Source: Oidiodendron maius Zn (taxonomy: Eukaryota; Ascomycota; Leotiomycetes; Myxotrichaceae). Taken from it: 64,000 nt of DNA. A model generated the notes under the pieces. The model worked only from the letters and a program-made list of their open reading frames with translations. It ran no database searches and was not told the DNA's origin. Shown piece after piece: positions 1 to 64,000 of this stretch (its first letter is position 1; the number at the start of each line of letters is the position of its first letter). The stretch spans positions 310,001 through 374,000 of the forward strand of contig KN832875.1 in assembly GCA_000827325.1 (NCBI GenBank). The letters run 5' to 3'. A program made the translations under genes and the position numbers.

Positions 1-54
1 GCCGAGGAGATTGGATCAAACTGGCAGGTGTAAGCCACACATGTTTTCTGCAGA

Positions 55-1716
55 TTAATTCATGCTCTTGCTCCTCTTGTGACCCCTCTCTTCGCCGCTG
101 AATTTGCGTTTACTTGAAAGAGAAGCGAGCGGGCTCGAGTCCATAGGTGGGACCTTCTGTTTGCGCAGTGGGGTTATGGCGGTTGCCGCGTGTGCTATCC
201 GGCCATCCTTGATCCCGCGGAGCGTAGTAGCGGAGTATGGGCCTGCAAAAACGAGAGAATCGACTGTGGCATTGTAACGAGTCATGAGCTTGTGCTTCTG
301 CTGGTTCTTGCGGAAGGCACCGACGATGCCTGGATTCAAGAGGTTGGAGTGGCCTTGCTCCTCACTCGTAGCTGTCGTCGGGCGAGGCGTTGTTGGGGAC
401 TCCTCGCCAGTCTCATCCTCGTCGGAGCTCTGATCGCCGAAGTTGATAAAGTCCTCAACATCCCAGAGTTCTTCATCGTCGAGATCCTCTTCATCGAACG
501 AGGATGGACTATCCTGTACGATTTCGCCATTGGCATTGATGCTGGTGAAAGGGTAGAAGGCCTCTGGGGGCCCAAGAGCTTGGTCGCCGAGATTGTTCAG
601 ATACGGTCCCAAAGGCGTATACATTGCGCTCAGCATCAGATCACCGGAATTGCTGACCATGGGCGAAGTGCCATCGCCGGGGGTTTCAGCCTCACTCTCT
701 TGAGCCGAGCTGGTGTGTGGGTGCAAGTCTCCATGGCTGAAGCGACGATTGACTCTCGCTTTGAACATGTACAAGCGATTACCGTCCGAATTGATCACGG
801 CGAAGGGTCGACTCGCATTATGGATCCAGGAGCCTAACCTTGGACCTCGCATAGCTCGAGGAGGAATGCGGCGATTGATTGGCACCTCTTCCTCGGAACC
901 AGAATCTGTCGACTGGCGCCGGAGAACTGATCTCGGGGGAAGATACTTCTCCCTCCTGATACTCTCAGGAGGATCCTCCTCCTCGGTTGTGTCACCGGAA
1001 TCGGCTGCAGCATGTTAGCATCATCGACGAATCTTCTCGCTCATATCACACCCACTTTCGTAACCACTTGAGCCCGTGGAGTCGCCGCTTTCACTTTCCT
1101 CGTCTTCGTCATGCGTCGGGAGCCTCTCGGCCCCCTCGAAGTCCCAGTATGATCCATCTTCACTCGAGAGATTCTGCTCGTCTTCGTCATTCTCGATTCT
1201 CTTACGGAATGAAGGGGCAAGGCTGTCCTGGTCCATGAACAGGTCCGGGTAGAGTGTGTCGTCGTTGTCGGAGGCTGTGGACGAGCTGTCGGACAAGTTA
1301 AAGCGAACTCGGCGAGGCTCAGGGCTATCAGAAGTAATATTCCTTGAAGCCCACACAGTAGCCTCTGTATCGTGATCGGGGGCGTGCATTCGTGCCATGT
1401 GATCGTTGAAGAAGTCTAGGTCGTCACCCAGGACATCCTGGGAGGCGTCCACGGAAAAGCCGTCCCAGTTGCTCTGGTCATCTTCGATAGAGGGCCGAGG
1501 AGTGGAGACCGAATCATCGTCATCTTCGTCTTCTGCAGATTCAATGATTGCTTGCTCCTCGGCCACCTCGACATCTGGCTCATCTTCTTCAGAGTCGGAG
1601 ATGAGATCGACCCCGGCATAATCGTCGTCTGAGGAGTTGTCCGATGTCTTGGACGCCCGCTTCACCGATTTCTTGGGCGAGGCCAAATTGGACTTGTGTC
1701 GTATGTTTCGCGACAT
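55..1716 (-). CDS. Conserved acidic, Ser-rich fungal protein, function unknown
   Basis: Two exons (1716-1056 and 1004-55) joined over a 51-nt intron with donor GTGGGT, branch TGCTAAC and acceptor CTGCAG. The product is about 536 residues. The start is the ATG of MSRNIRHKSN; upstream in-frame codons lack an ATG. The N-terminal half is very rich in Asp, Glu and Ser, with basic patches (KKSVKRASK near the start, RKRIEND later). The C-terminal half holds the better-ordered motifs GPRLGSWIHNASRPF and RYNATVDSLVFAGPY, then ends in a basic KRSKSMN-type tail. No catalytic domain is visible. The composition suggests a nuclear or chromatin-associated protein, but that is inference. I recall similar hypothetical proteins in other Pezizomycotina and know no function for them. 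There is no signal peptide or membrane segment. Confidence 0.75.
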
Positions 1717-4700
1717 CTTAGCCCTGCTTGTGTGGTGGTCGTGTGTTGTTCGTGGGTCGCGGTGGGGCTTCGCGGTTCGGGGTTGAATTGGCGGTGAACA
1801 GATCGTCGGGTCGATCTGGAAGGTAAGGAATTTGGGCAACGGGTCTCAGCGTCGAAATAAACTCTCGCTGAAGTGAGAACTCGGTAGTGAGGGATATGGT
1901 GAGATCGGTCGGCCTGTGTGAATGTATAGACGCCGGGATTGAGGTATTCGTGGTGGGGTGGTGTCGGTGGTGGAAGAATATCTCGTGGCGGAAGGAGTGT
2001 CGCTCTCGCGGGTGAAGAGCGCAACTCGATCGGGATGTTTTTGTAATAGACAGGCTCTGGATGGCATGCCACTGAGGCGTGCGACACGAAGAGTCTGGTA
2101 CTTCGTCAAGGTCGATGGATGATTGAAAGTCTCGAAGAGCTGAAGGACTGCGAGCATGCTCGGTCGAGCACGCCCGCAGTGGGGATTCACAGCTCAGCGA
2201 CTGCCTGTGGCATGATGCTCGACGAAGTGGTAGTATGGATATGGGATACGCTGGCTTTGGCGTTTGTAGGGCGACTTCGTTGTCTTGTGGGAGTGGTAAG
2301 GTTGGGTGAGGAGGGGAGAGAGAAGAAGCGGCGGAGGAAAATGGTGGAGTCAGATATTAATTTTCTCGCTTACGGCACCGACGTAGGTGATAAAATGTGC
2401 GCGAACACTGGGGCATCATTCATTGTCCAGGAAAACACGCCATGGACGTCCGACAGATATGTTCAGATGGCAGGTCATTGAGGCTGTTGTGTGCTTTGCC
2501 GTCCTCTTGACTCTATGTCTGCCTAAGTATAATTGACCCCAATGTATTGCCTTGCTCCTCTTTCAGTATTCTATCACCCTCCGTGACGCTCCCCTCTTCT
2601 CGCCCCTGACAACGCCAATATTTCTCCCGAGTTTTACCCGAAAATAGCTTTCCCACGTGACTAAAGCCGCACACGAGCCAACTGTTTTTACGTACTGATT
2701 TGCTCGAGGATCAATCGTCAAATCCACTGCCGCTCCAAATCCGACACAAACGGTGACGTTGGGTTCCTCCAGTGATTTCCTCGTTCCTGCGGGGCTGAGA
2801 TCTGCGATAAGTCTTTACTCCTTTCCTGCACTCTGCTCTCCTCGAAATAACTCGTCTCTCCCGGGGCTAAAACGACTCCTTCCATGCCAACATCCACGAG
2901 CAAAGGTGATATGACGGACCGAGTTGCAATGCGAGAGGTGTCCCTAGTATGAAGCGAGGCATGCTAATAGTTAGGACCACTCTCTAGTTAAAGACACAGA
3001 AAGAAAATCAAAGGTTCCCGAAACTAGTGCTGAGCAAACGTGGAGAATCTCGAAATCTCTGTATCTCCAGATTTGCGAAAGGATCGTATGCATATGCATC
3101 CTTCTCCCGCATAAGCCGTCCCTGCTCTTCGTATCTTTTTCTCTTCTCTTTTCTGCCTCCCCTTTGTGCTCGATTAAGTGCTCAAATGTCGTGGCAGTAT
3201 TTCCAACAACTTCTCTTCCGTCTCTTCAGCTGCCGCTAAAGTTGTCTCGCAATATGCAAGGCAAGTACCGAGTTCAGGAATCTGATATTGTGGGAGAATC
3301 TTCCTAGTATGAACCAGCTAGAGCAAGACGACGACCAAGGATGCTGCCCGCACGTCTGCTGGGTCGCCTGGAGATCACTTATAATTGACAGAAACGTGAT
3401 CTCAAGAGACGTGACCTTCAGCGCTTGGGCTAAAGCTATCCTCTGGCTGTCGCTTGGCGGAGCAATTTAACTTTCAGATCTTGTCACATTCAATTTAGGG
3501 AAGGAGAGTTCCGATGCTGGCCTAATCATGAAATTTCAGCTGTACCATACATTTGCCAATCTCAACTGCTGCCAAAAATGTCCTCTATTCAGCGAACATG
3601 TCGATGTCAAGGCTGACTACCCCATACTTCACCTGCCGTTGACGTAGGGTTCCAAGCTACCAGGTTCTCGATCTCGCGCATGGTTCTTTTCCAGCCGGTG
3701 CTACTCACAAGCACTCACCTTCTTGAAGCCTACTTCCTTTCGTAGTGTGCAAAGTTGTGGATTTCTGGTGGTGTGCCCAGGTTGACGGTGGCCATTCCGT
3801 GTACTTGCCTTACTCCCCAACTTCACCGCACTTCTTTACTCTCCAATCATCCAGAAGCGTGATTTGGTGGTGCGACACATCGGCAGGTCGAAAACTCGCG
3901 ACTCGTGAATGTAACCACGCCCGCTTACCACCTGCCATGGGCATGAGTGGATCATAATGAGAAGTTCTGCAGTAAGATTGAAGATGCGCTTCAGACCAGG
4001 GTCAACCAGAACATAGTGGGAAGGCTTGCTGCCGCCTTCTCTTGCAGTAAAATGTCAGATATCTATGTAGTTCCTTTGTCAGATGGGAGTGCTATGTATC
4101 TCAATTTTATTATGATACCAGCGTGGCAGTTGTTTTCGTCGGTTGATTCGCATAGCCTCCGCGGCGGTCGCCGGGCGAAGCTCCCACCGCGATATCTACA
4201 TCAACCGTAAACCGCTCACGTTGTTCTACTGCCGGAAGGACTTCGACTCTTAACGACTCCAGATATTCCACAGCCGCATCTCATCATCTCCGCCAGGTCG
4301 CGGCTTGAACCGTCTCGTCGCGACTATTGCTCTTCTCCTGTTTCGGGCTTTCTCTCGTGCTGATGCCACCTCGCGTCTCCTGTACGAAAGTGGCGAAGCA
4401 ACTGAAGCAACACACACTACTCACAGCCCCGTATAACCTCAGAACATAAGCGGCAAAGGCGTGGCTCTTCCACGCGATGGATCCCCTCTGCGGCGGCTTG
4501 CGGCTGTCTCCTGCCCCTGCCGGTGGTCTGGCCTCTGAATCCTGCTCCATCTATAGACTGGAGGGCCCAATGGCTGCTCGCCAGGCGCAACTGCTCGCCG
4601 GACCCTCACAGCCTCCGCGGCGTAGTAGCCCCAAGCTTCATCGTGCTTCCTAAATAGATCTCTCAAGGTTGGCGGATTACTGAGCTACACCTACTTTAAT

Positions 4701-4721
4701 CCGTTCCCCCCGTTTCCTTCT
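1717..4721. other. Gene-free stretch, 3.0 kb
   Basis: This interval separates the acidic protein (transcribed leftward) from the Mid2-like gene (rightward), so it should hold two divergent promoters. Short open frames occur on both strands, but none shows recognisable domains, good splice signals or a convincing start. The last 500 bases (about 4200-4700) are C/T-rich on the plus strand, as often seen in fungal 5' leaders. I see no RNA gene or repeat. Confidence 0.5.
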
Positions 4722-6532
4722 ATGATCCTCGATCGCCCTTTTCAGCTCTGCTCCCAGGACCGACCCTTTTTACAGCCCATGATGACGGCCAACATCTTCG
4801 CAATGCCCTCATCCACGCTCCTCATCATCCTCAGTATTGTGTTCGGCGCATCGAACGCCTTGCCCTGGGCCGGACCCCAGCCAACGGTCGCCTATAAGGG
4901 GGTTGAGTGGTCCCCCCGCCCGACGACACTTCCGGCAAACCCAGCAGAACTCTTCAAGCGAGATTCGGTAGACGTCGCCGTTTGTGGATGGATAGGGGGG
5001 ATTTCATCCGAAGCGGCCGTTTGCCCGCAGGGTTCTTCGTGCATTCATGACTCGGCACATGGTTATGTCGGGTGCTGCGCGACTTCAGGACCTTGTACCG
5101 CAGGTGTGTATACAAGCTGCGTGGACTTCCATAACACGGCTTGGAACTCAAGTCCTGTGTGGCAAAATAATGGGGTATATACCTGGTGAGAATGCATACC
5201 GTAATGATTGACGAATGGTTGCTAACTATCCTGCAGTCCAGGGCAGTCAGAATGCTATCGTAATGCATATCCAGGTGGATACTCGCAGTGGGCATGTGGT
5301 TCTCCATCAGATGCCACGACCATTGAAACCTCATTCATTGGCCAACCGACAGACTTAAAGCTGCAGATTGTCTTCACGGCGGTCACGTTCGCTCCGTTGT
5401 CGACAACAGCAACTACTACCTCGTCAACATTCAGCACCTCAACAACAACCTCGGATTCCACCTCTTCCTCGTCGTCATCAACCTCTTCGAGTCCCACCGC
5501 TGCTCCGACTGCTGGCACCACGAGTAAATCCACGGTCAGCGGAGGAGTCATTGCCGCAGCTGTGATCGTTCCACTCATCGTAATAGCACTTCTCCTAGCA
5601 GCGTATTTCTTCTGGTGGCGGAAGAGGCAATCTGCTCCTAAATACATCGAGAGGCCCAGCTCGTTCACAGGGTCCGTATGCCTTATTTCATTTCATTCCA
5701 ATCATCCAGCTAACAGACTCTATGTAGTGTGTTCAGAAGTGGCAATACGCCAGACAGCAACCCAGGACATTTCCCAGAAATGCAATTAGCACCAGATCCA
5801 CCGTCAGTGTCAGAACAACAACCATTCTCCCCAGATGATTATGTCTCGCCTATGACCGAAGGAGCCAATATCTCTTCTCCTGGCAATGCGGCTGTGATAT
5901 CACCACCAGGTGCATACGGATCCATTCTAGAGCGCCTGAATGCGAGCGAAATCAACCCTTATGCGATGCCAGAGCAATCGCAGTTTGCACGCCCCGCAGG
6001 AGCCGTCTCCGAGATCGAGCACTTCTCGGGGGCATATATGGCGGCTATTGGCAGTTTATCTCCCATGACCCCACCACAAGCTCGGATGGGATATATGCAA
6101 AGCAATCAACCAGTTCATCCTGGGCCTCCAAAGGGAAATTCTTGGCTTAGCGCACTGAAGGGAGTGGATGGCACTCCTCCACCTCCTGAGCCACAATATG
6201 ATACCACTCCAGGGACGGGTGCATATATACCTGCCAACATTAATAGACTGAGAGACGACAGCATCGACACGTTTGCCGCATTTGCCGCGCAGGACAAGGA
6301 GACCGGGGGTATTAGTAAGAGGAAACAGTCCACGGAACCATTTCCCCTGTACGAAGCGAAAGGGATCCTGAGCGAGAATGTGAGAGAGGAGGGATGGGTA
6401 CCCAGCGGATTGAGGCCTAACAAAAAAGCCCCGAACAGCCCCAACAGGTACCAGCTGGTGGACCAGGCACCAGATGACGGCGCCCTCGTACTGCACGAAC
6501 CGGGACAGCTGAGGGGAAAAAGTGGGAGATAG
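4722..6532 (+). CDS. Mid2-like single-pass membrane protein with Cys-rich ectodomain
   Basis: Three exons (4722-5185, 5237-5671, 5728-6532) give up to 567 residues. The true start may be a later ATG (4779, 4782 or 4803), because the signal peptide is MPSSTLLIILSIVFGASNA starting at 4803. Order of parts: signal peptide, an ectodomain with ten cysteines, a Ser/Thr mucin-like stalk (about residues 209-255), a membrane segment beginning GVIAAAVIVPLIVIALLLAA followed by a WWRKR stop-transfer, and a roughly 285-residue Pro/Ser-rich cytosolic tail. This is the layout of fungal cell-wall stress sensors such as Mid2/Wsc, but the ectodomain is not a canonical WSC domain. A role in wall sensing or adhesion is therefore inference. 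Intron 1 has donor GTGAGA and branch GCTAAC. Intron 2 has the weaker donor GTCCGT, chosen because it alone keeps the frame. Confidence 0.8.
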
Positions 6533-8100
6533 TAAATAGGTGTCATACCTCTAGTTTCATGCATTAGCGAGGCGCACTGTACATCATCAAATCCATATTA
6601 AATAGATTATTAAGATACCCGTATTTTCTTCTGATCAATGCTTTAAACCGTGGCGAATTTGGACGTGAAGTGAAGTCTAATTTTACGCGCGACTGGCTGC
6701 CTAACCTACACAAGAGCCTCCTTGCATTCATAGAAACTTCAAGCTAGCAAACGGATCTAGAATATCTTAGGATGATTGGTCCGCGGCGTGTATCTCAGCC
6801 TTCACATCTGTCGTCTACAGGGCGATTCACGTGTCATTTTCTTGAAACCCCTGAAATGGCAACGAAATACACGAAAGACCTCAATATCAGACAGCATCAA
6901 AAAGTGGGATCTCACTGACGCTGCCCAACAGCCACACGCCGATCACTGATCTCAACACCAGAGCGGGGTTCAAATAATTGCTCGATACAACACAGGGCAT
7001 GGCGGTAGTTTGCTTTCAACGAGCGCGGGGTAGTGTCTCGATTCTCGTACTGTTGCCCTTCGTCTGATCTTTCATATCTTCTGTTACCGACGTTCAAATC
7101 AGTGTAGTAGGTATGAGTTTGCATCTGCTGTAAATGTTCAGTACGTTGATCGTGCCTTTGTGTCTGGTGCTATTTTATTTCCATGATTTTGGTCGCCTCT
7201 TTCTGCGATATAAAACGTGGGGTTATACTGCTAATGTTAGCTTAAGCTAAGTTTCCGAATATGTGGATTCATGGCCAACAGGAAGAATCCACTATACTTT
7301 CTGTACCGACCAAGATGTCTCTGATCTAGGGCAGTTAGACGCTCCAAGAACGTCATGAATCTATGTGTCTGAAATTCCACCATAAGTGATTATCAATAGC
7401 TTTGAGCACCCTCTATGCCCTATAGCTGTATGACGCAATTTGAGCTTCTTCCTATTTTATAGTGGCGTCTATCGGCGGCTCGTCAGTTATGTTGGATGGC
7501 TTCACTTCTATAACTCGTCTTGATCATTTTAATTAAAGTTTGTCCGTCTGTACTTTCTACTTAATATAGCTGCCTAAGATAGTCATAAATAAACCTGACA
7601 GGTACAACAATTAAAGCATGATACCGTGTTGAAACATTTTGAATCACGTTTGTACTGGGTTCTCGAATACCTTGGATACTGACAGGCGAATAACAAGTTC
7701 TAAGACAGGTGTGGTCATGAGGGGTCTATTCTAAGACACGCTCCATCGGCATTCTCAGCACGATCATAAGAATTTGTGGTAGCTTTGAATTACTGAGAGT
7801 AGATCATATGAATAGCTAGCCCTATACCAATAGAGGATGACCACGAAACTTTCTCGGCATGTTAGGTTAGGATGTGGGAGGGAGCGACTTTGCATTGGAC
7901 TTGATTGAGAAGCGGTTGCCGCACTCTGAAATTGGTGTGTATTCAGTTATCTTATCTATCAAGGGAATACCAAGGCCATGAATATGACCTAATCGGACTA
8001 TATCATTGCAAGGACGACACAAATTAGGGCAAGGTGCCAAAGCATACAAGAGTAGTAGTAATCCGCAATTCAATCAATTTCCATCTCTCCAAGAAGGAAT
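6533..8100. other. Gene-free stretch, 1.6 kb
   Basis: This lies between two convergent genes, the Mid2-like gene and the glutamic peptidase, so it holds two 3' ends and AT-rich spacer. No frame has recognisable protein content. I see no promoter, RNA gene or clear repeat. Confidence 0.5.
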
Positions 8101-8928
8101 TTATTTATAGACAATCTTAATCTCCGATGAGTTGGGGAGGGAGACATTGGTCAAGATATTACCGTTTGAATCTTTCATTTCGATGATGACAGCATCGTCC
8201 GTGCCGACGGACTGGGAAGATGTTGATGCCACAGCATTGGTGAAGAGAACAGTGCCGAAGTCAGCAAAAGGGACTTGAGATCCACCAACATCAAAGTCTT
8301 CAATAATCCACTCCACGTTTTGGCCACCGAGAACAGCGTTAGAGTTTGGGGCGCTGGCAGATTGAGTGACAGACTGTCCAGTGCTGATATTCTCGAGAGT
8401 AACTGAGCCCTCGCTTTTGCTGCTAGAACTAACAGTGATGATGATGATGTCTCCAGCACTAATCGAGAAGCCCTGGATATCATAGGAGGGACTTGGAAGC
8501 CATTCGTACCACACATCAAAGGATATTTGGCTGCCAGAGACACTGATATCAATACCGGATTGCCAAATAGCGTTGCCGTAAGTATCACCGTCAATACCGA
8601 CCCAAATAGCCGCTGAGTATTTACCGCCACGGCCGCCTTGTGGGACAGACGGGGTTGGGACAACGAACTGGCCCGAGACAGAATTGAATGTCTCGCCTGC
8701 TGGAGGTGCAGTCAGAACTGCCCCTGCCCAGTTTGAGCTGTATTCGACCTCAGTGGCGTTAGTGTCGGGTAGAGCATCAGTCGACCCGATAACCTTAAGC
8801 GGATTCGTTGTCCGTATTTCTCGAGCTGTTCGACGCTCTAGACGGCGAGCATGGCCACCGTTTGAATGGGGTGCCGCGAATGCAGACACTGCAAAGAGAG
8901 TAATGCTGAAAATTGCGGATATCTTCAT
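8101..8928 (-). CDS. Secreted glutamic peptidase, family G1 (eqolisin)
   Basis: A single exon encoding 275 residues. The start is the ATG of MKISAIFSIT; the frame stays open 23 codons upstream, but without an ATG. A signal peptide (to about residue 18) is followed by a basic propeptide of about 45 residues containing RRLERR. The mature beta-sandwich enzyme probably begins near EYSSNWAGA. Eqolisins use a Gln/Glu dyad. Here these are Gln123 in GNAIWQSGID and Glu210 in VEWIIEDF, both in conserved context after WVGIDG. Known members (scytalidoglutamic peptidase, aspergilloglutamic peptidase) are acid proteases active outside the cell at low pH. Length and gene structure are normal for the family, and nothing looks broken. 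Confidence 0.93.
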   Translation of the reverse strand: MKISAIFSITLFAVSAFAAPHSNGGHARRLERRTAREIRTTNPLKVIGSTDALPDTNATEVEYSSNWAGAVLTAPPAGETFNSVSGQFVVPTPSVPQGGRGGKYSAAIWVGIDGDTYGNAIWQSGIDISVSGSQISFDVWYEWLPSPSYDIQGFSISAGDIIIITVSSSSKSEGSVTLENISTGQSVTQSASAPNSNAVLGGQNVEWIIEDFDVGGSQVPFADFGTVLFTNAVASTSSQSVGTDDAVIIEMKDSNGNILTNVSLPNSSEIKIVYK

Positions 8929-9553
8929 GATGGGCAGTGATATGAGTGGCTGGGAGTCTGTTTTGATACGGGAATATATTTCAGGGGTCTGTGCCAATCC
9001 GTCTTAATATCTGGAGATGATAATAGAATGAAATAATCCAATACCTTTTATAAACATTCGACTACATAAGAAGTTGTCCAGCACATATAAATGAGCTGCA
9101 TTCCACACATCGCGTCATTAAACAGGAAACAGCCGAAAGGTGACCCGTACCTTAACTTTGACCAATCCAGGACATTGGAACGTTGTATGGGGATCTGGAA
9201 GTCCCAGCGTATTTGTAGATCAGTTCTTTTTCAACGGTTAATCAACGGACGGAAATGGCCAAAACCTTGCCTGGACCCTGGTGGAGAAACCTGGCGCTCC
9301 TTGGCACAAAGAATTCAACCATAGCATTATATGCTACGAAGACATTGAGGATGGTGAGGGCTATGAGAGGTATCTGCTCCGAGGTCTATCGAACTTCAGC
9401 TTCACTCATTCTTCTGCCCCAACAAACGTATGGCCGGCTGTCAGATCTTCGACCAATAAAATTCGGGTTCTTAGAACTATATGTAAGTTCAGCAAGATTG
9501 TTTGTGCTAGGTCCTATCATCCCGCCTTACGTCAATTTATTGAAGATGAGCTG
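8929..9553. other. Upstream region of the glutamic peptidase
   Basis: This 0.6 kb separates the peptidase start from the 3' end of the NAD(P)-binding gene, so it should carry the peptidase promoter. Plus-strand open frames run through it and into the neighbouring gene, but they have no recognisable domain. I identify no specific regulatory site. Confidence 0.4.
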
Positions 9554-10511
9554 TTAGCCCACAGTATAAGTGCGGACAGGCATCATTCCAAATGTTGCCC
9601 AAAAGTCGCGAGAATCATAGCATCGGCCAAGCTGCTCCATAGACCTGGGCAGCGCTCTCACTTGATGTTCATCCATCAGCTCTCCAATCCACTTGATTCG
9701 CGAGTGTGTCATGTTCTCATTCTCTTCGTTATCCTTAGCATAACCGAGAATCATGGCCCACCAGTCATGGACGACAAGATCTGTTAACAACTGTAATATT
9801 CCGTTAGTTGCGACTTACGAAGATTAGAAGATACTGACAAATCGTTGTCCTATAGCCAGGTGAAATTTTTGATGGACACCAATAACAGCTCGAGCAACAT
9901 CGTATCCGTGAATCAGATGCAATGAGGCCTTCTCCTTCAACATGTCTTTCGTCGGTGCGACTCGATCAACCCAATTCTGGGGCTGCCTGGTACCGCCCCA
10001 TAGACCTGAAAGATTTAGGACGCAGCCGCCTAGTTGCAACATCTCGTCTTCTGCGATTGCTCTCGCATTTGATACATCGTATTTTGAATGTCTCGTTACC
10101 CAGAGATCTTGACCAGGAATAGTGAAAATTCCAGTGCTTCCCAGCTGAATGAAATGGAATGGTATATTGCAATGATTGTGGGTTTCAGTATATGTCTTGT
10201 ATAAACAGAATGACTGGTGTTTTCCTTTTAGTGGAAACGTAATCAACACAGTTTTCGCGGCGGGGAGAGACTCGTATTCTTCCAGATTCTTAGCGTCACA
10301 TTCAAATTTAAATTTTAGAGTGCCATCTCGGCCAGTAGTAGTCGTCGCAGCGTAAGTGATATGTTCTTTGAGCAGCAATGGTATTAAAAATGTGGAAGAC
10401 CAGCCGGCTCCAAGAATTAGAATATCAACCTCTGTAGGCCCTTTCCGCTGTGCCGTGTCAGACCAGTGAAGCAAACGAAGAGGAACCGAATCGTACCATT
10501 ACTGTGACCAT
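9554..10511 (-). CDS. NAD(P)-binding Rossmann protein, YeeZ-like epimerase family
   Basis: Three exons: 10511-10497, 10447-9839 and 9790-9554, giving 286 residues. The N-terminal dinucleotide-binding motif is DILILGAGW, followed by the conserved FPLKG, FIQLGSTG and NLSGLWGG segments of the fungal proteins related to bacterial YeeZ. A tyrosine-containing RHSKYD and the NARAIAEDE segment follow, as in atypical short-chain dehydrogenases. The first coding exon is only five codons (MVTVM); a 49-nt intron with donor GTACGA and acceptor CACAG joins it to RKGPTEVD. The second intron (48 nt, donor GTCAGT, branch CTAAC) removes an in-frame stop. Substrate unknown; probably cytosolic. The match to conserved fungal homologues is from memory. 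Confidence 0.82.
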
Positions 10512-11750
10512 TGCTCTTAGGAACTAATTAAAGCAAGTCTGATATGATCCTATAAACAAAATTTGATATGAAGAAGGATGACTGAAGTTGTCACGCCAGT
10601 GCATTACCGCGGCAGCATTGTACTGTGATTTAGCGAGGGCGTGTCTTGATAAAAGACGCTTTTTTTCTATGGGCACAAGCAAACAGCTTTATTGGTGTAG
10701 ATATGCAATGGACTGATTTCTTGCAACTCACGTCTCAATTTATTATTCGTCCTAAGTCCTTTGTTGACAGTCGAACTTTAATACTAGGCGAAGAAATAAT
10801 ATATTTATGTGAGGCTGGAAAGCTTCGCCATATATAACCAGGCAGAGAAGTGAATAGATTATAATACGTAAGAGTTTAAAGGGTGAGGCGATAGGTAGGG
10901 AACTGAATGTCTCTTGCGGTTGGAGGACGATCAGCGGTCGTCATGCGTATCAAAATTTCACTTCACATTATTTGCAATAGGGCTGCAAGTTTGAGGTGGC
11001 CGAATCTCTCATTATCCTTTGCTAATCGCGCGGGCCAAGTTAGGTGTCCACTAGGGAGATCCACAAGCACAATCATCAAGATCGTGAACTTTGCTACAGC
11101 ATCACCATGCATCCCATCAGAAAGGAGATTGTTGTGGGGGTCGTGGACCAAGTGGGGAGTGTGGTTCTCTTATGAGTTGCTTGCAACCTGCATCTCACGA
11201 GTGAGAACGAGTCAGATAAGAGGGTAGATGAGAAGGGCAAATTGAAAGAGGAACGGACCCTAGAAAAACCTTGCTCAAACGACACAAATCACAACGCAAA
11301 ACTATCCTCCCAGATTTCAATTTCTTGGAAATTCTATTTCCATGCAAACCAAAACAACAACGCAAGGGGTATTATAAATGAATAGAGGAGATGGTCTGTA
11401 TCTCTGGTTAGCACAAAGTTAATCCGAGAAGCGAGGAATTTAGGCCAAATATTAATACCTCTGAGATCATCAAAAAGGCGGCCAACCTCGTGTGCACTAG
11501 AGTGTGCGAAGTGAATGGAGTTATGTGTGTAAGCAACGCAATTTCTCCATATCTCTGGTTCCAATCTGATGGAGAATCCGTCTCTCAAAATCAACAAAAT
11601 AACGCCCGAAGCTGTACCTGAAGCGACGTCTTAGAGCGCAATATTAGATGGTCTTGGGGCTACGGGAGTTTCTATATGTATGTTAGTCTATCTCGCTCGC
11701 TCGCCAAGTTGAAATTTGGAAGATGGTGATGAGAGAGCATGAAAAAGCAC
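10512..11750. other. Gene-free stretch, 1.2 kb
   Basis: AT-rich DNA between two minus-strand genes: the promoter of the NAD(P)-binding gene on the left and the 3' end of the BTB gene on the right. A minus-strand frame at 11334-11597 has no family features. The BTB stop codon overlaps a GTAGGT splice-donor-like hexamer (near 11750), so a further 3' exon of that gene could lie here. Confidence 0.4.
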
Positions 11751-12660
11751 CTACCCCATATCGACAATATCATCGACATGATTGCACAACGCAACAAACA
11801 GGTCAAAGAAAAGTTTTCCCCCACTCTCCATCTCTAACTGCATGGTTCCGCTCCGCTTAAATGTCTTGCGACATCTTATGATTAGGGCCAGATAATGAGC
11901 GCGGAGCCGCGAATCCGAGTCCGGCGTGTTGTCATAAGCATATCGCGCAGAACGCAGTATCGTTGCGACCTCGATTCCGCTCTGCAATCCTTGCTTCCGG
12001 AGGGCAAGGCGCTTGAGCTCCTCCAGACCGTACTTCTCTGCGGCGCAATATATGACGGTATCCTTCAAGAGGTGTTCGCCCACGGCGGAGATGTAAGTTG
12101 TGGCTTCGACGGACCCGCGACCACCTATGGGATTTTGTGGGTTGGGAGAGTTCACCACCGCGTCTTCGAGCTCCCAAGAGTTATGGCGCTTGCGGTGCAG
12201 CAAGCGGGGGTAATAGTCACCCTTCTGTGATCCCGCGTGGTTAGTACACATATCAGGCAAGAAATTAAAGGACCGGCCGCAAAGCAAAGGAACATACGTA
12301 AAGATACTCCAAAACGCAGGAGAATATCTCCGGTTCTTCATCCGGAAGATCGATCCTCTTGCTCTGCGCAACGAGTTGGCTTCTACACGCCGCGGAAAAG
12401 ACCGGGGACAGTGCAAGCACATCCTCGTGCGCTGCAAACAGCCGCCCTTCCCTCCCCACAGTGAAGGTCACTATGGGGCTGGTGAGAGAGCCCACTTCAC
12501 TCGCAGTCGGTGGGCTGCGGGGGTGCGGTGGGCCATTCTCGAACGACCGTTGCAATTTCGACAACTTCGAGGGATCCCGAATGTATGCCCTCTTCAGCTT
12601 GACAGTCTGCGATTTCTCCACGCGGTCGCCCGACCGGAACGAGCGCATGAATACTGACAT
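11751..12660 (-). CDS. BTB/POZ domain protein
   Basis: Two exons (12660-12298, 12224-11751), about 278 residues, starting MSVFMRSF. The BTB/POZ fold spans about residues 60-165. It includes the core SPIVTFTVGREGRLFAAHEDVLALSP (read as consecutive pieces SPIVTFTVG and FAAHEDVLALSPVF), then LPDEEPEIFSCVLEYLYKG, and after a loop AEKYGLEELKRLAL. BTB proteins dimerise and often act as Cullin-3 adaptors, but no Kelch, MATH or BACK domain is present, so the role is open. The 73-nt intron has donor GTATGT and branch TACTAAC. The C-terminus (FFDLFVALCNHVDD) looks natural. The stop sits at a GTAGGT sequence that could be a donor, so the last residues are less sure. Confidence 0.82.
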
Positions 12661-13975
12661 GACTGTGAGTGCTGCCTGCTAAAGAGATATAAACTTCGAG
12701 ATGGTGGGGCTGGTTGAACGAGCGACGAAAAGAGTGTCGGGGATCGGTCCCAAGAAAGAGAGCTGACGCACAGGAAAGGATTGACAGGGCCCAGGAAGAA
12801 GGTCTCTAGATCTTGAATGAAAGACTAGAGATTCTTGTATGCTGATTTGCGACCCGATGGTTGTGGTGAGGAAGAAAGGAAAGGAAGGCAAGCCGCGCGA
12901 CGTTTGGCGGCCATATATACCAGCCATTAGGCGCATGGCCGCCAAGGCGCAAGCGCTGCCTTACATCTCGGGCCATTGGGAGTTGCTATTCGTGTGCTGT
13001 TGCTGCACAGATGCGTCAGAGATGCTGACGCCGATATGATTTGTGCTCCTGGGATGTCGGGCATGTACTTTCGTAACTGTGCAGTGTTGGCTGGGGCGCA
13101 GCAGGGCGGGTTGATGTGGAGGTGCCAAGTCACGTTTCTTCATATACCGTGACTGTTATAAAACTGCCCGATAAGGGGAGTCGATCTGTCGTGATCTCAT
13201 GCATTTTGCGTATGCTTTGAAGCATAATTTCAAGCAATTTCAACTTCTTGGTTGTGTTACCGAGTGAGGTCTTAACAGGTGTCATTGATAAAGCATGCTT
13301 AACATGAGGGATTTGGGTCATATGGAAATGACTGAAGCCTAGAGAATAGCAGGATAATGGATAGATGATACCCAAATGATTCATGCGACCGTGCAGCTGG
13401 GACAAAGCTAGACAGTTCCATGTTGTGCCAGCAAAGAGACAACTGCTCGAGTTATTGAAACTGTATGCCTCTATCTGCCTTGTCTAGAACTCCCTCTCTC
13501 TACAGGAGGTAACGTGACGGCCTCCTAGGGCGGTGATTTAATAGCGCCCAGAACCCTAAGAAGCACAATATCATTAAACACAATAACTTAGCTGTTGCCT
13601 GGTGTGTATCAAGCCATACTAATAATTCTTCCTTTGGGTGTTCAGGCTCCCGTGACGAGTTGCATAGTCCAAGTTCGTGGTAGTAGAGAATGAGTGCATA
13701 AATTACAGCGCGGCATAAAGAGCGCATAACTTATCCACGTCAGAGAAGTGTCCACAACTCTAGAGCCGCCATCGCGATAAACCTGACCGGATATTCAGAC
13801 AACCGTTTTACCTACCGCTCATTCCTGGTGTCCTGACTCCGCGGGCTCCCTTCTTTCCTTTCTTTCTCTTTCAATCCTCTGTTGACCTATCCCATTCGCA
13901 CACGCGTTTCCTCCTACCTCCTACCCCGTAACCCTTCCTTAAAGCTGAAGCCAGAATCTCGAAGAGCTACCCAAC
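12661..13975. other. Divergent promoter region, BTB gene and SEC11
   Basis: 1.3 kb shared upstream region between a leftward and a rightward gene. A T/C-rich tract at about 13845-13880 (CCTTTCTTTCTCTTTC) lies about 100 bases before the SEC11 ATG, typical of a fungal core promoter or leader. A 75-codon minus-strand frame at 13500-13727 includes a hydrophobic stretch but matches nothing I know. Confidence 0.45.
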
Positions 13976-14559
13976 ATGCTTTCCGCACTCCGAAATCCCC
14001 GTCAGGCTGCGTCGCAGATTATCACCTTCGGCCTAATCCTGTCCACGGCCTTCATGATGTGGAAAGGACTGTCTGTGATCGCTGACTCACCATCGCCCAT
14101 TGTCGTTGTTCTGTCCGGTTCCATGGAGCCAGCGTTTCAACGTGGTGATTTATTGTTTCTATGGAATAGGAATTTCTTTGAGGAGACTAAGGTTGGCGAG
14201 ATCGTGGTGTACAATGTGAAGGGGAAGGACATCCCTATTGTACATCGAGTAGTGAGGAAGTTCGGTACAGGGTATGCTATGCGCTCCGCCGGCTTTATAT
14301 CCTATGATGAGATAGTGGCTAATCTCTGTTGTGTAGGAGCGAAGCACAGCTGTTGACCAAAGGTGATAACAATGTTGCGGATGATACAGAATTATACGCG
14401 CGGGGCCAGGATTATCTCGAAAGGCAGGATATCATTGGGAGCGTTGTGGGCTATATCCCTTTTGTGGGCTATGTGACGATTATGCTGAGCGAACACCCGT
14501 GGTTGAAGACAGTGGCACTAGGGATCATGGGCCTCACGGCTATATTACAAAGAGAGTAA
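13976..14559 (+). CDS. SEC11: Signal peptidase complex catalytic subunit SEC11
   Basis: Two exons (13976-14271, 14337-14559), 172 residues, matching the family length. SEC11 cleaves signal peptides in the ER lumen. It has an N-terminal membrane anchor (about residues 14-34, [15 protein letters not shown]). The catalytic residues of family S26 are in place: Ser49 in [10 protein letters not shown], His90 in IVHRVV, and Asp109 in LLTKGDNN with further acidic residues VADD. A C-terminal hydrophobic segment ([12 protein letters not shown]) is present. The 65-nt intron has donor GTATGC and branch GGCTAAT, and splicing restores the [15 protein letters not shown] block. Essential in yeast. Every secreted enzyme in this window would be a client. 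Confidence 0.95.
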
Positions 14560-15215
14560 AGGCTGGAAGTGTGAATACTCGTTTATAAGCAGCACCTAGT
14601 GGGCGGCGTTTTGGATGTATACCTAGAGCAGCATGTCTCAGAAAAGATTCAATGCATAAGAGGGGGTTATAGTCTATTCAGGTGCTAAGTATGGCACATA
14701 TACAGACTTTCTATCACCTTCGGATCTGACGATTAAAGCTTCAAACAGCACGGCAGCAAGTCAGCATAACCGGAAATGAGGCGGGTCGGTATTCCATAAT
14801 TCCTCCCTGCGCCTCACTGCCGCTTCTTTGCAATAATTTTGATATTCTGCTTAGCGCACAAGTGATTCCAGTCCTTCGGGTCTTTGATTCCATAGCCAGG
14901 AAGGTGGAAGGTGAAATATTACCTATCTCGGCGGTTCAGCCTCGCTCGTCTATTAATATCCCAGCCAATCTTTGTATTGCGGGGCCTAGAACCTTGCTGT
15001 ACTTTTTTGTTGTGACGTGAGAGCTTCTGCGCCCTTCTTTCTGACTACAAATCCTTTGTCTACGAATCCAAATCTAGGCATAGAGTGGTATTCGTGCTCG
15101 TGTATTTATTCTTGCTGCTTCCTCCTGGCTGACCGACACTTACTTCTTCTCAGCACCTCACTGATCGTCCTCTTCTACCGCCGTACGACCCAATTTGACC
15201 CCGCCAGAAGTCAAG
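14560..15215. other. Intergenic region between SEC11 and the E2 gene
   Basis: 0.66 kb holding the 3' end of SEC11 and the promoter and leader of the ubiquitin-conjugating enzyme. The last 100 bases before the E2 start are C/T-rich. No gene or RNA seen. Confidence 0.4.
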
Positions 15216-15788
15216 ATGTCTGCCCAGAAGCGGATCGCAAAGGTGGGCATTCTGTAGACCGCTTTATGCTCGAAAGCAGAGATGCTGATGATGTGCAGGA
15301 GCTTGCAGAGGTGACGAGCAACCCCCCGGCCGGCATGATAATTGGGCTTGTCGATGAGTCCAACGTCCACAACTGGGACATCACAATGGACGGACCCGAA
15401 GGTTCTCCCTACGTTGTATGACTCAGTCTACCTCCTCATTATGTATCTCCTGTTGACATACATCCAGGGTGGTAAATTCAAGCTGCTCCTTACACTACCT
15501 GTTGAATATCCCTTCAAGCCACCGACCATAAATTTTAAGACCCGTATCTGGCACCCCAACGTCACCTTCGATGAGCAAGGAAGCATGTGCATTGGCATTC
15601 TGAAGGGGGATACGTGGAAGCCAAGCTCTCGGATTATGAATGTGTTGATCGCTACCCAAAATTTGTTGATCGAGCCAGTCCCTGATGACGCGCTTGAAAC
15701 GTCTTCAGCAGAGTTGTTCAAGAATAATCGACCATTATATGAAAAAGAGGCAAAGAAATACACGGCGCAATATGCCATAGGAAAATAA
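15216..15788 (+). CDS. Ubiquitin-conjugating enzyme E2 (UBC fold)
   Basis: Three exons (15216-15242, 15299-15415, 15468-15788), 154 residues: a minimal class I E2 consisting of the UBC domain alone. The family signature HPNV is at residues 77-80, with the active-site cysteine at 89 in EQGSMCIGIL, the usual ten residues further on. The N-terminal helix MSAQKRIAKELAEV and the PYVGGKFKLLLTLPVEYPFKPP sheet (seen as the two parts PYVGGKFKLLL and PVEYPFKPPTINF) are standard. It transfers ubiquitin from E1 to substrates with an E3. It resembles the Ubc4/UbcH-type fungal E2s, but I cannot assign the exact paralogue. The first exon codes only nine residues. Intron 2 has donor GTATGA, chosen because it keeps the frame into GGKF. 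Confidence 0.93.
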
Positions 15789-17269
15789 GAGGTGTAGTGA
15801 ACTCTTTCATCAGCAGCAAAACAATTGAATGGCATTTGGGACGAGGATAGATGATTGGGGTGCATGGTGACAGGATGAATGATACGACGAGGTAACGATA
15901 AACAACAATCGGCGTTGGGGCTAAACATAGACTGATTTACCTGGGTTTCTCTCTCATACCTGAGGCTTCTTGGTATGGAATGCCAACCGAGAACACACGC
16001 AATCGAAAAGGCTTTTCGCTCTTACTTTATCCAATTCAGCATTCTGCTCGTACCTGATCATATGACACCGCAGTATATTAAATCAAAGAATGAATAAAGT
16101 CATACGCCTTCGAGTTACATTGTCTGATTATCGTGAGAGTACTCAGTGCATTCGCATATAGATAAATGCTGTTTGCTTCGTGAGAAGTATTCTGGAATGA
16201 AAGGATGCTAGTTAGGCGATCCATGCGAAATATTGCAAGCAAAATCAATACCGACACCGACCAAACATTCAACAGCTACGGGTCTACTTATCCCATTTAA
16301 TATCAGGTCCATCCAATGTAGAGCCTAGAGCCACACCTAGCACAGGCCACCACTTCACTTAGTGGTCTCGCTTAAGCCCCTTTTCCCGCCACATCCCGTG
16401 CCTAAGACTCGATGTCTTTGCGAGTAGTGCTGGCTCCAGCAATCTTCAGGGCCATGATTCAAAATATGATGCATCGTCAATTATTTATTTGGCCTTCTGT
16501 TTGAGATTTGCGTCTTAAAATACTCTGTTGACGCGGCGTCAATTATTTGATCTAGTCCAACTAAAAGGCACTGCTTAGAGTCTACCTATCTAGGTAGGTA
16601 AACACCTTCAAGTACTGCACGTGATTCAAGCAGAGGAGTAGTAGAAGGTAGAGGACTATAGGAGTGAATCTGAGGGAAGAGTCCTCGTTGCCTGCAGCGC
16701 TAGGGGCTTGTTACACATGAAAGCTTTTATAATGCCTCGAAAAAATCTCAGAATATCGATCCCAGTAGGTCAAAGGATCAAATACCGTCCAATTAGCTTT
16801 AAAGCCTCGGTTTTAATTCCACATCCAATTAATTGTGAGTTCATAGCCCAGTGGGGAAGTGAATAATGCTTTTATTCACTGGGTATTAAGGAGAAACTAC
16901 CTAGAAGTAGGTAATACGATCTAGATATGTATCAAACAGCGTCATCTTTGCCTCCAAGGATTTTATTGCACGTCGCAACTTTGCAGCAAATCTACAGTTG
17001 TCTTAGATCTGCAATATTATTTGATAAAAGTAATAAAAATTCACCAAGAGGTTCAGGTCACCAATCCCGTTTGCTTTGCATACATGCAAGGAGGGCACGG
17101 CAGGTACTCTGTAGACGTCGGGACCGCAAAGATAACAAGAACTTGCCGATATGCTAACTTGTTTGAGCTCATGTCACCCGGCTCCAGCACTAATACCCGT
17201 ACTTCCCTACACAAATCATGTCTTTAAATGGCTCCGCGATCTGCTCATTATCTGCTCATTTGCTCTCGA

Positions 17270-17285
17270 GCGGGGTTGAGTGGGG
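17270..17285 (+). promoter_or_regulatory. Pair of CreA-like sites upstream of GH3
   Basis: GCGGGG at 17270-17275 and GTGGGG at 17280-17285 both match the carbon-catabolite repressor CreA consensus SYGGRG. They lie in the same orientation about 440-450 bases before the GH3 start. CreA represses plant-polymer hydrolases in glucose, and adjacent site pairs are the effective form in Aspergillus promoters. Binding is inference; the motif is short. Confidence 0.4.
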
Positions 17286-17460
17286 GAAAAATCTCGGCGG
17301 AACCAACAGTTCTGAAGTTCATTACCTTGGCGATTGTCCACTAAAGCAGGTCACATCGGTTAAATTGGCAAATCTGCAGAGTATTTTATAAGGTCCGGGT
17401 AAATTAACAGTAGATAAGTGTTTTATACGATCACAGGAACCGTAAAAGAAGCTGCTGCTG

Positions 17461-17475
17461 GCGGGGATCGCGGGG
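17461..17475 (+). promoter_or_regulatory. Tandem CreA-like sites upstream of GH3
   Basis: Two identical GCGGGG hexamers at 17461-17466 and 17470-17475, three bases apart, about 250 bases before the GH3 ATG. Each fits SYGGRG. With the pair near 17.27 kb this makes four sites in 210 bases of otherwise AT-rich DNA, which argues against chance. Confidence 0.45.
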
Positions 17476-17722
17476 TAGGACACAAGATCGGCAGTATTAT
17501 GTGGCCAGCATCGTCACCATCGCTCGTAATACCTCCGAGTCGATCAATGTAACATGTCCCACTCTACAATATGTAATAGTCAAAAAGTGGTTTATTCGGG
17601 AGAATGATAGACCTAATTGCTAGGTTACCTGTGAATTACTGGCATTTATACTGCGATCAAAGAATAGTTGATTATGTCCCGCGACAGGAATATTGAAGTG
17701 CAACATAAACGCGATATTGATT

Positions 17723-20700
17723 ATGAGGTTTCTACCTCCTCTTGCGCTTACCGGCCTGGCTGTAGGACAGCTCTTGCCAAATGAATTTAACTTTAACCAC
17801 CAACTGACCGTAAGTGGCTTTAATGGCGTCAGTCACACAGCCCCTCGAAGTGTAGACACTAAAAAAGATGCTTTTCTGGATTCGCTGGTGGCCAATCTTA
17901 CCGTACAAGAGCTAGGTAAGTCAGTACATATTGCAACAGAATGAAGATTCTTCGCCGCATTACAATTTTATTACTCATTATTCAAAATGACGACCAGAGG
18001 CAACCGATTTTACCTCTCATCCAGTCTTGAGATGATTGGCTGCAAACTCTCCCCAAAATAGCAAGGCTGATTGAGCGATTTGGCATTTAGTGCTCCAATT
18101 CCATCTCATGTTTGCCGACAGCATTATTGGTCCCAATTCAGATAATGGGCTATGGGGTAAGCTCTTCGACTATTATTTAAGCATATGTGTCAATTTTAAT
18201 ATTGTCGCTTCTAGATGAAAGAATGCATCTGGCGCCGACATCACCAATCGGTGTAATACACGATTGGTATCCAACAAATAAATCGCAGTATAATGATATG
18301 CAGACTCTAAATACAAAGAAATCGAGGGTTGATATACCCTTCTTGCAAACTGGAGAGTGTTTGCATGGTGTAGGTTCCTTTAAACAGTCCCTCTTTCCAC
18401 AGTCGCTTGGGATGTCGGCTTCCTTCGATACTAGTCTTGTTTACCAAGTTGGAAGAGCTATTGGGGAGGAGGCAAGCTCCATTGGCATTCATGCTTGCTT
18501 TGCGCCTGTTTTGGATCTGGGAAAGGATCCAAGGTGGGGTCGAGCTCAAGGTTAATGAGATTCCTGCTTATATAACTATACGAGAATGCAATACTAATAT
18601 GATGCATAGAGGCATGGGGAGAAGACATGGTTCTGACGTCTCATATGGGAGTTGCATACGCTTCTGGTCTTTCGAAGAATGGAACATGGTTTGATTCTGA
18701 CGCAGTTGTGCCGGTCATGAAGGTTTGCTGCTTGATATGTCATTGGCCCATCATTGTGCTAACGCTCTGAAGCATTTTGCCGCTCATGGATCTCCTCAGG
18801 CCGGTCATAATGCAGCGCCATTTATGGGATATGGTGTCAGACAAGTCATACAGGAAATGCTGGTTCCATTTAAAGCAGCTGTTGACCTTGGCGGTGTGAA
18901 GGGAGTAATGATGTATGTATATCAGACTAATATGCAGGGAGTATATACCCTAACCAAAAATCCAGGGCTTATAGCGAATTCGACGATGTTCCATGCTCCC
19001 TGAATCCAATTTTGTACAAAGCACTCAATGACTGGGGGTTTGATGGTTTGTTGAGCCGCCAAAAGAGAGGCATGACTGTGGCTAACAATATACTTCCTAG
19101 GCTACATCACTGCAGATGATGGAGGTGTGCATGTAACTGTCAGAGTAAGAGGCCTTGCTAACTTATCTTATAAATAGGTCTCTCTGAGCTTCTTTCAACC
19201 CATCTTGTAACCAGCTCTGTTGGAGATACCATTGCCCAATGGCATAACGCAGGTGGGATGGTCCAATATTACGATTTTCCACTAGATACATACATAAATG
19301 TCAGTCTTAAGCAGAAACGCACGTCATAATCTGACATAGCACAGGCCACAGTAGAAATTGTCAATAATGGGACTCTTCCCAAGTCAACTTTACAATCCTT
19401 GGCCAAAAGAATCCTTGGTGTCAAATATGACCTAGGACTCTTCGACAACCGGTTCATTCCCGAAGACGTTGACTCTGAGGCTATAACGCAATCGCATGTC
19501 CCTCTGGCCCTTGAAGCAGCACAGAAAGCTATGGTTCTCTTAGAAAATCATAACTCTATACTACCACTCAAAACAAAAGAGAGTGGTATCCAGAAAATTG
19601 CACTGATCGGTCCGTTCGCTGACACTTTCAATTTTGGTGACTATTCGGGACAGTTTGGCGGTTACCCAGTTGCACATGCTACTACAATCCGTCAAGCTGT
19701 GTCTGAGTACCTTGAACAGAATGCCACCAGTACGCAGCTTGTTACCAGCTGGGGTGCAAACTCATGGACATACAATGGCCAATATAATATCCCACCTTAC
19801 CACCTCTCCGCGCCAAACGGAACCACAGGCAGTCTTTTAGCAACGTATTACGCAGATACTAACTTTGCGGACCAGAGGTTTCAGAAATTGGAGACCCCTA
19901 GTCTTGACTGGGGCCTGTACCCACCTAACGGTCTTCCCTCAAACAACTTCAGTGTTACTTGGGAAGGAAGCTTGTCAGTGCCAGTAGATGCGGACGTCGA
20001 AGGCTGGCTTGGAGTTGCCGTGTACGCAAATACAACCGCGAAGCTATATATTGACGGCCAATTACTAGTTGAAGCAGAGAAAACCACGTCTGGAAATATT
20101 CTGTCCAATATACCCGGAATGAGTAGCGGGACAGAAGCTCCGCCAGGCTCTGCTCCATTTAGTTTTAAGCAAGGGGCTGATCATAAGATTCGTGTAGAAT
20201 ACCAGGCGTGGAACTATTACCAGAAGCTTGAGAATGTCAACTCACTCAATGCTCAGATCATCCTTTTTTGGAATCTGGTGGATCAAAATGATCCAGTTGG
20301 GAAAGTGAGTCATGCCATCCTTCGAAAATGCAGGCACTTAATTTATGAATAATAGGCTGTTGATCTTGCCAAGTCTTCCGATATCGTTGTCCTTGTTGTT
20401 GGAGCAGCATGGAACTCTGATGGCGAAGGCGGAGACAGGGCAACTCTCGGTTTACCTCCCAATCAAAGTATGCACCTCTGTGACTTCCCAGATAACATAG
20501 AAACTTACTTAGTCTGTAATATAGCTGCCCTAGCTGATGCCATATTTGCTCTCAACATACCTGTGGTTCTAGTACTCCAGGGAGGCCGCCCATTTGCAAT
20601 CCCAGACTATTACAGTCAGGCCGCGGCAGTCCTGAATACGGCAAGCTATCTTCTGAATGAAATTTAATCATAGTCTAACGTCTTTCAGTTTTTTGGTGGC

Positions 20701-21426
20701 CAAGCAGGTGGCCAAGCTATATCGGACGCTCTTTTTGGCATTATCAACCCTGGCGGCCGAGTGCCTCTGAGCGTTCCATACAACGTGGGAACCATTCCCG
20801 TTTACTATAAGTCAGTGCCCGTCCTTCTTGATGTGTAGTTATATTTACTAATTGGCGATAATAGCTATAAGCCGTCCTTTCCTAGAGGCTACACCGATTT
20901 ACCATCCACGCCAATTGTAAGTCCCTTGGCCCATGTCAAAACATATAAGCTAGAAGATGGCGGAACTTATTATTCCTTCTCTTAACTATAGTATCCCTTT
21001 GGGTATGGCCTCTCTTACACTACGTTTGACGTCTCTGGCTTCAGTGCCACGGTCACATCGTCCGGGAATGGAAATAGTAGTGGCAGCTCGAACACGATCT
21101 TCTCGCCAACATCAATTATCACATTCCACCTTACCGTTACCAATAATGGGGTCATGGAAGGTAGCTATGTGCCACAGGTTTATGTCCTTGGGCGTGTAGG
21201 TTCAATCACCCGCCCCACAAAACAGCTCGTGGCGTTCACCCGCGTGTATCTGGCCGCTGGAGAATCAGCCTCCGTGACAATGGATCTAGAAGTTTCTCGG
21301 TACCTGACCATCCTCGACAAAGGATACAATTGGGCGGTTGAGCCTGGAGAGTATACTTTTGCGTTGATGGAAAATGGAGGAGCAGGCGCATCGACATCCA
21401 CAAACATCACACTGAGTTGTCAGTGA
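17723..21426 (+). CDS. Secreted GH3 beta-glucosidase with PA14 domain
   Basis: Fourteen exons, 956 residues: 17723-17915, 18091-18156, 18215-18550, 18610-18722, 18773-18912, 18966-19045, 19101-19124, 19178-19299, 19345-20304, 20356-20467, 20525-20640, 20689-20810, 20865-20916, 20992-21426. All junctions keep the frame. Signal peptide MRFLPPLALTGLAVGQ. The GH3 N-terminal barrel has the DPRWGRAQEAWGED and KHFAAHGSPQ motifs, and the probable nucleophile Asp near 315 in GYITADDGG. A PA14 insert (from TGSLLATYYADTNF to LYIDGQLL) sits inside the C-terminal GH3 sandwich. A fibronectin-III-like domain (ends VEPGEYTFALMENGG) closes the protein. It removes terminal beta-linked glucose (or xylose) from oligosaccharides outside the cell; substrate is not certain. 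Intron 11 (20641-20688) is GC-AG. Exon 7 is 24 nt. Intron 1 (175 nt) is unusually long here. Confidence 0.9.
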
Positions 21427-22651
21427 GGGGAACATGATTGTTGCAGTTTTGGATATTGCCACGAAGGAATATACCTAATTGAACGACTGGAAAGACTTAT
21501 GGAAGGTACCCGCATTGCGACTTTTTCTGATATGTTGTAGCATTGGTGATCTGATATTAATTTACAACTGGAATTACTCAAAGGAAGACACAAGTGAAGA
21601 TTATTTTATAAAAAAACCCAAGATTCGTCACCTCTAGGCCGTAACTACGGTTTATGAAGCCATTATGACTGAAATGGATAGATGAACAATCAGCATTGAG
21701 TTAGCTTGAAATTTCGAGAACTGATATCACCTCATAGATAGACAGGGGTAAAGGCCCCCGGGGGGGGGGCTTTGGAGGTTGGAAAGTTGAGTGGATGTCG
21801 ATATGAAAAACCCTCTGGATTATCTCTCTCCCAAAATTTTCTGGATGTGAAATACTTACGCATTTATTTATCCGGTTAAGGGAAATTTTGAATCGCGAAA
21901 GGCTATTCACGAATCTTGGCCAAGTTGTCAAGCTATGTCGATATCAACAGCTGTCTTACAGGCCTACATATTGCCTTTAACCAAGCAAACACCATTCCTC
22001 GCGTGTGACCAGCACTACACGAAACAATCCATTGGTCTAAGACGTTACCAACGCGTGTTGGAGTGTGCCCCATGCGTCAATATATCGATGTGCCCCTATA
22101 TCCGCCCGGCCATGGATTGACCGTGGTGCTGGGCATATATTGCGATGGATTTTCTTTTTGACCCGAAGAGCACACAAATCATGGGGCAAAGCCAGGCTCC
22201 ATCCCTCCCATGGGCCGACATCAGCTGCCGGCATGGGCAAGAAGGAATGCAGGGGACGGCGGAAGGAGGCTGACTTTTTTAAAATTGCGAAGTTTGGCAG
22301 ATGCGTTGCATTGACGTTGCGAAACCTGAGACCGAGGGCCGTCCACCCAGGAATCACGCACCACGACAACCACTGACCACCACGCACAACCCACCTCCAA
22401 CCCGACCACCACACCCTACCTGACCCCTTCATGGCATTGCGGTCGAGGCCAATGCCGATGCCAGCGCCCGCCCCGACGTCTCCATCCACCCCAATGCACT
22501 CCGATCCCTCTCCATCCATCGCTGCCTCCGCCACCCACCGGCCTTCCTGCCACGGCCCCTGAGCTGATCAACATCGCTCCCCGGGTTACCACACGCGAGA
22601 GAAGGGCGAGAGAGAGAGAGAGAGAGAGAGGCGACGACAGCGGCCGCGAGC
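21427..22651. other. Intergenic region between GH3 and the Rab GAP
   Basis: 1.2 kb holding the GH3 3' end and the Rab GAP promoter and leader. A CCCCC then ten-G run lies at about 21754-21769. The right third is C-rich on the plus strand. No coding frame is convincing. Confidence 0.4.
22608..22631 (+). repeat. GA dinucleotide microsatellite
   Basis: About 12 copies of GA, 20 bases before the ATG of the Rab GAP gene, so it lies in the 5' leader or core promoter. Such tracts vary in length between strains. Confidence 0.9.
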
Positions 22652-25162
22652 ATGGTCGATGGCGCCCCCGTTGCGCCCGATCGAGGACGGTCGGTGAGGA
22701 AGCAGGTCAGCATGAGGTTCAGCTTGTACCCTTCACGGGCCCCGTCGACGAGCTCCAAGAGCTCGCGGCCATCGTCGCCCAGCGCTTCCGCCCACGCATC
22801 AGCAGCAGTAGCAACCGCAACACCTCCGCTGCCTTCACCACCACCGCCCGCGATGCCTTCCCGCTCACGGTCGCCGTCAAGTGCCATGTCAGCCCGAGCT
22901 CCTCCGCCCGCCCAGATGCTCCGTCCATCACTATCGCGGCCTCCTTCCACCGATCCTGCTCGATCCTTTTCGTCTCCGCCCCAAATCCCTCCCAGCTTAC
23001 ATAACAAACCTTCAGAGGCCTCCCGACTACGTGCCGCCTACAACCACAGCGCCAGCGCTCACAACGGTCATCATGAGGGCAGCAGCCACCGATCGCATCC
23101 TTTAGATGGCCGCCGGTCTCCCGAAGCCCAGGTCGACGCCCTCGCCCGGCCCTCCCAACCGCGGAGGAACGAGTCGTCCAAATCACTCCTCCCAGGCACC
23201 GCCACCGTGCCCTCCCCGGCCCATGACGAGGGGCAGAATCATGCACCGGCAGACGAGACCATATCTCGGGGCCGTGGCCTCTCCACCTCCTCTTCGCAAT
23301 CTGCTGCGTACTTCACACCAACCGTGACGCTCCGACCCTCGACCTCCATCCCCGACTTCCACTCTTCCGATGTCCACGCCCGGCAGCGGAAGCTCAACAC
23401 ATTGAACCACCGGCCGCTGCGAGGAATGGAGAGACCCGACAGTAATTATTCAGCACACAGATGGGAGCCGGCATCGCGGCCGTTTGAGGGCGACGAGGTG
23501 CGCGCGAGCTTCCGATCCGCCCTGACCACGCATTCGAGTTACCTAGGCACGAGCGGGACCGAGAGGAGCAGCGTCCTGACCAAGAGCAGTTCGAGGACGT
23601 CCATCTTTGGAAAGGATGAGGGGTTGAGCGTGGATGACTTTCTGGGAATGTACGAAGGGGGCTTTAGCGACTCGGGCATGGAGGATAATGATGGGGCCCG
23701 GCCGACGACGGCAACCTCGGAAGACAAGAGAATATCAAATATATGTGAGGCTATGAACCAATCTCTACTGGTCCGCCCTTCGACCCAAGTCATACGGGAT
23801 TCATCGCCTATGCTCGGAGCCGGGGGTGTGGAGAGCCATCCGGATACCCCGATCAGCGGGGTCGACAGCCCCGCCGATCTGCAGAACTTCTTCTTTGACG
23901 GGACGGCCACGAGCCGGCCGATGACGAGAGCAGCTCCAGTCGAGATGGATTCCACCCGGGATCGTTATGGCTTCCGCAAGAAGACACAGCATGTGTCGCT
24001 CGAGGAGTACGAGGCTTGGAGTGGTCCATACAACGAATATCTCGCACGACGGCATCGGAAATGGGTGACTCTCCTAAAAGAGGGAAGTCTGATGACAGAC
24101 CGTCCAAACCAGTTCCCTCCCAAGAGTAATAAGGTAAAGAGGTTCGTGCGGAAAGGGATCCCGCCCGATTGGAGAGGAGATGCGTGGTTCTACTATGCCG
24201 GCGGGCCAGGCATGCTCTCAAGACACCCTGGCGTGTACGGCGAACTGATTAGCAAAGCTGCGGCTGGCGGAGTCTCTGAAACGGACAATGAAATCATCGA
24301 GCGAGACCTCAATCGCACGTTCCCCGACAATATCCGCTTCAAACCTGACTCGACAGGAACAGATGATGCCCCGGAGCCTGAGACGCCCATTGTGCAGTCC
24401 CTTCGCCGCGTCCTCCAAGCATTCGCCATATACAACCCCCGAATCGGATACTGCCAGTCTCTTAACTTCCTTGCAGGCCTGTTGCTCTTGTTTATGAACG
24501 AAGAGAAGTCATTTTGGATGCTCAATATTATCACGCACGTCTATCTCCCTGGTACACACGAGGTGAACCTCGAAGGCGCGAACGTCGATCTCGGCGTTCT
24601 TATGATCTCGATACGTGAGACCATGCCCTCGGTCTGGGCGAAGATTGGTGGCGAACTAGACGGCACGACGGTCGACCCCAAAGTCTCAATGCGTCTTCCG
24701 CCCATCACGCTCTGTGCCACCGCCTGGTTCATGTCCTGCTTCATCGGGACCTTGCCCATCGAGACGACGCTCCGAGTCTGGGACTCGTTCTTCTACGAAG
24801 GGTCGAAGACGCTCTTCCGCATCGCTCTCACCATTTTCAAGATCGGTGAGCAGGAGATTAAGAACGTGAGCGACCAGATGGAGATCTTCCAAGTGGTACA
24901 GACAATCCCACGACGGCTGATAGACGCCAATCTAGTCCTGGATACATGCTTTAAGCGGCGAGGGGGATTCTCGTCCCTTAGCCAGGAGAAGATCGAGCAG
25001 AGAAGACAGGAGAGACGCGAGGGGTATGCTCAGGAGCGGCAGATAGCTAATGGCGAGATCCCCACGCAAACAGTCCGCAGAAAAGCAACGGTTTTCCGCC
25101 GTAAGAGAGCCGTCCGAGTACCCACTCAGGCAGATGGCCGGTTCAGCGACAATCCCAGCTGA
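22652..25162 (+). CDS. TBC-domain Rab GTPase-activating protein (Gyp3/Msb3 type)
   Basis: A single exon of 836 residues. The first 430 residues are Ser/Pro-rich, low in complexity and probably disordered. The TBC domain runs from about residue 495 (RFVRKGIPPDWRGDAWF) to about 765. Both catalytic fingers are present: the arginine in IERDLNRTFPDN (near 555) and the glutamine in RIGYCQSLNFLAG (near 600). TBC proteins speed GTP hydrolysis on Rab GTPases. The overall sequence resembles the yeast Msb3/Msb4/Gyp3 group, which acts on Sec4 and other Rabs in polarised secretion; that subgroup call is inference. The C-terminus is basic (RRKATVFRRKRAVRVP). The start is the first ATG after the GA repeat. 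Confidence 0.9.
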   Translation: MVDGAPVAPDRGRSVRKQVSMRFSLYPSRAPSTSSKSSRPSSPSASAHASAAVATATPPLPSPPPPAMPSRSRSPSSAMSARAPPPAQMLRPSLSRPPSTDPARSFSSPPQIPPSLHNKPSEASRLRAAYNHSASAHNGHHEGSSHRSHPLDGRRSPEAQVDALARPSQPRRNESSKSLLPGTATVPSPAHDEGQNHAPADETISRGRGLSTSSSQSAAYFTPTVTLRPSTSIPDFHSSDVHARQRKLNTLNHRPLRGMERPDSNYSAHRWEPASRPFEGDEVRASFRSALTTHSSYLGTSGTERSSVLTKSSSRTSIFGKDEGLSVDDFLGMYEGGFSDSGMEDNDGARPTTATSEDKRISNICEAMNQSLLVRPSTQVIRDSSPMLGAGGVESHPDTPISGVDSPADLQNFFFDGTATSRPMTRAAPVEMDSTRDRYGFRKKTQHVSLEEYEAWSGPYNEYLARRHRKWVTLLKEGSLMTDRPNQFPPKSNKVKRFVRKGIPPDWRGDAWFYYAGGPGMLSRHPGVYGELISKAAAGGVSETDNEIIERDLNRTFPDNIRFKPDSTGTDDAPEPETPIVQSLRRVLQAFAIYNPRIGYCQSLNFLAGLLLLFMNEEKSFWMLNIITHVYLPGTHEVNLEGANVDLGVLMISIRETMPSVWAKIGGELDGTTVDPKVSMRLPPITLCATAWFMSCFIGTLPIETTLRVWDSFFYEGSKTLFRIALTIFKIGEQEIKNVSDQMEIFQVVQTIPRRLIDANLVLDTCFKRRGGFSSLSQEKIEQRRQERREGYAQERQIANGEIPTQTVRRKATVFRRKRAVRVPTQADGRFSDNPS

Positions 25163-25815
25163 ATGATGTTTGCTTGATGCCAGACCTCTTCTTCGCCTTC
25201 TGCCAATATAGATACGGCATGAATATAGACAACAGCCCCGCAACCAATCTGCAGGATGGACAACTTGGATTTCGTCCCACCGGCTAGAAGAATCTCTTCC
25301 TCCATGAGGGGCTTTAAGCTTGTCGCTAGAGACGGCTATGATGTTATGACTAGTTTTCAAAAATGTTGGGATAGCACGGATACCGCTACGTTTTTGGCAT
25401 GGGGATGATATACATAGACAGGTGATGGGAGGGCCCACGAACTGCACTTGTAGATAGATGAAGCAAGATTCCCCAGGAGTGGCATTGTTGGGAGAAAAGA
25501 AGTAGAAGATATTACATAAGCTTGCAAGCTTAGGGTGGTGATGCCACTGGAAAAAATACACAAAAGTCTGTTCTTGGCTTTGGCCCCTATTGCATTTTGG
25601 ATTTATGATAGTGAGTCTGATGGCATACGCTATTCGATCCGAGATGTGCACTGAAAAGAAGAAATTGTGATTGAGAATGAGTTAGGCAGATAGCTATGCA
25701 GGTGGAACTCCCCAACACCTTACTTGCTTACTATACTCCATATCGACAGACAAAATAACCCTGACATACTCTTGCTTGCCTCGAATTAATATGTACCTCC
25801 AGTAAAGAGCACCGA
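25163..25815. other. Convergent 3' spacer, Rab GAP and kinesin
   Basis: 0.65 kb between two converging genes, expected to hold both 3' untranslated regions. A long minus-strand frame that runs back into the Rab GAP coding region is an antisense shadow. No gene or RNA seen. Confidence 0.5.
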
Positions 25816-28302
25816 TCAATGGAAATCATCCTCGTCGAAGATATCCCACTTTCTCTCCGTCATCTTCTGGACTTTCTTAAGCGGGCTTCCCTGGGCATTG
25901 ACACTAGAGCTCGAACTGATGCGCAGGCTATCCATGTCGTGTGATATGGCTAACTCTTGCAGTGGACTGCCGGCTCGCCCAACTTGTCTCGCACTTTTGT
26001 GAGAGGGGCTGCGTAGGTGAAGTTGTCGTGTGAGTAATTCGACCTCTCCTTTTAATCTTTCATTTTCGTCCACTAAGTCCCGTTCAATATAGTATGCAGC
26101 ATCATTTTCCTTGTCTTCGCCTCCAGCATCCATGCCACGAGCGAGGATGTCGAGCTTTCGGTCAAGGTGCTCGTCGCCCAACTCCTGTTCAAAGGCCCAT
26201 GTAGCTCTCCAGCGTTGCATTTCCTGCTGCAGCCTCTGCTCCATATTCTGATAACACTCTTCGCGCACCTCGGCCTCCTTCTCTTCCACACGGTGGTCGG
26301 ACTCAGCACGCGCACTCTCAAGGTGTGCTTCAACTTCTAGACGTCGCTCTTGTTCCAGCAAGAGTTCAGCACGGAGACCATCAATCTCCTCGCTCATGCG
26401 GGCAATTTCTAGTGCTGCGATCTCCATAGTTTCGCGCTCGGTTTCTGTTGGGCTGCCTCGGCCGCTCGGTCGTTGGCTGAAGTAATTTGAGGACGTGCTC
26501 TGGGCGAGGATCGTGCTGGTGACAGATGGAATACGAGGTACAGTAACTTCGCGTGCAAGAGCCGAGTAGCGCAGTATTTGAGAGGTGGCATTGAAGTCGC
26601 CAAGAGGGTCTGCTGTGACTATCATAATTGCCTTCTGCGGATTCCGATGAGATGAGGCGGCTTGGTATTGATGTGGTTGTTGGTTCGTAGAGTTGGAGTA
26701 TGACGGAAACGAATTTGAAAACAGGAGTTCTGTCAATTTACATTGACGGAAGGGAACCAGGTTAGGCTTTAATCAGTCAGTATAATTCAGATATTGGACT
26801 ACGATAACAGATGGCTTACTTTTGTTGATGAGGCTAGATCAGATTGCATCTGCAGGCACTGGCCAAGGTACATCAGACTCTCGTTGATCTTCCCTGCCTC
26901 TTGCAGTGTTTGCCCTTGAGTCTTCGCATCTCGCGCTCTCTCACTTCCAGCAAGATCTACTATTGTTAGGGTGCTTCCTCCCCATTTACCTGGCATTCGG
27001 CCCTTTCTTCTCTTCTTCACTTCGACGCAAAAAAATCCGTGCGATCGAGAAGACATACTATTAGAACCTGTTCCAGCCACTCGTCGCTCATGAAGTCCTG
27101 CTTCGAGAACCATAAGAGCTTCTCTCATCGTTCCACAAATAATCTTTCGGAGACCGGCCACAATCTTCCGATCGGGAGATTGTTCAGTGGACTTGAAGAG
27201 AAGTGCACGGCGTCGAAAGTCCTTAGTCGATTTTCCAGGGAGGGCAGGGGTGAGAAGGTCGAAGATCCTATCATTGTATACTTCATACATGGAAATGACA
27301 ACGGCATATTCAGCTTGGCTGTCAGCCTCTATAGCGAGATTACTGATATCTGGCAAATGCGGTAAGGCTGATGGTCTCTGGAGGCCATTTCGTCGAGGGG
27401 TAGGAGTGGGAGTATATGATTCGCCCTTTATTTGACACTTAGTAATATTCTTTCTCGCATTGGCAGTTATAGAACGCATAAAATAAGGGAGTTTGGGGAT
27501 GTTAGACGCTATCGAAACTATCGACTGTGTGAGAGAACTATCTTCTGCGGTGATGACACGGATACTTTTTGGACTACCAGTATCCAATCCCGAGAATGTG
27601 GGATAGAGATCATGAGAAGAGAAGTGAGGGCGAATATCTTTAGAAGATGATCGTACCACCATTGGAGTTGGAGCTCTGGATACTACTCGAGTCTGGGCTG
27701 AGACGTCGCCATACATAGTTTCGAGGAACATGGAGGCAGACATGACTTGCGATTCGGATGGGTCTGCGGCCGCAATAGTGGCATGAAGAGAGGGATTCGT
27801 AGAGGGATCGAGGATATTGGTAGAGATGGATCGGAAGAGAGCATCGAGGGCAAGCTGGGTTAGTCCGCGTTGTGTACGAGATCCTAGAATGGTGTGTGAC
27901 TATGCAGTTAGCCTTCATGAACTTCTCATATCTATTGAAACTCACTTTCCCGGAGCCAGTGACCCCCAGTGTGGCCAACAATCCATCCCTACCCTCCCCA
28001 CCATATGGTCCAAGAACTCCTTCCACCAACGGCAGTACCCCAGTTCCTTGAAGAATATCGAGTTGAGTGGAATGCTCTTCGAAGACTTTGGTAAACGCGA
28101 ACTTTTCAACTGCTCGTCGACGATTATCGTTAGGGGGGTTTAGGGTGATATGACTAGGAAGCTCGTCGACTTCGGCCTCTTCGACAGTCAGGAATCGATC
28201 AGGTTTCGTGCTAGAGGAAAAGAGCTGGCCTGCTGGTGGAGGCGGGCGGAGGCGGAGATACACTTCAAAGAGCGCAGATTGGGGTCTTTGAAGCGACTCC
28301 AT
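25816..28302 (-). CDS. Kinesin-6 family motor protein
   Basis: Three exons (28302-27946, 27899-26820, 26766-25816), 795 residues. The N-terminal motor has the Walker A GVTGSGKS, switch I NSMSSRSHGFF, switch II VDLAGSERARD and the tail-end motif PFRQCKLTELL. The GVTGSGK form and a large insertion (about 145 residues more than usual) between the P-loop helix and the strand VISMYEVYNDRIFDLL are hallmarks of kinesin-6 (MKLP1/KIF20; Klp9 in fission yeast), which work in the anaphase spindle and cytokinesis. After the motor there is a coiled coil (about residues 590-690, rich in Glu/Arg heptads) and a Ser-rich tail ending ERKWDIFDEDDFH. Walker A ends in Ser instead of the usual Thr. The introns are 46 and 53 nt. 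Confidence 0.9.
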
Positions 28303-30985
28303 TTTCGTGCGATTATACGATCCGTGTATTGTGGCCCTGATCCTGATGGGACGTTCATGCAGAATGTTCTGGTTTGATGTTTTGGTGTTCTTTTAATTGT
28401 CGCGTTGGCCCGGCGACACAGCGGCGGTCCCTATGGAACGGATCTTTTATTTTCCGACGCTCAGGGGTAGCGACGTGCTACTTTCGGACCAGTAGCGATT
28501 GATGGGACGGCCAACAGGTAGGGCAGCGATAATGAAAGGAAAAGAGCTCAATCGAGGTACGGTGGTATGTTGAGTGAGGGTGCTCCATGTTGGGCAAAAA
28601 TAGTCAACGACGAACCCAATCTGCATCCGGTGCTGAAATAAGTGAAGTGTTCTAGAAGGAAGGAAGGGGAGAATCGGGACTTGTTTTTGCAAATCTTGCT
28701 CGCCGTTTTAAGATGACGACTGGCCACAATCTCTCCAAGACGAGTAGCTGTACATATACAGTTGCGCAACCAGAGGATAGAGTACAGAGGTCCGCTTGGC
28801 CAATGGCAAAGAATTTCGGGAGGAGGTGGATCCCAGGGATTAAATTGAACAATATTTAAAGAAGAGGAGGCTGTGAGAGAATGAAGAATATTCTCATTTG
28901 CCAAAGGGCACGCGCACACTAACGCTTTTCTATGGAAGGCCACGTACCGTACAGGAATGTATTTAACTACATGTCTATCCTTTGACACAAGAGGAGTCAG
29001 CAGCAAATACGGTCAGGATACAGCTGTGGTTGCATTTGGAGTGGGCAGAGTTGGTGTATTGTGGAGCCGTGTGAGAAAGGCAGGTGGAAAAATAGCTGTT
29101 GCCATCATGATACCCTGGCCATGATATTCACAAGGCGTTTCCGGCTCACGCTTCCAAGTGGTGGCAGTGGTGAGGGGACATGCTAACTTCAACGCCTAAG
29201 TGCACATCCGTTAGCTTGTATGCTACAGCCACGGTCTTTAGCGGGCACACACCGGGGAGTCAAAGACAATATCTCAGTCAAGGACAGTTGGCAGAGTTAT
29301 AAAATCTCAGTGGGTTGGATGACTTGTCTTGGATAGTGAAGAAGACATTTCTGCCGGAGGGCGTACGAGCTCGCGAACACGACAGAAGATATAGAGGGAG
29401 GCTGACACTGTGTCAGACAAGTTCTTATTGTCTTCTGTCGTTAGAAGGAGGGATGCATTAATACAAGCTACAAGAAAAAGGCAATCGTGGTGCATTGGTG
29501 ATTTGATTCTTGGTTGTCGGTGTGGTGTGTGTTTATTTTTGCCCGTCTCCCATTAGGCAATCGCGGCCAAAAAAAAGAGTATATCAATGACCACTATAGA
29601 GGACAAAGATATAAATGGGGTAATTAGTCATAGTGTATAGTAGGTAGCAATAATAATTAGACAAATGATATTGTCGGTCTGCCAAGTGGGCCTTCAACAC
29701 GAGGAACATAATGAATGATTTTATTTATCTCTATGAAAATACCAATTTAAATACAACAACGAGACTGTAAATGGGTTTTATGAAGATCTCTTTCCCATTC
29801 TGTTAATAGTACAGGTCATTCTCAATTGATTTGTGAGCGGCGGCATACGGGATTGTTCGCATCACAATTATGATATCGAGAACCAGTCAATTCTTGTGTA
29901 GCTGTCAGTATTGGTCGGATGAATCACCATGTTCCTTTGTCGTTTTAAACATTCCATAGAGACCCCATATACGTCTATTTCCTTTTATATTATATTCTCA
30001 GAGTTACCAACAAACCATCACCCAATGCGATTCAAATTACCGCGCTATTGAGGTACATACCAGCACTATGCATAGCTATATAATATCGATGGCTATCCAA
30101 GCGCTTATTATAGCAGCTACTTATAGCGTCCGACCTATACAACGATCGCAAACTTACCAAAGGGCGCTAGAGTGTGAGGCAGGCAAAGTCTCGAGCCAAG
30201 AAAGGCGATTAATACAGAATATAAAAATCTTGTAGGAAGCCTAACGGAACACGACGAAGAGTTATTGAAGAGTGAGATAACCGCGATAAATTTTCGGAAG
30301 GAGTTTGCTAAATATACGAAAGAGTCGAAATTTTCTCTGATGGGTTAAGAAATACTTCTCGAGACAATAGAGCTATGGAGGAAGACAATCGCAGATTGGA
30401 TGAAGCTGATAGAACGTGACAGAAAGGTAATAAAGCCTTCTAGGGACAATAATGTGCGTAACGGGAGGCTCTTAGAGCTGCGTGAGAAGATATTAGAGAG
30501 TAAGGGAATAGAGGATTGGAGGGGTTTGATAGAGGGGAAGAGGAAAACAAGGGAGTTTCAAAAGGCTATTATGTCGGGAGAGAGTGGCGAGATAACGCAC
30601 GATTGCAGGTTATTAGGATATGAGAAAAGGTTAGTGGAATGTGAAATGGACTTTAGGAAGCGTGACCAACTATTAGAGTGTGTGAGAGTTATGAGGGTGT
30701 TGGGATTGCGAGTCTAACTTGTGCGAAGACCAGAGGGAACCCAGGAAGAGCGCGTGGAATGTGATGGAGCATGAGAGGTGAGAAAGTCACGGCAACCTAA
30801 GAATGGTATCTGGCGGCTTAAGAGATATAGATAATATTTCAATTATTATGACACTATACTGTATTGTACGACTCAGTCTGTGATCTTCTCATCCGCGTCA
30901 GATACGTTATCACTCGTTTAATTTCCCTTCAGAATGCCCAGCGCAATTCCCAGCGCCCCTGATCTCGTCCAAATACCGCTCAAGA
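28303..30985. other. Gene-free stretch, 2.7 kb, AT-rich on the right
   Basis: The left end is the kinesin promoter and the right end is the GH35 3' region. From about 29.5 to 30.9 kb the DNA becomes markedly AT-rich and holds an odd charged open frame (30400-30717), listed separately. A 152-codon minus-strand frame at 28548-29006 has no known features. No RNA gene seen. Confidence 0.45.
30238..30717 (+). pseudogene. Charged open frame, possible transposase C-terminal remnant
   Basis: An ATG frame at 30400-30717 encodes 105 residues rich in Lys, Arg and Glu. The same frame stays coding-like upstream of it from about 30238, interrupted by one stop (TAA at about 30348). The upstream part reads ITAINFRKEFAKYTKESK. 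That recalls the FRKNFAKFIKGS block near the C-terminus of fungal Fot1/pogo-type DDE transposases, which is also followed by a charged helix-rich tail. The similarity is from memory and short. No DDE catalytic core or terminal repeats are visible. An alternative is a chance purine-rich frame. Confidence 0.25.
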
Positions 30986-32845
30986 TCACGGCGCATCAGG
31001 ATCAGGATTATTCCCCCAAGTCCTCGTGGCGACGCCCTGAATAGGGCCTTCTTTACCCGTAGGCTCCAAGTTCAGTACAGTGACGACGTTGTTGTTCTTG
31101 AGGTAGACCCCAGGAACATAGAGTGACTGCTGTGGACCAATAGTCCAATAACGACCAAGGTTGTAGCCATTTACGTAGACAACACCCTTAATCCAACCAG
31201 GAAGGGAAAGGTACGTGTCGCTAGGGTTATCGCTACCCATATTGAAAGAACCACCATACCAAACCGGAGAGTGGGAAGCAGACACAGATGGTAGTGCTGC
31301 TGCGCCAAATACGTTAAAGGGTGAGTCGCAAGGGATATTATAGTGGTTGAAGCCATTTATCACGGTGCCCCCAATAGAGACATTGCCCACAATGCCCTTG
31401 CGCTGATCAGGGATCAGACCGCCGAAATTAATGCGCCCTAGGTTTTCGATAAAAATATCAAGCTGGTCATCAGCTTTCAGAGTCAAGTTCACGACTTGTG
31501 GATTCTGGTACATGGCATCGATGATACCGACCCGTTGATTGTTAACATATATCATTGCACGATCTCGGGGCCCGTCTCCAAGCTTGAGGGAGCCGGTAAT
31601 GGTGCGCTGGGCAGTGTAGCGGTACAGGATAAACCCTGTTGATTGACCAAGTTCTTCCATATTGATAGGAGATTGAGCGAATGTGGGTTCGGGAAGTTGG
31701 TCGAACAGCGCCATGTAAGGTGACATTGTGATTGAAGCAGTTCCAACCATGGCAGGCTTAGACGGAATATCCGGGATACCATCTACATAGGACATGATGG
31801 TCTGGCGGACTGCGTGGTAAATATCATTTGGGCGACCGCTCTCGTCCAGAGGTGCGCCGTAGTCATAGCTTGTAGTGACGGGCTCGTACGCATTGCCGAA
31901 GTCTGCACCGTTCTGGAAACCCCAGTTCGTACCGCCGTGGAACATGTAAATACTAAAGGAGCTTCCATTCTTCAAGACGGTGTTGAAATCGCTCTGGATA
32001 GAACGGATCTTCGCCGTATTGCCACTATCGTCTTGGTGCGTATTGCCAACTCCCCACTGATCGAGCCAGGTAATATAGTACTCACCGTCAAGATAGGGTC
32101 CCACACTAGATGGCGCAATCCAAGCATCTCTGCCAGCAAACCCATCGATGCCTCCATCTGTTTCCGCGAGTATGCCAGGAATCGACCCAGCTCCTAGAGC
32201 ACCTTGACTGCTCCCGTCGTTGGTGTATAGTGTTACAGTGGGAAAGGTGTCACCTAGGATATCTGCTAGGGCTCGCGTGTAGGCATGGTCATCGCCATAG
32301 AAACCATATTCGTTCTCTACTTGGGCCATGAGGATAGGTCCTCCATTACTCGCAAAGTATGGCTCCAGCCAAGACCCAAGGAACTGTAAGTAGGATTTGG
32401 CAGCATCCAGAAATTGTGGATTGTTTGAACGGACAGTCATGTTCTGGACGGTAGACAGCCAGGCGGGAAACCCGCCCCATTCGTGCTCTCCACAGATATA
32501 GGGACCAGGGCGCAGGACAACATGAAGACCATGTTGCTCAGCGGTCTGGACCCAACCGGCGATGTCGTTGTTGCCGTCAGTAGACCACTGGCCCTTCGAA
32601 GGCTCAATCTGGTCCCAGTATAGGTATGAGAAAATGGTGTTCAAGCCCATCGCTCGCGCCATGGCCATGCGGTCATCCCAGAGCTGATATGGGACGCGCT
32701 GCGGATCCATCTGGCCGCCGATCATCTGATAGACCTCTCCATTGAGGAGGAAATCGCTCCCGCTATATCCAAAGGAGTATGTGGCCAATGAAGGCGCAGC
32801 GGCAGCAAGCACGGCGAGCGCCGGAGAGAGTTGAGAGCAGCGCAT
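30986..32845 (-). CDS. Secreted GH35 beta-galactosidase, short (about 620 aa) type
   Basis: A single exon of 619 residues. Signal peptide MRCSQLSPALAVLAAAAPSLA. The barrel starts with the conserved YSGSDFLLNGEVYQMIGGQMD segment (seen as FLLNGEVYQ and IGGQMDPQRVP) and contains RPGPYICGEHEWGG. The acid/base is Glu179 in AQVENEYG and the nucleophile Glu255 in DGEYYITWLDQWG. C-terminal beta-domains end with the galactose-binding-like KGVVYVNGYNLGRYW. It hydrolyses terminal beta-galactosides outside the cell. Typical fungal GH35 enzymes (LacA type) are about 1000 residues with extra domains. This one has the shorter architecture shared with bacterial and animal enzymes, and no introns, while neighbours are intron-rich. 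Horizontal origin is possible but unproven. Confidence 0.93.
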   Translation of the reverse strand: MRCSQLSPALAVLAAAAPSLATYSFGYSGSDFLLNGEVYQMIGGQMDPQRVPYQLWDDRMAMARAMGLNTIFSYLYWDQIEPSKGQWSTDGNNDIAGWVQTAEQHGLHVVLRPGPYICGEHEWGGFPAWLSTVQNMTVRSNNPQFLDAAKSYLQFLGSWLEPYFASNGGPILMAQVENEYGFYGDDHAYTRALADILGDTFPTVTLYTNDGSSQGALGAGSIPGILAETDGGIDGFAGRDAWIAPSSVGPYLDGEYYITWLDQWGVGNTHQDDSGNTAKIRSIQSDFNTVLKNGSSFSIYMFHGGTNWGFQNGADFGNAYEPVTTSYDYGAPLDESGRPNDIYHAVRQTIMSYVDGIPDIPSKPAMVGTASITMSPYMALFDQLPEPTFAQSPINMEELGQSTGFILYRYTAQRTITGSLKLGDGPRDRAMIYVNNQRVGIIDAMYQNPQVVNLTLKADDQLDIFIENLGRINFGGLIPDQRKGIVGNVSIGGTVINGFNHYNIPCDSPFNVFGAAALPSVSASHSPVWYGGSFNMGSDNPSDTYLSLPGWIKGVVYVNGYNLGRYWTIGPQQSLYVPGVYLKNNNVVTVLNLEPTGKEGPIQGVATRTWGNNPDPDAP

Positions 32846-33805
32846 AGTTGTACACGGTCAAATATGTACACAGAACCGCCTGAGAGAAAAGAGCAGCTCG
32901 ACAGCTTTACTTATGGGGGATACTAAACTTACAGGGCCCCGTAAGGCATGTTATAGTGACCAACGCATCCCTCGCATCCCACTTGGAGACCAGGGGCCTG
33001 ACGATATAAAATTTCAAACCGGGAATGCGGAGAAGAAAAAAATTACCGGGCACGCGGTGCTGCGTCTTCGCTGGAAGAGCAGATCGAGGGCCCATCTAGG
33101 AAGGCCGAACGGGTGTCTCACCGCACTCGCGCGCATGCGATGGCCTGCTGGACTCCCATCTCGGGTCAAACATGGGCGATGAGGCCATGAGGACAACAAT
33201 AGGGAGAGACGGTGACCTCGGGAGTTGGAGGTGGTGATTGTGAAAATGCGGGGGGAGGAGACGGGAATATCTCGAATCCCGGCACTTCGACGGCCGTAAG
33301 CCGATCTGGGCTTGGCTGACGCTCCTTAATTCGACCTCGTCTGTCCAATCCCCACCACTGGTCACGCCGCCACTCTTCTTGTCCAACACAGAACGAACAG
33401 CGATCGAGAAGTGCAACGTTACCGGGTTGTGAGGGAGGGCAGCTGGTTAGATGTCACCTGAGATCAGGGAGAGTGGGAGATGCAGATGTGTGGACTTAAG
33501 TACGTAGAGATAGAAGGGCATCGACGCCACGATGACGCCCACCCCCTGGCTAGCTATCACTGACCTGGATCTGGGGCGATATGCCGAGCCTGCTAGCATG
33601 AAAGTCCCTCCCGTGGCTGAGTTGAGCGGCAGGCCCTGGCGGTGCGGGGCGACGCTCTCCTTGCCATGAGGTGAGAAATGAATGTGAACATGAGGCAGGA
33701 AGATTCTTGATTTGTCGCCGCACGCTCTTTGGAGATATTATAACTACTACCCTTTCAACATTATTATCTACCAGACTCCATCATCGCGCCCCAGCATTAC
33801 GACTC
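32846..33805. other. Promoter region of GH35 and 3' region of CE16
   Basis: 0.96 kb between two leftward genes. It must hold the GH35 promoter and the end of the CE16 transcript. Short frames on both strands show no family features. I identify no specific binding site. Confidence 0.4.
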
Positions 33806-35006
33806 CTACCAGTACGTTGCGTACTTCGACGTCCCCTTCACCACGTTGGCGAACTCTTTCGCGATCGTCTTGTCCGTCTGCTGCGACGGGTGCAGTTCAT
33901 CGTACCACAGGAAGTGGTCCAAGCCGATATTCGTCTGTGATGTGCAGACCGTGCCCGTCGCAACATCGCAGAGGAAGTACTGGCCCGTAACGTTCGCCGG
34001 GGAGGCCAAATAGTCTGTGGGGTTCGTGTAGATGTCAGTGATGAGGCTGTGCACGTCGAAGATGGCAATTGAAGCCTCTGGGTATCGTCTTGCCACCAGC
34101 AATTCATACGGCGTGCGATACTCGAAGATGCTGTTTACGAGCTGAGTATACTCCTTCATCTTGCCACTTATTTCGGTGGTGTTGGCCCACTAAGTGCGCA
34201 AGTCAATATGCACTCCGAGTGAGGGCAGAGCCGAAGAGAATTACCTTGTCTGGCCAGTAGTGGCTTGCGGTGAGCCCTCCTGCATCTGGCATGCCATAAA
34301 GTGGCGATAGTTGCAAGGGTGCAGTGTTCATCAATACGAAGTATCTTCCTCCTTCTCTGTAGATCTGGTCGAATTTATCATAGATGCAGTCTACATAGTC
34401 TGGGATAGTCGTATCATGCAGACTGCTGTCCGTCAAGAACGCATCCACCCCTAGGTCATTGGTCCCGATCCATATGGAGTAGACAGTGTTGTCTGGTCTT
34501 CGGTTCGTGTAGAGCGTGTTGGTGTGGGTTGTCTTGTTGATATAATTTACATCTGCTATGAATGCATTGACTTCATAGACCACATCCGGAAAAGGCCCGA
34601 ACTCGATAAAGCGATAAATTTGGTTGTTATCGCAGACAGCTCCAGATACTGCATAATTGTAGAGCATAGCACCAGTATTGTCAGACACATAGCGAGCCCA
34701 AGTGATACCACCACCAGCTGTTGCATTGCTCGGAGGGAGCAGCGTGCCTGGCGGGGGAGCTTGGCCATTGTGGTTGAGAAAGTACGCCAAACGATTTTCA
34801 TCAGTGTAGCTGTTGCGCCTGTCAGTAATTGAATCTTGTACACAGAGTGTCTGCCAGAAGGAAGGGGCAGACCTGTCACCAAAAGCCACTAAATTGTCAA
34901 AGTCCCGGAGCCAGGTGTTACTCGGTCTCCCATGCCCACCTTCGGCGTAGTTGGCTGTGACGACCAAGGCATTGGCTGCCAGGAGCGCCAGAGAGAGGAA
35001 TTGCAT
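33806..35006 (-). CDS. Secreted CE16 acetylesterase (SGNH/GDSL hydrolase)
   Basis: Three exons (35006-34873, 34809-34245, 34189-33806), 360 residues. Signal peptide MQFLSLALLAANALVVTA. Block I FGDSYTDE is created by splicing: the codon of the catalytic Ser45 is split by the 63-nt first intron. Other SGNH blocks follow: the glycine in YNYAVSGAVCD, the asparagine in WIGTNDLG, and the Asp/His pair in WYDELHPS near the C-terminus. Family CE16 enzymes remove acetyl groups from xylo- and other oligosaccharides outside the cell and help glycosidases finish hemicellulose breakdown. The gene lies head-to-tail with the GH35 beta-galactosidase, which suggests, but does not prove, shared use. Nothing looks broken. 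Confidence 0.9.
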
Positions 35007-36797
35007 CTTGTTCTTCGGAGCGTGGAAACCGGTTTGGGCAATAAAGAACAGCTGCCGAGCAACTAGGCACCTTGACTACAATCGAGAAGGAAATGACGGA
35101 AATTCCCACCATCTTGTAGTTCGAGATCCAGCCCATCCGAACTAAAGTACCTACCTTTGCGAGTAATTCAGGAAAATTCCACCTAGACCGGAGAATGCTC
35201 GTCTACCTTTTTCCGGGCCAACCGCATCGCTGGCCGGATGAGAGGAAGCCATCAGTTAGTGAATTCTCCGCCGTCCTGCAATTGTTCAGCCGCTTGCGTA
35301 CCGGCTACCCCGCCCTGCGGAGGATTAAGGTACAGCGCCCCGTCGCGCGTTCATTCGCTCCGGTTGAAGATCGCGAGATGGGGGCTGCGCCGTGGCCTGG
35401 CCGGATGAACATGATTTACCCTGGAAACGGCAAAAATCGCCCTCCATGGTCGTATCGAGAACGACATTGGGATGACTATATATTGTACGGAGGCACGGAA
35501 GCAGAGGTACAGTAGTGTACTTCGTACTCCACAACGGCTTACCAGCTCTGCTTCTTCCTCGCTAGATCTCAATAAATAGACTGTGGTGTACTGTACTGCC
35601 TACAGAGGGTGCAACCACCTTTGACCCTTTAAAACTCCACGACTATTAGTCTAATTAAGCTGATTTCTTATTTTATTTAAAGCTCGCCTAATGCCTGGCT
35701 AAACCCCTTTATTTTAATGTATGCGTCCACACTTCTAGGCATACTGTTATATAATTTATCAAGGTAATTACCCTGAACTAGAGCCAAGCCTCATCAAGCT
35801 CATCCTCTATTATTCTAATCCCCTTAATTCTATGCTTTCTCTCACTAATTACGGCCTTGATTTGACTACATAAATTCTCAATTCAAGATAAATCTGGTGA
35901 TTATAGTGGCTACTGAAATAACTTGCCTCCGGCACGCCATAAATAAGCTCTTACCAGCTTTGTTGTCTGTTAGGGTGCATTATCCTCTTGCATCACTACT
36001 TCCCGGTCATATTTCTTAGTCATTCTCATGTAGAAGAGAATAAACTGTGCTTCGACCGTTTCTAGGTATATTGTGACCATTATTCTCCCTCCGTCCTCAA
36101 GGTATAACTAGGGGTCCTACGTCAATCACAATATCAGGAGCAAACACCCACAGAAGCACACTCACTTTAAAGCTAGGTTTTAGATTTTATTCAGAAAAGC
36201 CTCTTGGAGTTTAAAGCCTCGAGTGTAAGTGGAGAAGAGTGGTGGTGTGGCCATGAAGCTTTAGCTACCGCCGGGAGAAAATCACCGGACCCTGTCGCTG
36301 ACTGTAAAACAAATAAAATGCAGGGCGTCAAAAGAGAGTAAGAATAAATCTCAGTAATCTAATCCCGATGATCTACGATTTAATATTACAATAAGGAAAG
36401 TGTAGAGGATTAGTAGCGTGATATATTCTTAGATCTGGAGGACCCTCCTCGTAAAGCTGAAGGTATTAACAGGTCGTCTGAAATCTGTCCCGGAGTTTAC
36501 CGATGATAAAGGAGGTCATAAAGTATTAGTACATAGGTTACTGAACAGGCGCTGTACTAGTCCTAGATATGATATTACGCATCTCCCTAGGAATGAATTG
36601 CTCCAAGTGGTATCTTGTTGCTCCGCTACGTGCTCACAATACGATCGAGTGCAATGAATGTGCGTTCAAATTGTTTACAATATTTTGCATGGTATCGTAC
36701 ATTCATGCCGAAAGGTCAAAGACTCAAATGACCGCCCCTTGTCTTTGATAGCTGGAAAGAACACGCGACCATCGTACATTATAGGTGTCGGATTAGA
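35007..36797. other. Spacer with transposon relic between CE16 and the permease
   Basis: The left part (35007-35580) is the CE16 promoter. The middle holds the Tc1/mariner relic listed separately. From about 36130 to 36650 the sequence is AT-rich and looks like old repeat DNA, but I recognise no family and see no open frame. No host gene. Confidence 0.45.
35601..36130 (-). mobile_element. Decayed Tc1/mariner DNA transposon, C-terminal half
   Basis: Read on the minus strand, the DNA encodes the second half of a Tc1-family transposase. It keeps YLEDGGRIMVTIYLETVEA, then VMQEDNAP (the hallmark MQxDNAP around the second catalytic Asp), SPDL, IENLCSQIKAVISERKHRIK, EDELDEAWL, and after a frame change NSMPRSVDAYIKIKG with a natural stop at 35677-35679. 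At least six in-frame stops and one frame change make it dead. One stop replaces the tryptophan expected before the PPYSPDLNPIENLW block, as RIP mutation (G to A) would do. The left edge may be the terminal repeat at 35603 (CAGAGGGTGCAACCACCTT) after a TA. The N-terminal half is missing and I find no matching right-hand repeat. Confidence 0.85.
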
Positions 36798-38612
36798 TCA
36801 CCGTCCAGTTACCTTCCGCTCATACCATCTAGCAGGCGGATACACGATTAACGTAAAGCCCAGTGAGAGGTAGATACCGACGTCGCCGCCGTAGCCACCG
36901 AACTTAGCAGCAATAGGACCTGCGAGCTATCAGTTTGAGAGTCACCAGGATTTGAAAGTAGACGCAGAGAACACATACCAATATACCAAGTCTGTGACAT
37001 TCCAGTCACACCACCTGCCAGATAGCCAACAAGCAATGCTAGGACAGCTGCAACGCCTAGGGGCAATTTTGAAGGCGCATCCCACACATTCAAGTTGTAA
37101 CCCTCATGTCTACGGAACCAACGGTCCTCAATCAGCAGGATAATGGTGAAAGACACGGTCCAGTACCCGAGGAGGGACACGAAGTTGGACACGATAACAG
37201 ATAGGTGGTCCTTGCCCGCAATAGCCAGAATCGCAATAACGAGGGCGTTGAGGAACGACCAGATGAATCGTGGGACGGCATGAAAGTAGTGACCGAGTAG
37301 CTGTAGTGACAAACCGCTTGAATAGTTGACTGCAACGTTGTTTCCAATGACGGAGAAGACTAGGAGGACAAGGCAGAATTTCGAGAAGTGGGTCGGATGG
37401 TAGGACTCGAGGAGTAGCCCACCGAGACCGTGATCCCCGTAGGCGGCAGCCAGGGTCGGATTGGCGTCCGCATTACTGACTGCCGCATTGCCCAGGCAAG
37501 CACCGATTACGGTGACGAAGATAGTGGGAATAGAGATGCCCAAGATCGTCATAGTAAAGATCTTCCACGGCTTTGTGTTGGCAGGGTAATTGCAGTAGTA
37601 GTCGGATGCGATAGAGCACCATCCAGACGCGGACGAGAAGTTGACGGCAAGGAAGCTAAGGAAGGAGCCCGCAAATCCAAGCCCCGAGTTCCCATCTTCG
37701 CCAGGAATGCTGGGGTCAATTTTATCACCAACTTCAGCTATCAGGATAATCATCAAGATGAAGCTCATGATCCACGAATACTTCTCGTACGTGTGGATCA
37801 GCGCGAAGCCGAAGACAGAGACGACATAACTGATGATTGCGATGATAACGCAGCCAACGGAGATGGTCATGGTATATCCGGATACGGCAGAGAGGATTTG
37901 GCCGACGACGACAACGTTTACTACGGCGAATCCACCTCCGATGATCACATTGAGAACCGAGCAGAGCTTTGCACCCCAGAAACCGAAAGAGTAACGCGAT
38001 GTTACGATTGCGCGCATACCGAGCTTGGTTTTGTCAGTCTCTTTGACAGGCAGAACAAGTATCTGGGAACCCTCACCTTAGGACCCAGGGTGCCTGTGGA
38101 CCCAGTGCAGAGAGAACCGAGGATGGTACCAGCGACAATGGCTGCAATAGACTGGTTGAGAGAGAGCCCAAAAATCTCAGGACCAAGAATACCGATTGGC
38201 AGTGTTCCGACATGACAAGTAACGGACCACCACATGAAGAAGCTTCCCGTATTTAGACAAGTTTATAGAGACAGGTCATGCGATCTACTTACGCGTTGAT
38301 CTTCGACGGTGGCTTCTTGTCTTCCTCACGGATACGGTCTATACCTTGCGTCTCGATCCCGATCTTGGCGTCCAGCCATTCCTCGCCCTGGCGCAAGGTG
38401 TGTAGGATCCCAAAGCGCTTCTGGAGCTCATGCGCCAAGATGATCTCCTCTGAGTCCGAGGGTTCTAGATAGCTGGGAGAACCTGCCTCGAGATCGGGGT
38501 CCTGTTTGCCCTCCTTGGCTTCCTCGAAGGCGACGCTCTTCTCGTTAACTGAAGGCTGGTGTTCGTCCGACACTGGCGCATCGGCCTGCTTTTCAGGAAG
38601 AGGTTCCGACAT
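36798..38612 (-). CDS. Purine/cytosine permease, NCS1 family (Fcy type)
   Basis: Four exons (38612-38293, 38242-38077, 38023-36979, 36919-36798), 550 residues, normal for the family. A hydrophilic N-terminal tail of about 105 residues is followed by about 12 membrane segments. Signature stretches: FFMWWSVTCHVGTLPIG in the first helix, GTLGPKLGMRAIVTSRYSFG in the loop after helix 2, and NFSSASGWCSIASDYYCNYP in mid-protein. It should import cytosine and purines across the plasma membrane by proton symport; exact substrate is inferred from the Fcy2/FcyB group. The short last exon (PIAAKFGG to WYERKVTGR) is needed for the natural C-terminus; its 58-nt intron has donor GTATGT. The start is the first ATG, MSEPLPEKQ. 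Confidence 0.9.
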
Positions 38613-38814
38613 ATCCTCCGAGTCCTGAGGCACTTTTCAATGGCGTATGTTGCGGGATGGGAGAGAAGGCGAAAGGAGCGTACACCTTCAACTGAAGGGA
38701 GGACGGGACGACGACTATATCTATGTAGAGCGCCCATCCTTACCTGCCTGATGTACCTCGTACGGCTGATGGACATTCCTCAACAGCTGGTCCAGCCACT
38801 CACTGCAGGGCAGC

Positions 38815-38821
38815 AGATAAG
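38815..38821 (+). promoter_or_regulatory. GATA-factor site upstream of the permease
   Basis: AGATAAG matches HGATAR, the site of the nitrogen regulator AreA/Nit2, 203 bases before the permease ATG. A second AGATAAG is at 39338-39344. Purine uptake genes are commonly under AreA. The motif is short, so binding is inference. Confidence 0.35.
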
Positions 38822-39337
38822 AAAATCTGGCGCGTCAAGGTTGGCGCGTGTCTTAGTGGTCGTACGCTGTCTCTAATACAGATGGTCGGAGACCAGATGC
38901 ACCAGGGGGGTCCGGCCATCCTGGCGATATGCGGAAGGTCGAGAGGTGTGGGTAAGCCCGAAGTGAAGGAAACCTGGGGCGGTTTGCCACACGGCCAGAT
39001 TCCCACCCATTGCAATGCATCTCCACAGGAATGCTGCTGTCCTGTTCATCTCGCGGGGATTGCCGCATCGCGAGTGTACGGCGTCCACGAAGACTCTTCA
39101 TGCGACCTGAACTCTGCGACGGTGCAGAACGACCTCAAAAGCGTAGGAAACCTCCGAGACGCTCCCTCGGCAAGCGACCGGGGTCAGTTGCTTTGGCTCG
39201 GCATCTCCGTCCTTTATTAGGGAAGAGGATGGAACGCCACCTTGGCTGGGATGGAACTCTGACAGGCGGAGGCCTTAGGGGTGGAAGCTTAATGGAAGAT
39301 TGGAAGCTCTTGGCGCTCCCTCCATCCCGTCCCGTGA

Positions 39338-39344
39338 AGATAAG
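39338..39344 (+). promoter_or_regulatory. Second GATA-factor site upstream of the permease
   Basis: AGATAAG, the same seven bases as at 38815, about 730 bases before the permease start. Its distance makes a role less sure than that of the nearer site. Confidence 0.25.
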
Positions 39345-40628
39345 GAAATACTTCACGTGATGAGCCACCAGCTCTCTCCACGAGATTTCTCCATTGCTTC
39401 CCCAAACCAAGTTGATTGATTTCGAGGACATTTGGCACGGCATGACATTGCTCTACTAAGAGGCCGGCGCGGGGATGTGATAGGGAGACTGCTCCTCGCA
39501 GTAAAGAGCGGTACCAGTGCACATAAGATTGATCACATTGGCATGATATTGCATATCAATACACTCAGACAAGTATGGAGAGGAGAAGACAACACATATG
39601 ACACGAGAGAGGTTGTGTACAAAACGAGACTGCAGTATTAAGAATCTGAGGATGCATCTCTGGGGCTGCATTTAGCTTTTGTATTTCATGGCCAAGCGAC
39701 CGAAAGTTGGGTCTGAGTCATTTATGCCCTGCTGAATATACGACACGAAACGCGCAGAGACTGAACATTGCTCCGTATTACTTGCAAGCACAGTTCTTCT
39801 GAGTAAATAGCCAAGCTATTGCGAAGGGTAGATCATCCTTCTCTAAAAGCCCGAATATGGAAGTCATGATTTGATTTTGAGCCTGTGAATGATTGAGATT
39901 GGTTCCAAGTTCTACAGCCTATCATTATTGATATATTATGATGTTTTATGTGTTTGTAAGTGGGGTGCTAGATTTGTGCTTCAGTGGCTCACATATGCGC
40001 AGAGTTGCGCAGTTTCAACTCCCTCTCTCGGTTCGCTGCTACGTAATAGATCACATCGAACGAGAAATTACCCACTCATGATCCTAGAGTAGCTGCCGCC
40101 CGAGCTGCCGAACCTGTTACTGGGCTTATCGCAGCTGCGGACTTGTTCAACCTGCTAGTCGAGTGCCTGCAATCACAGCAGCAGCTGTTGAACAAGCAGT
40201 CTGGACCAACTGAGGCTGCTGCAAGTCTCTCGATTTCCTCCCAACTTGCTTGGATTGCCTCTCAATCCATCCACGACCTCCACAGCTGTGGAATTTTACC
40301 GCGATCCCGGCTTCCGGCGTTCCTTTCCCTCTAAATCTTCCTCGCAGAACACGGGCAGGACGCATCGATCTTCTCTTTCATGTCATCCATTCCGCCAACC
40401 CTCTTGTAAACTCTTTTGTCGAGCTGCATGAAGCTCTTCCGCTGTGCCTCTACCAACGGCGTGGGGCGGTAAGTACCCCTACGTAGAAGCTAGATATCCC
40501 ATTATGATAAAGATAGGGCAGGCTGCAGGCATATATGCCAACCATATCTAAGCTTCTCCTTCCAAAGGACCATAGCCGACATAAAATACAGACACTAGAA
40601 TGGAACCGGCAAGAACCCGGTGTGGTAG

Positions 40629-42062
40629 TTATGTGCGCGGTTCCTCCACCTTGTTATACAACCAACGTGGAATTTTGATCCCAGGCTCATCGAATAACTT
40701 AGTGGCCATCTCCGCCGTCCAAAGGGTGACCGGCAAGAGAATCAGATGTGGCAGGAGGAACCTTGCTTCAAGAAACATCGGACCTGTTTTGGGAAGCGGA
40801 TATAAATTCTTCCAAGGAACGAGATCATCCGGAATGTCATCCCTACCTGGCCAGCCGACCGCCAAATAGATTCTTTCGCCCAGCGTCCAAAGTATCGGCC
40901 CGTGGACAAGGTACAAAGAATATGATATGCGTCCGAGATACTGGCAAAAGGTGGTCTCAAAAAAGAATTTAAGCCAGGCTATATGTCGAGTCGAAGCCAC
41001 GATGAAGGTTGCAGCCCAGAATAAGTACAACCATTTGAAGTCCGTCATAACCTCGGGCTTTAAAAACAATAGATAGTGCCATCCAGGCGAGTCCTGCAAC
41101 GCTCCAAGGCCGGGGCCAGCAGAAGGAACTCCGCTCAAGAATATGCCGATGGTGAAAAATATGTAGGTGATGTATAACTTGTAGGGCTTGAGCCTGGAGA
41201 AAATTCGGGGTAATTCATCGTTCTCGGCGAGCAGGGTAAGATCACAGATATGCATGCCTGCGAGGAACATGGAAAGGTACCAGCCATCTACCTCATATAG
41301 AAAGAAAAAGATAAGCCCGACTTCAAGCCACAACCGAGCATTCTTGGTGGCCCTCGAGAGCGCCAGGAGGGTCGTATAGACGGTGATTGAGCCTCTGAAT
41401 TCGACCGGGATCGACCATAGGTGAACATTGTAGGAGAAGAATAGGGATTCGCCGAACAGGAAGCTCCAGTTCTTGAACTCGGCGTACCAGTGCCTCACCT
41501 CCGCGAGGTAACTCAGTTGATGCAGGGGCCAAAACGTCGAAATGTTAAACGCGTGCCAGGACGTTGCGAAGAGAAACGTCGTGGCCATACAGGGGATATA
41601 GAGCCGCGCCCATCTTCGAAACAGCGCCGACGCGAGGTTGTCGTTGAGCCTCAGCAGCTCGCCCGTGTGCATCAGGCTCAATGGCTTGGCCGAGAGCACG
41701 TAGCCCGAGATGACGAAGAAGACGGCGACGGCAATGTGACCGCCGCTGAAGAACATGCGGACGACGGGCAGGCAGGCGAAGAAATGGCGGCCGTTGTGTC
41801 CATAGCCATACTCGAGCGCCTCGCCGTCTGGAATCCCCGTGTGCGCCCAGAGCTGGTGGTGCATCCAGTAGACCATGAAGGCCGCGAACCCCCTGAGGCC
41901 ATCGAGATATGCCGTGGGCGAGAGCGGCTTGGACGGACGTCGCGAGAAGACTGCGGGACGTAGGGCATCCGTGATGCGTCGTCCAAGACTCGCTGGCGCT
42001 TCAGGGAAGCAGAGGACGCGTTCGGCCCTCATGTCACCCATCCGCCCATTTCCCACGGTCAT
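40629..42062 (-). CDS. Acyltransferase-3 family integral membrane protein
   Basis: A single exon of 477 residues, starting MTVGNGRMGDM. The open frame extends upstream but has no ATG there. It shows the acyltransferase-3 (OafA/NodX-like) layout: a short cytosolic N-terminus, then YLDGLRGFAAFMVYWMHH, which carries the family's conserved Arg and His, then about ten hydrophobic segments. Further motifs are FFVISGYVLS, RRWARLYIP and, near the end, YLGRISYSLYLVHGP. These enzymes O-acylate sugars or other small molecules at a membrane. Fungal paralogues are many and mostly uncharacterised, so the acceptor is unknown. No intron is needed. Confidence 0.88.
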   Translation of the reverse strand: MTVGNGRMGDMRAERVLCFPEAPASLGRRITDALRPAVFSRRPSKPLSPTAYLDGLRGFAAFMVYWMHHQLWAHTGIPDGEALEYGYGHNGRHFFACLPVVRMFFSGGHIAVAVFFVISGYVLSAKPLSLMHTGELLRLNDNLASALFRRWARLYIPCMATTFLFATSWHAFNISTFWPLHQLSYLAEVRHWYAEFKNWSFLFGESLFFSYNVHLWSIPVEFRGSITVYTTLLALSRATKNARLWLEVGLIFFFLYEVDGWYLSMFLAGMHICDLTLLAENDELPRIFSRLKPYKLYITYIFFTIGIFLSGVPSAGPGLGALQDSPGWHYLLFLKPEVMTDFKWLYLFWAATFIVASTRHIAWLKFFFETTFCQYLGRISYSLYLVHGPILWTLGERIYLAVGWPGRDDIPDDLVPWKNLYPLPKTGPMFLEARFLLPHLILLPVTLWTAEMATKLFDEPGIKIPRWLYNKVEEPRT

Positions 42063-42749
42063 GAGGCGAGCGGGGTGAGGGCGTTCGGGTACGTGGGCCG
42101 GGAGGGAAGGACGGAGGGAGATGGTGAAAGTCGCAATGAAGGAAGTTGCCTGGAGATGTCGAGTACTTTTGGAGATAGCGTACTGAAAGATAGGACACAC
42201 CACACTACTATACTAGGATTTGGCGACCCCTTTTCCGGTTTTGCGGCCCAGCTCCTTCTGCCATGCGGCAGCATGTGGAATTTCGGTGATGGCCCAATGA
42301 GCCGAGGCCTTCAACTAAAAGGACCCGTGATGCAGGGACCGCTTGCTTGTTTCCCCCGCGTCCGTTTATCCTTGGTTCGGTACGCGCGGCAACATGATAT
42401 CGCAAGCAAGGTCGAGGATCACTGTGCGTGATGATCTTGAGAGTGCGGCTTTGTACGGCCATTGGAGTTGCAGCATAGGAGCCTGTAGGCCTAACTACAG
42501 GGGATGGCCATGCCTGACGCTGTAGTCGCCCAACTGCACCAGAGACAATGGCTTCGCGTCAACTGAGATATGAAGTTCACTCGATTTGGAGAGGCTATAC
42601 AACTGGACGAGAAGAGCGGCTTTAAATAAGTTACAGGTTTCAGGTGACTAATATCTCCCTTGCATAGCTGCTGACACGTCCAAGGAAATGTCGGAACATG
42701 ATCGTGTTTTTCATACTTCCCTTCGCCGAAGACAAGAACCACCACCTCT
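42063..42749. other. Intergenic region, acyltransferase promoter
   Basis: 0.69 kb between two leftward genes, holding the acyltransferase promoter on the left and the 3' end of the next gene on the right. No coding frame or RNA is convincing. Confidence 0.4.
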
Positions 42750-43591
42750 TCAGGCCGTGAGCGCTGTCTTATAAAGGCCAGCTCGTTTGTTGCTGCCGCA
42801 GTCCTTATGCTTGCATGCATTGCACTTGCACCCGCCCTCACTTTGCTCGCAAGGGCACGGATCCGCCTTGCCTCCATGGCGCTTGCACCCATGATGCTGG
42901 TGGCTATGCGGCTGGGGCTTCACCAAGATCTTGAAGTTTTCCCCCGTTTCAGCAACCGCGTGAACCAGGACATCATCGCCATATGGCCACTCATCCCTCT
43001 CCGAATCTTGCTCCTCGTATTCAGCGAATGACTCTTTTGTGACTTCCTGATCAAGAAGGACCTTCTTTGCGGCTTCTCTCGCGGCCGCACGCGTGGCATA
43101 TGTGCCCTGGACTTCGGTCTTCTGGCTGCCGCCACTGGCATCATGGTTGTAATAGATTGTGGTCTGGAGAACTGCAATATATATCAGTTCGTGATCCCCT
43201 TGTGGCAAGGATACGAGTGCAAACCGTATTGGAGATGACTCTCAACCTCTCCAGAGGCATTGCCCTTGAATTTAAAGAAGTTAGGCTTCGTATCCAGGCA
43301 AACCTCAAACTCTTGTCCCGCAGGTGCTTTGGCGATGACTACCACCCCATCACCGTGCTTCCACTCCGTGGTCCCATCGTTTTCCTCATACTTCTCGAAA
43401 TCATCCTTGACGTAACCTTCGCTGGCGAGAGCAGATCGAGCTGCTGCTTTGGCCGCGGCAAGATCTGTGAAAGTATTGAGGATATCAGTGATTTGAGTTG
43501 CGCCTGATTTGTCATGAGCAAAATCAACTACGGTGCGCTTGACATGATAGAGGAGCTCTGGAGCGTCCTGTTGGGTCACGTCTGTGGCCAT
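42750..43591 (-). CDS. Duplicated-domain protein with Cys/His-rich, metallothionein-like tail
   Basis: Two exons (43591-43225, 43171-42750), 262 residues, starting MATDVTQQDAPELL. Two copies of an about 90-residue domain lie in tandem. Copy 1 runs from ELLYHVKRTVVDF to EVCLDTKP; copy 2 from HLQYVLQTTIYY to KILVKPQP. They share the pattern HDxSG..Q.T, AAA..AA, YEExD, EW..GD.V.V and a G.xF strand near the end. The 53-nt intron (donor GTTTGC, acceptor TTGCAG) falls at the copy 1/copy 2 border, so each copy has its own exon. After copy 2 comes a His-rich stretch HSHQHHGCKRHGG and a tail with seven cysteines (CPC, CKC, CNAC, KDC), like a metallothionein. No signal peptide. I do not recognise the repeated domain. 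Metal binding is inference from composition. Confidence 0.8.
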
Positions 43592-44373
43592 AATACCTGT
43601 TGTGAAGTAGTTTTAGAGTCAGTTCCTCAGTGGAGCTGTGCTTAATACTGAGATCTCACTTTGAGATGAGAGTGCCCTTCATGGGGTCATATATGTTACC
43701 ATTAAACACATACGAGAACACGCGACACTTGACAGGAGGCGTTTAAGAGTATAAATGCATGTTTGTGGCCTGACATTCTTTTGCCACCCCTATGACGAAA
43801 GCATCAACATTAGTGGCTGAATTCAACCTCAGGGATGAGAGACGGGAGAACACGGTACCTTATTAGTTTAACTTGTTCCATTTGTAGGCCTGGGTCTCGT
43901 GAGCCGTGCGGTGAGGGGCTTGGGAGAGCGGTCTCCATGTATAGTTCTTGCAATCTGAATAAGACAGATGCTCAAGGCGGGACAATTTCACATGATGCGT
44001 AGGCCATTCATGGACCGAATTTCAGCGTCATATCCAGGCAAGCTCAATTCAGTAATCCAACGACTGCTAGGATGCAAGTTCCTTACTCGACTGTTTACTA
44101 GGGAAGAACATCCACCTTCTATGCTGGTGAGAGGGAAATGGCGCATGACGATGTTTTTGCAAACCCCACAGGTATACGGGGAAATGCAAGAGCAATTGAT
44201 TCATAGTGCAGAGGTCCGACCTGTCTATAATACATTTCGTGTTTCCGTACGTCCAAGAACATACGCTCTCCTGGATATCAATGCGAGATCTGAAATGGCA
44301 TCATCTTCCCTTCGAACCCCCCCTCCAAAATTCCGCTCTTCTAAGCAATGATTCGCTCCCCCCTCATTACGAC
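43592..44373. other. Intergenic region upstream of the duplicated-domain gene
   Basis: 0.78 kb holding the promoter of the duplicated-domain gene and the 3' end of the exomer gene. A plus-strand frame at 43968-44351 shows no family features. I looked for a metal-response element by eye and cannot name one with confidence. Confidence 0.4.
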
Positions 44374-46743
44374 CTACCCCTCAGTCCCAGAGCTCCTGAA
44401 AGCTGCACAAATGGCGGCGTAATGCTGCGTCAAGTCTACCACGTTCTGCGGCAGGCCAGTTGCCTGGACAAGGCTCTGAATCTTCACTGCCCCTTCATCC
44501 TCGATCAACGTGCGAATAGCAAGCAGCAGCTCAGGCGAAAATTCCGAGTACCACCTATACTGCCAAGTTATTAATCTGACAACAGACGCGATGGTCTCCC
44601 TCGTGTTCTTGTGCTTCTCAAAATCAGCCAGAAGGCCGGTGAGGGCCTTTGGAGAGAACCGGATGGCCAAGCACCTGCGATACGCTTCAACGGCTTCGTC
44701 TTGGTGATGCAGGCGCGCTGCCAATGAGCCGAGAATTTCCCACTCCTCGGCAGACTTCTTATACTGCACGGACTGTGCTTGATATTGTGCCATCTCCGTA
44801 CGCCAGATAGTGTAGATCCTTAAGTCCTCATAGAGAACCATGAAGAGGCTGTCAAGCCAGCGCTCACAGAGGCGCTTGTTATTGAAACGCGATAGTTGCT
44901 CCTCGGTTGCGTCGGCCTAGGTTATGTTAATTTGATATGGGAAATTACAGTAGAGTGAACTAACATCTTCACCACCGCCCTTTACATCTTCTAATGTGAC
45001 TGTGTGGGACGGCTTTTCCACCGAGTTTTCTGCTTCTGATGTATTAAGACCATTCTCTGCCGTCAAACTGGGGCCTGCGGGTTCACCATTCGTGCTCTTC
45101 TCCTCATCGGTGTGTTCTTCGCCGTTTGGCCGTGGACTGGGGCTTCCCCTCAGACCATCCGTGCTGGCATTGCGTTTAGTCGCCGCTTCTGCTTGACCAA
45201 CGTGCGGTTGCTTCTCGCTGCGGTATTCTTCTTCCATAACAAATACATTACTCCGAATCTTCAGCAGCTGATCCCACCCGATCTTTGCAGTCATCTCGGT
45301 GAGAATGCTATATGCGTGTTTAAATGTCCCCTTATACTGAGCGCCTCGTAAGCTTAATAAGGTTGGATGAACCTGCTCGGAATATTTCGATTCCGGCTCG
45401 CTGTCGATTTCATCTAATCGGGTCTCGGGCAGCGTTGGTAGATACACCTCTCTTGGTTCCGGGAGGATTGGCGCATCCTTGTCCTGATATGTAAACATTG
45501 GACATGAGTTTAAGGTTATCAATGCATTCTCCCAATCCTCCATGGCCACATAAACCTCCGCTAACCGTGCCCAGGTGCTGAACTCACTCGGCGCGGCGAT
45601 AGTGCTTCTATCGGCACAGCCAAGAGCCATCCTTAGTCTGTCTTCTTTCAATTCAGGGTTGTTGGGATTATGGGCTTTCTTCTTCAGAAATTCTGCCTGA
45701 GTATCGAGCATAACGTAATCCATTGGAGACGCCTTGACAGACTCGTGTAAAACTCTGACGGCCTGAACTTCCTCATTTCCCATAAACAAGACTTTGGCCA
45801 GGAGAGAGGAGACCTCGACATTTTTCGTCCGTAGCTTTTCGAACAGATTAATCCCAGAGGTAAACCGTCCCGTCGTGTGAAAGTACCTCAGAAGGCCGAC
45901 CGTGAGATGATTCGACACATTATTTGGCACTTGGACCACGGCATCCGACCCGAGTTGCCAGCCTATCTAGATTAGCAATGGGAACGGAACTCTGTACATC
46001 GTTGCGTACCTCGAAAAAATAATTGTTCCGCTGCCTGGAGAAACTTATGTTCCGTGTCTGTACTAGTGATAGGATTGAACCTCCGAACGCCCATTACCTT
46101 TCGTATTGTATCTCCACTTCCATCATCACCATAGGAATATGCACGAAGCACGCTACAGAGATATGTCTCGAGCCATAATTCGTCAGATGTAACCCTCTTG
46201 TCCCCACGTTCATCTATGCAGTAACTCTCGACGGACCCAGGAATGGTGACGTGCACACGCATATCCAGTCGTGAAAAGGCATTATAACAGCTGAATCATA
46301 GTTAGAGAGCTCCCTCCAGTATCCTGACGATTACATACCAATAGAGGCCTTCCACTATTTTTGTTGGAGACTGGTTGGTCTCAGTGTAGGTGAGGGTATT
46401 AATATAGGCTGCTAAGCTGGCGGAAGAGGATGCGTCAACTCCAGTAACATGATGATATACGCCAATCTAGCGATACCTTCTGTCAGCATATGCATGTGCA
46501 ATGGCTTTCGAATCGGGGAGCATACTTGCTTAACGGGATTCCGTGGAGCTTGCTTTGTCAATTGAACAAGGTCCGGAGGCCCAAGCTCCCGCAACGCAGG
46601 GAGAGTTTCCGTTCGCGCATCGATACATTCGTGCAGAACTTCTTCAGTCAACCTAATAGCAAGCTGTCAGCTCTAGGTCTTGGAATATCACCGGGTACAA
46701 CGTCGAGGGGTTTAACTTACTCGGGGACAGCTGGTGCGACCAT
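44374..46743 (-). CDS. Exomer subunit, ChAPs family (Chs6/Bch1/Bud7-like)
   Basis: Six exons (46743-46721, 46652-46526, 46466-46339, 46290-46010, 45962-44965, 44916-44374), 699 residues. The first exon codes only MVAPAVP and part of the next codon; splicing joins it to LTEEVLHECIDARTETLP. Diagnostic ChAPs stretches: RELGPPDLVQLTK, YHHVTGVDASSSASLAAYI, CCYNAFSRLDMRV, VSNHLTVGLLRYFHTTGRF and, late, FNNKRLCERWLDSLFMVLYEDLR. The middle is built of TPR-like helical pairs. A disordered Ser/Glu-rich linker (about residues 450-520) precedes the last helical part. With Chs5 and Arf1, exomer carries cargo such as chitin synthase Chs3 from the trans-Golgi to the plasma membrane. All five introns are 46-69 nt and keep the frame. 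Confidence 0.93.
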
Positions 46744-47887
46744 CCTGGTTTGTACAAGCCTGATTCAATTGTGAATTCGAGGGATCCTAATGCACAAACG
46801 CAAGGGCGGATACGGCTCTTCGAGGAAGAGTCGTGAGGGGCGGTTGCTTTATGTGGTCGTGTTGCTGGGAATGGGTGCTGCTGGATGGACACCGTTCGCT
46901 CTACAATAAGTTCACATTGGAATGACGCACGGGCCACATTATCTAGGGACATTTCAGCCTTGCGATTACGTACACTTCAGGAACACACGAGTTAGACAAA
47001 GAGTTCCTAAGCATGGGAACTTGGGAAGAGTATTGGAGCTGTGAAGGAAGGAAATTTGCCTTCCGAGTCTGGAGGCATCCGCCCTGAAGCTACGTGGGGG
47101 CAGTAAATACCTCTGCGTGCGCCAGTTTGTAGATTGACCTGTTCTTTGTACACGGGCTAACACTCTTTGTCACTCTTAAGAAGTGAATCTAATAGCATGG
47201 TTGTAAACTCCTTGTATAAACCAGTTAATGAGGGTATGCCGAAGAATGAATTTTCTTCGATGTATTTCCTATCTTCAGGAGGAGGGCGGTTTGGCCATCC
47301 TTCCAAGCAAGGGAGATGACGGTAAAATTGAATTGGGCGATTTAAGCGCGCGTTTAATATAAGATACGGCATTCGAGCCGACGGTCGAATCCAAATGAAA
47401 CAGATTCTTCGAAGCTAGACACCTTGCACTCAAGCTAACACCCGACAAACTCACAGCGACGCGGTCTTCTACGTGTTATATTTACCACCCCGGACTATCC
47501 ATGCCTTGAGGCATGTATCCGCGACCCTGCACGCCTAAATACCATCAATATTATTTCGCAACTTAATCACATCCAGCTCGATCCAGGCCCACGACTCCTG
47601 TCTAAAGCGAGACCCACCGTCCAGCGTTGCTCTAGAGCGCCGTACCATCCAATATCAACTCGAAGTCTTCTGCCCCCGATTCCTCATGTTGGTCACTTTT
47701 GCGCTTTGTCCAACAACGCCTGGATTAAACAAGTCGAATTAGATGTTATAAAGGGAGGTTGAATGGTCCGTGCTATATGGTATTGGAGATATCTGTTGTG
47801 AGAAGGCTGTGCAATCCAGACAGAAAGGCCTTTGGTGTTACTGTTGATCTGCTGGATAATTTCATTCATCGCCCTTAAGTAGGAGAA
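46744..47887. other. Divergent promoter region, exomer gene and hir3
   Basis: 1.1 kb between a leftward and a rightward gene. The minus strand has coding-like but unresolved frames at 47157-47372 and 47480-47869 (see findings). No RNA gene or known motif is identified. Confidence 0.4.
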
Positions 47888-50800
47888 ATGGTACGTTCGT
47901 CTGCCACTTTATGTCAGAATGTGTACTAAGAGAAGTTATACAGGCAAGCTTTACTGCTCTTAATATCGAGCCAGACGATCAGATTGATGACGAAGTCGAT
48001 AATACGAAAGAAATACAAGTATTACTTCCTTCCCTCAAATCTCTTTCTAACTAACACGTTATGCAGATAGAAGATGCCCTCAAACTTTATCAAACGGCCC
48101 TTAAGCTGCATTCTCAAGGCTCAACTCTATATCCACAAGCAGCAGAAGCATACAGCAACCTCTTCAAGTCGGATATTTTCAAGTACCCCGAAAGCGTCAC
48201 CGAATTTACGAGAATAGACGAGCATCCGGAGTTGGAGCTTGTTGATACGTCGTTTCCGCTTGTCCTTGATCTTGCAGCAGCAGAAGCCGATGCCAGCTCT
48301 TTGCCTCAGGTGTTATATCTGTCCTTCAAGAATCATGGACAGTTTATATTGGACTGCGTTAAGTCTCGTCTTCAACACCCTGATCTGCCATCAGATCAGC
48401 AGCTAGATGAGGCTGCTCTGCGTTACCAAGGCCTTGCAGCTATTGATAACTTCACCCTCGCACTAGCTAGGGACGAATCTGACACAGAGTTATGGCGACG
48501 CACTGCACGTGTAGCTGCTATGCTAGGGAGTAAGAGAATATCGCGCTATTGTCTGGAAGCTGCGGTTGAGGTTGACGATGACCCGACTGTTGCAGAAGTA
48601 GATCCAGCATCATTAGAAGAAGGCTTTGCAGGAGAACAGCTCAAAGAGCGACTGGAAGTAATCTCCGATGAGGTTGCTCTATCTCATCCTATTATGACTC
48701 CATTTCTGAAGAAGGCAATTCCCCAATTTCTGAAGAAGCACATGGACCCTTACCCATACCTTCCTGATCCTAGTATGCTTCATGGAAATGATCCAATGAG
48801 CATGACTCAATCCGAATCCAGTCAGCCAAGGACCGTGATCGAAGTTCCCGAGAAGAGTTGGATTGCTCTAGGAGACGCGCTTGTCATGCTGACAATATCT
48901 CCACTAGGTTATTCCGGAGCTGCAGCTGTCATTCGGCTTCCAGAAACTGCTGAGCATCTCGAACAGCGAAATAAGTCCACGGAGACAAACCCCAATGACC
49001 AGCTAATGAATGATATAGAGTTGACAGCGTCGCCAGTCGTTGAAAGTTCAGATGCTCTCCCAACTGCCTTTAATGTGTTAAAAGACGATCCACCCGTTGA
49101 AAATATCACGACGACAACTGTTCCGCTAAATGATGAGCGTGAGCGTTCACAAAGCATCTCTCTTCCAACCAGGAAACGATCCCAGTCTGCGGCCGGTATT
49201 CGCGATACTCCTGAAGATGATAGCGGAACACAAAAAAGGAGCAAGCGTATTCGGAACCGTGATACGACTGCGGAAATTGACCCTACTACCCAATATGCGG
49301 AGCAACTAAAGGAATTCGTAGAGGCTGACGAAGCCCTTTTTACCTTTGCAAGTGGTTTGCTTACACAACTTGGTGTGGATGATTTGGGCACCCTGCCCGA
49401 GCTTCAGTCCGTATTATCTAGCCAAGGGGGTCCGGACACGGTGGACACGATATCGAACACCGCTGTTAGAGACTTGTGGAGTATGTTAAAAAATTGGGAT
49501 GACGACAAGGCATCAACGTTCCAAAATGCAAATGCGGCAGAGATACTCGGATCATCATCAGGAGGAGGTGCAAATGCTGGCTTGGCAGCGTTCCTTGAAC
49601 ATTCCAAATCTGGGCCGCAGAAAATCAACCCGGGAGCAACATTCGATGCCACGGAAGGGATTGATTTGTTCGCGAGTCAAGTAGAGGGCAGCTGGATGTC
49701 CCCTCAAGATATTGTCTTTGCGTGGTTGTGCATCGTCTTGGCCACCTATCGGCTAAGTATTTGGCCTGATGATCTAAAAGGAACCGTCGTCCGTGCCATC
49801 AGTTTTGCTGATCCCGAGATTTTCGAGCGCATCATTTTGGAAGTTGAGAGTATCAATACGCGAACTGGTGACATGAAAAGGCTACGAGATCTCCAAGAAA
49901 TGACGCAAACACTATTCGAACTTCATTTAGACATCTACTCTAGAATCACAAATCCTAGTAGTATTGTCCACTATGAAACGAGGGTTATGACTAAGGAGCG
50001 ATTGGATCGATGGGCCAAATTTGCTGCTGAGGTTATCCAGTCAAATGCACCCGAGCCTGAGGACGAACTATCACTGAGGTACCTTTGGACTTCCGTCTTC
50101 TATGCTACCATGGCTGAGAGTGTCTCTCGCGAGCACAGCGTCCTCTGCTGGTCTGATTTAAAGAGTCTACTCAATGAAACAGGAAACCCGATTCTCGAGC
50201 TTCCGAATAATGCCGTTATGCCTGAGATCTCGGCGGCAGCGGCAGAGCGGGAAGTGTCCAGACTTATGACAATGGATTTCTTTTATAATCTGTTTCAAAC
50301 GGACACGTCAAACCCAGCAGCCATCATTGAAACGTTGGAGCCAGTGCTGGATCCCCAGTCAGCGTGTGAGCCAGCCGATTCAGCGGCTGGTGAAATTGCT
50401 GTGGCGTCCGACTCGGATAGCACGCCAGCAGCCCTTCGTGACATGTGGAAGTTCTTGAAGACAGGCAGCACGTCATTGCGTCTTTTCCTGTGGCAGCGAC
50501 TCCGAGAAGCGTATTCCAGTATTCAATATAGTACCAAGGTGTTCTCCTGCTACTTGAAAAGTATTGAGATCATCGTCGCTGACCTTCGGAGCGAAGAATA
50601 TGTCCATTCCGCTGACGAGCCTCGTCACCATCAAATGCTATTATGGCTAAAGGCTTTGGATGAGTTACTGGTAAAATCTTTGACTATTGCCTTAAATGAT
50701 TCTTCTACCTGCTTTGAAATCATTGACGAACGTCATATCAAATCGACTTGTGCAGCAATCGCACAACTCAATCGAATCCTCCATGGCGCAGCAATCTTTG

Positions 50801-53671
50801 ATGATGAGGTCAGGGTTGGAATGACCCAAGTGCCTCAGAACCCTGCGTATGCTCCGCATGGTTCATTCAGCGGTTTTGTTAATAAGCTTCGAGAGATGCA
50901 AGTGCGTACTTGGGCTCTGCAATACTCCATGGTTAAGGAGGCGCTGACCCAGAACCGGGAACTCTTCCCGACTCCGGACACTATCCTACCGGACTTTTTA
51001 ACGCATATCCACTACCCGTTGGGATTACGAAAGTTCTGTAAAGCGTCTAATAAAATATTCTTGAAAATGATGAAAGTTGAGATGATACGGTTGAAGCCGG
51101 CGAACAAATGGGAAGATTATCTCGGGCAGGTGCTTTTCGACCTTTATGGTATCAAGCTTGGTGTTGGCACATACTTACTCGAAGAACATGGATGTCCCAC
51201 AGAACCACTGGATAGACGTACTGTCTTAAATATTGCTGAGCAAATCATCACACTCGCAAATACAATGTCGCTGAAGGATCTTTTGAAGCACGAGCTGCGT
51301 GCTACGATCGAGAGGATGCAAACAGCCATTGGCCCTGCTAAGTCGACTCCACAAATGACACATAATCTTCGCAATATTACCGAATACATCAAAGGCTCTA
51401 TTCGTCCCCTCGACATGTACCAGGCTTTGAAGGGCCAAGTTCAAATCGACTGCACGCCTGTTCTAGGAGTAGATAACGGTATTGCAGACAAAGGCTGGTA
51501 TTTTCTTCAGGGTATGATCGCGCTTACAAAGTTCCGCTCACAAAAGAGGCTTGGTCCAGGTGGACAGACAGATGATATGCGGGTCAGCGCAACATTCATG
51601 AGGTTGCAACTTCAGTATACTATGGATCATTGGGAGACATGGTATCGTCTTGCACAATGTTTCGACTTTGAGCTGGAGGACGAAGTCATGTGGAGCGCGG
51701 ACAAAATTAATAATCACCGCCCCGAGTTGGTTCGAATGCAGCGTGGAGCTATTCACTGCTATATCATGGCAGTGTCAACCGCTATTCGGACGGCAGATGA
51801 CTCGCTTGATACAGCAAAGAAGCTTTCGGAGATGTACCACAACTTTGGAATGCGCCTCTACGCCTCCTCGCGTGAACCGTTTACAATGGAAGCTTTCTAT
51901 GTCGACGAGTTTGAACGGCACTTTAGCGGGGCCCAAGGCATGTATAAGAAGCCTTTGCATACGGAGATGAGCCGCTTTAAGCTGTGGATGTATACTGCTC
52001 AACTGTTCAAAAAGGCGATGACAGATGGGCCAAATAATTGGATGTAAGTAGCCCACAAACCCGTGCTACGCGATATAACTGACCTTCAGGAACCATTACA
52101 TGCAAGGAAAGTGTCTATGGAAAGCATATTATAGAGTTAGCGACGATTGGGCTGCGACAGAGCGTGTCATCAAGCCATCTGTTCAGTCCGTGCTCAATGC
52201 TTTTGTGAAGGCAATTGATACAGTCCCACGGCCAAAGGATAGTCGCCAGGAACCTATTCTTGAACCGCACTACAAGCTTGTTTCAGTTGTTCACAAATTA
52301 GTTATAAAAGGGGATATGCAACCACAAGCTGGTGTTGATCTGTTACAAGAACAGCCATTCAAGATCCGCAAAGGCGAGAGTATTACCGTAAAGGATCTTG
52401 AGGAGTGGGAGCCTTTCATATTGGAATCTGTCCGCAATCTTCGAAACGCCGATAAAACACACTGGCATCATCGTATCATTGCCCGCGTTGCAAGTATCTT
52501 GTACGATGACAGCAAACCTGAATATGTCCAAGCGGTCGCTGCTCGCGCCGAATTCCGCGACTCTATATTCACAAAGACAATGCATATTCAAGTCTGGAAG
52601 CCCGAAGCCGAACGGCCAGGCAGACATTGTGTATATATGGAGCGATATGTACGATTTATGATGAATATCCTGTCAGCCCTCAACGATAAATCCAATATGG
52701 AGTTACTGGTCAAGAGGGTACGAAAAAAGGGAAATGAGCTTTTTCACTTCAACAAAGTCTGGAATGATTGTTGCGGTGCTTATCTGCGTTTGATCCGCCG
52801 CGCCAGCCAGATACCCATCAGTATGGATGAGGTATTTAAGACCATTCCCACAGAAGAGTTTGAAAACTTTTCTGAGCGCTTGGCTCACTGGATCAATGAT
52901 CCAAAGGTCTCTCACCCAGCGCTCGACGCTCTACGTGAAGCCACTGAACTAAAGAAGACAAACGCGAATCAAATGAAATCCACACCTATCGACGATCTGA
53001 TCAACGATGCTTGGGCCGTTCTCTATACCCAGGTGGCACAAACGCTTCCTGGTCCTGAGCCCTCATCGTTGCGGCAGCCTCAGCCAATTGCAGCCAATGA
53101 TGGAGTTGCACCGAGATCACTTGGTCCAATGGGCCTTAATACGCTGGTTATGAATATGGATGGCACTCAAATTCCAGTCCCAGTCACGTTCGCCAGCTCA
53201 TCCGAGCACTCCCGGGCTCGAAAGGTCGGTATATCTCGTCGTGAAGTGCTGCGCAAAGCCGAGTCGGCGGTGAATCGAGCCCCTGACGCGCCCAGACCCC
53301 TGGCGCCATCGGCGGCAAGATCCCGTAATTCAGAGCCTAACTCAGCGATTCTGGGTCCTGGCGGTCCTGGTCCAGAAGGTCTACCAATTGGGAAAGTTGA
53401 GAACCCTGCCCTGCAGAACATTAGGGACGATGAGAACATGGACCACAGCAAGCTGGAGAGCGAACAGTCAGCTCCAGGAAGTCTTCACGATAGCGCAGAC
53501 GATGAGAGCGATTTGAGTGAGACCGTGGACGAAGATGGGGACCCCACAATGATGTTCCCTGGACTTATGGCGAAGAATCCTTCGGAGACTAAGCATGAGG
53601 GTGTCAACATGCCGGCTGTGAATGGGACTGCGAAGCCCCCAGATTCAGGCAGAGAACATGGAAATGTATGA
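47888..53671 (+). CDS. hir3: Hir3, histone transcription regulator / HIR histone chaperone subunit
   Basis: Four exons (47888-47890, 47944-48018, 48067-52043, 52090-53671), 1878 residues, as expected for Hir3 (orthologue of human CABIN1). The coding part of exon 1 is the ATG alone. Exons 2 and 3 then give the conserved N-terminus ASFTALNIEPDD..DNTKEIQ and IEDALKLYQTALKLHSQG. The protein is a long alpha-helical TPR-like scaffold with matching blocks EAYSNLFKSDIFKYPES, LWRRTARVAAMLGSKRISR, HWETWYRLAQCFDFELEDEV and YMQGKCLWKAYYRV. Two acidic disordered stretches lie at about 280-400 and the C-terminus. With Hir1, Hir2 and Hpc2 it deposits H3-H4 independently of replication and represses histone genes; it works in the nucleus. 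The introns are 53, 48 and 46 nt. Confidence 0.95.
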
Positions 53672-54236
53672 TATTGTGAAAGGGAATCTCATGTAAAATA
53701 TCCTGGCGTTGATTTGGGAATTGCAGTGGCCTCGCCGGGCGTTGGCATGGAATGACTAGACGTTATCTAGGTAGGCATGTCTGGCATTATTCTGTAGCAA
53801 GGTATATGAACAAAGTGCATGCTTAGCAGTGTTAATACACAGATTCTAATTCGGCGGAGACCACCAATGATAGTATAGTGTCCTGTACACATATCGCTAG
53901 CTTTGCCTGATTTCATCATGTAAGATCGTGTACACTTTCTTTCTACTGTCATTGATTACTTTCATACTATTGGCGGATACCTCAGATCTGGTTATATGGT
54001 GCCTCGAACACATTTCATAGCATACATTCACTCTCATCTCCATAAATATTGCAGCGATGAGAAGATATAACCATGCAAGCCCATAACGTCCCCTCTCATG
54101 TCTGACTAAATTGACATAAGTTTTAATTAATTTCATCCATTCTGGGTATCTCCTGAACCCCGCACGAATATAACCCCAATATGACTATGTACAGATATTT
54201 ATGTACATCCGTAATGCTAAACAAAATATGAATATA
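53672..54236. other. Convergent 3' spacer, hir3 and GH72
   Basis: 0.57 kb of AT-rich DNA between two converging genes, expected to hold both 3' untranslated regions. No coding frame is convincing. Confidence 0.5.
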
Positions 54237-55675
54237 TCATACAAAAAAAAGTGCGATAGCAGCAAACGCTAAAGGTGCTCCTGCAAAAGCGCCTAACCTC
54301 TCGGCTCCGTTAGGTTTCGACGAACTGGTCTGGCTGGCAGAGGCAGCCGACGTCTGAGACCCAGTTTGACCTATAGATGAGGGAGTCAGCTAAGATTTAT
54401 TTCCAGAGGTAGGAAAGCTCAAAGAATTCAACGTACTCGCGACGGTTGTTTCTGCTGTAAATCCCGATGGGGTTGGTCCTGCAGAAGGTGATTCGGTTGG
54501 GATCTGCTTGTTATTTGCGGCAGCTTGGTTAACAATCTTCGAACCGAGAGTTGGAATCGGTGGGTTGCCATTCACAGCCCATGCACCTGCCGTGCTGGAG
54601 GGACAAGCAGGAGGCGAGAGCGACGGGGTATAGGCAGACTCTGCAACGCCAGACGGCGTGATGGTCTTCCACTGTCCAGCTAGATTGCTGTAGTCTGGCT
54701 GGATAGGGGTGGGCTTGTTATCACCATAGATCTCTCCGTTGCTGCCGTATGACACCAGACCATAATCATTCGTTTCCTGAACCCACTCGTAGATTATGGA
54801 GCCTGACCAGGTACCGACCATGTCCGGACCGAAGATCGCTGCCTGATCATTAAAGGTTCGCGCGCCCCCAACGTTGCAACCTGTCTCAGAGAAGAAGATG
54901 GGAATGCTATATCCCTCCGACATTGCCTGAAGGTTGGCATAACCAGAAGATTGATAGGTCGCGTCTCCGCACCATTCGTAGGAGTTCAAGCCGTAGAAGT
55001 CAATGGACTTATTGATATCATCGCCACACGCCAGATAGTTCTGCAAGGCCGGTCGAAGCTCAGCGATATCAGCTGCGGAGTACCCCATTGGGATCGAGCG
55101 ATATTTCTTAGCAGCCATGTAAGCCTTCATGTCCGCAACGGCGGCCTTGACATAAGGCGCGCTAGGTGACCCGGCAAGGGTGTTGATGACCTCGTTTCCG
55201 ATCCAGAAGCCTGCAAGATTGTCATACTGCTGGAAGACATCCATGACTTGGGTGAAGGCAATGAATTGCTCGGCAGTCCAGGTCGGGGCCGTTTGCTCAA
55301 TGGTAGTGTTGAAGGTGTCTAGGTCCAGCCAGACGTAGATACCATTCTGAGAGAAGACGTCCATGCAGCCATCATGGTTTGCATAGGGATCAACGTGGTA
55401 GACACGGATTGAGTTGGTGCCGATTACAGCCATAGACTCTGCATCCATGGTGCATTGTGTGATATCGACAAGAGGGTCGGCGGGAGTGCCTTGATATGCC
55501 ACACCTGATGTTGTGAGTCTGGCTTCTACACAGATATACAAGATCTCGTACCTTTGATGAAGAATTGCTGTCCGTCAGCAAAGAACTTGGCGCCCTTGAC
55601 CGAGATGGTTGGGAGAGAATTGGCGGCGGCGAGAGTAAGGCCGGTAAGGGCTAGAAGAGAGCGGAAGGAAACCAT
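54237..55675 (-). CDS. GPI-anchored GH72 beta-1,3-glucanosyltransferase (Gas/Gel family)
   Basis: Three exons (55675-55552, 55504-54437, 54370-54237), 441 residues. Signal peptide MVSFRSLLALTGLTLAAANS, then ISVKGAKFFADGQQFFIKG. The GH72 barrel has the acid/base Glu146 in GFWIGNEVIN and the nucleophile Glu248 in IFFSETGCN, with the conserved GTNSIRVYHVDP and INKSIDFYGLNSYEWCGD. A Ser/Thr-rich stretch follows. The third exon supplies the GPI signal: a small-residue cleavage zone near KPNGAERLG and the hydrophobic end GAPLAFAAIALFFV. Without splicing at donor GTACGT (54436) the protein would stop before this tail. There is no X8/CBM43 module, so it belongs to the shorter Gel1-like group. It cuts and rejoins beta-1,3-glucan chains in the cell wall. 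Confidence 0.93.
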
Positions 55676-58093
55676 GTTGCTGGAAACGAATTGAGGTTGA
55701 CGTTTTTGATTTTTCTAGAGACGCGCGATTCAATGTGACAGATGAACACGATTCGGATCTAACCCAGCCTCAAACAATACAACGAGGCTCCAAGTTTGAG
55801 TAAAGAACGGACAGGGCGACACTGTACTAAGTAGGTCTTTCCCCGAACAAAAGAGAGGTAGAGACTGGCTTCTCTACTCCTCGGCAATAGCAGGAATGAG
55901 AGACGAGAAGAATGACGCTCCACAAAGCGAGCGCAAGAACCGAACAAAAATCACGACAGATGAAGATGAGCCTCTCCCCAGAAACGGGGGGCTGTCTCGG
56001 TACTTTAACGCCGTATTCCTGAGATGAAGGACAGCGGGCAGGGACTCTCGGCGCTGCACCGGTCCCTGTTCGCCCCCCGTGGAACTACTAGCCATCGATA
56101 GGATAATTATCCTATCCACACCAGTTCCTGAGGGACAGGGGAGGACAGACCATCACTGCGATGGGAATCTGCGAGCAGGGGATTGACACGGTTGGGCTCT
56201 TTCAGGGCGTCCCGGACCAACGAGAGGCTTCTTCTCAGCTTGCTGACGTGAATGGAATGCGGCAACTGATTATGCGCAATCATGTCAACGGTCGGCGGAA
56301 GGATTTGAGGCGTGGAGCCACCATGCCTCAGGGGTGCAGAGGGCAAGAGTCGAGAGGGAGCCTTTGGGTCGCGCCCAGTAGGAAAGCTGGGGATTAAGGG
56401 GGAGGCTTGAAGTTACACTGAGCTGGAGCTACGATGTGCTGATCTCTGGTCCGTCCACTCACAATGCGGTGGGTGGCTGTCATGGGGTTTTGGGGTCCTG
56501 GGCGTTTCGAGTTCAGATGCCAAGCCACAGCGCGGGGCATTATTTCCGGGAGCAGAGTGGCACTCAAATGATCAATACCTGTACAGTAATGGGTAGTGGC
56601 GCTCTTGAATCGACTCTGTTGGTTGGGGCTGGAGAGAGGTGAGAGAATGTCTTCAGCCATTCCACGACGTGTCTATCTTGGGAGTTCCCAACTCCCATTT
56701 TAAACTCTGGCTCTGGGGACAAAGAGTCGTTCTCTTTCATCAGTCGGTCCGGACTTGTTGGCTGGTATGGCTTGCAGGATACGAAGCTACGCACAGTGCG
56801 CGCTCAAGCAGTCTAATTAGCTGTCTGGTCCGGCGTGGTGTTTTAATGGCAATGCCAGAGCGATCGCCTCATTCTCAGTAGTGCTGCTCCATCGAAGTGG
56901 TTCCTCGTACCACGGAGATGGACATCATTCAGAACGAAATTATCGTCCTGACCTTCCACATTAGTCCGGACAGGCCTGTTCTCTAAGGATCCTTAGAGTA
57001 ATAATCGCTGGCGTTACTCTGGATTTTCCTGCAGATCCTCCACTGTCAAGCAGCACCAACGAGATGTCCACATCAGAGCATTCTCCTATTAACTTATACC
57101 ACTTCTACGGTGGCACATAATGTTCTACATTCCATCATTTCAATATTTCAAGTGCTACTCTTCTACTTTCTCGTGACTTGGCCGCATTTCCGCCGCCTCT
57201 CAGCCTTCTCGTATTACCCTTGCTCCCCCCATCGCCGTCACTTCAGGCCAATTCATATACGAGGTATGCAATACAACCTATCTACGAACTGCTAGACTTA
57301 TTTCTTCTCGGCATGGAAATCGACGGGAAGAGTAGCTTTTCAACTCGTCAAGTCCTCAACGTGACACTTCAGTGCTTGCAGAGCATGGTCACGTGATACC
57401 CATTTCCAACTCAAATGGCTCATCTGCACTCATGGCAATGACATGGGGGCTGAATCCAAGGACGTGCAAATTTAGGCAAAGCGAACTGTGAGGTGCCAGC
57501 AGTGTGAACCGAGAAGCTGAGGAGCTGGAATAGCAGGCTACCTACCACCGAATCTCTCTTGCTAACCCACCGGTCTGGCCTTGCCACTTTGCGCCTCAAT
57601 AGTCAAGTGACTATTCGGGTCATTCAGCCCTTAAAGGCTTGAGAACTTAATCGCAGTGCGGCACATGGCTTCGACAACTCGTTGATGCGTCCAAGTGACT
57701 TTAGGTATTATCTTGCTGAGACAGAGGGTCATGTGTTCCATCTCTCAAGTCGGTACACGGAGTTGACTCAAGCCTCGTTCAAAACTTCATCCATATTTAA
57801 CCTATATCGCATCGCCTGGACATATGGATCGTAATCACATTGCAAAGTCAGCCAGCTAAGGTTCCATAAGCTCGGTGGAGCTACCGATATGCTCTGGTAT
57901 TATGAGTGGTGCACAAGATGCTCACGATATATACTGTAGATAGCGGTTGTGGCTTATTACTTTCATCCTTTCGCATTCCATTTCCTCTAGCCCTCATTAA
58001 ATCCAAAGCTCTTGTACTCAGGTCCATTACATTTTAGAAGTTATTTGATGCAGTAATAAACGTTGCATAGTTTACCTCTTTACCTCAAAACCC
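55676..58093. other. Divergent promoter region, GH72 and the PLC-like gene
   Basis: 2.4 kb between a leftward and a rightward gene. Several frames of 60-90 codons occur on both strands, none with recognisable features or good splice context. No RNA gene or repeat identified. Confidence 0.45.
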
Positions 58094-59176
58094 ATGCGCG
58101 CCTCAATTTTGGGCGGCTTGCTTGCTCTTGTAACGAGTGCTAGGTCTAGCCCTGCCATGGTTGAAATAAATAACTCCACAGTACCAACAGCACATACATC
58201 TACCCCATCTCCTTGCAATAACTATGTCGAATTCTGTGCGAGGAAGTTTAGCAATATCACAGAGGTTTCCGCCCATAATTCACCGTTCTCGGAGGTCGGT
58301 AATCTAGCCTCCAACCAAGAGTACTCAGTTACTGCGCAGCTCAATGATGGAATTCGACAATTGCAGGCGCAGATGCACTTTGTGGACAATGTGCCGCACT
58401 TCTGCCATACTTCGTGCGACCTACTAGACGCTGGGCCGATCACCAACTGGTTGACAACGGTCTACAAATGGGTATCGACACACCCGAACGATGTTATCAG
58501 CATCATCCTCGAGAATGGCGACTACAGACCTGTGACCGACTACGTCTCCTTCATCGAATCCACCGGTCTCGTCCAATACGCCTATATTCCGTCCGAGATA
58601 CCAATGACACTATCTAGCTGGCCGACTCTAGAAACAATGATACAAGCCAACCAGCGCGTAGTCATTTTCATGGACTACGACGCAGACCAGCAGGCGGTGC
58701 CTTGGATCCTCGACGAGTTTTCGCAGCTCTGGGAAACGCCGTTCGATCAGACGAATCGTAGTTTCCCTTGCACCGTGCAGAGGCCTTCCGGTCTTTCTAC
58801 CCAAGATGCAGAGAACCGCATGTATATGACGAATCACAATCTCAACTTCGAGATCAACTTGCTTGGGATCGACATTCTAATTCCTTACTTTACGTTGCTG
58901 GACGAGACAAATGGTGTTGCGGGATTTGGCTCGCTTGGACAAGGCGTTAGTGATTGCGTCGATTTGTGGAATTATCCTCCGAAGTACTTGGACGTTGATT
59001 TTTATAATGCGGGAGGTGGATCGGTATTTGAGGTCGCCGCAACATGGAATGGTGTCACTTACAACCGCAGTTGCTGTGGGAAGACCAGCAGCGGGGAGAA
59101 GAAAATTCAGGGGTATTATGCCAGGGGCTTCATCTGGGCAATATTTGGTTTTGTTGTTTTGATTTTGGTGCATTAG
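58094..59176 (+). CDS. Secreted PLC-like phosphodiesterase (PI-PLC X-like)
   Basis: A single exon of 360 residues with signal peptide MRASILGGLLALVTSARS. The fold is the TIM-barrel of the PI-PLC superfamily. The two catalytic histidines are His61 in EVSAHNSPF and His105 in VPHFCHTSCDLLDAG, with DGIRQLQAQMHF between them and DVISIILENGDY after. No Y or C2 domain is present, so it is of the single-domain kind found in fungi and bacteria. Substrate is unknown; related enzymes cleave phosphoinositides or GPI anchors. The C-terminus ends in a hydrophobic segment (FIWAIFGFVVLILVH) after SGEKK, which could be a GPI signal or a membrane anchor. Cysteine pairs (DCVDLW, RSCCGK) fit an extracellular protein. 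Confidence 0.87.
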   Translation: MRASILGGLLALVTSARSSPAMVEINNSTVPTAHTSTPSPCNNYVEFCARKFSNITEVSAHNSPFSEVGNLASNQEYSVTAQLNDGIRQLQAQMHFVDNVPHFCHTSCDLLDAGPITNWLTTVYKWVSTHPNDVISIILENGDYRPVTDYVSFIESTGLVQYAYIPSEIPMTLSSWPTLETMIQANQRVVIFMDYDADQQAVPWILDEFSQLWETPFDQTNRSFPCTVQRPSGLSTQDAENRMYMTNHNLNFEINLLGIDILIPYFTLLDETNGVAGFGSLGQGVSDCVDLWNYPPKYLDVDFYNAGGGSVFEVAATWNGVTYNRSCCGKTSSGEKKIQGYYARGFIWAIFGFVVLILVH

Positions 59177-59660
59177 ATATCTGAGGTCACTCACGAGTGG
59201 GCGTTTAACTATTGTACTGTACATGTATTGCCGAGGGGATTGGGTTCAATGTCCCCCACCTCTCGCTACCGAGAAAAGGGGGACGCTTAAACTAGATAGT
59301 CTCATAGATTTAATCTTCAAATCCAGACAAATAAAAATAGCTGTTCCTGAGAATATATGGAGACTATCCTCCTCCGAAGTATCCACAAATAGGGAATTAC
59401 ACAGAGTCAATGAACAAAATGTCGACGGCAATGACGCTTGTACCATGGCGCGGACAAGGAGAACTTGGCTGCCATAGAGGCCTAGCTATCAGGAATTGGG
59501 CTAAGGGAAACATCTTATTGATCCACGACAAGTCTGATTCCTGCATAATATAACCTTCAATCTCTTCTCAATATCTAAGTCTCCTAATTCAGGGCAGCTT
59601 ACACTTACCCTCTTCCCTCCTTGCAGAAACGTGTTGACTCCCGTGATTCACTGCCGAACA
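59177..59660. other. Intergenic region before the SLT-like gene
   Basis: 0.48 kb holding the PLC-like 3' end and the promoter of the next gene. No coding frame is convincing. Confidence 0.4.
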
Positions 59661-60755
59661 ATGCAATCCAAACTTGTAGCCCTCCTTCCGCTTTGTATTA
59701 AATGGTTGCTGAGGGTTTTTAGGTATATGGAATACTCGGCATGACCGCATATGCCCTAGCAAGTCCAATCGCACAGCCAGAAGATGCATTATTGACCAAC
59801 ACGGATGACATCGACAGGGCCTCATCCACACCTATTGATATCAAGCTCGACATCGGTACCTTTAGTAAGATGTTCCCTCTTCCACCTGAACTTCAGAAAT
59901 TGGCAAAGCCAGGTCAGCCTCTCGAGTTGAAAATCTCGCTCGGCACACCGAGCAAATCTGAAAGGCAGACTGAGAACGAGGCCGCAAAAGCTCCGAATTC
60001 TAGGCCGGGTCCTCCTAATATCCACGGGGATGGAGGTATTGAAATTGAGGAGAGCATGCCATATAATCCCTACAAGGGAAACGGGACTCCTCAACAAGGC
60101 TGGCCAATGCCCGAGGAGTGGATATCATACAGGTCAATGTGAGTCCGGGGGCAAACATTCCATCCACCTCCCATCCACTATGATCTCTAACGACCTCAAC
60201 CACAGGAAGAAGCTCAACTATGGAGTAATGATGAATTCCTGCAGCAACAACAACTGGGGAGTTCCAGATAACAGCCCACAGGAGACTGACCAGATCTTCC
60301 AGTCCATCGACGTCATCTCCCGAGCCACGCTCCTCGACCGGCGCTTCATACTCGCCATCCTCCTACAGGAGACCAAGGGCTGCGTGCGGGTACACACGAC
60401 CTTCAGCGCCGACGGCGTGCGCAACCAGGGCCTCATGCAGAGCCACAACGGCAAATCGACATGTAATTCGGGCACCTGGGGCGCGCCGAAGGACTTACTG
60501 GAGCCATGCCCGGAGGCGAAGATCTTGGGGATGATTTACGAGGGCGTGGTGGGCGCATCAGAGGACCCGGACGATGTGAGCTTGTTAAAAATGATCACGC
60601 GGTCAGCCCTAGGGTCCGTGGGGGATCTGTACCGCGCGGCGAGGATGTATAATAGTGGTCCGGAGGCGTCGTTGTGGAATTTGGAAGACGGGGGTGCTGC
60701 TAATGGGAGCTATGCTTCCGATGTTGCGAACAGGATGACTGGCTGGGTTGGATGA
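59661..60755 (+). CDS. Secreted lysozyme/SLT-like protein
   Basis: Three exons (59661-59675, 59723-60138, 60206-60755), 326 residues. I chose the ATG at 59661 because a 47-nt intron then yields a signal peptide, MQSKL joined to VYGILGMTAYALASP. Starting at 59741 instead would give a poor leader. After a Pro/Glu-rich linker (about residues 28-140) comes a domain related to lytic transglycosylases and goose-type lysozymes: DRRFILAILLQETKGCVRV, with the probable catalytic Glu199, then GVRNQGLMQSHNGKSTCN, the usual second SLT block. Cysteines at 156, 203 and nearby fit disulphides outside the cell. Similar single-domain secreted proteins are widespread in ascomycetes with no proven substrate. Peptidoglycan or a chitin-like polymer is possible. 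No break seen. Confidence 0.8.
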
Positions 60756-61179
60756 TTTGGAATCGCATAAACCGAGAAAGTGGATGATAATTGGAAGATA
60801 TTGTCGGGCTGGAGGAGAATATGTTCTTAAGAAATTAGTTTGACCTTATGTCGGCGTGCGTGGAATGCTTGCCATTAAGCTGGCAGCTTTGACTAGGACT
60901 TGATGCAGTCTTCCAAAATAGTAATACGATCATAACAATTGAGTAACATTGTTTGCATCGTAACGTATACGCATATCCGGCGCGTAGTAACCATTGAAAT
61001 GAAGGAAAGACCTGGAAACATCTTCAGATAAGTACTAATCAGGTCCTTTTGGAGCAAACGTAGAGATACCCAGTGACCTAGTGACAGTGTGCGTCCGGCT
61101 CTAAATTAATCCAGCATATCCCCCTAACAGGAACGCTAAGTTGAAACCCACGAAGTACAAAGAGCCGCACAATCTTGGA
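60756..61179. other. Convergent 3' spacer
   Basis: 0.42 kb between two converging genes, expected to hold their 3' untranslated regions. Nothing else seen. Confidence 0.5.
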
Positions 61180-62474
61180 CTAACAATCCGCACCCCATGT
61201 CCTTGAAGCATTCCAACGCTCGGCCACTCTAAGTCCTTGAGAAAGAAACCCCAGGGCTCCATCTGCCAACGCATTCCCGGTTCTGGGAAGCTCTTGTTCG
61301 GGCTGATTAGCGCCTCTGGCAGTTGCCTGTGCCGTTGCAATCCTGTAGTCATCATCGAGGCAGTTCTCCTCGCATATCATTCTCCCGATCGCAGCTCTCT
61401 TGATGGCATCTTGCCAGAGATTGAACCATTGCACCTCAGTCATCACCGCGCAGTCCCTCTGCCCTGGATGGCCCGCAGGCGCGTCGGCATAGGGATAGTT
61501 AACCTTCATCACTTCGTACTTGCGAGTAAGGAAGAAGAGAGTAGGCCAAGAAAAGATCCAGAGGAATGTCAAGTAGAACACCCAGCAGATCCAGGCGGTG
61601 GTTCTCCACTGATTGATTTTGCCTGGGGTATAGACGATCAGGCGGCTGTGCGTTGTCGGGAAGCTGACGTGGAGGTGGCCTCGGTAATTCGCTTCGTAGA
61701 TGGCAGACCGGAGGAGCTGCTCCAATTTCTTTGTATCGTGGTTCGTGACCTCACGTTTGAGCGTGAATGATCTCACCCCGGCGGGGTCGTTTACAAACAG
61801 GTCACACCATCTTCTCAAGGGATCTGGATGAGTCTCTGCATCCGCAGCATTAGGCGTAAAGCTGGGGATCCTGCCACCTCGATATCCTCTCTTGTTGTCC
61901 GGCAGGCATTCGACTTCGCGACCACCAAGGAGGGATGTAATATTGATTCTAATCCAGAAGTCCCGGACCTTGTTCTTGGTCTCTTTATTATTCTGTCTCA
62001 CCGTCTCGGTATGTGTTCCGATCAATTGGACGAAGTAACACGGCGGGAAGGAAGCCTGTTGCTGGAGCATGGAGTATAGGGTCGAGGCTTCCGTGCTGTA
62101 ATTTGGGAACTGTGTGCGTATCTCAGAACAGTCCACGTTGTGGTTTGAGAAAGGGAGCTGGGGAGGAACACTGCACGCAATTGGTCAGATATGGCCGTTC
62201 TAGAAGACGTGGTGATAACGTACGGGTTGAAGGCTGGTTGCCCAGGTCGAGACCGCACATATTCCCCTTCCGCCGGAGCACCAGGAGTAGAGATGGAAGG
62301 CGATTCGTCTGTATAAGGCTGACTGTCTGCATAGGACGGAAGATCCTCATCGGGAATGTCATCGATGTCGCCTAACAAGACCGCAGAGGACATGGACGCT
62401 GCATCATCGCGGTCAGGGTCATCTCTGTAGACTCCCGGCTGGTGGGTTAAAGCCGAAGGTTTGCTAGAACCCAT
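61180..62474 (-). CDS. Conserved fungal membrane protein of unknown function
   Basis: Two exons (62474-62224, 62170-61180), 413 residues, starting MGSSKPSALTHQ. The 53-nt intron has the strong donor GTACGT and rejoins NP to VPPQLPFSNHN. The first 85 residues are acidic, Ser/Pro-rich and probably disordered. A folded soluble part follows, with FRIRI-like strands (VRDFWIRINITSLLGG, LHVSFPTTHSRLIVY). A pair of hydrophobic helices then forms a hairpin (TAWICWVFYLTFLWIFSWP then LFFLTRKYEVMKVNYPY). The C-terminal part, NLWQDAIKRAAIGRMI and later GNALADGALGFLSQGLRVAERWN, is cytosolic by inference. I recall homologues in other Pezizomycotina, sometimes labelled ABC transporter, but no nucleotide-binding domain or transporter fold is visible here. 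Function unknown. Confidence 0.82.
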
Positions 62475-64000
62475 TGCGGAGACAGGAAGATCTTGCACAG
62501 ATCTAAGAAGGTCTGTGGGCTTCCTCTGTCGCGATATCGAACGGGCGGTGGGCAGATGTCGTGATCCGATGTGAGATTCGTCTCCAAAATGAGGTGGGTG
62601 TGAGATATTTCGCGATGGCAGCCTGGCGGCCCTTACGCCTCGTCTCGTATTTGACAGGCCCTGGCCATAAGCCCCGAGTACGGGACGAGGCGTCTACATA
62701 GGTCGCAAGAATGAAGCTAGCATTACATAGAAATAGGTTCCGAGTCGCGATGGGATTGAGATGCGGCGGGATAGACAAGTGAGTGCATTGGGGCGGAGGG
62801 TCAGACAATGTTCAGCCTCGTGGCAAGGCTGCGATTGATGATCCTGACTGCAAGCATTCTCGGCGCGGTGTAAATTTTTCGCGCCGTTGATCACAATACT
62901 CCGATCTGAAAACATATCATTCCCTTTTTCTCAGTTGCTTTGTGTCTCTGCTGAAACATGGCACATGCCCGAACGCCTGAATTGCAGACACAGGCCATCT
63001 CGCAACAAGCGTTGCGCTATAGGTATTTGCCATTGCAGAAAAGCTGGCTTCAGTCCAAGACCAGGTTTGATTATATTTGCGGATATTACAATTGCTATAG
63101 CTGATCCCTAAGTACAGACACACACTACATACCTCGAGATGCTGGCACATATATGTTCTCTCTTACATCGAAGGAAAATCCTCTCTTGCCCGAGACATAC
63201 ATGACTGAAACGACCTCGGTTTTGGGACTTCTGGGCTCTACCGGTCACCGCTCAGCATCATATTTTCTCCAGAGGGAGCCATAGGCTTATCAAAGGCGGT
63301 TGCATTATATTTCAGACCCGGAAGCGAGTCACTCTTTGGCCCGATTCACGAAACCCCCTGGCGACGAGACAGCAGGACAAAGGATGAATACAGCCCCTAA
63401 ACCTCCTGTCCAGTATCTCGGTACAGCACAGGGTTGGTCTATGTTTGATACTCGCGGCTACGGAAGAGCAACAACGCTGCGGTGGTCATCTGGCTGAGGC
63501 TATGGAACCTTATACGGACATGCATCTTGTTCTGGAGCATCTACCAGCGCGAGCCCTGGGTGCAGTGACGCCCCGCAGAAATAATACAGTACGCTTACCT
63601 CATCACGCCCACATCAGCCAAACCAAGTGGGAAACGAGCTGAGAAGCGGACTACCCCCTAAGCAGTTAGCTGGTCAGCTGAGTGACGTGATCCGACCGAA
63701 TGGCGCCATCCCGGATGCAGACTAGACGCCAGTCAGGTCCGAGCACGGGCTTTTGAGCGGGCGGGAGAGCGAGCGGGCGGGAGCAAAAGAGCCCGGGGGG
63801 GGCACAGCAACAGCCAGAAGAGGGTGACACACTCACAACTGAGGAGCAGGTACTCCGTACAGTAGTAGCTTTCCAGCAGCCGCAACAGCATAGAGCAGCA
63901 CCCGCCCCCCTCGGCCCACAGCCCACAGTCCACAGCCCACAGCTCGCGCGCTCCCCATTCCCTCCATCCCTCCCCAACCTCCATCCTCACCGACACCCAC
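62475..64000. other. Gene-free end of window, 1.5 kb
   Basis: The left part is the promoter of the membrane-protein gene. The last 250 bases are GC-rich with GAGCGGGCGGGA and CCCACAG repeats, which looks like the promoter or leader of a rightward gene beyond the edge. No frame inside the window is convincing. Confidence 0.4.

Follow-up and report, generated by a model that had tools for sequence, protein, structure and literature searches.

The gene described here lies on the minus strand of the window, by which we mean the whole stretch of 64,000 nucleotides that was analysed. It is predicted to run from an ATG at 43591 to a TGA that ends at 42750, exactly the boundaries given in the preliminary description (42750..43591), and to encode 262 residues in two exons separated by a 53-nt intron. 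The predicted protein has two copies of a small domain and, after them, a Cys- and His-rich tail, arranged as follows.

43225..43591, minus strand: exon 1, with the ATG and its open frame, encoding the N-terminal residues, repeat 1, the linker and the start of repeat 2 (three residues)
43172..43224, minus strand: intron of the preferred model, 53 nt, with donor GTTTGC, branch-like CTGAT and acceptor TTGCAG
42750..43171, minus strand: exon 2, encoding the remainder of repeat 2 and the Cys/His tail, with the stop TGA
43280..43552, minus strand: repeat 1, residues 14-104 as aligned, with HDKSG, AAA..AA, YEEND and EWKHGDGVVV
42906..43171, minus strand: repeat 2, residues 120-211 as aligned, with HDASG, AAA..AA, YEEQD and EWPYGDDVLV
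42753..42908, minus strand: Cys/His-rich tail, 52 residues with 7 Cys, 6 His and 7 Lys

The usual fungal donor is GTRNGT, and the donor of the preferred model, GTTTGC, differs from it at the third and last bases. With the single acceptor that was tried (TTGCAG), six GT or GC donors leave the tail in frame, giving introns of 35-182 nt. The runner-up in plausibility, GTCATC (68 nt), gives a protein of 257 residues that keeps the tail and loses very little of either repeat. We prefer the 53-nt intron because L-Y-V then begins repeat 2, as it does in repeat 1, and we infer that this intron is spliced. The open frame of exon 2 (42753..43241) contains no Met codon, and exon 1 is therefore needed; exon 2 is not a separate ATG gene. 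Retention of the intron (43184..43591, minus strand) leads to a stop after 135 residues, leaving a single repeat and no tail, and this product is a possible second isoform.

The preliminary description reported two copies of a domain of about 90 residues that share the spaced pattern HDxSG, AAA..AA, YEExD and EW..GD.V.V. Both parts of this claim are borne out. The pattern is present in each repeat, and the copies, of about 92 residues, are identical in 33 of 92 alignment columns, with an alignment score of 165 that lies far above the scores of 2000 shuffled sequences (mean 27.0, sd 5.0, maximum 53; z 27.6). Each exon also recovers its partner when used as a query against the organism's own genome (E 5.5e-13 and 1.5e-14). 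The two repeats are true tandem duplicates. The placement of one copy per exon holds nearly, except that the opening residues of repeat 2 (LQY, residues 120-122) are encoded at the end of exon 1, at 43226-43234.

No third copy of repeat 1 was found in the own genome (45.9 Mb, 58 contigs) at E up to 1, and no further copy was found there with the exon 2 query at E up to 0.001 or with the tail query at E up to 10, all in six-frame searches that report the best candidates only. Pattern matches numbered 7 and 2 in viral contigs, one search per exon, and in genome contigs 158 for the two-row alignment and 39 for exon 2, and none of these was confirmed; plasmids searched by tblastn gave no match. 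These viral, contig and plasmid collections are prokaryotic or viral, and their blanks say nothing on fungi. Similar repeats are presumably present in further proteins, likewise uncharacterised, from filamentous ascomycetes.

The domain could not be named in the preliminary description, and the libraries searched here agree, as neither Pfam nor NCBIfam yields a match over a curated cut-off for the repeated domain. With Pfam matches admitted up to E 10, the whole protein reaches its lowest E value, 0.045, with DUF7336, and repeats 1 and 2 taken singly go no lower than 0.1 and 0.087, in a search where HMMER drops most Pfam matches above 0.1. The match to DUF7336 (PF24024, residues 122-182) was rejected at 14 bits against a cut-off of 25, and the DUF7336 model itself finds no match in the own genome at E up to 10, this gene included. 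Weak Pfam matches of the domains to DUF5633, GA-like, DUF7543, Spa1_C and BROMI_N, an NCBIfam match to PINA (E 0.064, 11.8 bits against a cut-off of 800) and six matches in PHROGs (E 0.037-0.17) were dismissed as chance. A PADLOC search gave nothing, PDB sequences searched with the protein gave no match, and the one PDB chain reached with the two-row profile (E 0.33) was also put down to chance.

AlphaFold models built from two sequences are poor for both exons, with a mean pLDDT of 44.9 for exon 2 and 41.3 for exon 1. In these low-confidence models (pLDDT <50), each repeat is drawn with a helix over the Ala-rich stretch and a pair of strands towards its end; the first two strands are drawn for repeat 2 alone, and repeat 1 has one additional strand behind the helix. 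Foldseek with the poor exon 2 model returned 305 matches at E up to 10, the best at 0.15 and none at 0.001, and we treat them as meaningless.

The tail has a computed pI of 8.97, against 4.67 for residues 1-210, and holds seven of the eight Cys in the 262 residues of the protein (residues 218-247). These are spaced C-x9-C-x-C-x6-C-x-C-x2-C-x4-C, giving two CxC and one CxxC, and the only Tyr of the tail is near its end. The preliminary description counted HSHQHHGC plus seven cysteines, but seven is the total, the Cys of HHGC included. Together, Cys and His make up 13 of the 52 residues, the highest value among 16,944 segments of this length, with 11 at the next distinct place, in a comparison drawn from 126 open frames of at least 100 residues, many of which are surely not genes. 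Cys alone is not exceptional, as three other places in the 64-kb window have 7, 7 and 10. An antisense frame over the tail (42761..42934, plus strand) is Cys-rich too, with 8 Cys in 57 residues, which calls for caution towards claims resting on composition alone. The number of CxC in the tail is matched by 17% of 20,000 shuffles, and the order of its Cys is not more metallothionein-like than theirs.

The main evidence for translation of the tail is the open frame, which goes on beyond repeat 2 through 52 codons free of stops. The tail had been placed in the frame of repeat 2, and this placement is supported, since the two share a single uninterrupted open frame. Donors of the GTRNGY or GTNNGT type are absent from 42400..43171, and exon 2 contains the start of no GT-branch-AG set 40-200 nt long; therefore, nothing hints at the tail being spliced out. 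Codon scores were computed with a model from eight long frames of the 64-kb window, all but one of which have a Pfam match. The first score, which mixes residue choice and codon choice, is 0.19 for exon 1 against -0.12 and -0.55 in the other minus-strand frames and -0.28, -0.41 and 0.05 in the plus-strand frames. It is 0.22 for repeat 2, above all five other frames, and -0.06 for the tail, where two other frames are higher (0.02 and 0.12). A score for synonymous choice only separates little, with 0.041 for exon 1 and 0.065 for a plus-strand frame, 0.072 against 0.069 for repeat 2, and 0.056 for the tail against 0.079 and 0.063 in two plus-strand frames. All seven Cys codons of the tail are TGC, and the frames of the coding model use 25 TGC and 19 TGT.

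The preliminary description called the tail metallothionein-like. Family 8 metallothioneins have the Cys pattern CXC-X5-CXC-X3-CXC-X2-C (PMC4755600). The tail has the seven Cys of this family, but its spacing of 9, 1, 6, 1, 2 and 4 does not follow that order. Proteins of the family are short, with few aromatics and little or no His; here the protein has 262 residues, and the tail has six His and one Tyr. The tail reaches Metallothio_Euk at 15.8 bits (E 0.014), missing the Pfam cut-off of 22, and its match to DUF1619_N (E 0.023), also under the cut-off, was dismissed as chance. The tail was also aligned with four fungal metallothionein sequences taken from PMC4755600, with 2000 tail shuffles for each. 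Its alignment score was reached by 15.7% of shuffles for N. crassa MT, 52.8% for C. glabrata MT1, 9.1% for C. glabrata MT2 and 23.6% for Y. lipolytica MT3, so that 9-53% of shuffles equal the scores and similarity beyond composition is not seen. The label thus holds for composition; the family 8 pattern, the Pfam cut-off and the alignments do not bear it out. A metal-binding composition is supported; descent from metallothioneins, with alignments and a CxC count no better than those of shuffles, is not.

A search of the own genome with N. crassa MT gave nothing, and such a blank carries no weight. Metallothio_Euk and Metallothi_Euk2 each have one sub-threshold place in the own genome (E 0.209 and 2.27), each with an internal stop. 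The Metallothio_Euk place was set aside: it is a 40-residue frame overlapped on the opposite strand by a 134-residue frame, which in our reading resembles C2H2 zinc fingers further on.

We compared the protein with known metal-binding systems. It resembles family 8 (fungi-I, N. crassa type) metallothioneins in its seven Cys, its CxC pairs and a CxCxxC stretch, and it differs from the 26-residue N. crassa-type protein in that its tail has six His and is borne by a two-domain protein of 262 residues. Like CnMT1 and CnMT2 of Cryptococcus and TmMT of Tremella, it is fungal, is longer than classical metallothioneins and has a 7-Cys unit. Those proteins owe their length to repetition of the 7-Cys unit (PMC4755600), whereas in the present protein the repeated part is Cys-poor and there is one Cys stretch. 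A Cys-poor duplicated domain with a single Cys/His tail is a layout unlike the long metallothioneins described in PMC4755600. Aspergillus nidulans CrdA and Candida Crd2 are likewise fungal, Cys-rich and metallothionein-like, but CrdA has 16 Cys in 109 residues with seven CxC and is His-free (PMC5447758), compared with 8 Cys in 262 residues here. In bacterial SlyD, a folded protein ends in an unstructured tail of His and Cys, which binds several metal ions and is believed to store them and hand them on (PMC7055735). The protein described here similarly has a C-terminal His/Cys-rich tail, its final 52 residues containing 7 Cys and 6 His, after a putative folded part. The folded part of SlyD is an FKBP-type prolyl isomerase (PMC7055735), and this family is not one of the three that the whole protein matches in Pfam at E up to 10. 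Among the literature matches listed (titles and abstract openings), there is no described case of a fungal metallothionein fusion or of this layout, and peptide strings of the protein had no match in the literature. The layout may be common in fungi, merely unannotated.

The most likely reading, to which we give about an even chance, is that the tail of this two-domain protein is a tethered metal buffer or donor. The protein would be soluble and probably cytosolic or nuclear, with two tandem copies of a small domain and a flexible C-terminal Cys/His tail. It has no hydrophobic leader or span (top 19-residue mean hydropathy 0.82, top 10-residue mean near the N terminus 0.66), and its thiols are therefore likely to be in a reducing compartment. 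The tail would bind soft or borderline ions, such as Cu(I), Zn(II) and possibly Cd(II), through thiolates and imidazoles and would act as a buffer or donor in the manner of SlyD, and the acidic two-domain part would bring it to a partner or maintain solubility. We infer the metal binding and the buffering role of the tail; a binding partner of the two domains is a guess. Metallothioneins of N. crassa and A. bisporus bind about six Cu(I) with seven Cys (PMC13107397). The duplication, the highest Cys plus His density in the window, the two CxC and one CxxC, the count of seven Cys, the missing leader, the SlyD precedent and the dependence of exon 2 on exon 1 argue for a tethered buffer, while the shuffle-like Cys order and the missed Metallothio_Euk cut-off argue against it.

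The two CxC are few, and the scattered Cys and His could instead form one or two four-ligand sites. In that case the tail would be a knuckle- or ribbon-like zinc site of structural kind, small, with one or two Zn(II), whose purpose is partner binding and not buffering. We consider this unlikely, as no zinc-finger family was found and the tail matches nothing in Pfam at E up to 10 beyond Metallothio_Euk and DUF1619_N, both under their cut-offs. The exon 2 model over the tail, with block pLDDT of 31-42 and two short strands, is too poor to argue either way.

The genomic context bears on regulation by copper. The copper-fist family is a family of fungal regulators, and five copper-fist places are over the Pfam cut-off in the own genome; several copper-responsive regulators are therefore likely in this genome. 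The Ace1-type consensus of yeast, HTHNNGCTGD, does not occur in the 782 bases upstream of the gene (43592..44373), and this absence says little because 0.65 occurrences are expected by chance, as measured in shuffles. We scanned 20 of the 29 neighbouring open frames of at least 200 residues, and 10 have a Pfam match at E 0.001 and 10 do not. The neighbours include ChAPs, a GH72 glucanosyltransferase and a GH35 beta-galactosidase, and we take the source of the window to be a filamentous fungus. None of the 10 Pfam-matched frames belongs to a family known to us as metal-handling. The missing Ace1 site and the missing metal-linked neighbours count weakly against a copper-regulated gene. Two close long frames on the plus strand, 48055..52047 and 52079..53671 (1330 and 530 residues), are without a Pfam match at E 0.001.

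It is quite improbable that the protein is a metal or redox sensor, in which metal loading or disulphides in the tail would alter the packing of the domains and hence partner binding. The five copper-fist places suggest copper-responsive regulation, and Cys-rich motifs act as copper sensors in fungal factors such as Cuf1 (PMC13343922), but no DNA-binding or enzymatic domain over the cut-off was found in Pfam or NCBIfam. Slighter still is the chance that the tail extends the protein with low-complexity sequence under no selection, or goes untranslated in this frame, with function in the two domains alone: neither codon score singles out the tail frame, the antisense frame is likewise Cys-rich and the Cys spacing resembles shuffles, but the stop-free run after repeat 2, the absence of a consensus intron and, weakly, the uniform TGC codons count against it.

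A tethered metal buffer or donor remains our preferred reading. The stronger claim of a novel eukaryotic architecture, in which a duplicated, hitherto undescribed fungal domain delivers metal from a covalently attached, non-canonical His/Cys metallothionein-type tail to a specific client, is one in which we place very little confidence. Should the tail bind metal, fungi could have metal buffers in forms other than free peptides, and searches for short Cys-rich genes would overlook proteins of this kind. The fold and partner of the duplicated domain, once named, would place an unnamed fungal family.
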